Of a stretch of DNA of 34,491 bases, positions 1 to 34,491 are shown in pieces. The stretch lies in IMG/VR virus record IMGVR_UViG_3300036834_000159, positions 1 to 34,491 of that record; one strand, 5' to 3'. The stretch comes from a virus. The notes under the pieces were generated by a model. It saw only the letters and a list, made by a program, of their open reading frames with translations, did no database searches and was not told where the DNA came from. How positions within the stretch are numbered: position 1 is the first letter of the stretch; each line of letters starts with the position of its first letter. Both the position numbers and the translations under genes were made by a program.

Positions 1-97
1 TAGTTATGGCAGTGACGGGATTAGTAAATATTAATGACCGGCAATAATTTGTTATCTGGGATCATTTTCTTTACTAATCCCGTCACTGCCATAACTA
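1..97. repeat. 28-bp perfect inverted repeat at the left edge
   Basis: Bases 1-28 are the exact reverse complement of bases 70-97, separated by a 41-base spacer. The inner arm is ordinary holin coding sequence on the minus strand (residues VVMAVTGLVK), so the outer arm is an inverted copy of it. Because the repeat begins at base 1, a fold-back or assembly artefact at a contig end is the simplest reading. A genuine inversion junction or invertible element is less likely but possible. Confidence 0.9.
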
Positions 98-137
98 CCC
101 CTACGATTACTGTTGCTGCTGTTAAAATATGTTCCAT
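21..137 (-). pseudogene. Holin, 3' part lost at the left edge
   Basis: The minus-strand reading frame starts at ATG 137, eight bases after an AGGTGG ribosome-binding site, and encodes MEHILTAATVIVGVVMAVTG and on to about 38 residues. The start has a hydrophobic membrane segment followed by a KKMIPDNK turn, which resembles the first hairpin of small Gram-positive phage holins; the position after the tail genes fits. The stop at 21-23 lies in the inverted repeat arm, so the visible C-terminus is not native and the second membrane segment is missing. The endolysin expected next is outside the window. The family assignment is inferred from the short N-terminus and the location. Confidence 0.6.
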
Positions 138-138
138 A

Positions 139-471
139 TTAAATTCCACCTTTCAAAATTTTATTCTCATTTTTTAATGTTTCGTTTTCGCCTTCCAAAA
201 CATCAATAACATCTTCCAAACGGTCAATTTCCTCTTTATAAAATGCAATTTCCTTCTCATATTTTTCTTGCAACTGCTCTACTTTCTTTTCTAGCTTATC
301 AACTTTATCTTGCAGCTCTTTGTTTATCGCAACATATTGATCATATAGGGCTTTTGCATTCTTGACATTCTCATTCTGCAAGCTGACTTTGTTTGTTGAT
401 TTGGTCGCAAGATAGGTACCAGTTGAAGTAACCAGTGCTACCAAGATTAGCGTAATTTGCTGTGCATCCAT
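139..471 (-). CDS. Membrane-anchored coiled-coil protein of the lysis region
   Basis: This is a 110-residue protein. Residues 5-22 form one hydrophobic N-terminal segment (ITLILVALVTSTGTYLA). The rest is almost entirely charged heptad-like coiled coil (residues about 30-105, many E and K). It starts at ATG 471 behind GGAGGG with good spacing and ends directly before the holin start. The architecture resembles XhlA-like or spanin-like accessory lysis proteins of Gram-positive phages, but there is no specific motif, so the function is not known. It probably sits in the membrane with the coil on one face and may assist the holin. Confidence 0.7.
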   Translation of the reverse strand: MDAQQITLILVALVTSTGTYLATKSTNKVSLQNENVKNAKALYDQYVAINKELQDKVDKLEKKVEQLQEKYEKEIAFYKEEIDRLEDVIDVLEGENETLKNENKILKGGI

Positions 472-472
472 G

Positions 473-832
473 CTAGCCCTCCTTTAGGGCTATTCCAAAA
501 GCAAGAGCAGCCATTCCAAGCGAAAAAGTCCACACAGTGTTCGGTGGCGGTGTTAGTAAAAAAGAGACTGAAAAGACTGACCAAACAGTTGCCAACAAAA
601 TGAGTGATCCGTGTTTTATTTTTTTGTTATTCACCCAAATTCCAATAAGCTTTAAGCATCCTAAAATGATAAAGACTGCACCTATAAATTGGTTATCAAA
701 AATATCATCGATTAAATCGTATACTCTATAACCTTGAAGAATTTGCGGATAAAAGAGTAGCATCATCCCATATAAAATTGATACAACACTTAGTACTAAA
801 CTATCCCATTTGAGTATGATTATATTTTTCAT
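473..832 (-). CDS. Polytopic small membrane protein
   Basis: A 119-residue protein with three or four predicted membrane segments (for example LVLSVVSILYGMMLLFY, FIGAVFIILGCLKLIGI, SLILLATVWSVFSVSFLL and a C-terminal hydrophobic stretch). ATG at 832 is preferred because AGGTGG stands immediately upstream; a TTG at 850 would add six residues. The gene lies between the tail-fibre genes and the holin, and ends one base before the next start. Proteins of this kind are frequent in enterococcal phages, but I do not recognise a characterised family. Roles in lysis timing or in modifying the lysogen's membrane are both possible. Confidence 0.65.
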   Translation of the reverse strand: MKNIIILKWDSLVLSVVSILYGMMLLFYPQILQGYRVYDLIDDIFDNQFIGAVFIILGCLKLIGIWVNNKKIKHGSLILLATVWSVFSVSFLLTPPPNTVWTFSLGMAALAFGIALKEG

Positions 833-867
833 AATCCACCTACTTTTCAATAAATTAAAAGAGCAAC

Positions 868-1071
868 CTATTCTGGCTGCTCTTTCGTCAACATATTAAC
901 AATCTTATTTTCTGCAACTACTAAAACTTCACTTAAATCAAGTGTATCTGCTGAAATAATTAATTGTCCCGTAATTGATTCGTTATTCTTATTTTGACTA
1001 TCAACTGAAACATAATACTTAGTAATCTTCCCGTCTTGATCATACTCGGGTGTAATGCTTGTCCATCGCAC
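868..1071 (-). CDS. Small hypothetical protein downstream of the tail fibre
   Basis: A 67-residue protein with no recognised domain. It begins with GTG at 1071, supported by GGAGG seven bases upstream; the next downstream ATG lies near the end of the protein. The sequence has two beta-rich halves (KITKYYVSVDSQNK and ITGQLIISADTL) and a short acidic tail. It follows the receptor-binding protein gene by 16 bases and is surely co-transcribed with it. A small tail-tip accessory role is possible but only inferred from position. Confidence 0.6.
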   Translation of the reverse strand: MRWTSITPEYDQDGKITKYYVSVDSQNKNNESITGQLIISADTLDLSEVLVVAENKIVNMLTKEQPE

Positions 1072-1087
1072 AAATATTCCTCCGTTT

Positions 1088-4000
1088 CTATGGTATGTCG
1101 TATGTTAAAGCCGATATATCAACGTATTGAGAATTTCCAACAACCTTGATTTGTATAGAATTCCCGATACTTGGCTGCGCTGTCCCCAACATAGCTACAC
1201 GAACTGTTTGCAATTCTGTTGCGTCTCCTGCAGCTAGCTTAAATGTGTTTCCGGTCGGCCTGATAGAAGCTGGAACGGTGCCTATCCCAAAAGGATAGGT
1301 TGTCCCTGTCATAGCACCACTTGTTCGCTCAACCTGCCCTCTGAAGGTAATTGTTCTCTTTCCCTTCATGTTATATGAGATCTGATACTGGCAGGGATTA
1401 TTTTCAGAAGTCCTGAAACCAGCTGCATATGACAAATTAATCCAAGGTGTATCAGTTAGTTGTCTAGCATGTATCATTCCAGAAAAACCATTTTCTCTGT
1501 CATTTAGAGTCAAAGTATCAAAAGAAAGTGAAGCAGATGCGATCAACTCATTTTGATCTCCTGCAGCTGACCCGCTATACCTAGCCATCGACACGAACTG
1601 GTGACTAAATATAGTCTCGTATGATTGGGTTATTGCCCCTTGAGAGTTCTTAATTACACCTGAGTTATAAAGTTCAGCAGATCCAATTCTTTGGGTACCC
1701 TGTGCAAAAGTCCCATCATTGTAGGATCTTGTGTAAGGATTTATAAACTCAGATCCAACAATCTCGGCCCCTTCTAACCTTTTGAACACCCCATTCTCAG
1801 AAAGAATGTTGGTAGCAAGTAAGTTATCAATAGGCATCCCCCACATACTCCATGCAGTGCCGTCAAATACTTTAATGATCTGAGGAACAACGCTGCTATC
1901 TTGCCATAAAGTTCCTTTTGTTGGATTGGCAGGTGCTGTATCAGAGATAATGATCGCATCTTTGCCTTGTTGAGCGACAAGATAGAAATAAGCACTGTAG
2001 GTATTGTCCGTATATTTGAATCTGGTACGTGTCCACATATACCAGCCCGCTTTAGGTGTGGGTCTTGTCCCTGACCATCCAGACGTTGGCGGAGTTATTC
2101 CATCTTGAGAAATAGAATAGCTGATTTCTTCTGCAGCAACCCCTTTGCCGGTGTTCCCTGTTGCCCCTTGTAAAGATAGAGCGTAAGAAAACTGCTTTGT
2201 GAATGTTTTGCCATCAGCTGTGATTGTGATTGGCACAGTACCACTCTTACTTGTCATAGCCGTAGTGACTGTAAATGTAATGATTGCTGTACCAAGTCCG
2301 CTAACTGTAGAAGTCATTCCTGTTGGCATAGTTCCGACAGATATCGCAGTAGGGTCTATTTTACTGATTCCCTTGTAAATCACAATTTGTGTTGTAGTTG
2401 AACCAGCCAATGCTGCAGTTGTTGATCCCGCAAAGGTGTAGGATTCGTTTGTAAGGAAAACAGTATAAGCATCTGCACCAGGGGTACCTTCCCCACCGTC
2501 TTTGATTCTAGAAATGGTGAATACATCGCTCACAGTCGCATCTGCCGCCTTGATGGTAAACGTATCAAATACAGCTTTTGTAGGATCAATCGTCACAATG
2601 TTACCTGATCGAGTAACTCCTGTAGGAACAGCTGAACCAAAATTCCCACCGTTTAGACTATACGTCCAATTTGAGATAGCAGTGTTTACTGCAGTTCCGT
2701 TCACCGCAAAACTAGAAGCTGGAGTGATCTTTCCATCTTTATCAACTGTGATCGCTTGTGTTGCACCTGATAAAGAAATGAGTGGTGCTGAATCTCCTTT
2801 GGGGCCTTGTCCCCCTTGCGGTCCCATGAAGGGTGTCCATGGTTTATAATCGTCAGGATTATCAGACCCAACTTGATTCGTATCTGAATAGAATCCTTCA
2901 TATTTTGGATAGGCTTCGCTATAATTCTCATTCGGCGAAGGTATGTCCACAGTAGAAAGACTCCCCAACTCAACCTTAACATTCTTAATAGTTGGTATAC
3001 GTCCACTATCGTATACCCCGTAAAATGCCAAGAGCGCTTGGGTCATAGTTGTTCCTGTTTGTAGTTGTGGAGTAACCGTCACACTATAGCGTTTGTATTC
3101 AGTTGTTGCTTGGACTGTAGTTGTTCCAATGTTGTACTTAGTTCCAGATCCATTTTGAGAATAAACTTGTATTGGACCTGAAACAGCAGATTTCAAATCA
3201 AATGATATTGTATATTCGATCCCGATCCCATATTTTTCAAATATCGGAGCTAAATCCCATCTGGAATCATTTACAAATTCCCTAGAAGCAGTTTTTTCGA
3301 ATCTAGAAATTGAAAGTAAATTCTCATTCGGATAAACCTTGGTAAACATCCCATCTGCCATCAAATATCCACGATGTGGATAGTATGTTTCACCTTCTTT
3401 TCCATCTTTTACCTTTACAATACTCAGTATGTCGCTTAAATTATCCAAAGTTGCGGTAATGGCGATCAGCGTCCAATCTTTGTTTGTCCACTGCGAACTT
3501 GTTAAAGTTCTTGTGTTACCAGTTCCACCAAGAGTGATTGCGGTTTGAGCAGTGTTACCAATGTAGGGAATAGCCGTAAATGTTGCTGTTCCTGTGACGT
3601 TTTGAAGTTTTGCCGATATGTTGATTGTCTGAGTTGTCTTCGGAGTATCATCGGCATTGAAAGCCATATTCTCAGCTGAAGCTGTAAGATAGAGCAACTT
3701 AGCATTCGCACCATCTGCACCCATCTTCCCTACCGAATAAGCATCCGTTTTTGAATCATCCGTGTAAACGATTGTTGTTCTAGTCCAAAGATATTGGTTT
3801 GCAGAAACAATAGGAATTGTTACTTGCCATCCGCTTGAAGGTGGTGTATTTCCGCTTGTTCCCACAGCATAACTAATTGATTTATCTCTGATACCTAAAC
3901 CTGAAGGTCCATCAGCCCCCATTAATGTAGGAGTCTGAGTTTCAGAAGTTGTGTTATCGGTATAAGTGGTAACGATTCTAGTCCACAAGTACTCCCCAGG

Positions 4001-5461
4001 TTCTACATTTGGTCTTGTCGATGACCATGTTGTCGGAGGAATTGTTCCATCTTTAGACTTCGCAAAGGTAGAAACGGGAGATCCTAAAATTCCTCGACCG
4101 TCCGATCCTTTTGACAGACTCCATGTGTAAACACTTGGATCACTCGGCTGCTGATTCACTAAACTAACCGTTAAACCAGTATATTTCTTTCCTTGAGGAC
4201 TCAGACTAAAACCAGTCCCTTTATCATCATCTGCATAAGCATAGAAGATGAAGTTGCTTACTCCATCTTTTCCTTTAAGCTTGTCTGCCATCGCTTGAAT
4301 TTGTTCAGCGATTCCACTATCACGAATCAGATAATCTCCTAAAGTAATTTCAAAAGTGTCGTTACTCCTACTACGATCCGTTTTAAGAATACGTCCTTCT
4401 AGGTAAAGTTCATCTTTATCGTTGACGATCGAAACATAATCACCAGCTTTTAAGGTACGTGGAGCATCAACAACATCGACCTCGTAATTTACCTCTGGAT
4501 AGCCTGTCTTCTTTAACCGAAGAATGGTTTCGTTGGCCAAAGCATTCTGTGTTGTTGCTTCGCTGTTATAGATACCTGTGTAGTATCCCTCGTCTTCGCC
4601 TTGTTCGTAGGGATTAAGATAGCGGCTGTACTTATCATTTGATTCGGTATCTTTCAAAATATTTCCACTCAGAACAAATCTTGCTTTGCCGGTCTCAGGA
4701 TTAATTTCTTTTTGTGCGGTGGTCAGAGAGTAGCCGTTTAAAGTTATTGGATTTTCTTTTCCCTCAGGTGTTGCACCGTAACATCGATAAGCGTTAAACA
4801 TGTTTGCTCGACTGCGCTTCATCCGGATATTTTTCACTTCACGATTCATCCGAAGCTCAATACCTGTATCATTTCCTCGTTTCTTTAGGATATCAATATA
4901 CTTGTGTTTTAACTCAAGTGTGTTTTCATCAATATCAAAGCGAAATTGTAATTCTGCGTTGTCAAATTGCGTAAAAATAGACTGCAGTCGATTTAACCCA
5001 GTCGCTTCTCCATCCCACTCCAATGTTCGAGTCAGATTAGGAATCTCATTAATTCCGATTTCAAAGCCCGAATCTGCTGCTGCTCGTTCGATATAATAAA
5101 CGATCGGTTTAGCACTGCCCGGCGATCCCCACGCTGGGAGCATCTCATTAATTAGATCCATACCCGCATCTTCACCATAAAAGTAGTGGAACATTGCTTC
5201 TTCATCTGATTCATCATCAATGACAGACCATAGTCTTCCATGGCCTTCCTGATCAGTAGTGACAAAATACGTTGCTTCCTGACCATATGCTCGCACAATA
5301 TTTCGATTTTCTTCGTCAAATCCCACATAGACTTCAAAAGTCGAAGTGCCAGTTTCGACATCTTCGACTTCGTGATCATCATAGTAAGTAACACCTTTAG
5401 GCAGTTTTGCTGAAGCTTTTCCAAGAGGGTTCCAGAACCGATCGAAAAAAAAGATAATCAT
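1088..5461 (-). CDS. Tail-associated lysin/receptor-binding protein (Tal), prophage endopeptidase tail family
   Basis: A 1457-residue tail-tip protein. The first 400 residues resemble the prophage endopeptidase tail (Prophage_tail/gp18-like) hub that caps the tail tube. From there the protein is modular. Three copies of a roughly 60-residue unit with the signature TPP...W...YLWTRT...YTD begin near residues 454, 518 and 1105 and are separated by GADG/GKDG linkers. A jelly-roll-like carbohydrate-binding segment lies near 700-860, a short collagen-like GPQGGQGPKGD stretch near 878, Ig-like segments near 890-1090, and a receptor-binding beta-rich C-terminus near 1220-1457. The start overlaps the Dit stop as ATGA. 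It probably determines adsorption to cell-wall glycans. No peptidase active site could be assigned, so enzymatic activity is uncertain. Confidence 0.85.
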   Translation of the reverse strand: MIIFFFDRFWNPLGKASAKLPKGVTYYDDHEVEDVETGTSTFEVYVGFDEENRNIVRAYGQEATYFVTTDQEGHGRLWSVIDDESDEEAMFHYFYGEDAGMDLINEMLPAWGSPGSAKPIVYYIERAAADSGFEIGINEIPNLTRTLEWDGEATGLNRLQSIFTQFDNAELQFRFDIDENTLELKHKYIDILKKRGNDTGIELRMNREVKNIRMKRSRANMFNAYRCYGATPEGKENPITLNGYSLTTAQKEINPETGKARFVLSGNILKDTESNDKYSRYLNPYEQGEDEGYYTGIYNSEATTQNALANETILRLKKTGYPEVNYEVDVVDAPRTLKAGDYVSIVNDKDELYLEGRILKTDRSRSNDTFEITLGDYLIRDSGIAEQIQAMADKLKGKDGVSNFIFYAYADDDKGTGFSLSPQGKKYTGLTVSLVNQQPSDPSVYTWSLSKGSDGRGILGSPVSTFAKSKDGTIPPTTWSSTRPNVEPGEYLWTRIVTTYTDNTTSETQTPTLMGADGPSGLGIRDKSISYAVGTSGNTPPSSGWQVTIPIVSANQYLWTRTTIVYTDDSKTDAYSVGKMGADGANAKLLYLTASAENMAFNADDTPKTTQTINISAKLQNVTGTATFTAIPYIGNTAQTAITLGGTGNTRTLTSSQWTNKDWTLIAITATLDNLSDILSIVKVKDGKEGETYYPHRGYLMADGMFTKVYPNENLLSISRFEKTASREFVNDSRWDLAPIFEKYGIGIEYTISFDLKSAVSGPIQVYSQNGSGTKYNIGTTTVQATTEYKRYSVTVTPQLQTGTTMTQALLAFYGVYDSGRIPTIKNVKVELGSLSTVDIPSPNENYSEAYPKYEGFYSDTNQVGSDNPDDYKPWTPFMGPQGGQGPKGDSAPLISLSGATQAITVDKDGKITPASSFAVNGTAVNTAISNWTYSLNGGNFGSAVPTGVTRSGNIVTIDPTKAVFDTFTIKAADATVSDVFTISRIKDGGEGTPGADAYTVFLTNESYTFAGSTTAALAGSTTTQIVIYKGISKIDPTAISVGTMPTGMTSTVSGLGTAIITFTVTTAMTSKSGTVPITITADGKTFTKQFSYALSLQGATGNTGKGVAAEEISYSISQDGITPPTSGWSGTRPTPKAGWYMWTRTRFKYTDNTYSAYFYLVAQQGKDAIIISDTAPANPTKGTLWQDSSVVPQIIKVFDGTAWSMWGMPIDNLLATNILSENGVFKRLEGAEIVGSEFINPYTRSYNDGTFAQGTQRIGSAELYNSGVIKNSQGAITQSYETIFSHQFVSMARYSGSAAGDQNELIASASLSFDTLTLNDRENGFSGMIHARQLTDTPWINLSYAAGFRTSENNPCQYQISYNMKGKRTITFRGQVERTSGAMTGTTYPFGIGTVPASIRPTGNTFKLAAGDATELQTVRVAMLGTAQPSIGNSIQIKVVGNSQYVDISALTYDIP

Positions 5462-6963
5462 AAGTAAGCCTCCTGATTGTAAAGTTTAAAACTTGGCGCT
5501 TGTGCCCAAGAGGAATAAATACACTCTATTTGATTAATCCCAGGTTCCAAAAAGAATTCTTCCCAGTCATTCCCTAAACTGCCCAAGCCTTTTTGCTCGA
5601 TTCCGTTTAGCGTGACAATTCCCGTACTACAATTTGCTCGCAGAACATCAGCTTCCCCAAAAAGATTCTTCACATCTCGAACCTTCTCAACTTTATCTTT
5701 TCGAAATGTGGAATGAGTGAGTTTCATATGTGATAACGGTGTGCCATTTACAGGAACTCCCATATAATAAACAACATCAGTCACTTCAACGTCCTTCAAT
5801 TCATCTAATCGAATGGAATGGATAAAGCCGCCGTTGGCGACTCCCCCAACATGGAATCTCAACAAGTTCCCTTCTTTCACAATCGAAAACTCTCTGCCTT
5901 TTTTGGTATAGAAATTCCATGCAGTCGGTTGAAAGGACCATTCTTTCCAATTACCTTTTACATTGATTCGAATCTTCGCATTATTATTTGAAGAAGAAAG
6001 CTTATAAAAAGTCACTGAGCACACCGCTTTACCTGAAGCATCACGCAGTTCCACAATGTAGATACCTGTTTGCCGAATATTTCCAGTTTCAAACCACACA
6101 CCATGACGAGACTCAAAATCTTTTGCCCCGACATGTCCTTGTGAATCAGGCGACACCTTACGACCATACGTGATCCCTTTGAAGCCTTGTGTGCCAGTTC
6201 CGTAAGAATCCGGCGTTACAAATCCGTAGCCGCCATCTGATCCAAACTTCCTAGTACCGTTAGCATTTAGTTTTTCCGTTCCATTCCACAAACCGTCAAA
6301 CTGGTATCCATTTATTTTCCATCCCCGGCTTGCTTCAGCAGAAGCAATCATGACCGTATCCCAAATGACACGATCTGATTCAGTGTAACCAACTCCATCA
6401 GCTTCATCGGGATTACCAAATTGCAAGATTTTACCTCTATTGTTGATAAAAGCAACCACACCATTGTCTCCTGGCATCGTTGCTTCTAAGATTGGATATG
6501 ATTTGTATGTCCCTTTATTATTGACGGTGAATGTATCTGATTGAGTGGTATAGATATCAGTCTTTGTAGCATATGCGATTCCTTCTGGAACATAAAACGA
6601 AAGACTAATCCTCACTTGATTCTTATCATCCATTTCTCTGACAAACGATGATGAGCCATCAATAATAGCATTCCAATACCGATCTTTAAAAATTGAAATT
6701 TGTAACTGTTGGGGTGTTTCCTGATTCAAAATCTGGGCTAGAGTATCACGATCGGCAATGTAATTTTCGGAAGCCATCAGGAAGCTAAGAGGGATAGATT
6801 TCCCTTGATTTCGTTTGTACTTAAATTTTTTACCATCATTTTTGGTTTGATCCTCATAGACATTCTCAACTTCCGGAAGTATGCCCCAATCAGGAGCTTC
6901 ATCTAAGTCCATTTTTTCTGTTAAATTTGATCCACTATAGATTATAGTTACATCTGATATCAA
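5458..6963 (-). CDS. Distal tail protein (Dit), enlarged form
   Basis: A 501-residue protein, about twice the length of a classical Dit. Residues 1-170 match the Sipho_tail N-terminal belt that forms the hexameric ring between tube and tip (SGSNLTEKMDL..., the IPLSFLMASE and SFYVPEGIAYA strands). The final 100 residues resemble the galectin-like Dit C-terminus. Between them, about residues 215-400 form an insertion with beta-strand and aromatic character (KIRINVKGNWKEWSF, LLRFHVGG), as in 'evolved Dit' proteins that carry a carbohydrate-binding module. The start is TTG, overlapping the tape-measure stop in TTGA. It acts in the baseplate with Tal, and the insert probably helps host binding. 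Confidence 0.85.
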   Translation of the reverse strand: MISDVTIIYSGSNLTEKMDLDEAPDWGILPEVENVYEDQTKNDGKKFKYKRNQGKSIPLSFLMASENYIADRDTLAQILNQETPQQLQISIFKDRYWNAIIDGSSSFVREMDDKNQVRISLSFYVPEGIAYATKTDIYTTQSDTFTVNNKGTYKSYPILEATMPGDNGVVAFINNRGKILQFGNPDEADGVGYTESDRVIWDTVMIASAEASRGWKINGYQFDGLWNGTEKLNANGTRKFGSDGGYGFVTPDSYGTGTQGFKGITYGRKVSPDSQGHVGAKDFESRHGVWFETGNIRQTGIYIVELRDASGKAVCSVTFYKLSSSNNNAKIRINVKGNWKEWSFQPTAWNFYTKKGREFSIVKEGNLLRFHVGGVANGGFIHSIRLDELKDVEVTDVVYYMGVPVNGTPLSHMKLTHSTFRKDKVEKVRDVKNLFGEADVLRANCSTGIVTLNGIEQKGLGSLGNDWEEFFLEPGINQIECIYSSWAQAPSFKLYNQEAYL

Positions 6964-9900
6964 CCTCTTATCCCCCTTCCTCTGATTTGTGTTCGTTCTC
7001 TTCGATTAGACTCCTCTATAATCACATCGCCTAAAACTCTACGATTCAGTTCAAATTTCACGTTTCGGAGATCCTTTCCAAAGGAAGACATTATGGCAAT
7101 CAATTGATCAAGTTTGTCCGAATAGTCTTGCGTATTAACAATCGTAGTTGATGTTGGCTCTACAGATGGACTCATACTTCTCAAGTTTCGAACCAATGAG
7201 GAATCTTCCGGAATACCCACGCCGTCGGCATACTTTGGAATGCCCAAGCGCCGCATGATCGATTTGGTGATACTAGCTCGAGCAACTTTCGTTCCTGCAG
7301 GAGCATTGGGAATATACACATTTCGACCTTGAGGTATAAATGGAGCCTGACCAGGGAACTGAACCAACTCTTTGTATAATGGTCCTGATTGATCATTTAC
7401 GATCATATCTCCACCCGGGTGGTAATTTGTTCCTTTGGCATTTGGAATAGCTGTTTGTCCTGTTCTTCTCCCACGATACTCAACATCGATTACCACATTT
7501 TTGCTATATACTTGAGCAATTTCACTCTTCGCTCTTAGTACTTCAGAATAATCTGCTGTTGCATGTAAATGTTTCGCACCAACACCAGTAGCATTGTAAT
7601 CATTGATTTTGCTCTTAGAGTTTGCCAATATGCTATTTACATTTGTATTGTCTCCCAATAATCTTTTCAGCTCTGGAGAAACACTGTTATATGTTTCTAG
7701 CATTTTCTTAGATTGACTAACCGTTAAAGTTGCTGGATCTTCTGCTATCAATCTTTTAACTTCTGGATCTAGTGCGTTATACTCGTTTAATGAAGTTTTC
7801 GAAAAGCTTAATGCATTTAAGAGATCATAATTTTCAGCATTCAAATTTTTAATCTGGGGTTGAAATTGCTCCCACATTCCCAAATTAAGCATTGTTTCTG
7901 CCATGACTTCAGGAGTATTAGAGTAAAGGAATGCTTTTTTCTCATCAAATGACATCTCTGCCCATTTTCCCGAGTCTTCTAATGCTTTGTACATTGTTAT
8001 CGAAAATTCGTCCTGTAGTATTGCTTTTTTATCGGACCAAGCCATACCGTCCCACCAACCATTAGCAATTGCAGCTTCACCGATAACGTCTTTTGCATTA
8101 CTATCTAAGTCGGCATCATGGACTACTAGCTTCAAATTATTCCACGTTAGAGAATCTTTAGTAGCTTCTGTAACGACCTCTGCAACATTGGATTTAACTT
8201 CTCCGGTCTTTTCATCAAAAACTAAATCATTCCAAGTTTGAGCTGCTTTCTTACCAGCCTTACTTGATTCTGATGCAGTCCAAGAGATTTTTTCCGCATT
8301 CTTTTCTGCATTTGATGCCAATTCTCTTGATAAGTCAGAAGCGCTCTTTAGGATTTTTTCGTTTTCTGCAATTGCACTATCAGCATAATCACCCATACTT
8401 GAAATTAGTTGCCCGTTTGCAAGAGAGACCTCATTTTGTAATTCAGGATATTTTTTAAGAATCGTTTCCATTTGAGAATCAAAACCTTTTACAGTCGTTG
8501 AATTTATCTCATCCCAAGCCGCCAGAAATATCTTAGCGAACTCACCATCTAAGTTGTATCCCAAATCTTGTAGGTACTTTTCTTTTTCTTGTCTACTTAA
8601 AGTTGCATTTTGCTGGGCTATCTGCCTTTGCTTACCTAAAGATTGCAACCACAATTTCGCTTCTTCCTCTGTTGCATTTGCTACATCTGCGTTCATGGCT
8701 GCAAGTATTTTTTTCTTCTCGTTTGCAGAAACATCTAAAGTTTCAACATATGCTTGAGTTGTATTTTTCGCCAGATCTTGAATAATTTTTGCTTCAGATA
8801 CACTAATCTCTCGATTGCTATTACTAGCTGCTTTCTTTATCTCTGTGATTCTTGCGGTATTCTCTTGAACTGTTTGTAATGCAGATTCCGCCTTAACTTT
8901 TTCGTCTTCTACCATTTCACTGACAGAAGAATTAACAGATTCAGGAAGCTCTTTTATTAATTTATCCAAGCCCTCGACTTTCTTCACAAGGCTGTCTTCA
9001 ATGGTCTGACCTATTTTCTCAAAATTTGAGATCATAGAGTCAGAGTTAGTGGCAAATCCATCTGCCATTAAACCAAATTGCCCTGATGCTTTTTGCGTAT
9101 TATCCTGCACTTTTGTTAAGGTGCCATCAACGGCTTCTCCAACATCAGTTCCCCATCGTTGAACACGTTGACTAGAATTCCAGGCTTCTTCACCGAATAA
9201 TTTCCATGCACCATACCCGACTGCAAGAGCACCACCAACACCGACGATACCAAGAATAAGTGGACCTAATGGACCGAGCGCAGCCGACATGGCTCCTATG
9301 CCACCAGATCCTGCCGCCCCACTGGCTGCAGCTCCAAATTGTGTCATGGTGCCTGACCCACCTGCTAAAGTTTTTAGAAAGTCATTGGCGGAAATATCTC
9401 CATCAATAAATGATTTTTTAACTTCATCAATAGCTTTTTTCTTGGCCATGTTTGCACTTAGATCAATAAAGGATTTTCCTAACCCTCCAATTGTGCCACT
9501 TAATTTCCCGGTAATTGATAACAAAGGGCCAGCGGCCGCAGTAGCAGCTATCAATTTTACGATCATCTGTTGGGTTTTAGGATCCGCATTGCTAAACGCC
9601 TCAGCTAGATTACCGATTTGTTTGATTAAAGGTTTGCTCGATTCTAATCCATCTCTTAATGCGTCAACAAAAGGACCTCCTAAATCAATAGCAGCGTTCA
9701 CTGCCTCATTCCTAAGCATTTTTAGTTTGGATTCCGTTGTTTCGTACCGCTTGCCAGCTTCTTCAGCAAGTGCAGTATTTTCTCCGAATGCTTTGTTACC
9801 CATTTCTACCGCCCCAGCAAATACTCCGCTGGCATTAGCTGCACGCAGCAAACTGTCTCTTAACCGAACTTCAGTTATACCCATGTCATCCAACACACTA

Positions 9901-11285
9901 ATTGCAGACGAACCTTGTTCTTCGGCTTTTCCTAATCCTTCGACAAATTTCATAATTGCTTCAGATGGATTAGATTTGAACATTTCAGCAAATTTGTCCC
10001 CAGTCATTCCGGCAACATCAGCAAACTGTTCCAAGCTAGTTTTCGAATTGTCAGCTTCTTTATACATCTTTTTAAGTTCTGCAGATGTAAATCCCATTTC
10101 TTTGGAAACACCAGTTAGTTCTTTGCCACCATTTCGCACCGCTGTTACTAATCTTTCCCAAGAAACACCTTGATCCTCGGCATGTGCTTTCAACTCGTCA
10201 AATGAGCCCGCTCCTTTTTCAACAGCTAATTGCATATTAACCATCACTTTAGAGAAGGCAGACCCACCAGCTTCCGCTTCAATACCAACAGAACTTAATG
10301 CTGCTGCAAATCCTAAAATGTCGCCTTCGGACATGCCAATTTGTGCACCGGCACCTGCTAACCGTAATGCCATCGCCGATATTTCAGATTCTGTTGTTGC
10401 AAAGTTATTACCTAAGTCAACCAATGCAGAACCTAAGTTGCTAAATTTATCTTGCGACATTTGAGTAATATTAGCAAAACGAGCTAACTCAGTAGCAGCT
10501 GTTTCAGCGCTCATGTTTGTTGACTCGCCTAGATCGATCATTACTTTAGTAAATGCAGAAACATTGTCTGTTTGAATCCCCAGCTGCCCTGCAGCTTCGG
10601 CAACAGCAGCTATTTCACTATGGGTTGACGGTAGTTCATTTGCAAGATTTCTTAAACTCGCTTCAAGATCATCGTATGAATAAACAACATTACCATTGCT
10701 ATCCACCACTTCGTCTGATGTTTTCTTTACACCAGCAAATGCTGATTCCCAACTAATAGCAGCGGCGGTCACAGCAGTCACGCCAGCCGCAATAGGTACA
10801 GTTAAGCCTTTTGTCAAACTAGACCCTGTGTCCCCTAGTCTTTTGCCGTTGTTTATTAAAACATCGCTTGCTTTATTGATTGAACCAGTCAAACCTTCAT
10901 TTCTGATTTGATAGTCAGCAATCGCTCCTGCAGTATTTTGTAACTGTAGTTTATAGTTTGCCAGTTTACCGTTAGCATCTTGTAATTGGTTAGCCAGCCG
11001 TTTCGTGGAGTCAGTAGCTTTACCATCAACAAATGAACCATCATAGGCTTTCTTGAGGGCGGTCACTTGATTTTCTTGTGCTTTGATAATCTGTGTTAAA
11101 CCATCGTATCGAGTGCCTAATTTGCCAAGTTTGTTCCCTGCCAAATCAGCTACTTTCATATTTGCTTGCATTTCTTTTGCTAGGTATTGTACTTGCTTTT
11201 TAGAATTAGCAACGTCTTTCCCAAAATCGGCATCATCCAACCCTAGCTTTATGACCATATTTCCTAAAGGAGTTGCACCAGCCAA
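6960..11285 (-). CDS. Tail tape measure protein
   Basis: A 1441-residue tape measure protein. The N-terminus is helical and K/Q-rich. The PhageMin_Tail-type core follows (ITKSIMxx-like Ala-rich helices, SAGGSAFSKV..., TTESEISAMALRLAGAG). A hydrophobic membrane-type segment lies near residues 665-700 (LGPLILGIVGVGGALAVGYG), then long coiled coil, and a Gly/Pro-rich C-terminus (GGDMIVNDQSGPLYKE...FIPQGRNVYIP). It sets tail length; using the usual proportion of roughly 0.15 nm per residue the tail would be a little over 200 nm. Translation appears to start at TTG 11285, one base after the GT chaperone stop, with a G-rich site upstream, and it is coupled to Dit downstream. Confidence 0.93.
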   Translation of the reverse strand: MAGATPLGNMVIKLGLDDADFGKDVANSKKQVQYLAKEMQANMKVADLAGNKLGKLGTRYDGLTQIIKAQENQVTALKKAYDGSFVDGKATDSTKRLANQLQDANGKLANYKLQLQNTAGAIADYQIRNEGLTGSINKASDVLINNGKRLGDTGSSLTKGLTVPIAAGVTAVTAAAISWESAFAGVKKTSDEVVDSNGNVVYSYDDLEASLRNLANELPSTHSEIAAVAEAAGQLGIQTDNVSAFTKVMIDLGESTNMSAETAATELARFANITQMSQDKFSNLGSALVDLGNNFATTESEISAMALRLAGAGAQIGMSEGDILGFAAALSSVGIEAEAGGSAFSKVMVNMQLAVEKGAGSFDELKAHAEDQGVSWERLVTAVRNGGKELTGVSKEMGFTSAELKKMYKEADNSKTSLEQFADVAGMTGDKFAEMFKSNPSEAIMKFVEGLGKAEEQGSSAISVLDDMGITEVRLRDSLLRAANASGVFAGAVEMGNKAFGENTALAEEAGKRYETTESKLKMLRNEAVNAAIDLGGPFVDALRDGLESSKPLIKQIGNLAEAFSNADPKTQQMIVKLIAATAAAGPLLSITGKLSGTIGGLGKSFIDLSANMAKKKAIDEVKKSFIDGDISANDFLKTLAGGSGTMTQFGAAASGAAGSGGIGAMSAALGPLGPLILGIVGVGGALAVGYGAWKLFGEEAWNSSQRVQRWGTDVGEAVDGTLTKVQDNTQKASGQFGLMADGFATNSDSMISNFEKIGQTIEDSLVKKVEGLDKLIKELPESVNSSVSEMVEDEKVKAESALQTVQENTARITEIKKAASNSNREISVSEAKIIQDLAKNTTQAYVETLDVSANEKKKILAAMNADVANATEEEAKLWLQSLGKQRQIAQQNATLSRQEKEKYLQDLGYNLDGEFAKIFLAAWDEINSTTVKGFDSQMETILKKYPELQNEVSLANGQLISSMGDYADSAIAENEKILKSASDLSRELASNAEKNAEKISWTASESSKAGKKAAQTWNDLVFDEKTGEVKSNVAEVVTEATKDSLTWNNLKLVVHDADLDSNAKDVIGEAAIANGWWDGMAWSDKKAILQDEFSITMYKALEDSGKWAEMSFDEKKAFLYSNTPEVMAETMLNLGMWEQFQPQIKNLNAENYDLLNALSFSKTSLNEYNALDPEVKRLIAEDPATLTVSQSKKMLETYNSVSPELKRLLGDNTNVNSILANSKSKINDYNATGVGAKHLHATADYSEVLRAKSEIAQVYSKNVVIDVEYRGRRTGQTAIPNAKGTNYHPGGDMIVNDQSGPLYKELVQFPGQAPFIPQGRNVYIPNAPAGTKVARASITKSIMRRLGIPKYADGVGIPEDSSLVRNLRSMSPSVEPTSTTIVNTQDYSDKLDQLIAIMSSFGKDLRNVKFELNRRVLGDVIIEESNRRERTQIRGRGIRG

Positions 11286-11286
11286 A

Positions 11287-11873
11287 TCATCCGCCCCCTT
11301 TCCCTTTGACTAAATCAGACAATGGCTTAATTTCTTTGCGTTTCTTGTTTTTCTTTCCTTTTGGCGTTTGTTTAAACATAATTTCATAAAGGTACAGCGT
11401 ATCTGTATTCAGAACGTCATTGATTGTCCAACTGGGATAAATTTTCAATATCGATCTCACAACATCTAGCTGTAACTCATGATGATCGGACGAACTTATT
11501 TTCCGTCCTTTTTTCCTTTTGGGCCTTTCTTGTCTGTTGGATCTGATTCTTCCACGTCTTTTTCGTAACCTAAGACACGATACATGATGATTTCCAAGAT
11601 CAAATCTCTGTCCCATGCATCGATACCATCTAAAAGGACAGTTCCGGTTAAATCTTTATCATCAAACAAGCCGGCTACAAACTCAGCACGGAATTCAGTA
11701 AGCGCTCTGGCTGGAGGATCAATATCATTTCCTTCGTCATCCTTCTTAAAAAGTTTTGCTTCACCATCCGTGTAATCCAAAGCTTTTGAATAAGGCACGT
11801 GGCTTTGTGTGAAGGTCTTTCTTGTTCCATTGATCATTAGATCTAATCTGATTTCTTTTCCAATTTCTGACAT
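11287..11873 (-). CDS. Tail assembly chaperone GT, -1 frameshift product
   Basis: The downstream frame (11287-11508) has no ribosome-binding site or plausible start of its own. It is joined to the upstream chaperone G by a -1 shift at A AAA AAG (11514-11508). The fusion is about 195 residues: G up to GPKGKK, then GRKISSSDHHELQLD and a helical T domain ending in a very basic tail (KGKKNKKRKEI). In lambda and most siphophages the minor GT product binds the tape measure through T and recruits the major tail protein through G. The location directly between major tail protein and tape measure matches this arrangement. Confidence 0.88.
11496..11873 (-). CDS. Tail assembly chaperone G
   Basis: A 125-residue protein with an ATG at 11873 and a strong AGGAGG upstream. 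It is acidic and helical in the middle (ALTEFRAEFVAGLFDDKDL), which fits gpG-like tail chaperones that coat the tape measure before tail polymerisation. It ends in a Lys/Gly-rich segment (KKGPKGKKDGK), and the Lys codons there create the slippery heptamer that yields the GT extension. It follows the terminator after the major tail protein, so its expression is probably lower than that of the tube protein. Confidence 0.88.
   Translation of the reverse strand: MSEIGKEIRLDLMINGTRKTFTQSHVPYSKALDYTDGEAKLFKKDDEGNDIDPPARALTEFRAEFVAGLFDDKDLTGTVLLDGIDAWDRDLILEIIMYRVLGYEKDVEESDPTDKKGPKGKKDGK
11508..11514 (-). promoter_or_regulatory. Programmed -1 frameshift slippery site A AAA AAG
   Basis: On the minus strand the zero-frame codons are GGA AAA AAG, giving the X XXY YYZ heptamer A AAA AAG, a highly efficient bacterial slippery sequence. 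A -1 slip continues as GGA CGG AAA ATA AGT into the open downstream frame. The zero-frame stop follows after only three codons. No strong downstream pseudoknot was obvious by eye. Confidence 0.9.
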
Positions 11874-11903
11874 GTATAATTCCTCCTATTAATCAAAAAA
11901 TAA

Positions 11904-11929
11904 AAAGGCTAGTCCGAAGACTAACCTTT
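11904..11929 (-). terminator. Rho-independent terminator after the major tail protein
   Basis: On the minus strand an 11-bp stem (AAAGGTTAGTC with GACTAGCCTTT, one G-U pair) is closed by a UUCG tetraloop and followed by a U-rich run. It lies 7 bases past the major tail protein stop and before chaperone G. Since tail genes continue downstream, it is likely a partial terminator or 3'-end stabiliser that keeps tube-protein mRNA more abundant. Confidence 0.85.
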
Positions 11930-11935
11930 GTCATA

Positions 11936-12547
11936 TTACTGTCCACCACCACTTGGAGGAGTAACAGCACCACCAAGAACGGCAGTTTTTAGTTGAGCGA
12001 CTGCGGCCGTCCCAAATGCACGTAAGACTTTAACAGTTTTATCATTTTCACCAATAGTAATTTTTCGAGAGATTGCGTTGTAAACATACTCGCCCGCTTC
12101 AGGTGTAAAATCTTCATCGTTTTTCGTAGCCAATGAAAATCCATCACGATTAAACGAACCTGCTACCATAGCAAAAGCAACTGGTTCACCATATAAATCT
12201 TCTGCTTCAGCGACTGCAGCCATATAAGGAGGATCCGTTTCATCACCGAAACCGTCAATACCTTCCGCCATTTTGATCAATCCTAAGATTTCTTGTTCAA
12301 CTTCTACAGGCACATCCAGTAAACCAAAGTTTGCAGCTACTGATCCGGTACCTTTTTTGGACAAGTAATACTCAACGTTACCGGCAAATACTTTCACTGC
12401 TTCTTTGGATAGCCCTGTTAAGTCGAAGGCAGTAGGTCCACCTTCTTTTTGTTTACCTTCTAAAATGTGAATTTCCGCTGTTGTATCTGGTTCTAAAGCT
12501 GTAGTAAGTTTTCGAACCGATAATTTATCAAAACCATAAGTTTCCAT
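11936..12547 (-). CDS. Major tail protein
   Basis: A 203-residue protein matching the phi13-type siphophage major tail protein: an N-terminal strand (METYGFDKLSVRKL), a central DETDPPYMAAVAEAEDLYG region, a GSFNRDGFSLATKNDEDFTP strand and a Gly-rich C-terminus (PPSGGGQ). It polymerises into the tail tube. It starts at ATG 12547 behind AGGAGG. Hairpins lie directly upstream (12572-12594) and directly downstream (11904-11929), which suggests a discrete stable transcript for this high-copy structural protein. There is no C-terminal Ig-like extension. Confidence 0.92.
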   Translation of the reverse strand: METYGFDKLSVRKLTTALEPDTTAEIHILEGKQKEGGPTAFDLTGLSKEAVKVFAGNVEYYLSKKGTGSVAANFGLLDVPVEVEQEILGLIKMAEGIDGFGDETDPPYMAAVAEAEDLYGEPVAFAMVAGSFNRDGFSLATKNDEDFTPEAGEYVYNAISRKITIGENDKTVKVLRAFGTAAVAQLKTAVLGGAVTPPSGGGQ

Positions 12548-12571
12548 TTATAAATTCCTCCTAATAAAATA

Positions 12572-12594
12572 GACACCGATTAAAAATCAGTGTC
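12572..12594 (-). terminator. Hairpin upstream of the major tail protein gene
   Basis: On the minus strand GACACTGATT pairs with AATCGGTGTC (one G-U pair, UUU loop) and is followed by TATTTTATT and then the AGGAGG of the major tail protein. The stem contains the stop codon of the preceding gene. It may be a weak terminator or a 5' stabilising hairpin. Confidence 0.65.
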
Positions 12595-12975
12595 GTGAAT
12601 TTGTGTATTTTTTCGATAACGCCTTGCATCCACAAAACGTTTTGTTTCTGAGAAATATTCGTCAAGCCCACCACTTAACTGAGCATAACCAAATTTCCAC
12701 ATCGCAGCTTTCACTGCTTTAGCAATTTCTTTCGTCAAAATTCTTGATTGAGTTTCAACGTTAATTTGATAACTGAACGTTTGCGACATCTCTTTGTTGG
12801 CAGCGTAGTAAGCACTAGTCGGCGGTCCAAGGGGTGTATCGATTATAATAAAAGGTTTGGTCGAATCTAAGCTTTCAGGTACTTCATAGAATTTGATGTT
12901 CTTTGCAGTAACCTCTTTTGCAATCGTAGGATCAGCAGATAAAACGTTGTAGACTTCCATCATCATATCTTTCAT
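12580..12975 (-). CDS. Tail terminator/tail-completion protein
   Basis: A 131-residue protein directly upstream of the major tail protein, the standard position of the siphophage tail terminator (gpU/DUF806-like). It has an N-terminal helix (MMEVYNVLSADPTI), a strand FIIIDTPLGPP, a strand pair around FSYQINVETQS and a helix ILTKEIAKAVKAAMWKFGY, in the order expected for this fold. Its role would be to cap the tail tube and join it to the head. The start overlaps the upstream stop by four bases (ATGA). The identification rests mainly on gene order and fold pattern. Confidence 0.75.
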   Translation of the reverse strand: MKDMMMEVYNVLSADPTIAKEVTAKNIKFYEVPESLDSTKPFIIIDTPLGPPTSAYYAANKEMSQTFSYQINVETQSRILTKEIAKAVKAAMWKFGYAQLSGGLDEYFSETKRFVDARRYRKNTQIHDTDF

Positions 12976-13370
12976 CGTGCTAACTCCTCCAATTCTGACC
13001 GCATCTCCTCAAATGCAGATCCTTCTGTTTTATCAACCACACCTTGCAATTTCCCCATTCCTCTAGGGCTAATGTACTTACCAAACCGAGTATAGCCAAA
13101 CTCACTCAAATGCACTAAGCGCCATCTTGAACCTTGACCCCAACCAACTTCGATCGTTTTAGGCGGTCCTTTTTTCACTCCGGAAACAATTACTGTGTCA
13201 TGCGTTTCACCAGTATCCATGTAACTGGATACCGCCTCTTGCACATCTTGTTGCAATTTTTTCCCATAGTTTCTAAGCGACTTATTCACGATCCGGTTTG
13301 TTCTTGCTGGACATAGCTTGGCTTCGAGATTCTTTAGTATCTCGTCCACACCTTTAACTGAAACGCTCAT
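12972..13370 (-). CDS. HK97 gp10-like head-tail/minor tail protein
   Basis: A 132-residue protein with the typical HK97 gp10 layout: an N-terminal helix (SVKGVDEILKNLEAKL), a helix LRNYGKKLQQDVQEAV, then TGETHDTVIV, a beta segment EVGWGQGSRWRLVHLSEFG, and a C-terminal helix with EFGYTRFGKYISPRG before it. Members of this family sit at the neck and help tail joining. It overlaps both neighbours by four bases, showing translational coupling in the neck operon. Confidence 0.85.
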   Translation of the reverse strand: MSVSVKGVDEILKNLEAKLCPARTNRIVNKSLRNYGKKLQQDVQEAVSSYMDTGETHDTVIVSGVKKGPPKTIEVGWGQGSRWRLVHLSEFGYTRFGKYISPRGMGKLQGVVDKTEGSAFEEMRSELEELAR

Positions 13371-13738
13371 GAGGTCACCCCCAAGATGATTTTAAGAAAA
13401 TCGTTATTCTCAACATCTGGCGCAAAATCTACAATATCCCACACATCATCTTTGTATCGGAAATCATCCAAGACTACTTTATGCGCATTGTTTGGCAAAT
13501 AATCTGTGAATGGATCTCGAATCTTGATAGTGACAGCTTTCTTTGTTCCTTTACCGCTAAGAATATCCCTATCCTTAGAAGAAGGATTGTAGACTAAGCA
13601 AGTGCAGTAGTACAATTTCTTGTTGTCTTGTTCACCAGGTTCAGGCCCATCGTTTGGTTTTACTTCAAAAAAAGTAACCGGCGTATTTAGATCACCGGCT
13701 ACAATTTCAGGTCTTTCATATTTGGTTTTAATCGGCAA
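13367..13738 (-). CDS. Head closure protein
   Basis: A protein of about 123 residues with a beta-barrel pattern (VTFFEVKPNDGPEPG, AVTIKIRDPFTDYLP, KVVLDDFRYKDDVWDIVDF), matching SPP1 gp16/head-tail joining proteins of the phage head closure family. It closes the connector after DNA packaging. The start is probably TTG 13738, five bases after AGGTGA; the GTG at 13747 overlaps that ribosome-binding site and is less likely. It overlaps the preceding connector gene. Confidence 0.8.
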   Translation of the reverse strand: MPIKTKYERPEIVAGDLNTPVTFFEVKPNDGPEPGEQDNKKLYYCTCLVYNPSSKDRDILSGKGTKKAVTIKIRDPFTDYLPNNAHKVVLDDFRYKDDVWDIVDFAPDVENNDFLKIILGVTS

Positions 13739-14006
13739 CTTGATCACCTACCAAGTCAATTGAAGCATCCATGATCATCACTTGGAAATTGTCATAAAAG
13801 TATTCGAGTGCCTCGTTTCTTAAATAACGAGTACGCTCATAGACCAACTCTTTGCCTTTTTCATACTTTGTAGGATCGAATTCTCCAATGATCGATTTAA
13901 TATCGGCAAGCCCACTTTCCAGTTGCTTGCCAATACTTTCATCTTCGGACGAATGAAAAATACGAAAACGTTCCTTGAATTCATCAATAAACACCTGATC
14001 GTTCAT
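13728..14006 (-). CDS. Head-tail connector (gp6/Phage_connect_1-like)
   Basis: A 92-residue, largely helical protein (FKERFRIFHSSEDESIGKQLESGLADIKSIIG ... VYERTRYLRNEALEYFYDNF in separate segments), with the length and helix pattern of HK97 gp6-type connector proteins that dock under the portal. It starts at ATG 14006 with GGAGGG upstream. Its position between capsid and closure protein agrees. Confidence 0.8.
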   Translation of the reverse strand: MNDQVFIDEFKERFRIFHSSEDESIGKQLESGLADIKSIIGEFDPTKYEKGKELVYERTRYLRNEALEYFYDNFQVMIMDASIDLVGDQVAD

Positions 14007-14009
14007 TCG

Positions 14010-14132
14010 TCATCCCTCCAATAGATCAATTAAATCTTGCTTCTTAGCGTTGCTTGCATAATCAATTGCACGCTCGTCTAACAACGCTTTTAGTTCTGGA
14101 ACCGTAAGGCTAGAATAGTCTACAGTCGCCAT
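14010..14132 (-). CDS. Small HeH/SAP-like protein after the capsid gene
   Basis: A 40-residue ORF: MATVDYSSLTVPELK, then ALLDERAIDYASNAKKQ and DLIDLLEG. The pattern 'tv.eLkalLderaidy....KkqdLidLl' is the helix-extension-helix (HeH/SAP/Rho-N) fold, which often sits as a separate small gene, or as a capsid extension, between capsid and connector genes. The ATG at 14132 has no well-placed ribosome-binding site; the nearest G-rich stretch is the end of the capsid gene about 20 bases upstream. The frame is -1 relative to the capsid gene, so re-initiation or a frameshifted capsid extension is possible. Confidence 0.7.
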   Translation of the reverse strand: MATVDYSSLTVPELKALLDERAIDYASNAKKQDLIDLLEG

Positions 14133-14149
14133 ACGAGCGTTAGGCGTTG

Positions 14150-15331
14150 TTACTCCCCCGAGCCACCGTCAACAGGTGTTTCAGTAAAATCAAGATCATA
14201 TACTTGTGCAGCATCGTTATTCGTTGGATATCCATTTCCTAACATATCGACAGCATAAAGGGTAGCCCGTTTCATAGCAAATGTTTCTTTGTATACGTAG
14301 ACTCTTTCTGCTCTAGATTGTGTGGCATCATATTCTTTTCCAACATATGAAATTAGCTTGCCTTCGGGTACATCGACAGATTCGATAATGTGATCCAAAC
14401 TGATAAATGGCATTGTTGTTCCATACACATTATTCAAGTTTGCTAAAGTGACACGGACAATAATATCCCAGTAGTTAACCGGATTAACAATCAAATATAC
14501 ATTTCCTGCTACAGAACGATATTTAGTTTCACCTTCATCATCAGCATCAATTTTATAGGTGTATTTAGATAGAACTTTCATTACTCCACCTAGCTCACTG
14601 ACGATCTTATCTTTAGCAAAGGTCAAAGTTCCAGCGCTTGCTTTGTCTGGGTAAACACCGCCTGTTACGGCACCATCTAAATCTTTTGTTAAACCGATCG
14701 GTTCGTTGTTACCCGTTCCCACAATGACTTTTTTCGCCCAAACGTCACGAACAGCTTCGCTTAAAGAAAGGTTGATAAAGCGATCGATCCACCGAGGTCC
14801 TAAGTCTAACGTATCATTCGAAATCAGGAAGAATGCAGTCAATGCAAGTTGGACAAACTCGGTTGCGCCGAACTCAGCGTCTAATTGTCCTTCAAGATCT
14901 TTATGCAATGGACCGAAAACTGCAACACCTTTACGACGAGCGCGAATAACTTTAACTCGTCCAACGGTTGGCGTAAAGTTGATAATATTTAGGATTGGAT
15001 GATCATTTTGTAAGTTTTCAAATACACGTTCTAGAATTGTTTCTGGCCAAACTAATTCTTGATCGAATCCACCAGTTTTAACTGCTTCATTGTAAAATTT
15101 CGTTTCTTCAGCAGTTAAGGTCGGAATCCCACGAGCTTCTAAAACACGGTTGTCAGTTACGTTCTTTAATTCTTCGTACTCAGCACGTACTTGTGCACCT
15201 GCATCTTCTGCAATGGCTGTGACATAAGCTTCTAAAGCATTGTTTACTTGTTCAGGTGTTGCATCTTCTTTTGCAGAAATAGCGTTAAAGATTTTTTTCG
15301 CATCTGCAGTTTTGTCGGTAATTTTTAACAT
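14150..15331 (-). CDS. Major capsid protein, HK97 family
   Basis: A 393-residue HK97-fold capsid protein. Residues 1-90 form the helical delta domain used as internal scaffold (EQVNNALEAYVTAIAED, AEYEELKNV). The shell domain begins near residue 95 (FDQELVWPETILERVFENL), followed by the E-loop and spine (KVIRARRKGVAVFGPLH), the P-domain motif NLSLSEAVRDVWAKKVIVGTG and the C-terminal A-domain. No separate scaffold gene is present, as usual for this family. The protease just upstream should remove the delta domain. The ribosome-binding site AAGGAG lies in the end of the protease gene. Confidence 0.95.
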   Translation of the reverse strand: MLKITDKTADAKKIFNAISAKEDATPEQVNNALEAYVTAIAEDAGAQVRAEYEELKNVTDNRVLEARGIPTLTAEETKFYNEAVKTGGFDQELVWPETILERVFENLQNDHPILNIINFTPTVGRVKVIRARRKGVAVFGPLHKDLEGQLDAEFGATEFVQLALTAFFLISNDTLDLGPRWIDRFINLSLSEAVRDVWAKKVIVGTGNNEPIGLTKDLDGAVTGGVYPDKASAGTLTFAKDKIVSELGGVMKVLSKYTYKIDADDEGETKYRSVAGNVYLIVNPVNYWDIIVRVTLANLNNVYGTTMPFISLDHIIESVDVPEGKLISYVGKEYDATQSRAERVYVYKETFAMKRATLYAVDMLGNGYPTNNDAAQVYDLDFTETPVDGGSGE

Positions 15332-15334
15332 AGT

Positions 15335-16039
15335 TTATTCTCCTTTTCGCAATCGTGCGATTAATGATTTTGGTTTTAGTTCTTGTTCCACTTGATCTGT
15401 TACAGGTTGGCTTAAATTAGCCATCGCAACAGCGACAGCATTTTGAATCAATTCAGCAATGTCTTGTGGTTCTTCTTCCGGTTCGGCACGTTTCACAGAA
15501 TTAGCAAATCCAAACTCTACAGCTTCATCTGCCGTGAACCATTTTTCTTCATTCATCCATTCACGTAATTGGTCAGCAGATTGACCGGTCTTATCAGAAT
15601 AAATTGCCAGAATTGAATCATCGATGGTCTCCAATGCATTCAAAGTTTTTTGGATATCCTGTTTGTTTCCCCAAGCAAATGTTGAAGCTTCGTGAATCAT
15701 CAATGAAGTGCCAACATTCATGATCACTTCGTCAGCGCCAGCAATGATGAAAGTTGCGGCACTGGCTGCCAAACCAGTTACTTCGACAGTGACATTTGAT
15801 GGGTGATCTTTTAGGTAGTTGTAAATTTCAATCCCTTCAAACACATCGCCGCCAGGACTATTCAGTTTGATCACGATATCATCTGTGACTGTATCCAGTG
15901 ATTCTCGGATATCTTTCGCATTAATGACATCATCGTCACGCCAATATTTCTTTTGGACATTGCCACTCAAGGTGAGAATGTGCTTACCATTTTGGATTTC
16001 GTTGGTAAATTGAAACGGTACTTTTTTAACTTTCGGCAT
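15335..16039 (-). CDS. ClpP-like head maturation protease
   Basis: A 234-residue S14/ClpP-type prohead protease. The SPGGDVFEG loop (about 61-69), the nucleophile Ser93 in GLAASAATF, and His116 in LMIHEAS are all in place, followed by a DKTGQSADQL segment like the ClpP handle. It digests the capsid scaffold domain and then leaves the prohead. ATG 16039 is preferred to the GTG at 16051, which falls within the GGGGGTGA ribosome-binding site. It overlaps the portal gene end by 14 bases. The Pro/Glu-rich, weakly conserved C-terminus (EPEEEPQD) is common in phage versions. Confidence 0.92.
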   Translation of the reverse strand: MPKVKKVPFQFTNEIQNGKHILTLSGNVQKKYWRDDDVINAKDIRESLDTVTDDIVIKLNSPGGDVFEGIEIYNYLKDHPSNVTVEVTGLAASAATFIIAGADEVIMNVGTSLMIHEASTFAWGNKQDIQKTLNALETIDDSILAIYSDKTGQSADQLREWMNEEKWFTADEAVEFGFANSVKRAEPEEEPQDIAELIQNAVAVAMANLSQPVTDQVEQELKPKSLIARLRKGE

Positions 16040-17198
16040 TTTCGTTCTCACCCCCTTTCGTTACTTTTTCATAGTTCTTAGTCATAATCAGTTGCTGTCC
16101 TTCGCCATTCGGCAACGGATCATAGTCAGTCACTTCACGTACTTCATCACGCAAAAACGTTCCGGAAGAAACGATCTTATCGATCTGAGTAGCGTTTTCC
16201 AAAATGCTGACAGGCAATACTTTAGAAACTTTGATACGTTCGCCGTTCTTGTATTCTTTTTTAGTAATAATTTTCGCCATTAGTTCATCCTGAAGCTTCT
16301 TCATTAGTGGTGCGATACACAACTTCCGAAAGGCTTGAAGGTTAGAATCAAGTTCAGCTTTTTCACCATAAATAAGCGCCGTAGGAACTCCTATGGCGTT
16401 TGCTACATCATCGATCAACGATGTTTTCATTTTGTTTAGCTCATCCAGTGACTGATTGGAAACCCCTTGTTTGTTAGTGTATTCCTCGTACTCGAATCCT
16501 TTGATTTTTGCTACAATTGCTACAGATTTTGTTTTGAATGCATTATAGACCTTGTCGATATACTCTTGTAACCTTTGGCTTCGTGTCTTGCCGTCTTTCC
16601 CTTTTTCTTCGTTAATACTTCCGGTTGAATCGATAGACACTGAACCACGAATTTGGTTGTTTCGCATAGCAATTTCAATGATTCGCCCAAATAGCTCGGA
16701 ATAGTCCTCGAACAGGCCTTTAGTAAAACGATCAAGCTTGTCATTGTTATATTCGATGTAGATTACGTCAGACATATTGAAGCTTTTTTGAAATACATAG
16801 TTCTTTACTGTTACGCCAGTAAACACATCATCATAAACGGCATATTCCGTACGAGAAAAATCATCAGCTATCAGCAATTGGTTATCTTCAGTAAAAATGA
16901 CCAGTACTTCGTTGTCGTCCATAAGTCGGTAGAAGAACTTTTCCCAGAATGTTGCAGCCGACATATCATTGTTGGGTCGAACATTCAAAATGTATTCCCA
17001 ATCAGCAGTACCATCTTTGTTTTTGAATTTTACTTCCAGTGTGGACATGGTCCTTGCGACAAAATCTAGCACTGTATTCTTTGCCATAATTTTCAGATAT
17101 GCTCGAGCGGACTCATCATCACCATAGACGAGATTAGGAATCCAGTCTGAAGGTTCTTCATTACGTATGGACTGCTTAAAGACATCAAATAAACTCAC
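16026..17198 (-). CDS. Portal protein, HK97 family
   Basis: A 390-residue portal protein. Recognisable features are the N-terminal WIPNLVYGDDESARAYLKIMAKN region, NVRPNNDMSAATFWEKFFYRLM, and QSLDELNKMKTSLIDDVANAIGVP followed by LIYGEK, as in Phage_portal proteins of HK97-like phages. It forms the dodecameric DNA gate and the terminase docking site. It starts at ATG 17198 after AGGTGGTG and is separated from terminase by two tiny genes. Confidence 0.93.
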   Translation of the reverse strand: MSLFDVFKQSIRNEEPSDWIPNLVYGDDESARAYLKIMAKNTVLDFVARTMSTLEVKFKNKDGTADWEYILNVRPNNDMSAATFWEKFFYRLMDDNEVLVIFTEDNQLLIADDFSRTEYAVYDDVFTGVTVKNYVFQKSFNMSDVIYIEYNNDKLDRFTKGLFEDYSELFGRIIEIAMRNNQIRGSVSIDSTGSINEEKGKDGKTRSQRLQEYIDKVYNAFKTKSVAIVAKIKGFEYEEYTNKQGVSNQSLDELNKMKTSLIDDVANAIGVPTALIYGEKAELDSNLQAFRKLCIAPLMKKLQDELMAKIITKKEYKNGERIKVSKVLPVSILENATQIDKIVSSGTFLRDEVREVTDYDPLPNGEGQQLIMTKNYEKVTKGGENENAES

Positions 17199-17242
17199 AT
17201 ATTTTCACCACCTTTCAATTGGATTAGATATATGGATCACCT

Positions 17243-17404
17243 TCACTTTCCGGCAAATCGCCTACCTGATTTATTTTGGACCTGTTCAGGTGGTTTCTTC
17301 TTGTAACCCAAAGGCGTTGTAGTTACTTTGGTGAAATAGACTGTGTTACCGGCCATTACGTTTTTTGTTTTTCGCTCAACGTTTAGATATTGTGGTTTAT
17401 ACAT
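17243..17404 (-). CDS. Tiny basic protein between terminase and portal
   Basis: A 53-residue ORF beginning MYKPQYLNVERKTKN and ending KSGRRFAGK. It is basic, with no membrane segment and no recognised motif. The upstream GAGTGATC is a weak ribosome-binding site, and translation may be coupled to the preceding small gene, which ends 9 bases earlier. Short ORFs in this position are common in siphophages; their role is unknown. Confidence 0.55.
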   Translation of the reverse strand: MYKPQYLNVERKTKNVMAGNTVYFTKVTTTPLGYKKKPPEQVQNKSGRRFAGK

Positions 17405-17413
17405 AATGATCAC

Positions 17414-17542
17414 TCACTTTCTGCGTGAAACCCATTCAATCAACACTGCAATAAATAAAATGAACAGAAATATCGGTATCAGAATATACCAGTATTTAAT
17501 AAAAAACTCTCTTTCGGTTAAATGGATCCAATCACTAAACAT
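17414..17542 (-). CDS. Tiny single-span membrane protein (DUF1056-like position)
   Basis: A 42-residue ORF with N-terminal MFSDWIHLTEREFF, one hydrophobic span (YWYILIPIFLFILFIAVLIE) and a basic tail WVSRRK, giving an N-out/C-in or reverse single pass. Position and size match the small DUF1056 membrane proteins located between terminase and portal in lactococcal-type phages; the family match is tentative. A GGG-containing ribosome-binding site precedes ATG 17542. Confidence 0.6.
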   Translation of the reverse strand: MFSDWIHLTEREFFIKYWYILIPIFLFILFIAVLIEWVSRRK

Positions 17543-17559
17543 AACCTAGCCCTCGCTTT

Positions 17560-19242
17560 CTAAAATTCGATTTCATCCAACATATCAAAGGCATCATCGT
17601 AGTCGTAATCAATGATTTCATCAGCACGCCATAGGCAGTATTCAAAAGCCTTGAAGCCGTCTGTCTTACGACGAACCTCTTCTTTCTTCTTGTATGATTT
17701 ATTTCCATCACCGTTAGTCTTAACTAGCACATTGTTCGTGTACCAGCGCATCAATGGATTATCCCCAAAGATAATGTGATTATTTGCAAATGCATCTTCA
17801 ATCCTTGGTGCTAGTAAATTATCTGCAGCAGTTGGGTTTCTGATCACTTCAATTTCAAATCCTTCCTCCAAAAACAATGGTCGCAATAAATCCATCCGGA
17901 AATTATCGGCTACTATTTTCGTTATACCGTATTTTTCACGTTGCTCAACAAACCAGCCGACAACTGTTTTAGGATCGATTGTGGGCCCATCTATAACCGT
18001 CAGCAATCCTTTTTCTTCCCATTCCCTTATGGGTGCAAATTTTTCTTTTGTAGTTTCAGAAGCTTTACGAGAATACCCGTAGTAAATGTCCACAAATTGC
18101 TTTCTAACGAACGAATGGGTCTTGAACACATAATCATCCCCATCACGAAACAAAAGCCCACAAGCGGCGAAATCACGCAGACTGGCATAGTCTAAACCGC
18201 CAATGGCTTGTTTGCCGATTAGGTTTGTTGGGAATGGTCTGTTTGTTGCCAGAATCTCTTCACGACTAGCCACCGATCGTTCTAAGTCTGTGACAGGTAA
18301 ATTCATACGTTTAGTCATGAACTCTTCTCGGTTACTTGGATCGTCTTCCAAATCCTCGTATTCTTCCATAACAGTTTCGTAGAGATTGTCCGCATACTCA
18401 GATAGCGGCTGATGAAACATAGGGTTTGCTAATTCCCAGTTATCAGGATCATTGACCTGGTCTTCTGAATCAAGTTTGCATATGAAAGGAAAAAGAGCAT
18501 TGAAACGGACTGAACCGTTCAACACTCTTTTCGCTTTTTCTTTCATGTTGTCCAAGAATCCCTCACGAACATAACCGTCAGTACCCACATAAAACTCCCT
18601 CGGGTTCGGACGTTTACCAAGCCCACTAATATGGACTTTTACATCTTTGTTCGATTCGTATCGATGGATTTCATCAAAAGCTACTGCTCCATCACGCAAT
18701 CCATCTTTTGTATCGCCATTACTAGTACGGAATTTTATTTTACTTCCAGTCTTTTTGCTGGTGATCACTGACTTCCCATATTCGAAAGCTTTTTGTAAAG
18801 TCTTATTCCGTTTGATTGTATTGTATATTTCTTCGAATGAAGTTTTCGCTTGATCTTCACTATTAGCTACAATCGAAACGTTGTAGTCCATGATGCCGTG
18901 CATTTCAGTTTGAAGGAAGTTTAGAACAACTGATAGCAGCCCGTTTTTACCACCACCACGGCCAAACATCCAAAGGAACTTACGGTAAACATTCCGGTCA
19001 TTCTTTTTGAAATAAAAAAAGATAAATGCGATTAAGAACTTCTGGAATGGCTGCATTGGGAAATACCATTTCTCACCATAAGCAATGCACTTATCAATCA
19101 TCACATCATCGAAGTAAACATCATCCCGACTAAGAACATCACGTTCTAAATACTCAATTAAATCTGCTCGCTCTTTGTTAAACTTTATTTCCCCCGATTT
19201 GAATTGTTCGATATAGTAATCAACGTGTTTTTGATGAATCAT
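17560..19242 (-). CDS. Terminase large subunit
   Basis: A 560-residue packaging motor. The Walker A-like motif GRGGGKNG is at residues 94-101, Walker B VAFDEIH at 187-193, and the nuclease domain begins near residue 340 with GGLDYASLRD, continuing with the second acidic cluster KIVADNFRMD and ending in an acidic tail (DYDDAFDMLDEIEF). This is the Terminase_1 HK97-like family. Together with the adjacent HNH endonuclease it predicts cos-type packaging. The start overlaps the small subunit stop by four bases. Confidence 0.95.
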   Translation of the reverse strand: MIHQKHVDYYIEQFKSGEIKFNKERADLIEYLERDVLSRDDVYFDDVMIDKCIAYGEKWYFPMQPFQKFLIAFIFFYFKKNDRNVYRKFLWMFGRGGGKNGLLSVVLNFLQTEMHGIMDYNVSIVANSEDQAKTSFEEIYNTIKRNKTLQKAFEYGKSVITSKKTGSKIKFRTSNGDTKDGLRDGAVAFDEIHRYESNKDVKVHISGLGKRPNPREFYVGTDGYVREGFLDNMKEKAKRVLNGSVRFNALFPFICKLDSEDQVNDPDNWELANPMFHQPLSEYADNLYETVMEEYEDLEDDPSNREEFMTKRMNLPVTDLERSVASREEILATNRPFPTNLIGKQAIGGLDYASLRDFAACGLLFRDGDDYVFKTHSFVRKQFVDIYYGYSRKASETTKEKFAPIREWEEKGLLTVIDGPTIDPKTVVGWFVEQREKYGITKIVADNFRMDLLRPLFLEEGFEIEVIRNPTAADNLLAPRIEDAFANNHIIFGDNPLMRWYTNNVLVKTNGDGNKSYKKKEEVRRKTDGFKAFEYCLWRADEIIDYDYDDAFDMLDEIEF

Positions 19243-19556
19243 GTTAGATCACTCTCATCGTAATCATCTTGATTATCAGTGACTACTTTTCCGTTCAAAT
19301 CATCAAGGTTAAGGTCTTTACCAAGAGCAATAATTGCACGAGAAATCGTAACTTTTTGAGCGATTGCTGGGTTAGTTTTAAGATACGTTTGAGTGCCGTT
19401 AAAGCCTTCGACAATTGGTCCGTATTGCTTAACAGCTTTATCCATTTTTCGATAAAGCCTAACTAAATCAAGGTATCTCTCAACTTTTTCAAGTTCCATC
19501 TGATCGTTTACGTCAATCTGTCTCAGCAACTGTTTCTTTAAATCTGACATCTTCAA
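19239..19556 (-). CDS. Terminase small subunit, P27 family
   Basis: A 105-residue protein with the P27 pattern: YLDLVRLYRKMDKAVKQYGPIVEGFNGTQTYLKTNPA in adjacent segments, then a helix ISRAIIALGKDLNLD. It recognises cos DNA and recruits the large subunit. The start may be TTG 19556 (six bases after GGTGA) or ATG 19550. The G-rich stretch upstream adjoins the putative cos region. The acidic C-terminus (NQDDYDESDLT) overlaps the large subunit start. Confidence 0.88.
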   Translation of the reverse strand: MKMSDLKKQLLRQIDVNDQMELEKVERYLDLVRLYRKMDKAVKQYGPIVEGFNGTQTYLKTNPAIAQKVTISRAIIALGKDLNLDDLNGKVVTDNQDDYDESDLT

Positions 19557-19559
19557 AGG

Positions 19560-19690
19560 CTCTCACCCCCCTAGCAAAAAAAATTTAGTCATAAATTTGG
19601 ACAGTTGACCCCTCCCACCGGTTCCCTAGATTGGGATTTGACCCCAAAATAATTCGACCGGGGGTGTGTTGGTCCCCACTTTGGTTTGAT
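19560..19690. other. Putative cos region
   Basis: These roughly 130 bases, just upstream of the small terminase gene, hold no gene. They contain unusual G/C runs and partially inverted blocks (ACCCCTCCCACCGG near 19608 and CCGGGGGTGTGTTGG near 19658) in an otherwise AT-rich genome. Phages with an HNH endonuclease next to P27/Terminase_1 subunits normally have a cos site with 3' overhangs here. The exact cut site cannot be read from sequence alone. Confidence 0.5.
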
Positions 19691-19693
19691 TTT

Positions 19694-19933
19694 CTAATCG
19701 TTTTTGGGATTCTGTTCTGTGTAAATATTGTCTACATAATCAATGTCAATCGATAGTACATTGCATACAAGTTCATCAGACTGCAACAAGTTCCAAGTAT
19801 CTTCGACTCGTCCATCAACCAGTGATATACTTCCCTCGGTTACTGCTGATCTTAACCGATGCAAATTCCCAATTGCTTTGTCAATTAAATTCTGATCAAG
19901 TTCTTTCTTGCTTGCTCTTGTATCTTTACTCAT
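19694..19933 (-). CDS. Hypothetical protein upstream of cos
   Basis: A 79-residue protein (MSKDTRASKKELDQNLIDKAIGN...), helical at the N-terminus, with an acidic C-terminus DIDYVDNIYTEQNPKND. No family is recognised. It starts at ATG 19933 inside the end of the preceding gene (ATGA overlap) with GGAGGT as ribosome-binding site, so the two are translated as a pair. It sits in the packaging operon between HNH and small terminase, where it is an accessory insertion rather than a core gene. Confidence 0.6.
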   Translation of the reverse strand: MSKDTRASKKELDQNLIDKAIGNLHRLRSAVTEGSISLVDGRVEDTWNLLQSDELVCNVLSIDIDYVDNIYTEQNPKND

Positions 19934-20667
19934 TGATTCATTACCTCCCCAGTGATCCGATCAATAGATAATACTTTATGTTTAGGATCATCATTAGTCA
20001 CATAAATAAATGTAGCCACATTGGTTCCCTTACCCCATGTATGGCTTGTTACATAGTGGTTCGTCATTGATACGACCCCAACCTCTTGGCCTTTGATGTA
20101 CAGCTTTGGAACTTTCCCGTTTAAATCAAAGCTTACATCTTCTTTGTTTAGTGGTTTATTCGAATCCAAGATATCCTGTCGCTTTTGTTTCCAAACATCA
20201 CCTTCGAAAAACTGCTTGCAATAATCCATGTAGTCTTCACCAACTTGTTCTTTTATTGGATGAGCATGAATACCTACTGCACATCCAATAAAAGAACTCC
20301 TTAAACTTTCACTAGTAGTTTGTTTGATTTTATTGAACGCCTTCTCCCATTCCTCATGTAGCTTCGAAGAAAAGTTAACAGTCACATTGCCGCCTTCAAC
20401 GAATTGTTTAGTGAAGTTTTCGTAAACTACATCTACGATTTTGTACTTAAGCAATGCTGACTTAAGACCTAATCCATCCGCTGCAAATTTATCAACCAAT
20501 AGTTTTTTACCATCAATACCATCAGCACTAGAGGTTGTTACTACTGCTTCAGGATATAATTCCTTAATTCTAGTCATCAAAGATTTATTCCTTGGACCGA
20601 CAATTATAGTGTACCTTCCGTCTTCAACGTATTCCTTTAGTGTGCTATAAGATGTCAAATTCATCAT
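19930..20667 (-). CDS. Unknown 245-residue protein inserted in the packaging operon
   Basis: A protein of about 245 residues that I do not recognise. The first part reads YTIIVGPRNKSLMTRIKELYPEAVVTT (in two segments), a mixed alpha/beta pattern that may be a nucleotide-like or toprim-like fold. The middle is helical (LHEEWEKAFNKIKQTT, FIGCAVGIHAHPIKEQ) and the C-terminus is beta-rich (LYIKGQEVGVVSM, HTWGKGTNVATFIYVTNDD, KVLSIDRITGEV). The start is one of two adjacent ATGs (20667 or 20664), overlapping the HNH stop. It is not a standard packaging gene; an accessory role, for example against host defence, is speculation. Confidence 0.7.
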   Translation of the reverse strand: MMNLTSYSTLKEYVEDGRYTIIVGPRNKSLMTRIKELYPEAVVTTSSADGIDGKKLLVDKFAADGLGLKSALLKYKIVDVVYENFTKQFVEGGNVTVNFSSKLHEEWEKAFNKIKQTTSESLRSSFIGCAVGIHAHPIKEQVGEDYMDYCKQFFEGDVWKQKRQDILDSNKPLNKEDVSFDLNGKVPKLYIKGQEVGVVSMTNHYVTSHTWGKGTNVATFIYVTNDDPKHKVLSIDRITGEVMNQ

Positions 20668-20965
20668 CCCACTTTCTTTTCTTTGGTTGCCCACGATAAT
20701 TCATCCGATCATGTCGCTTGTTGTGACAGTCCTTGCATAACGTTCTTAGATTGTCAGGATCAAACGCCAGCTCTGGATTTGTTTCCAATTCTTTGATGTG
20801 ATCAACCTCCAGTATCGAATCATACTGTGTAGTCAGTCTGCCTTCGGCTTTACACCACAAGCATTCGTAGTGATCTCTCTCAAGTATTGCCTGCCTTAGG
20901 TTGCGCCACTTAGTCGATCCATAAAACCTAGCTCGATCCGCTTTGGTTTTTACAACTGGTATCAT
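20645..20965 (-). CDS. HNH endonuclease of the packaging module
   Basis: A 106-residue HNH nuclease: Cys35-x2-Cys38 (ECLWC), the metal-site DH at 55-56 (LEVDHIKEL), N72 and Cys77-x2-Cys80 (LCKDCHNKRH), which give the complete zinc/HNH scaffold. HNH proteins in this position work with the terminase subunits to cleave cos in HK97-like and many Gram-positive phages. The start overlaps the preceding stop (ATGA) and the stop lies inside the next gene. Confidence 0.93.
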   Translation of the reverse strand: MIPVVKTKADRARFYGSTKWRNLRQAILERDHYECLWCKAEGRLTTQYDSILEVDHIKELETNPELAFDPDNLRTLCKDCHNKRHDRMNYRGQPKKRKWDDEFDIL

Positions 20966-21291
20966 TGCTCTTTGGCTAATTGCTCACCGTAAACATTTAC
21001 CAAGGCTCTTTGCACTTGTAAGATCCCATCCATTCCGAGCTGAGTAACATCCAACTTCATTCGCTCTTTCAGAAGGGTTGCATTAACAGGAGCCTCAAGC
21101 GATCGCTTCATCGTGTAGTAATTCAGTGCTGCAAGTTCATCCACCTTCAGTCCGTATGCGGTAATGACTTTCCAGAACAGATCCGCAATATCATCCATGT
21201 CCTTCTCTTCTTGCAACTGAGTTAGCATCTTGATGAAGTCGTCTTGTTTTTCTGGAACAGATTTCTTTTTATGATCCTGCGGTTTCTTCAT
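20962..21291 (-). CDS. Hypothetical helical protein upstream of HNH
   Basis: A 109-residue protein with a Lys-rich start (MKKPQDHKKKSVPEKQ) and helices MLTQLQEEKDMDDIADLFW and LKVDELAALNYYTMKRSLE. ATG 21291 is chosen because AAAGGAGA precedes it; a longer reading from 21324 would begin inside the upstream terminator. Its place at the head of the packaging operon, after a terminator, suggests a start of the late transcript nearby. Function unknown. Confidence 0.6.
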   Translation of the reverse strand: MKKPQDHKKKSVPEKQDDFIKMLTQLQEEKDMDDIADLFWKVITAYGLKVDELAALNYYTMKRSLEAPVNATLLKERMKLDVTQLGMDGILQVQRALVNVYGEQLAKEQ

Positions 21292-21319
21292 GATCGTCTC
21301 TCCTTTTGGGCATAATAAA

Positions 21320-21343
21320 AACACCTAACGTTAGTTAGGTGTT
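21320..21343 (-). terminator. Rho-independent terminator after the membrane-protein moron
   Basis: A perfect 10-bp stem (AACACCTAAC with GTTAGGTGTT, 4-base loop) is followed on the minus strand by TTTATTAT. It ends transcripts of the 171-residue membrane protein immediately upstream and separates it from the packaging operon. Confidence 0.88.
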
Positions 21344-21349
21344 CGCTAT

Positions 21350-21865
21350 TTATTTGAAATTAAAATCAACTTTAAAAATAATCGATATTATCAATGCTAA
21401 GATGGGCAAAATTATAGTTAATAACTGCTTGGCATCTAACCCTTTCAAGAAGTTCCATATTTTGAAAATAACCTGAATAAGAACTTCAATAGTCTGCCAT
21501 ACCAAATTCGTATACGAAATTATTATAATAATATCTTTTAGGAAAGATTCTTTTTCACAAAATAATGAAATTATTCCCAAAAGAAAAATACTTATAAAAA
21601 AAATAACAAGCTTTAAGATTCGAGATTTGTATCTTATATTGTCTGCCGCAAATCCCACGCAACCTACATAAACAAAAAAAATGCCTACAAACATCATAGC
21701 AGTGAGAAGCTTTGAAGGATTTTCCAAAACTTTAAAACTAATTATTCCGTTTGTAAATTTGTCGATAATAATATTAATGAATGGTACCATTACCATTGCT
21801 AAACCTATTGAAATTATAGTTACTTTACATTTAATAATACAATCATTTATATTTATTTTTTTCAT
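21350..21865 (-). CDS. Polytopic membrane protein, probable moron
   Basis: A 171-residue, AT-rich, Ile/Phe-rich protein with four or five membrane segments (VTIISIGLAMVMVPFINIII, LTAMMFVGIFFVYVGCVGFA, ILKLVIFFISIFLLGIISLF, LTIILPILALIISIIF). ATG 21865 follows AGGAGAG; a GTG six bases earlier is possible. It has a terminator directly after it and another hairpin terminator before it, so it forms its own transcription unit between the early regulator and the packaging operon. No family recognised. Superinfection exclusion or another lysogen-surface function is a reasonable guess. Confidence 0.7.
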   Translation of the reverse strand: MKKININDCIIKCKVTIISIGLAMVMVPFINIIIDKFTNGIISFKVLENPSKLLTAMMFVGIFFVYVGCVGFAADNIRYKSRILKLVIFFISIFLLGIISLFCEKESFLKDIIIIISYTNLVWQTIEVLIQVIFKIWNFLKGLDAKQLLTIILPILALIISIIFKVDFNFK

Positions 21866-21932
21866 TTTCACAATCTCTCCTTTTCTCCAATATAAATATC
21901 ATACCGAACAAAGGAACAAAAGTGAATAACAA

Positions 21933-21998
21933 AAAGACAGCACGAGCGAATTCTGAAATAAGGAGTTCCACCTCTATTCAAAAAATTGTGCTGTCTTT
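21933..21998 (-). terminator. Long compound hairpin, terminator-like
   Basis: On the minus strand AAAGACAGCAC (21998-21988) pairs with GTGCTGTCTTT (21943-21933), followed by TTGTTATT. The 44-base interior folds again (GAATAGAG against CTCCTTATTTC), making an unusually long branched terminator. It lies at the end of the non-coding stretch downstream of the ArpU-like gene. Confidence 0.65.
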
Positions 21999-22160
21999 CG
22001 TATCCGTCAAAGAAGTAAAGCGATGAGGGATTAGCCCCCTTTCAGTATTTGGATTAGTGTGAGTAGTCCAACAACCGGCTCTCCGTTTCTTCTACGCTAT
22101 TACTATAACCCGTTTAAATCAAGAAATATACACAGGCTTTGAGGTCGCATTTTGTGGCAA
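21999..22160 (-). ncRNA. Candidate structured RNA between the late regulator and packaging genes
   Basis: About 160 bases contain no ORF of note and are richer in G/C runs than the flanking genes. By eye, minus-strand pairings include AGAAG with CTTCT, TTGGA...TCCAA across GACTACTCACACTAA, and GGG...CCC in GGGGGCTAATCCC, and the stretch ends in the terminator hairpin at 21933-21998. This fits a small phage RNA or a long 3' UTR of the ArpU-like gene. No tRNA cloverleaf was found. The call is tentative. Confidence 0.3.
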
Positions 22161-22162
22161 TG

Positions 22163-22633
22163 TCAAAACAAGCTCAACTGATCCTGGTCTGCTGAATAGT
22201 AATCCATTTCTTCTTGCTTCTTCAAGCGTTCCTCTCGCCGTGCTTCATACTCATCCACGAATGATAATGTCTTGCGAATATCTGTATGCCGCTTTCTGAT
22301 ATAAGATACGCTGTAGCCTGTAGCATCTGCTATATCATAAACATCCATGTCATCAATATACTTTAACTTTACAATTTGGACATCTGCTCCGCTGAATGAA
22401 TCGATTAATTCCAACAGTTCAATTTTTTCTTTTTCAAGCAGCTCTAATTCATTCTCTATGATCCTAATGTTTTCTTCCAACGATGATGATCTTGAATTCT
22501 TTTCAAGGCGCACGTTTGCTAAATCACCGTTGACCCATCGATCTAATTCCAACCTACTCTTGTTAAGATTCCATTTCATGAAGAGTATTTGTTCTTCTAA
22601 GTCTTGGTAGTTTTTAAGCCATTGAAATCTCAC
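22163..22633 (-). CDS. ArpU-like late transcription regulator
   Basis: A 156-residue protein with an N-terminal coiled coil (LEENIRIIENELELLEKEKIELLELI) and a C-terminal sigma-70 region-4-like helix-turn-helix (VQIVKLKYIDDMDVYDIADATGYSVSYIRKRHTDIRK in consecutive segments). This is the form of ArpU/DUF1492-type regulators placed at the end of the early operon in enterococcal and lactococcal phages, where they activate late genes. GTG 22633 is supported by AAAGGGGTGG; a GTG at 22669 lacks one. Confidence 0.8.
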   Translation of the reverse strand: MRFQWLKNYQDLEEQILFMKWNLNKSRLELDRWVNGDLANVRLEKNSRSSSLEENIRIIENELELLEKEKIELLELIDSFSGADVQIVKLKYIDDMDVYDIADATGYSVSYIRKRHTDIRKTLSFVDEYEARREERLKKQEEMDYYSADQDQLSLF

Positions 22634-22671
22634 AAACGCCACCCCTTTATGGTAAAATAGTCTTGTCACAG

Positions 22672-22703
22672 GTCACTTACCAAAAAGGTAGTGGCTTTTT
22701 TTT
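22672..22703 (+). terminator. Hairpin with a plus-strand T run
   Basis: A 9-bp stem with one bulged base (GTCAC-TTACC against GGTAGTGGC, AAAAA loop) is followed on the plus strand by eight T residues. No plus-strand gene precedes it. It might stop antisense transcription, or act in the minus-strand RNA as an attenuator before the ArpU-like gene. Confidence 0.5.
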
Positions 22704-22857
22704 ATTTATCAAAATGTGAGCCATTTTGATGTTCTTCATCAATGATCAAACTCTTCAATGTCTTACCAAGAACTTTTTTATTTATGGTTCCGTTCGCCTT
22801 GGCTTTTTCTAGTAACTTACGCTTCTTCTTTTTTACTTTCGATTTTTTCTTTGGCAA
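22702..22857 (-). CDS. Tiny Lys-rich protein
   Basis: A 51-residue ORF starting at TTG 22857, ten bases after GGAG, in a different frame from the 3' end of the gene before it. The first 16 residues are mostly Lys/Arg (PKKKSKVKKKKRK), followed by LLEKAKANGTINKKVLGKTL and a DEEHQNGSHFDK tail. Basic short proteins of this kind often bind nucleic acid, but no family is recognised and expression is not proven. Confidence 0.4.
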   Translation of the reverse strand: MPKKKSKVKKKKRKLLEKAKANGTINKKVLGKTLKSLIIDEEHQNGSHFDK

Positions 22858-22954
22858 TGGCTTGCTTCTCCTTTTCATCTAATTCTTTACCGAAAATAAC
22901 ACTTGCAAAAATTGTACCTACAACTGCTAGAAAAATTGACAATGCAACCGTCAT
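22817..22954 (-). CDS. Tiny membrane-anchored protein
   Basis: A 45-residue ORF: hydrophobic N-terminus TVALSIFLAVVGTIFASVIF, then a charged tail GKELDEKEKQAIAKEKIE. ATG 22954 follows AAGGA at nine bases and overlaps the stop of the upstream gene. Single-span small proteins are common in phage early operons; function unknown. Confidence 0.6.
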   Translation of the reverse strand: MTVALSIFLAVVGTIFASVIFGKELDEKEKQAIAKEKIESKKEEA

Positions 22955-23274
22955 AAGCAATCATCCTTACAGATCAGTTCCCATCTTTCGATTTTATCTA
23001 CTGGCAGTGTGAGAATGAATGTTTGATTTTCAACTATAAACCTGCCCATCACTTCATTTGATTTTACTGGACTAGGTTCAACTCCTCGGATGAGTAGTTT
23101 TGAACCGTTATCAGCATAGAAATAGTATTTACGCCCATTCTTTGCGTTCGCTACAATTTGTTTTGAATTACGCTGTGCAGTTCGTTTTTCCTCTTCCCTT
23201 TTTTGAACTTCATTTTCTTCACGTTCTAAGGCGGCTTCTCTCATTACCTGCCACATTGGTTTTTGATCTGTCAT
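22951..23274 (-). CDS. Hypothetical early protein
   Basis: A 107-residue protein with a charged helical N-terminal half (MREAALEREENEVQKREEEKR) and a beta-rich C-terminal half (KYYFYADNGSKLLIRGVEPS, FIVENQTFILTLPVDKI). ATG 23274 lies six bases after GGAGG. It overlaps the next gene by four bases. No family recognised. Confidence 0.6.
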   Translation of the reverse strand: MTDQKPMWQVMREAALEREENEVQKREEEKRTAQRNSKQIVANAKNGRKYYFYADNGSKLLIRGVEPSPVKSNEVMGRFIVENQTFILTLPVDKIERWELICKDDCL

Positions 23275-23276
23275 TT

Positions 23277-23465
23277 TCATCCTCCCGCTTCCATCGCTTC
23301 CCTAACTAACGGATCATTGATAATAATCTTATACTTCATTTGCTCATGCCGCAGTTGTTCTTGTAACTGCTCAATTTGTTCCTGTTGGTCCACTATTGTA
23401 TAGGATAGCCAACTCAAGCCTGCGATCGTTAGCAGTATTATGACGATTGATTGTTTATTGCTCAT
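23277..23465 (-). CDS. Small membrane protein with coiled-coil tail
   Basis: A 62-residue protein: N-terminal membrane segment SIVIILLTIAGLSWLSYTI, then a Gln/Glu-rich coiled coil (DQQEQIEQLQEQLRHEQM). ATG 23465 follows CGGAGA and overlaps the end of the DUF1642-like gene. A longer reading from 23579 is not supported. Function unknown; similar anchored coils occur in many phage early regions. Confidence 0.6.
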   Translation of the reverse strand: MSNKQSIVIILLTIAGLSWLSYTIVDQQEQIEQLQEQLRHEQMKYKIIINDPLVREAMEAGG

Positions 23466-23679
23466 AGACTTTCTCCGGAACAAAAACTGCAAACTGCCAA
23501 AACCGCTCATCGATCGCTTTAATTTCCTCTTCCGTGAACCATCGCTTGCTATAACCATCGTTTTCATACTCAGGCACAATTTCGTAACATTTTTGTCCTA
23601 GGTCCATTAATAAATAGCGATCATATTCAGTTTCAAGAATCACTACTTCATAAAGAGGTTTCTTCTCGCCTTTTGTCAT
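23455..23679 (-). CDS. DUF1642-like phage protein
   Basis: A 74-residue protein whose C-terminal half, KRWFTEEEIKAIDERFWQFAV, matches the conserved end of DUF1642 proteins from lactococcal, streptococcal and enterococcal phages. It is shorter than many family members. It is translationally coupled to the YopX-like gene (ATGA). The biochemical role of the family is unknown. Confidence 0.7.
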   Translation of the reverse strand: MTKGEKKPLYEVVILETEYDRYLLMDLGQKCYEIVPEYENDGYSKRWFTEEEIKAIDERFWQFAVFVPEKVYEQ

Positions 23680-24086
23680 GACTTTTCCTCCAACAATTCT
23701 GGGTTCTCGTAGATGTTTCCGACAACCTCATACTCATACCCCAATATTTCAGCATGTATGATCCTATACTCTGCTTCATGGCTTTTTAAGCTGCAGACTA
23801 GTCCTGAATGGATTTTTGACGGTTCTACAATTGACAGTTCTTCGAAAAGATAATCAAAGCCGTTGTCAACTGATACCTTGACTAAATCCCCTTCGAAAAT
23901 CTCCATACCGTTCTTGTCTTTCAAGCCTGTTGATTGCATGAGATACTCTGGTTTCACTTCTATCCAACCAAAACCATCGGTAGCCTCAACCAAAACCTCA
24001 CCATCGCCGAATCGGTTACTCGTCACCCGGACTTGATCGTTCATAAATTTCGTATCTGGTTCCCACGCTCTAAATTTTGGTATCAT
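23676..24086 (-). CDS. YopX-family protein
   Basis: A 136-residue protein with the YopX signature: PKFRAWEPDTKFM at the start, then LMQSTGLKDKNGMEIFEGDLVKV in the middle, and EVVGNIYENPELL at the end. YopX proteins are frequent in Firmicute prophages and their function is unknown; the fold is a beta-barrel. It starts at ATG 24086 behind AGGAGGG, directly after the AT-rich stretch that holds the plus-strand moron. Confidence 0.88.
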   Translation of the reverse strand: MIPKFRAWEPDTKFMNDQVRVTSNRFGDGEVLVEATDGFGWIEVKPEYLMQSTGLKDKNGMEIFEGDLVKVSVDNGFDYLFEELSIVEPSKIHSGLVCSLKSHEAEYRIIHAEILGYEYEVVGNIYENPELLEEKS

Positions 24087-24386
24087 TTTATCCCTCCTGT
24101 TTGCTATCGCTGACGATTAAAATAATATTTACTCGGGACCCAATAACTTTATATAATAATTATTTAAACCAACCCATTCAAAAATAGGTATATACTTTTT
24201 TCTGCGTCAATAAATTTAGTTAACAGATACTTTACTAATAATTTTCTGCGCAATACACTATAAATTGGGAACAACAATTTCAAATACACAAAATATAATG
24301 TTTTCAAATGGATAAAAAATTGTGTGATGATATAATATAACTGTAAGTAATAATCAACACATTTTTTTAAGGAAAGAGGTTGTTTC
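24087..24386. other. AT-rich intergenic stretch with moron promoter
   Basis: About 300 bases without a convincing gene, between the YopX-like gene and the plus-strand moron. It is distinctly AT-rich, with two related short blocks (TTTTCTGCGTCAATA near 24199 and TTTTCTGCGCAATAC near 24242). The only clear signal is the extended -10 promoter TGATATAAT at 24328-24336 on the plus strand. Confidence 0.6.
24328..24336 (+). promoter_or_regulatory. Extended -10 promoter of the plus-strand moron
   Basis: TGATATAAT fits TGnTATAAT exactly and lies about 50 bases before the start codon. No good -35 element is present at 17 bases upstream, as is usual for extended -10 promoters. It faces against the early operon. 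Confidence 0.7.
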
Positions 24387-24596
24387 ATGAAAAGCATCCA
24401 TGCTAACTTACTTGGTAAATGGGAGAATCTGTCTGCTGATGATGAATGTAAAGTCGGTACAAGTTTTTCCTCTCCCAATATCTGGTGGGAGGAAGAAGGC
24501 CACGATTTATTTAAATATGATTACATCAATATCCATTACAAAGGTGTAGACTATCGTATCCATCCATCGTTTATTCAAGTAGTCACTACAAGTTAA
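24387..24596 (+). CDS. Plus-strand moron, small conserved-looking protein
   Basis: A 69-residue protein (MKSIHANLLGKWENLSADDE...). It is rich in aromatic residues and polar, with no membrane segment: NIWWEEEGHDLFKYDYINIHYKGVDYRIHP (in consecutive segments) forms a compact beta-rich domain. AAGGAAAGAGG precedes ATG 24387. It has its own extended -10 promoter upstream and a rho-independent terminator 16 bases downstream, and it points against the surrounding early operon, so it can be expressed in the lysogen. I do not recognise a characterised family. Confidence 0.75.
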   Translation: MKSIHANLLGKWENLSADDECKVGTSFSSPNIWWEEEGHDLFKYDYINIHYKGVDYRIHPSFIQVVTTS

Positions 24597-24612
24597 TGAT
24601 TTTTTGTAGTAT

Positions 24613-24645
24613 AAAGCTATTCTGATATTAGGAATAGCTTTTTTT
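24613..24645 (+). terminator. Terminator of the plus-strand moron
   Basis: A 10-bp stem AAAGCTATTC/GAATAGCTTT with a 9-base loop and a run of seven T residues on the plus strand. The reverse strand also has an A-rich flank, so it may be partly bidirectional. Confidence 0.9.
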
Positions 24646-24671
24646 CTTATTAGCTTGCATTATTTGCTAGA

Positions 24672-24815
24672 TCATGTAGTACCTATATCAACAATGTTGT
24701 AGTTATCGTTGTACTCCAACCAAGGTTCTTCGCATACTTCCCCACCAACTGTTGTGGTAACTTTTGCATCAGATGGATAGTTTTTTAGTTCCTCAATTAG
24801 TTCAGCAACTGTCAT
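24672..24815 (-). CDS. Small phage protein (MTVAELIEELKNYP type)
   Basis: A 47-residue protein beginning MTVAELIEELKNYPSDAKV, a motif seen at the start of many short Gram-positive phage proteins (helix, then 'P.dA.v.'), followed by VGGEVCEEPWLEYND. ATG 24815 has GGAGG at seven bases. It is probably a small regulatory or accessory protein; function unknown. Confidence 0.65.
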   Translation of the reverse strand: MTVAELIEELKNYPSDAKVTTTVGGEVCEEPWLEYNDNYNIVDIGTT

Positions 24816-24843
24816 TTCTTTCCCTCCTATTCCGCTATTTCTT

Positions 24844-25035
24844 TCAATTAATGACTTCACCGTTTTGCCATTCAACTATTTCTCCATCACGCCAGACAGG
24901 ACGATCCTTTCTAACTACGGCTTTATCAAGTCTATCTTGTTCTTCTTTTTTCAACCTAATTTGCTTATATCGCCATGTTTCTTTAAAAACGCTAGGATTA
25001 GTTTTTTTCATTTTTCTTAGTTGATTCTTTTTCAA
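24844..25035 (-). CDS. Small basic protein
   Basis: A 63-residue, strongly charged protein (KKNQLRKMKKTNPSVFKE, YKQIRLKKEEQDRLDKAVV) ending in VWRDGEIVEWQNGEVIN. TTG 25035 is favoured because AGGAGGG lies ten bases upstream; an in-frame ATG eight codons later has none. No family recognised; a nucleic-acid-binding role is only suggested by charge. Confidence 0.5.
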   Translation of the reverse strand: MKKNQLRKMKKTNPSVFKETWRYKQIRLKKEEQDRLDKAVVRKDRPVWRDGEIVEWQNGEVIN

Positions 25036-25077
25036 AAATAAAGCCCTCCTAGTTTGCTATCTCTTCCTATTCTGGAA

Positions 25078-25380
25078 TTATTTCAGGTCACTGGACTTAA
25101 CGAAAACACCATTGACCATCTTACCAGTCCGTCCTTTGATTTCGTCATAAGCAAAATTCAAACATTCGTATAAGTCCATATCATTTTGCATTGCCAAGAT
25201 GATCAAGGTTACTACTACATCGCCAATACCATCACGTAATGCATCTTGATCATTTCTTGCTAACGCAGCTGCAACTTCACCAGTTTCTTCGACAACTTTC
25301 AACATTTGTTTGCTAGAATCTGCTTTATCCAATCCTTTTTCTTTTGACCATTGTTCTACTAATTCAACTAACTCATTCAT
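25078..25380 (-). CDS. MazG-like nucleotide pyrophosphohydrolase
   Basis: A 100-residue all-alpha NTP-PPase. The metal-binding EETGE motif is at residues 31-35 and the second site DGIGD at 50-54, with the family's QMLKVVEE...ALARNDQ spacing. It hydrolyses (d)NTPs to monophosphates and pyrophosphate; phage MazG proteins may also lower ppGpp-like alarmones or remove damaged nucleotides. ATG 25380 follows GGAGGG. It is part of the early operon. Confidence 0.88.
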   Translation of the reverse strand: MNELVELVEQWSKEKGLDKADSSKQMLKVVEETGEVAAALARNDQDALRDGIGDVVVTLIILAMQNDMDLYECLNFAYDEIKGRTGKMVNGVFVKSSDLK

Positions 25381-25403
25381 GAATTTCCCTCCAATTATTT
25401 TGA

Positions 25404-25784
25404 TTAATCGTAATCACCCCCATCGTCAATGGTTCCACTCCAATCCTTATAGCGGTAAGTCCTTCCTTGTTTATCTTCATGACCATAACGTAATAAATCG
25501 CTCATCGTTCGATTTGCTTTTTTGCACTTCCGACATACGTCTTTCCGAGTACCTGTGAAAATCACTTCGCCTTTGTAAAGAACCTCTACAATTCGCAAGT
25601 GGGATTGCTCCCCTCTCCAGAGTTCAATACGCAATGCTTCCATCTCTTCCTCGCTTATTGGATCAATCTCTCGATTATCAAGGTTAGATAGATAAAGTAA
25701 TCGTTGTAGTTTTAAAGCACGTTCTCTGTGACGCTTCTTTTTTTCATGTTCTTTCTGCTTCATCGCCTGTTGGTTCTGTTTCAT
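25404..25784 (-). CDS. Hypothetical protein with a paired-Cys motif
   Basis: A 126-residue protein. The N-terminus is Lys/Gln-rich (MKQNQQAMKQKEHEKKKRHRERA in two parts), followed by EEEMEALRIELWRGEQSHLR and a C-terminal domain KGEVIFTGTRKDVCRKCKKANRTMSDLLRYG that resembles the short 'gta.ei....g.s...i' DNA-binding repeats of phage proteins, here with C-x2-C. ATG 25784 follows GGAGGTGA; the longer frame to 26012 overlaps the upstream gene and is not used. Function unknown. Confidence 0.65.
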   Translation of the reverse strand: MKQNQQAMKQKEHEKKKRHRERALKLQRLLYLSNLDNREIDPISEEEMEALRIELWRGEQSHLRIVEVLYKGEVIFTGTRKDVCRKCKKANRTMSDLLRYGHEDKQGRTYRYKDWSGTIDDGGDYD

Positions 25785-26046
25785 GTTGATCACCTCCTGC
25801 ATGTGCTGGCTTATACACATATTCATAAGGTTCCCACTTCTTATTTCCGAGAAGGCGATAGTACTTCCCTGCAAGTGTAATAATAAAATGATAGGTATCT
25901 GCCTTCTCTGGAACGTAACATCTTGCATAGTATTGACGGTAATTCTTGGGATTGTTAGAAAAATACTCAACCGTCCATCCTCGTATCTCGCAAAACATGG
26001 TGAATTCGACACGTGCTACTTTGAAACTCGTTATTCTTTCATCCAT
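25744..26046 (-). CDS. Hypothetical early protein
   Basis: A 100-residue protein with a compact, aromatic-rich domain (FTMFCEIRGWTVEYFSNN, YYARCYVPEKADTYHFII, YYRLLGNKKWEPYEYVY) and a disordered acidic tail. ATG 26046 follows GGTGAT. The last 41 bases overlap the next gene in another frame. No family recognised. Confidence 0.6.
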   Translation of the reverse strand: MDERITSFKVARVEFTMFCEIRGWTVEYFSNNPKNYRQYYARCYVPEKADTYHFIITLAGKYYRLLGNKKWEPYEYVYKPAHAGGDQHETEPTGDEAERT

Positions 26047-26050
26047 AGGA

Positions 26051-26551
26051 TCACCATTTCGTTTTATTCAGAAAATCGATGTAGCCAGGCGTAGCAACCT
26101 GATATTCTTCCAACTCTTCTTCAAGGATGTACTGACGGCCATATTTTGCTTTCATGTTTTGCCAATCACTCCATGGGATAAATCCAACGGTCTTTTTAAT
26201 CATGCAACAAACACCTGCCATCGCTCCTAATTTTTGATGGAGCTCCAACAAGGCCGCCTGATTTTGTGTAATCACTGATTTTTTTAATCGATCCGTTGTG
26301 GTCATCTTTGCTTCAAAAACAATGGCACGTCCATCCCATAGAGTTCCTTTGTAATCTGGTTGAGCTTTCCCGATTGGATAAACGATCATTCTGCCATCGC
26401 CAAGTATCTGCTTCACACGAAACGGTTCAGGTGTTTTTTCAATTAAAGCAATTTCTTTTGTTCTGTAGTACCAACAACCTTGATCAATCATTTTTTCAAA
26501 GATATCGCCTAAATCATTATTGACTCTATTTTGGTAATTTCTTGAAGACAT
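26051..26551 (-). CDS. RecU-like Holliday junction resolvase
   Basis: A 166-residue member of the RecU/PBP-related factor A nuclease family. The PD-(D/E)xK core is PDYKG (65-69) and FEAK (79-82), followed by the conserved HQ-containing helix (LLELHQKLGAMAGVCC) and GFIPWSDW. It would cut four-way junctions formed in phage recombination or replication, which fits a position next to Rep. It overlaps the preceding gene by 26 bases. Confidence 0.87.
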   Translation of the reverse strand: MSSRNYQNRVNNDLGDIFEKMIDQGCWYYRTKEIALIEKTPEPFRVKQILGDGRMIVYPIGKAQPDYKGTLWDGRAIVFEAKMTTTDRLKKSVITQNQAALLELHQKLGAMAGVCCMIKKTVGFIPWSDWQNMKAKYGRQYILEEELEEYQVATPGYIDFLNKTKW

Positions 26552-26933
26552 CGTTTCTACCTACTTTCTGCATTAGTTTAGTAATAAATCCTTCTTTGTC
26601 GTTTTGCCCAAATGTATCTAATATTCTTCGGTAAATGCGCTCATAATGTGCTTTATCTTCAAAACAAACGAATTGTGAATACCGATCACTCTTAACTATT
26701 CCTGCATATGCTGAATGATCATTTAATTTGTTTGATGCAGCATCGCAAATTTGCTGATTTTGAAGAAATCGGATTTCCTTTTCTTCTGATTTGATTTCCA
26801 ATGTTTTAATACATGGAAAATATTTCCCTTTGTTTTGATCATCAATGTTTAACATCAAAAAGACTTCCTGCATCATGTCGATACAATCTGATTTATCAAA
26901 GCAGGCGACCAGATACGTTTGTTTACTTTCCAT
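26526..26933 (-). CDS. Hypothetical protein between Rep and RecU
   Basis: A 135-residue protein (MESKQTYLVACFDKSDCID...). It is a mixed alpha/beta protein with four Cys residues that are not arranged as an obvious zinc site, and a C-terminal helix around FGQNDKEGFITKLMQKVG. ATG 26933 follows GAGGT at four bases. Position between Rep and the resolvase suggests a role in replication or recombination, but no family is recognised. Confidence 0.6.
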   Translation of the reverse strand: MESKQTYLVACFDKSDCIDMMQEVFLMLNIDDQNKGKYFPCIKTLEIKSEEKEIRFLQNQQICDAASNKLNDHSAYAGIVKSDRYSQFVCFEDKAHYERIYRRILDTFGQNDKEGFITKLMQKVGRNDVFKKLPK

Positions 26934-26947
26934 TTCTACCTCTTTCT

Positions 26948-27772
26948 CTATCCATCATCATTTCTGAATAGTTCAATTTTGAAATACCATCCACGATCCT
27001 CATCGTAAATTTTCAATATATCTCCTAAAATTCGGTATTGAGGAAACCTCTTAAGAATTTCCTCTGCTCCATCATCGTTGGACATACCTAATTTATTTAG
27101 TTTTCTAAATGACCAATAATCATCGTTGGTTGTTTCGTGTGGTTCTTTAAGGTTTCGACTCTTGGACCATCGCTTTTGACCTTTCTTCCACTGGCGATTT
27201 TCCCATTTCTCTTGACCAGTTAAATAATTGACCAAGCCTTGCATCCCATCTGAATCGTATTGAATGTTTTGCACTTGTCTTCGACCAAGAGTCTGTTTCT
27301 TCTTTCCTCGTCCTTTAGACCAAACACTCTCGATTGCATCCCTTGATGGTCCAATGTTTAAAACAATATGGTGATGGATTCTAGTAATATAGCCTACTTC
27401 CTCATCGTATTGATAAGAGGTAAACCACATGTACTTGAGTTCGAACCCTTCTTTCTCATAGAGTCTTTTTAGTTTTTTCAAAGTGTTTTCTTGATCACGC
27501 TTTGCATCAGCAGGCTTTTCAGGTAGAAATTGATCAGAATAAGTGAAGGTTGCATAGTAATCTTTTTCTCCAAAGTTTGCATATAGGAACAATGCGGCCT
27601 TTCGTTTACTTTGGGCTTGATTCCATCTTGCTTGAGATAAGCCAGTTACTTTCTTTCTCCTACCTCTGGGTTCTCTGCATTTTCTTTCTTGCTCGATCGT
27701 CCTACTATACAATCGGATTTCTTTATATGGTCCTGCTTCCACTCTGCGTTCTCTAACAAATGATTTCTTCAT
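26948..27772 (-). CDS. HUH-type replication initiator (REP_ORF2-G2P-like)
   Basis: A 274-residue rolling-circle-type initiator. Motif I is FTYSD at 76-80, the metal-binding HUH motif is RIHHHIVLN with His133-His135, and the catalytic Tyr is probably Tyr183 in GLVNYLTGQEK. The family hallmark KRWSKSRNL follows at 200-208. These proteins nick one strand at an origin and bind covalently through the tyrosine. ATG 27772 is chosen over upstream readings because a GGGGTG site precedes it. No helicase or primase gene is visible in the early region, and a hairpin with an origin-like sequence lies about 100 bases upstream. Only one catalytic Tyr is evident. Confidence 0.85.
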   Translation of the reverse strand: MKKSFVRERRVEAGPYKEIRLYSRTIEQERKCREPRGRRKKVTGLSQARWNQAQSKRKAALFLYANFGEKDYYATFTYSDQFLPEKPADAKRDQENTLKKLKRLYEKEGFELKYMWFTSYQYDEEVGYITRIHHHIVLNIGPSRDAIESVWSKGRGKKKQTLGRRQVQNIQYDSDGMQGLVNYLTGQEKWENRQWKKGQKRWSKSRNLKEPHETTNDDYWSFRKLNKLGMSNDDGAEEILKRFPQYRILGDILKIYDEDRGWYFKIELFRNDDG

Positions 27773-27853
27773 GACAAACACCCCAGAATTTTCTACGTCC
27801 GTTAAGTTAGTATCTAATACAAGGACGATAAAACGCCGAAATAGCAGCGTTTT

Positions 27854-27882
27854 TTGCAAAAATAGACTGAGGATGGTATACT
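27854..27882 (+). promoter_or_regulatory. Plus-strand promoter in the Rep leader
   Basis: TTGCAA (27854-27859), a 17-base spacer, and TATACT (27877-27882) preceded by TGG, which also makes an extended -10. It fires opposite to the Rep gene and is followed about 40 bases later by a perfect terminator. Confidence 0.75.
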
Positions 27883-27914
27883 TATCTTGTCAGGGAATAA
27901 GTTATACCATTCTC
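27869..27914 (+). other. Candidate double-strand origin hairpin
   Basis: A long imperfect inverted repeat: ATGGTATA-CTTAT (27873-27885) pairs with ATAAG-T-TATACCAT (27897-27910), with GAG/CTC at its base and an 11-base loop CTTGTCAGGGA. The plus strand reads CTTATCTTG at 27881-27889 at the stem-loop border, like the TTATCTTG nick region of pC194/pUB110-type rolling-circle plasmids. It is next to the HUH Rep gene. A cleavage after G27889 in the loop is predicted, not shown. Confidence 0.5.
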
Positions 27915-27943
27915 AGAAGTCGCCAAATTTGGCGACTTTTTTT
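27889..27943 (+). ncRNA. Candidate antisense RNA to the Rep leader
   Basis: A transcript of about 55 bases would run from the TTGCAA-17-TATACT promoter to the terminator at 27918-27943. It carries no ORF and is antisense to the minus-strand RNA that leads into Rep, a position like the countertranscribed RNAs that limit Rep synthesis in rolling-circle plasmids. Inferred only from promoter and terminator. Confidence 0.45.
27918..27943 (+). terminator. Perfect palindromic terminator
   Basis: A 20-base perfect palindrome (27918-27937; half-site AGTCGCCAAA) is followed by a run of seven T residues on the plus strand. As the palindrome sits beside the candidate origin it could also be a protein-binding site. 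Confidence 0.85.
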
Positions 27944-28163
27944 ATTGTTCTGAAAACTGGAAAAGAACCTTTTCTTCGGTTGGTTTTCCCAGATGAAAAA
28001 TATGGTGATACAGAGTCCTTCCACGCAACTGAAATGTTTCTACTCTACCTCGTTCAGTTTTCGCCTCAATACTGTATACATAATTCTCGCCACGTTTTCT
28101 CATACGCACCTGCATCACAATTGCAGGCATCTTTTCCAAATATTCGATCGCCTTAGATAACAT
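27942..28163 (-). CDS. Hypothetical early protein upstream of Rep
   Basis: A 73-residue basic protein (MLSKAIEYLEKMPAIVMQVRMRKRG...). Helix then beta strands (YVYSIEAKTERGRVETFQLRG, LYHHIFHLG). ATG 28163 follows AGGTGA. Its stop lies at the edge of the Rep leader hairpins. No family recognised. Confidence 0.6.
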   Translation of the reverse strand: MLSKAIEYLEKMPAIVMQVRMRKRGENYVYSIEAKTERGRVETFQLRGRTLYHHIFHLGKPTEEKVLFQFSEQ

Positions 28164-28181
28164 CTACATCACCTACGTCTT

Positions 28182-28436
28182 TCACTCATACTGGATTCCA
28201 CCCTTTTTAACCAGATCCGGTAACAAACTTGGGATGGCCATTTGTAACTTTTGAAACTGATCATCTGAAACAACAAAATATAAAGCAATCGTTGGTGTTT
28301 CATCGCTATCAAATGAACGATCCTCTACTTCACATGTCGATTCAAACTTATTCCAGATAATCGACTTAATTTTTTGAGTGTATGGCTTAACATACATTCG
28401 ATTAGTAGTGAAAATAATTTCTCTTTCTTTAAACAT
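28182..28436 (-). CDS. DUF960-like protein
   Basis: An 84-residue protein resembling DUF960 of staphylococcal, enterococcal and listerial phages: FTTNRMYVKPYTQKIKSIIWNKFES at the start, then IALYFVVSDDQFQKLQMAIPSL. ATG 28436 follows the GGAGGG contained in the preceding gene's last codons. Function of the family is unknown; it is generally found near phage replication genes. Confidence 0.65.
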   Translation of the reverse strand: MFKEREIIFTTNRMYVKPYTQKIKSIIWNKFESTCEVEDRSFDSDETPTIALYFVVSDDQFQKLQMAIPSLLPDLVKKGGIQYE

Positions 28437-28440
28437 CTAG

Positions 28441-28578
28441 TTACCCTCCAATCATTAATAGGAAACAAATAGCTAACAAAATACCGTTTAACAATAAGCT
28501 GGCATAAGCAATCCCTTGTAATTGGCGTGCTTTGTACAAAGGATCGTTGTGGAGTGTTGCTAACCATTTTTTATTCAT
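28441..28578 (-). CDS. Tiny single-span membrane protein
   Basis: A 45-residue ORF: MNKKWLATLHNDPLYKARQLQ, then a hydrophobic span YASLLLNGILLAICFLLMIGG at the C-terminus. ATG 28578 follows GGAAAG. The last codons (ATT GGA GGG TAA) provide the ribosome-binding site of the DUF960-like gene, which supports its being translated. Confidence 0.6.
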   Translation of the reverse strand: MNKKWLATLHNDPLYKARQLQGIAYASLLLNGILLAICFLLMIGG

Positions 28579-28595
28579 ATAAACTTTCCTTTCTT

Positions 28596-28604
28596 TGGTA
28601 TAAT
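28596..28604 (+). promoter_or_regulatory. Extended -10 promoter for the 28.7-kb moron
   Basis: TGGTATAAT (28596-28604) fits the extended -10 consensus and lies about 50 bases before ATG 28653. No strong -35 is present. It points against the early operon. Confidence 0.65.
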
Positions 28605-28652
28605 TTCCTTATCAGTCATTGATCGACCGAAATAATCGATAAGGGGAATAAT

Positions 28653-28946
28653 ATGGATTTTTCAATTTACTTGTTGCTTTCTATCGCCAACTTAAAAGGC
28701 AAGGTCAAAATTAAGGACAATTATCGGCACCTTGATTTTCTAGAAGAAAAAAATTGGGTTGATCGCTTACCAGATGGAACTTACTCATCAGGACATTGGG
28801 AACTACCTAACTATGGAGATTACTTTGCTATTACTACTGAGGGTAAGAGTGAACTTTTCAACTTCCGTTCAATAGTAATAACTAGAATTATTTCTATAGC
28901 AGCTCTTATAATTAGCTTCCTAGCATTTATATTTTCAATTTTTTAA
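28653..28946 (+). CDS. Plus-strand moron: winged-helix-like domain with C-terminal membrane anchor
   Basis: A 97-residue protein. Residues 1-70 look like a winged-helix domain (YLLLSIANLKGKVKIKD, HLDFLEEKNWVDRLPDG, and the wing/turn DYFAITTEGKSELF). Residues 73-97 form a terminal membrane span (VITRIISIAALIISFLAFIF). AAGGGG precedes the start, an extended -10 promoter lies upstream, and a 16-bp hairpin covers the stop codon. The reading direction opposes the early operon. A membrane-tethered sensor or superinfection factor is a guess; no family is recognised. Confidence 0.7.
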   Translation: MDFSIYLLLSIANLKGKVKIKDNYRHLDFLEEKNWVDRLPDGTYSSGHWELPNYGDYFAITTEGKSELFNFRSIVITRIISIAALIISFLAFIFSIF

Positions 28947-28960
28947 TTGAAAATATAAAT
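28925..28960. terminator. AT-rich hairpin between convergent genes
   Basis: A perfect 16-bp stem (ATTTATATTTTCAATT with AATTGAAAATATAAAT) around a TTTT loop covers the stop codons of both the plus-strand moron and the convergent small minus-strand gene. It probably acts as a bidirectional, perhaps weak, terminator. Confidence 0.6.
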
Positions 28961-29084
28961 TTATCAACGCTATGATCAATGCACCCACAGCAAATGTCAG
29001 ATTTACGAAATCGTCCCAGTCACGCCGTTCTTTATCAGTTGGGAACGGCTTTTTGGAATAGTTTGGTTTTTTTGGTATCTTCAC
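28935..29084 (-). CDS. Tiny membrane protein convergent with the moron
   Basis: A 49-residue ORF starting at GTG 29084 behind AGGTGAG: VKIPKKPNYSKKPFPTDKER, then RDWDDFVNLT and a hydrophobic span FAVGALIIALINLYF. Its last 12 bases overlap the 3' end of the plus-strand gene. The ribosome-binding site and codon pattern support it; function unknown. Confidence 0.55.
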   Translation of the reverse strand: MKIPKKPNYSKKPFPTDKERRDWDDFVNLTFAVGALIIALINLYFQLKN

Positions 29085-29089
29085 ACTTC

Positions 29090-29284
29090 TCACCTCACTT
29101 CCATCGTTCTATTCAACCGATTCTGATAAATTAACTCTTGATAACTCCGCAGTTCTCGAATCGATAAATCTCGTTGTGTCTCTGTTAGTTGTACTTTCCG
29201 ATCGTTAAGTTGATCGTGCAAGCTTCTGATTTTTTCTTTGGTAAGATCATGTATCAGTAGTTCTTGGGATAATGTGTATTTCAT
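29090..29284 (-). CDS. Small helical early protein
   Basis: A 64-residue, wholly helical protein (LLIHDLTKEKIRSLHDQLNDRKVQLTE in segments, then LRSYQELIYQNRLNR). ATG 29284 follows AGGAGG. No family recognised. It is in the immediate-early part of the leftward operon. Confidence 0.6.
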   Translation of the reverse strand: MKYTLSQELLIHDLTKEKIRSLHDQLNDRKVQLTETQRDLSIRELRSYQELIYQNRLNRTMEVR

Positions 29285-29303
29285 TTGATTCCTCCTGTTT
29301 CTT

Positions 29304-29318
29304 CATGCTGGCGGGCAT
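29304..29318 (+). repeat. 15-bp repeat CATGCTGGCGGGCAT, copy 1
   Basis: The 15-base sequence at 29304-29318 is identical to 32859-32873, just before the integrase, and its first 11 bases recur inverted at 34336-34346. This copy touches the stop codon of the excisionase-like gene. A recombination-protein binding site is inferred. Confidence 0.8.
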
Positions 29319-29596
29319 TAGATTTTTTTATTGTTTAGGAATCTTTTTATATCATCACGGTCAAATCTAGTTTCCTTGCCAAAAGGTATTTGTGGTAACC
29401 CCTCAATGATCCATTCGTTAATCCGTTCTTCACCAATCCGGAGAATTTGTTTTACCTGCTTCTTCGTTGGATATGGTGGAAGGTCTTCAGCTTTGATCGA
29501 TTCTCCTACCTTTTGAAGAACCTTAGCAGCAATAACTGCTGCCAATTCTTCCCCAAATGATTCTGGCATTTCTATTGGCGCTGAAATGATTGCCAT
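29318..29596 (-). CDS. Excisionase-like/MerR-type DNA-binding protein
   Basis: A 92-residue protein. The C-terminal part YPTKKQVKQILRIGEERINEWIIEGLP followed by KETRFDRDDIKRFLNNK is a winged helix of the excisionase/MerR helix-turn-helix kind. The N-terminus is a helix ESFGEELAAVIAAKVLQK. ATG 29596 follows GAGGTGG. As the second gene of the leftward operon it may be the excisionase or an early regulator. Confidence 0.75.
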   Translation of the reverse strand: MAIISAPIEMPESFGEELAAVIAAKVLQKVGESIKAEDLPPYPTKKQVKQILRIGEERINEWIIEGLPQIPFGKETRFDRDDIKRFLNNKKI

Positions 29597-29617
29597 AATA
29601 ACCACCTCGATATATTT

Positions 29618-29863
29618 TTATTGATCACTTTGTTCGTGTAGCGTTTTTGCGACTTTATTACCAAAAAAAATTTGAATAGCTTCTTCCCCAGATAGTGGCA
29701 CTACTGCCGTAATCTTTTGCGCTTCTTCTACAGAAAAACCTTTGCCCTCGCCCTTTAACTTTCTGTAGAAAGTACTTCTATTTACACCAATAAGCTCTGC
29801 TACTCTCTGTTTTGTGTTCCTTTGTTCGATAATCTCATCCAACCTTTCAACATCTACTGGCAT
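29618..29863 (-). CDS. Cro-like regulator
   Basis: An 81-residue helix-turn-helix protein: RLDEIIEQRNTKQRVAELIGVNRSTFYRKLKGEGKGFS (in segments), with the recognition helix around NRSTFYRKLKG, ending VPLSGEEAIQIFFG. ATG 29863 follows GGAGGTGA; the longer frame reads through the operator region. It is the first gene of the leftward early operon and lies downstream of PR, with operator O1 in its leader. It should repress the repressor promoter during lytic growth. Confidence 0.82.
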   Translation of the reverse strand: MPVDVERLDEIIEQRNTKQRVAELIGVNRSTFYRKLKGEGKGFSVEEAQKITAVVPLSGEEAIQIFFGNKVAKTLHEQSDQ

Positions 29864-29882
29864 GATTTCACCTCCTAAATTT

Positions 29883-29898
29883 GTCGCATTATTGCAAC
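29883..29898. promoter_or_regulatory. Operator O1
   Basis: GTCGCATTATTGCAAC, a 16-base palindrome related to the consensus GTTGCATTTTTGCAAC, with one degenerate half. It lies just downstream of the PR start point, in the leader of the cro-like gene. Confidence 0.75.
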
Positions 29899-29908
29899 TA
29901 ACATTTTT

Positions 29909-29937
29909 ATAATACAAGCGATAAAAAGAATTGTCAA
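29909..29937 (-). promoter_or_regulatory. Leftward early promoter PR
   Basis: On the minus strand TTGACA (29937-29932), a 17-base spacer and TATTAT (29914-29909). This is nearly a perfect consensus promoter and drives the cro-like gene and the early operon. Operators O1 and O2 flank it. Confidence 0.88.
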
Positions 29938-29944
29938 CATATTT

Positions 29945-29960
29945 GTTGCATTTTTGCGAT
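29945..29960. promoter_or_regulatory. Operator O2
   Basis: GTTGCATTTTTGCGAT, with one perfect and one degenerate half-site, located upstream of the PR -35 element and 22 bases (start to start) from O3. Confidence 0.8.
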
Positions 29961-29966
29961 TGATTT

Positions 29967-29982
29967 GTTGCATTTTTGCAAC
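29967..29982. promoter_or_regulatory. Operator O3
   Basis: GTTGCATTTTTGCAAC, an apart-from-centre perfect dyad. It overlaps the -35 element of the repressor promoter, so occupation should switch off repressor synthesis. Confidence 0.85.
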
Positions 29983-29996
29983 ACATCTGATAGTAT
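29968..29996 (+). promoter_or_regulatory. Repressor promoter PRM
   Basis: TTGCAT (29968-29973), a 17-base spacer, and TAGTAT (29991-29996) with TG in the extended -10 position. The repressor ATG follows at 30028 behind GGAGG. Confidence 0.65.
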
Positions 29997-30027
29997 TTGA
30001 TTAAAGATAAATTATGGAGGTTTTCAA

Positions 30028-30447
30028 ATGGAAGTGGGAAAAAGAATAAAGCAAAGAAGAAAGGAGTTAGGATACAACGCTGATTACCTAGCAGCTAAAT
30101 TAGGTGTCTCAAGATCCACCATATTTCGTTATGAAAAAGGGGAAATAGAAAAGCTTCCTACAGAAGTTCTAGAGAAGTTAGCAATTTCTTTGGATACAAC
30201 CCCAGGATATTTAATGGGTTGGACAGAAAAACCTCAGGACAAGTTACTGAACATTTTTAATCAATTAGACAAAAGAAAACAAGATGAGGTTTACAACTTT
30301 GCTAAATTTAAGCTTAACGAACAGAAGAAGGAGATTTTCACTATAGCTGCTCACTCAGAAGATCCTAATAGAATGGTTTCAGATGAGGATCTTAGAAAGA
30401 TAAATTCATTTCTCGATGAGATGGATAATAAATTTGATAAAAAGTAG
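30028..30447 (+). CDS. Prophage repressor (XRE family, ImmR-like)
   Basis: A 139-residue protein with an XRE/HTH_3 domain at about 5-65 (VGKRIKQRRKELGYNADYLA, then KLGVSRSTIFRYEKGEIEKLP and LDTTPGYLMGW), then a linker (QLDKRKQDEVYNFAKFKL) and an acidic helical C-terminus. It lacks a LexA/S24 peptidase domain, so it cannot self-cleave, and the adjacent ImmA-like gene should supply the protease. ATG 30028 follows GGAGG. It binds the 16-bp operators upstream and holds PR off. Confidence 0.9.
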   Translation: MEVGKRIKQRRKELGYNADYLAAKLGVSRSTIFRYEKGEIEKLPTEVLEKLAISLDTTPGYLMGWTEKPQDKLLNIFNQLDKRKQDEVYNFAKFKLNEQKKEIFTIAAHSEDPNRMVSDEDLRKINSFLDEMDNKFDKK

Positions 30448-30455
30448 GTTTGTTT

Positions 30456-30932
30456 ATGGATGATTTTGAAGTGCTTCTGTCAAATGTTGCTGCTGAGTTA
30501 CCAGTTATTGAAGGTCCTGTTGAAAGTGCAACTGGCTATACTGCTTTATATAGAAACGGAAGAATTTATTTAGAAAAAAATAAGTCCAATAGAAAAAAGA
30601 AAGTTGTTTTGGCTGAAGAGTTCGGTCACTATAAAAGAACCGTTGGAAATATTCTTGATTACAAAGCTGATGGGGCATGGAAAGAAGAGTGGAAGGCTAG
30701 AAGGTTTGGAATTGAGATGTTAATCACACTTGATGATCTTTTAGATTGCGCTTTAAACGATTGTAATAATATTTATGAATGTAGCGAGTTTCTAAATGTG
30801 ACTTTTGATTTTTTTGAAGATGCACTTATACATTACTTCAACAAGTATGGCAAATATCATTACCATCGCAACTATAAATTTACATTTGACAACGAGTACC
30901 TATTTGTTGAACCCATTAAAGTTTTCGGATAA
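30456..30932 (+). CDS. ImmA/IrrE-like metalloprotease with EExGH in place of HExxH
   Basis: A 158-residue DUF955/ImmA-family protein: YRNGRIYLEKNKSNRKKKVVLAEEFGHYKRT (in segments) corresponds to the catalytic helix. The first His of HExxH is replaced by Glu (Glu54-Glu55-Phe-Gly-His58), a variant found in many prophage ImmA-like proteins. The downstream helix EEWKARRFGIEMLI supplies the third ligand region. It lies eight bases after the repressor and is expected to cleave it on induction. ATG 30456 follows AGTAGG. The Glu substitution leaves its activity open. Confidence 0.82.
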   Translation: MDDFEVLLSNVAAELPVIEGPVESATGYTALYRNGRIYLEKNKSNRKKKVVLAEEFGHYKRTVGNILDYKADGAWKEEWKARRFGIEMLITLDDLLDCALNDCNNIYECSEFLNVTFDFFEDALIHYFNKYGKYHYHRNYKFTFDNEYLFVEPIKVFG

Positions 30933-30938
30933 TAAAAA

Positions 30939-30968
30939 GCCTTCTAGAAGGTGCAACTTCTAAAAGGC
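30939..30968 (-). terminator. Hairpin with minus-strand T run downstream of immA
   Basis: GCCTT-C-TAGAAG pairs with CTTCTA-A-AAGGC around a 6-base loop. The U run (TTTTTATT) is on the minus strand, so it should stop leftward antisense transcription before immA and the repressor, and would be only a processing or stability hairpin for the plus strand. Confidence 0.7.
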
Positions 30969-31024
30969 CTACTCATTTCTGAGATTGTACAAATATATTA
31001 TATCAAAGAAATGAGGAGGAAGAA

Positions 31025-31576
31025 ATGAAGGGTATATGGAAAATTTTAGCAATCATTACAGGTGCGTTTGTGGCGTTGTGTGTGTTTATCTTGGTGGCAG
31101 CCGCATTATTCAGTACTGATGAAAAAGAAGCAACTGCCAGTAGTGAATCCACTACAATCACGACTATCGAAACTAGTGAAGTTAATTCCGACGAAACAAT
31201 TGTACTATCAAACTTTATCAATAGGTTTTACGAATACGTTGTAGCATACGATGCAATTCCTAATGAGAGCGGTTCTAAAACTACAGCTTGGGAAGAAGTA
31301 AAAGGATCCACTGTCGAATGGTCAGGAAAAGTTATTGATTCATCTGATGATAGATTATATGTAATTGCTGATCAAAAATACGAAGACGGACTTACTTGGT
31401 CCGAGGTCTCCGGTACAGATTTGGCTTATTATGTATTTATCGCTAAATTTGAGGATGGAAAAACTATTTCTAATTATTCAAACGGTGAAGAAGTAACCGT
31501 GTCTGGAATTCTAGAAAGTCGCGGCGATAAAGAATTGAAATACAATTGGGATATTATCAACTCTTCAATCAATTAA
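31025..31576 (+). CDS. Membrane-anchored protein with OB-like domain (tRNA_anti-like)
   Basis: A 183-residue protein. Residues 4-30 are a signal-anchor (WKILAIITGAFVALCVFILVA), then a Ser/Thr linker (ATASSESTTITTIETSE), and from about 60 a beta-rich domain (TTAWEEVKGSTVEWSGKVID, YYVFIAKFEDGKTI, EEVTVSGILESRG) typical of the tRNA_anti-like/OB group found in secreted Firmicute proteins. There is no lipobox. AGGAGG precedes ATG 31025. It lies between immunity genes and integrase, the usual location of lysogenic-conversion genes, and is probably displayed outside the membrane. Confidence 0.72.
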   Translation: MKGIWKILAIITGAFVALCVFILVAAALFSTDEKEATASSESTTITTIETSEVNSDETIVLSNFINRFYEYVVAYDAIPNESGSKTTAWEEVKGSTVEWSGKVIDSSDDRLYVIADQKYEDGLTWSEVSGTDLAYYVFIAKFEDGKTISNYSNGEEVTVSGILESRGDKELKYNWDIINSSIN

Positions 31577-31621
31577 CTTTAATTAAAATGATTTCTAAAA
31601 TGAAAGAAACGAGGAAGTATA

Positions 31622-32539
31622 ATGAAAGAATATGTTTATTTTGATCGTCAATTAGTTAATTCAAGCTTAGCTCAAATCGATGAAGGTATTCTAACAAAAT
31701 TGATTTCAGGTCAGTCAACAACAGACACTAGCCAAGAAGATGGCGGTGAAGAAATAACATTAGGTTCAAATGGCGGACTTAATGCAGTAATTGCTTCAGC
31801 TAAAGCCGAATATTCAAAAAAAGAAATAGACAAATTTAGCAGTGTATATTCTAAAAATAATAGTGAATTAATAGAAACTGCTCTAGACGACTATTCTTTA
31901 GATGTGTTGATCGACAAGCTCCAAACTGGAAGCTTACTTAAACAGTCCTCTGATAATTTAACAGATGGTGATATTTTTGTTTCAACCGAAAACTTCGATG
32001 TCTTTAACTTTGAACAATTAAAAGCTAGTGTAGAAAAAGATAATCTTGAGAATATCTTGAAGACACCAATAGAAATTGATGAAGCTAGAGTTGAGCTTGA
32101 AAAACTATCTAAAAATGCTCATTCACGAGTAAAGCATAAAGATAGAATAAATTATTTAGAAGAATACCTTAAAAAGAATGACTCTTATACTAACTATGGC
32201 TATGCGCTAAAATTTGCTAACTATTCCTCAGTATTATTTCCAAACACTACTTTATTCAGAATCGGTTCTTTTTTAGCATTCTGTAGTTCTAGTCATTTAC
32301 GTATTAATCTGCCTCTAATGACATTTTTATCACAGACCAAAAGAAAAATCACAATTCTAGGAATTGTGACTACTAAACGTGATAAAGAACTGGCGCCTGA
32401 AAAAGGTGTACAACTACCATCCGATATCATGGCATCGTCATCTCCTGCTATTCTTTCGGATATCTTGCTTGATAAATTTGGAATAGCTCCATTAGGTAGT
32501 TATTTTGTGAGACCAATAGCTATTTACTTTGAGAATTAA
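31622..32539 (+). CDS. DUF6414-like protein, cargo gene
   Basis: A 305-residue protein beginning KEYVYFDRQLVNSSLAQID, the opening of DUF6414-type proteins ('YlD...vnsllaQi..Gl'). A Ser/Gly/Glu-rich stretch follows (STTDTSQEDGGEEITLG), then helices (ELIETALDDYSLDVLIDKL), an acidic middle and a compact C-terminal alpha/beta domain (RIGSFLAFCSSSHLR, KRKITILGIVTTKRDKE). No catalytic motif is seen. GAGGAAG precedes ATG 31622. The family's function is unknown; its place next to the integrase suggests accessory or defence cargo. Confidence in the family is moderate. Confidence 0.7.
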   Translation: MKEYVYFDRQLVNSSLAQIDEGILTKLISGQSTTDTSQEDGGEEITLGSNGGLNAVIASAKAEYSKKEIDKFSSVYSKNNSELIETALDDYSLDVLIDKLQTGSLLKQSSDNLTDGDIFVSTENFDVFNFEQLKASVEKDNLENILKTPIEIDEARVELEKLSKNAHSRVKHKDRINYLEEYLKKNDSYTNYGYALKFANYSSVLFPNTTLFRIGSFLAFCSSSHLRINLPLMTFLSQTKRKITILGIVTTKRDKELAPEKGVQLPSDIMASSSPAILSDILLDKFGIAPLGSYFVRPIAIYFEN

Positions 32540-32705
32540 ACTGCTCCATACGTTTCGAAACTCTGATGGACTGATTATTCACTTGTTCTCTTAATGTAAT
32601 ATGATGTTTTTTTGAAACTTTAAACCGTGTAGCATTTTTTTCTTCAAGATATTTAAATTCCTTCTCAAGTTTTTTTTGAATGCTTGGTCTTTCTATAATC
32701 ATCAT
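32520..32705 (-). CDS. Convergent 61-residue Lys-rich protein
   Basis: A 61-residue minus-strand ORF starting at tandem ATGs (32705/32702) five bases after GGAGG: MMIIERPSIQKKLEKEFKYLE, then KNATRFKVSKKHHITLREQ and VNNQSIRVSKRMEQ. A TATAAT box lies at 32729-32724, about 20 bases upstream. Its last 20 bases overlap the end of the DUF6414-like gene. It is basic and helical, a possible regulator or partner of the neighbour; no family is recognised. Confidence 0.6.
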   Translation of the reverse strand: MMIIERPSIQKKLEKEFKYLEEKNATRFKVSKKHHITLREQVNNQSIRVSKRMEQFNSQSK

Positions 32706-32723
32706 ATCCACCTCCGTATACTG

Positions 32724-32729
32724 ATTATA
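32724..32729 (-). promoter_or_regulatory. -10 box of the convergent small gene
   Basis: TATAAT on the minus strand, about 20 bases before the ATG at 32705 and just ahead of GGAGGTGG. No convincing -35 element is present at 17 bases. Confidence 0.5.
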
Positions 32730-32858
32730 GCAAATTTTTCTATAAATAGTTTTATTATTTTGGATTTTATAAAATGGTTTCATTATTTTCTTTTATTTAC
32801 TTTAAGCTTTAAATATTTTTTTACATTTTGTTGAAAGGAGTGGTGCCACCTCGTTCTG

Positions 32859-32873
32859 CATGCTGGCGGGCAT
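32859..32873 (+). repeat. 15-bp repeat CATGCTGGCGGGCAT, copy 2
   Basis: Identical to 29304-29318. It lies 18 bases before the integrase start codon, in the leader of int, where bound protein could also control integrase expression. Confidence 0.8.
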
Positions 32874-32890
32874 AGAAAGGACGATGAATA

Positions 32891-34102
32891 ATGATTAAAA
32901 AGTATAAGAAGAAAGATGGATCTACTGCCTATATGTTTCAAATATACTTAGGCGTTGACCCTATTTCTGGTAAAAAGAAACGAACAACGAAACGAGGGTT
33001 TAAAACACAGCAAGAGGCAAAGCTTGCACTTGCTCGTTTACAACTAGAATCAAAAGAACCTGATTTCATCACTGAAACAACAAAAACATTTGAAGAAGTA
33101 TGCAATATGTGGTTAGAGCAATATAAAAACACAGTAAAGGCTAGTACTTACACTATTCAAAAAGTTGCGATAGACAAACACATTCTCCCTTCATTTGGTC
33201 ATATCCGAATGAGTAAGATTACTATTCAATTTTGTCAAAAACAGGTAAATCATTGGTTTAGTTATTATAAAAAATACTCCAACTTAATCGGTATCACGAC
33301 ATCAGTATTCAATTATGCTATCAATATCCGGTTACTCAATAATAATCCAATGGATGGTGTAATTCGACCTAAGAAACAGCAAAAAGTAGATGAAGAGGAC
33401 TACATCGCACCTTTCTATGATCGTGAACAGTTGCTTACTTTTTTGTCGGTGGTAAAAGAAAACTATTCAGAACAATTATTTGTGATGTTTCGCATTCTTG
33501 GTTATACGGGTCTCCGCAAAGGAGAATTGCATGCATTACGTTGGAAAGATATTGATTTCGTTAAGAAAACTCTTAACGTTAAACAAACACTAGCAACTAT
33601 TCAGAATTGGGAGTTAGTTTTTCAGCCGCCGAAGACAAGAAAAAGTATTCGTACTATCTCTTTGGATGATGAGACGCTGGGTCTGATAAAAAAATGGAAA
33701 TTACACCAACAAAAATTTCTTTTTCAGTTTGGCATAAACTCATTATCTCAAGGTCAATTGCTCTTCCCTTCTACTGAAAACAAACCGCTTTATCTAGATT
33801 ACCTGAACCATAATCTTTCGAAAATCCTGAAAGAAAATAATTTGCCTAAAATGACTGTCCACGGATTTAGACATACTCATTGTAGTTTACTATTTGAAGC
33901 AGGTGTTTCAATAAAAGACGTGCAGGAACGAATGGGCCATACTGATATTAAAACTACTATGAACATATATGCTCACGTAACTGAACAAAGAAAAGAAAAA
34001 ACTGCTCATGACTTTGCAAACTTCATGGCAAACGGCAGTCCAGATCCAGATAAAAATACTAGGGGTAGTCAAAGGGGTAGTCAAAGGGGTAGTCAAATGT
34101 AA
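32891..34102 (+). CDS. int: Tyrosine integrase
   Basis: A 403-residue tyrosine recombinase. The N-terminal arm-binding domain (about 1-50: KKYKKKDGSTAYMFQIYLG, then KRTTKRGFKTQQEAKLALARL) is AP2-like. The core-binding SAM-like domain lies at about 65-160. The catalytic set is complete: Arg209 (GYTGLRKGEL), Lys248 (PPKTRKSIR), His324 and Arg327 (HGFRHTH), His350 (MGHTD), Tyr360 (NIYAHV). The last 13 residues, RGSQRGSQRGSQM, come from a 12-bp tandem repeat that recurs beyond the gene. AAAGGA precedes ATG 32891. It integrates and, with an excisionase, excises the prophage. Confidence 0.95.
   Translation: MIKKYKKKDGSTAYMFQIYLGVDPISGKKKRTTKRGFKTQQEAKLALARLQLESKEPDFITETTKTFEEVCNMWLEQYKNTVKASTYTIQKVAIDKHILPSFGHIRMSKITIQFCQKQVNHWFSYYKKYSNLIGITTSVFNYAINIRLLNNNPMDGVIRPKKQQKVDEEDYIAPFYDREQLLTFLSVVKENYSEQLFVMFRILGYTGLRKGELHALRWKDIDFVKKTLNVKQTLATIQNWELVFQPPKTRKSIRTISLDDETLGLIKKWKLHQQKFLFQFGINSLSQGQLLFPSTENKPLYLDYLNHNLSKILKENNLPKMTVHGFRHTHCSLLFEAGVSIKDVQERMGHTDIKTTMNIYAHVTEQRKEKTAHDFANFMANGSPDPDKNTRGSQRGSQRGSQM
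34061..34096 (+). repeat. Three tandem 12-bp repeats at the integrase 3' end
   Basis: AGGGGTAGTCA occurs at 34061, 34073 and 34085 with a 12-base period and one A between copies. Two more copies lie at 34312 and 34323. This arrangement on both sides of the region after int resembles arm-type integrase binding sites. Confidence 0.85.
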
Positions 34103-34106
34103 AAAA

Positions 34107-34136
34107 AGAGGTTTCCCTATAAATAGGAAAACCTCT
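34107..34136 (-). terminator. Hairpin after int with the U run on the minus strand
   Basis: AGAGGTTT-C-CCTA pairs with TAGG-A-AAACCTCT around a 4-base loop. Seven T residues follow on the minus strand only. In the excised circular phage late (minus-strand) transcription would reach int from this side, and this terminator would stop it. In the plus direction it caps the int mRNA. Confidence 0.78.
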
Positions 34137-34311
34137 AGAAAGCTGATGAGACAGCCCTTGGAGAATGTTTGTCTTATTCTGCAGCGTTTGTGTCTTTGAG
34201 ACCGTATTTCATATCTTTGAATTTTTTAATAAGTTCTAGTATTTCTCAATTAGCTTAAATTCAGCTTTTTTAGTATTGCAATATACTCTATAAATTCCCT
34301 TGTTTTCTTCT

Positions 34312-34333
34312 AGGGGTAGTCAAGGGGTAGTCA
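34312..34333 (+). repeat. Two further AGGGGTAGTCA copies
   Basis: Direct repeats at 34312-34322 and 34323-34333, 11-base period, matching the three copies in the integrase 3' end. Confidence 0.85.
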
Positions 34334-34335
34334 AT

Positions 34336-34346
34336 CCGCCAGCATG
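34336..34346 (-). repeat. Inverted partial copy of CATGCTGGCGG
   Basis: The first 11 bases of the 15-bp repeat, on the minus strand, three bases after the last AGGGGTAGTCA copy. Confidence 0.7.
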
Positions 34347-34371
34347 ATACGAACCAACATACATAGTTTTC

Positions 34372-34393
34372 AAAGCCTGTATTAGGCTTTTTT
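34372..34393 (+). terminator. Terminator at the right junction
   Basis: AAAGCCT pairs with AGGCTTT around a GTATT loop, followed by a T run on the plus strand. It insulates the host promoter that follows from plus-strand transcription from the prophage, or is the terminator of a host gene interrupted at the attachment site. Confidence 0.8.
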
Positions 34394-34410
34394 CTTTACC
34401 TTTTGTTCGC

Positions 34411-34439
34411 TTTACAACAAGAACAAACGTTCGTATAAT
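34411..34439 (+). promoter_or_regulatory. SOS promoter with LexA/DinR box
   Basis: TTTACA (34411-34416), 17-base spacer, TATAAT (34434-34439). The spacer holds AGAACAAACGTTCG (34420-34433), close to the Gram-positive SOS box CGAAC-N4-GTTCG. The downstream gene should be induced by DNA damage. Confidence 0.85.
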
Positions 34440-34459
34440 TCTTGCAAGGAGTGATTGAT

Positions 34460-34491
34460 ATGCAAATACCACTTGTGCACCAACGGACATA
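34460..34491 (+). CDS. Start of a host SOS-controlled gene (partial)
   Basis: Ten codons are visible, MQIPLVHQRT, starting at ATG 34460 behind AAGGAG with 8-base spacing and directly after the LexA-box promoter. The gene runs out of the window. SOS-controlled genes of Firmicutes include translesion polymerases and recombination factors, but the fragment is too short to identify. It is probably host DNA next to the prophage. Confidence 0.7.
   Translation, partial: MQIPLVHQRT

Follow-up and report, generated by a model that had tools for sequence, protein, structure and literature searches.

Organization of the locus

The window analysed here is the whole of the IMG/VR virus record IMGVR_UViG_3300036834_000159 (34,491 bases), which probably derives from a temperate phage of Enterococcus, judging by its closest phage DNA matches. 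No tRNA and no Rfam family were detected in it. Its lysogeny module comprises, on the plus strand and in this order, an HTH repressor (30028..30447; phrog_2967, 2e-26; HTH_3, 3e-13), an ImmA/IrrE-type metalloprotease (30459..30932; PF06114, 1.4e-9; phrog_87, 7e-34), a membrane-anchored cargo protein of 183 aa (ORF1, 31025..31576), a DUF6414 protein of 305 aa belonging to a prophage branch of its family (ORF2, 31622..32539) and a tyrosine integrase (32891..34102; phrog_1, 1.4e-83). A gene for a small basic protein (ORF3, 32520..32705, minus strand) is placed between the DUF6414 gene and int. It converges on ORF2, and the two coding sequences overlap at their 3' ends by 20 nt (32520..32539). A first-pass annotation, made from the letters of the DNA alone, had missed this overlap; the three ORFs, with ORF3 convergent, are all present where it had placed them, and the arrangement of HTH repressor, ImmA-like gene, cargo and int agrees with its description of the slot as a lysogeny cargo locus.

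The same annotation had credited ORF3 with its own ribosome-binding site and -10 box, and both were recovered on the minus strand, as the Shine-Dalgarno sequence GGAGGTGG (32708..32715) and the extended -10 promoter element TGCTATAAT (32724..32732). An intrinsic terminator for the small-gene transcript, consisting of a stem-loop followed by TTTCTTTT, lies on the minus strand within the DUF6414 coding sequence (32347..32371); its energy was -10.7 kcal/mol, and none of 20 synonymous shuffles produced one as good. Judged by these promoter, ribosome-site and terminator signals, the small gene is a transcription unit of its own.

Two other features of the record were noted. The first is a second convergent pair with overlapping 3' ends (12 nt). 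Its plus-strand gene (28653-28946), which sits within the minus-strand early region, encodes 97 aa that include a hydrophobic stretch near the C-terminus (phrog_37868, 3.6e-27), and its minus-strand gene (28935-29093) encodes 52 aa (phrog_31339); the two may represent a further noncontiguous operon. The second is a set of tandem repeats of the GGGGTAGTCAAA type at 34059-34102, from which the C-terminus of the integrase (GSQRGSQRGSQ) is translated; two further copies are located about 220 nt downstream (about 34313-34335). The repeats may be arm sites for the integrase or belong to attP.

ORF1 is exchangeable cargo

ORF1 had been described as a membrane-anchored OB-like protein. A membrane helix is indeed predicted at its N-terminus (residues 2-30); the OB-like part was left unconfirmed, with no Pfam match and a single-sequence AlphaFold model (pLDDT 48) whose quality was too low for such a fold to be assessed. 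The protein matched PHROG 19175, of unknown function (5e-10), and a homology search in 296 genomes, phages and IMG/VR returned no match. Matches to polyubiquitin among PDB sequences were discarded as summed repeats over 35 residues. In the Enterococcus gallinarum phage phiEG37K, a repressor, a gene in the ImmA position, the membrane-anchored ORF39 and int follow one another with no DUF6414 gene between them, and ORF39 resembles ORF1 in its first 41 residues only (46% over 41 residues), which suggests domain exchange behind a constant anchor. The gene preceding DUF6414 differs in almost every lineage, although it often encodes a membrane-anchored protein or lipoprotein. Since this gene is variable, and an ORF1-like gene exists in phiEG37K without the pair, ORF1 is an exchangeable cargo gene with a shared anchor and stands outside the conserved pair described below. 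The shared anchor is encoded at 31025-31150 of the window and, in the phiEG37K locus (L136), at 3104-3230.

The DUF6414 protein and its relation to Dodola

ORF2, previously labelled DUF6414-like, scored 53.9 bits against PF19952 (Pfam gathering cut-off 25) across profile positions 1-283 of 283, and is thus a genuine full-length DUF6414 protein; it also matched PHROG 16607 (phrog_16607, 6e-30). Relatives were drawn from GenBank phages, IMG/VR and GTDB contigs, and about 1,100 genomes were searched for the family in three sets (20/396, 16/399 and 7/299 above the cut-off). PF19952 matched 18 of 18 prophage-branch relatives. Residues Y6, D8, S14, Q18, G22, D90, R227 and P298 are invariant in the first 28 members of a 31-member alignment, and no R-x4-6-H motif is conserved in DUF6414. 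The AlphaFold (AF2) model reached a pLDDT of 79, with residues 22-76 disordered, and in fold searches neither PDB nor viral structures matched it significantly (best E 0.095 and 0.84); the weak PDB matches include many OB-fold proteins and are unusable as evidence. Sequence searches of the PDB and of plasmids with the DUF6414 protein returned no match, and among the papers searched none uses the name DUF6414.

Another DUF6414 branch, with proteins of about 255-285 aa, corresponds to the DolA protein of PADLOC, which recognized 9/9 of its members (down to 1e-87), and its genes are followed directly by DolB, a ClpB-like AAA+ ATPase (1e-128 and 1e-133). DolA and DolB form the Dodola system, which is active against SPP1 in Bacillus (B. 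subtilis) and against many streptococcal phages (S. thermophilus) (PMC11514479, PMC12322248). The window protein did not match the PADLOC DolA model at E<=1, the best E-value among 31 relatives was 0.0058, and a profile-profile comparison of prophage DUF6414 with DolA gave 16.5% probability across 35 columns; the family link is drawn from PF19952, which matches both branches over their full length. The earlier statement that none of the three genes has a recognizable characterized function must therefore be amended for ORF2, since DUF6414 is the family of Dodola DolA, while the window protein itself lies outside the PADLOC DolA model. The two branches differ at the C-terminus, which is PIAIYFE in the prophage branch and resembles VYDVxLAGV in DolA. 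They differ also in their neighbours: matches to the DolB profile were confined to DolA-type loci, with none in the 34.5 kb record or at the prophage-branch loci, where a convergent small gene is found instead. In its structural passage on Dodola, PMC11514479 assigns a Clp-like hexameric fold to DolA and a ClpB domain to DolB; the two names seem to be swapped there, as PADLOC DolA is the DUF6414 protein.

Other copies of DUF6414, with or without DolB, adjoin type I, III and IV restriction genes, SEFIR and SIR2-candidate genes, SpbK/TIR, PDC and DndB-like genes. At locus L101 (oriented coordinates), the gene directly after DUF6414 (5980-6780) is of the PDC-S35 type and resembles TIR (6789-7640), and at L114 the genes directly after DUF6414 (5962-6882) are PDC-S02 (DUF1016-type) and a TIR gene like SpbK; each may be one more DolB-free defence combination of DUF6414.

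Conservation of the convergent pair

ORF3 encodes 61 aa, or 60 aa counted from the second ATG, with a net charge of +8. Pfam, PHROGs, NCBIfam and PADLOC contained nothing that matched it significantly, and homology searches of phages and IMG/VR with the small proteins of the window and of locus L016 were negative. Its position is nevertheless shared: a convergent small ORF follows DUF6414 in 21 distinct Bacillota lineages, comprising phages and genome-resident copies and counted as separated by sequence rather than phylogenetically, in which the identity of DUF6414 to that of the window falls to about 16%. In phages of Streptococcus, Lacticaseibacillus and Lactobacillus fermentum and in enterococcus-like phages, it overlaps the 3' end of DUF6414 or lies directly against it, and an overlap is present in 20 of the 21 lineages. 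The small ORFs encode 49-72 aa with net charges of +3 to +11, and a third to nearly half of their residues are charged. In the 21 pairs the small protein was positive in all cases and DUF6414 negative in 20. Under fixed criteria (a ribosome site, 45-80 aa, a stop between -50 and +5 of the gene end, a charged fraction of at least 0.33 and a net charge of at least +3), such an ORF was found after 21/28 full-length DUF6414 genes of the prophage branch as against 1/442 other genes of the DUF6414 loci, and the sole qualifier is the 3' half of the DUF6414 gene of L018, which carries a frameshift. Searches of 50,697 phages and IMG/VR with small-gene products found matches only in records with DUF6414, intact or broken.

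The expression signals recur as well. A promoter lies upstream of the small ORFs, ahead of the ribosome site and often with an extended -10 of the form TGNTATAAT; the promoter scores of the 21 loci summed to 198, compared with a mean of 144 and a maximum of 165 in mononucleotide shuffles. About 11 of the 21 lineages carry a minus-strand intrinsic terminator within the DUF6414 coding sequence that no more than 1 of 20 synonymous shuffles equalled. In L002 and L003 it occupies the same place as in the window, and between the window and L002 the stem is kept by a paired base change. No such terminator stronger than -6 kcal/mol was present in the 13 DolA-type or PDC-linked DUF6414 copies tested. 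That ORF3 is a chance antisense ORF is ruled out by the background of 1/442, the terminators and the promoter scores.

Close copies of the small gene align gap-free, and most of their differences fall on third codon positions. Divergence of the small protein followed that of DUF6414 (r=0.71), although the correlation fell to 0.41 without near duplicates and was gone once further close pairs were removed, so that it is carried by close relatives; the small protein showed no correlation with the divergence of int (r about 0.12). The pair is often just ahead of an integrase, which at L092 is replaced by an apparent serine-type recombinase. At L008 and L087 it is near endolysin or amidase-like genes and not beside an integrase, and the module thus fills other slots too.

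At three loci (L009, L018 and L030) DUF6414 is broken by a frameshift or stop and the convergent small ORF is intact, and at L093 the reverse holds, with DUF6414 intact, the small ORF decayed and a strong minus-strand terminator still present. An inhibitor, if that is what the small protein is, is thus not always essential. The pattern fits a costly defence gene, the numbers being small; the 3:1 ratio of breakage itself carries little weight because DUF6414 is five times longer than the small gene.

Comparison with known prophage immunity pairs

In the Staphylococcus aureus prophage 80alpha, Tha, expressed from the cI operon, blocks incoming phages, and is inhibited on induction by Ith, a 66-aa protein whose overlapping antisense gene lies beside int, has its own promoter and was formerly annotated as xis (PMC11087260). 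In the record of 80alpha, int, ith and tha are arranged in this way; tha encodes 301 aa, the overlap measures 64 nt and a TGATATAAT element is present. The locus studied here resembles Tha/Ith of 80alpha and phiNM2 (PMC11087260) in having a lysogeny operon with a defence gene of about 300 aa followed by int, and a convergent gene of about 65 aa that extends over the 3' end and has its own extended -10 promoter. The overlap is shorter (20 nt), Tha is a HEPN RNase in place of a DUF6414 protein, and Ith-1 is acidic (-8) whereas the small protein is basic (+8). No relation was detectable between Tha-1 and the DUF6414 profile (0.1 bits, compared with 258 for a DUF6414 member) or between Ith-1 and the small-protein profile (1.7 bits). 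Tai/Ati and Tab/anti-Tab (PMC11364771, PMC10884400) offer a broader analogy, each joining a prophage defence protein expressed in lysogeny to a dedicated protein antagonist, with a noncontiguous operon in Tai/Ati too; in both, however, the antagonist is in the late operon, the hosts are Gram-negative and the action is on tail assembly.

Proposed function and alternatives

On the strength of the anatomy shared with Tha/Ith, we propose that 31622-32705 is a two-gene prophage immunity and autoimmunity module, composed of a DUF6414 defence protein and a dedicated small-protein inhibitor, and we put the probability of this reading at about 0.52. By analogy with Tha/Ith, the lysogen would express the DUF6414 protein through the repressor operon, and this protein would act on superinfecting phages. 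The gene for the small basic protein would be driven by a minus-strand promoter of its own, immediately upstream of int, and its product would bind the acidic DUF6414 protein and switch it off. During lysogeny, rightward transcription of the repressor operon would oppose the small gene; upon induction this transcription would drop, the small gene would be released and the lytic cycle of the phage itself would be spared. An anti-phage role, as the first-pass annotation had suggested for the locus, remains the best reading. Its idea that the three genes could work together stands for DUF6414 and the small ORF, which form a strongly conserved pair, and not for ORF1, whose position is variable.

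The opposite charges and the near-obligate pairing in phages would also suit a positive partner, that is, a small protein that forms a two-component defence with DUF6414 and replaces DolB as its cofactor or sensor, and DolA of the other branch does have a constant neighbour in DolB. Members of a complex are normally co-transcribed, however, whereas these genes face each other and the small one has its own promoter and terminator, and the loci at which either gene persists beside a broken or decayed partner also speak against it; this reading appears unlikely but not negligible. Two small genes encoding a basic and an acidic protein, together with the three loci retaining the small gene beside a broken DUF6414, might instead be taken for a toxin (DUF6414) and its antitoxin, serving prophage maintenance and not defence. 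We consider such an addiction pair improbable, given that pairs of this kind are usually co-transcribed, that the DUF6414 of L093 is intact although its small gene has decayed, and that the relatives of DUF6414 are defence proteins amid defence genes.

An excisionase, or another integrase helper that merely abuts DUF6414, would explain a small basic protein encoded next to int, and ith itself formerly carried the annotation xis. The distribution of the small gene led us to reject this very improbable explanation: no relatives of the small protein were found in thousands of int-bearing phages without DUF6414, the gene also occurs before the apparent serine-type recombinase or with no int nearby (L008, L087), its divergence is uncorrelated with that of int, and no recognizable family was matched in Pfam, PHROGs or NCBIfam. 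Hardly credible is a single system of ORF1, DUF6414 and the small ORF. ORF1 and DUF6414 are 45 nt apart on the same strand, and membrane-anchored or lipoprotein cargo often precedes DUF6414, but the changing identity of that gene and the ORF1-like gene straight before int in phiEG37K mark ORF1 as variable cargo, and this version was rejected too.

Under the proposed defence and inhibitor module, the components are new and the design is the known one of a noncontiguous defence/antagonist operon, here built from a Dodola-family protein and uncharacterized small basic proteins. A bolder and distinctly tentative extension is that such modules constitute widespread, undescribed self-immunity pairs of Bacillota prophages, in which a DolB-free protein of the DolA family is checked by fast-evolving basic inhibitors whose genes run head-on across its 3' end. 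The basic inhibitors might also serve as counter-defence against the DUF6414 systems of other cells.

If the proposed module is real, a natural DolB-free DUF6414 protein with an apparent inhibitor would make it possible to study with one protein how the family senses or blocks phages. Two genes annotated as 'hypothetical' in phages of pneumococci, enterococci and lactobacilli would become a testable pair, and the noncontiguous defence/antagonist operon of Tha/Ith would be a general design, reached here with unrelated proteins.
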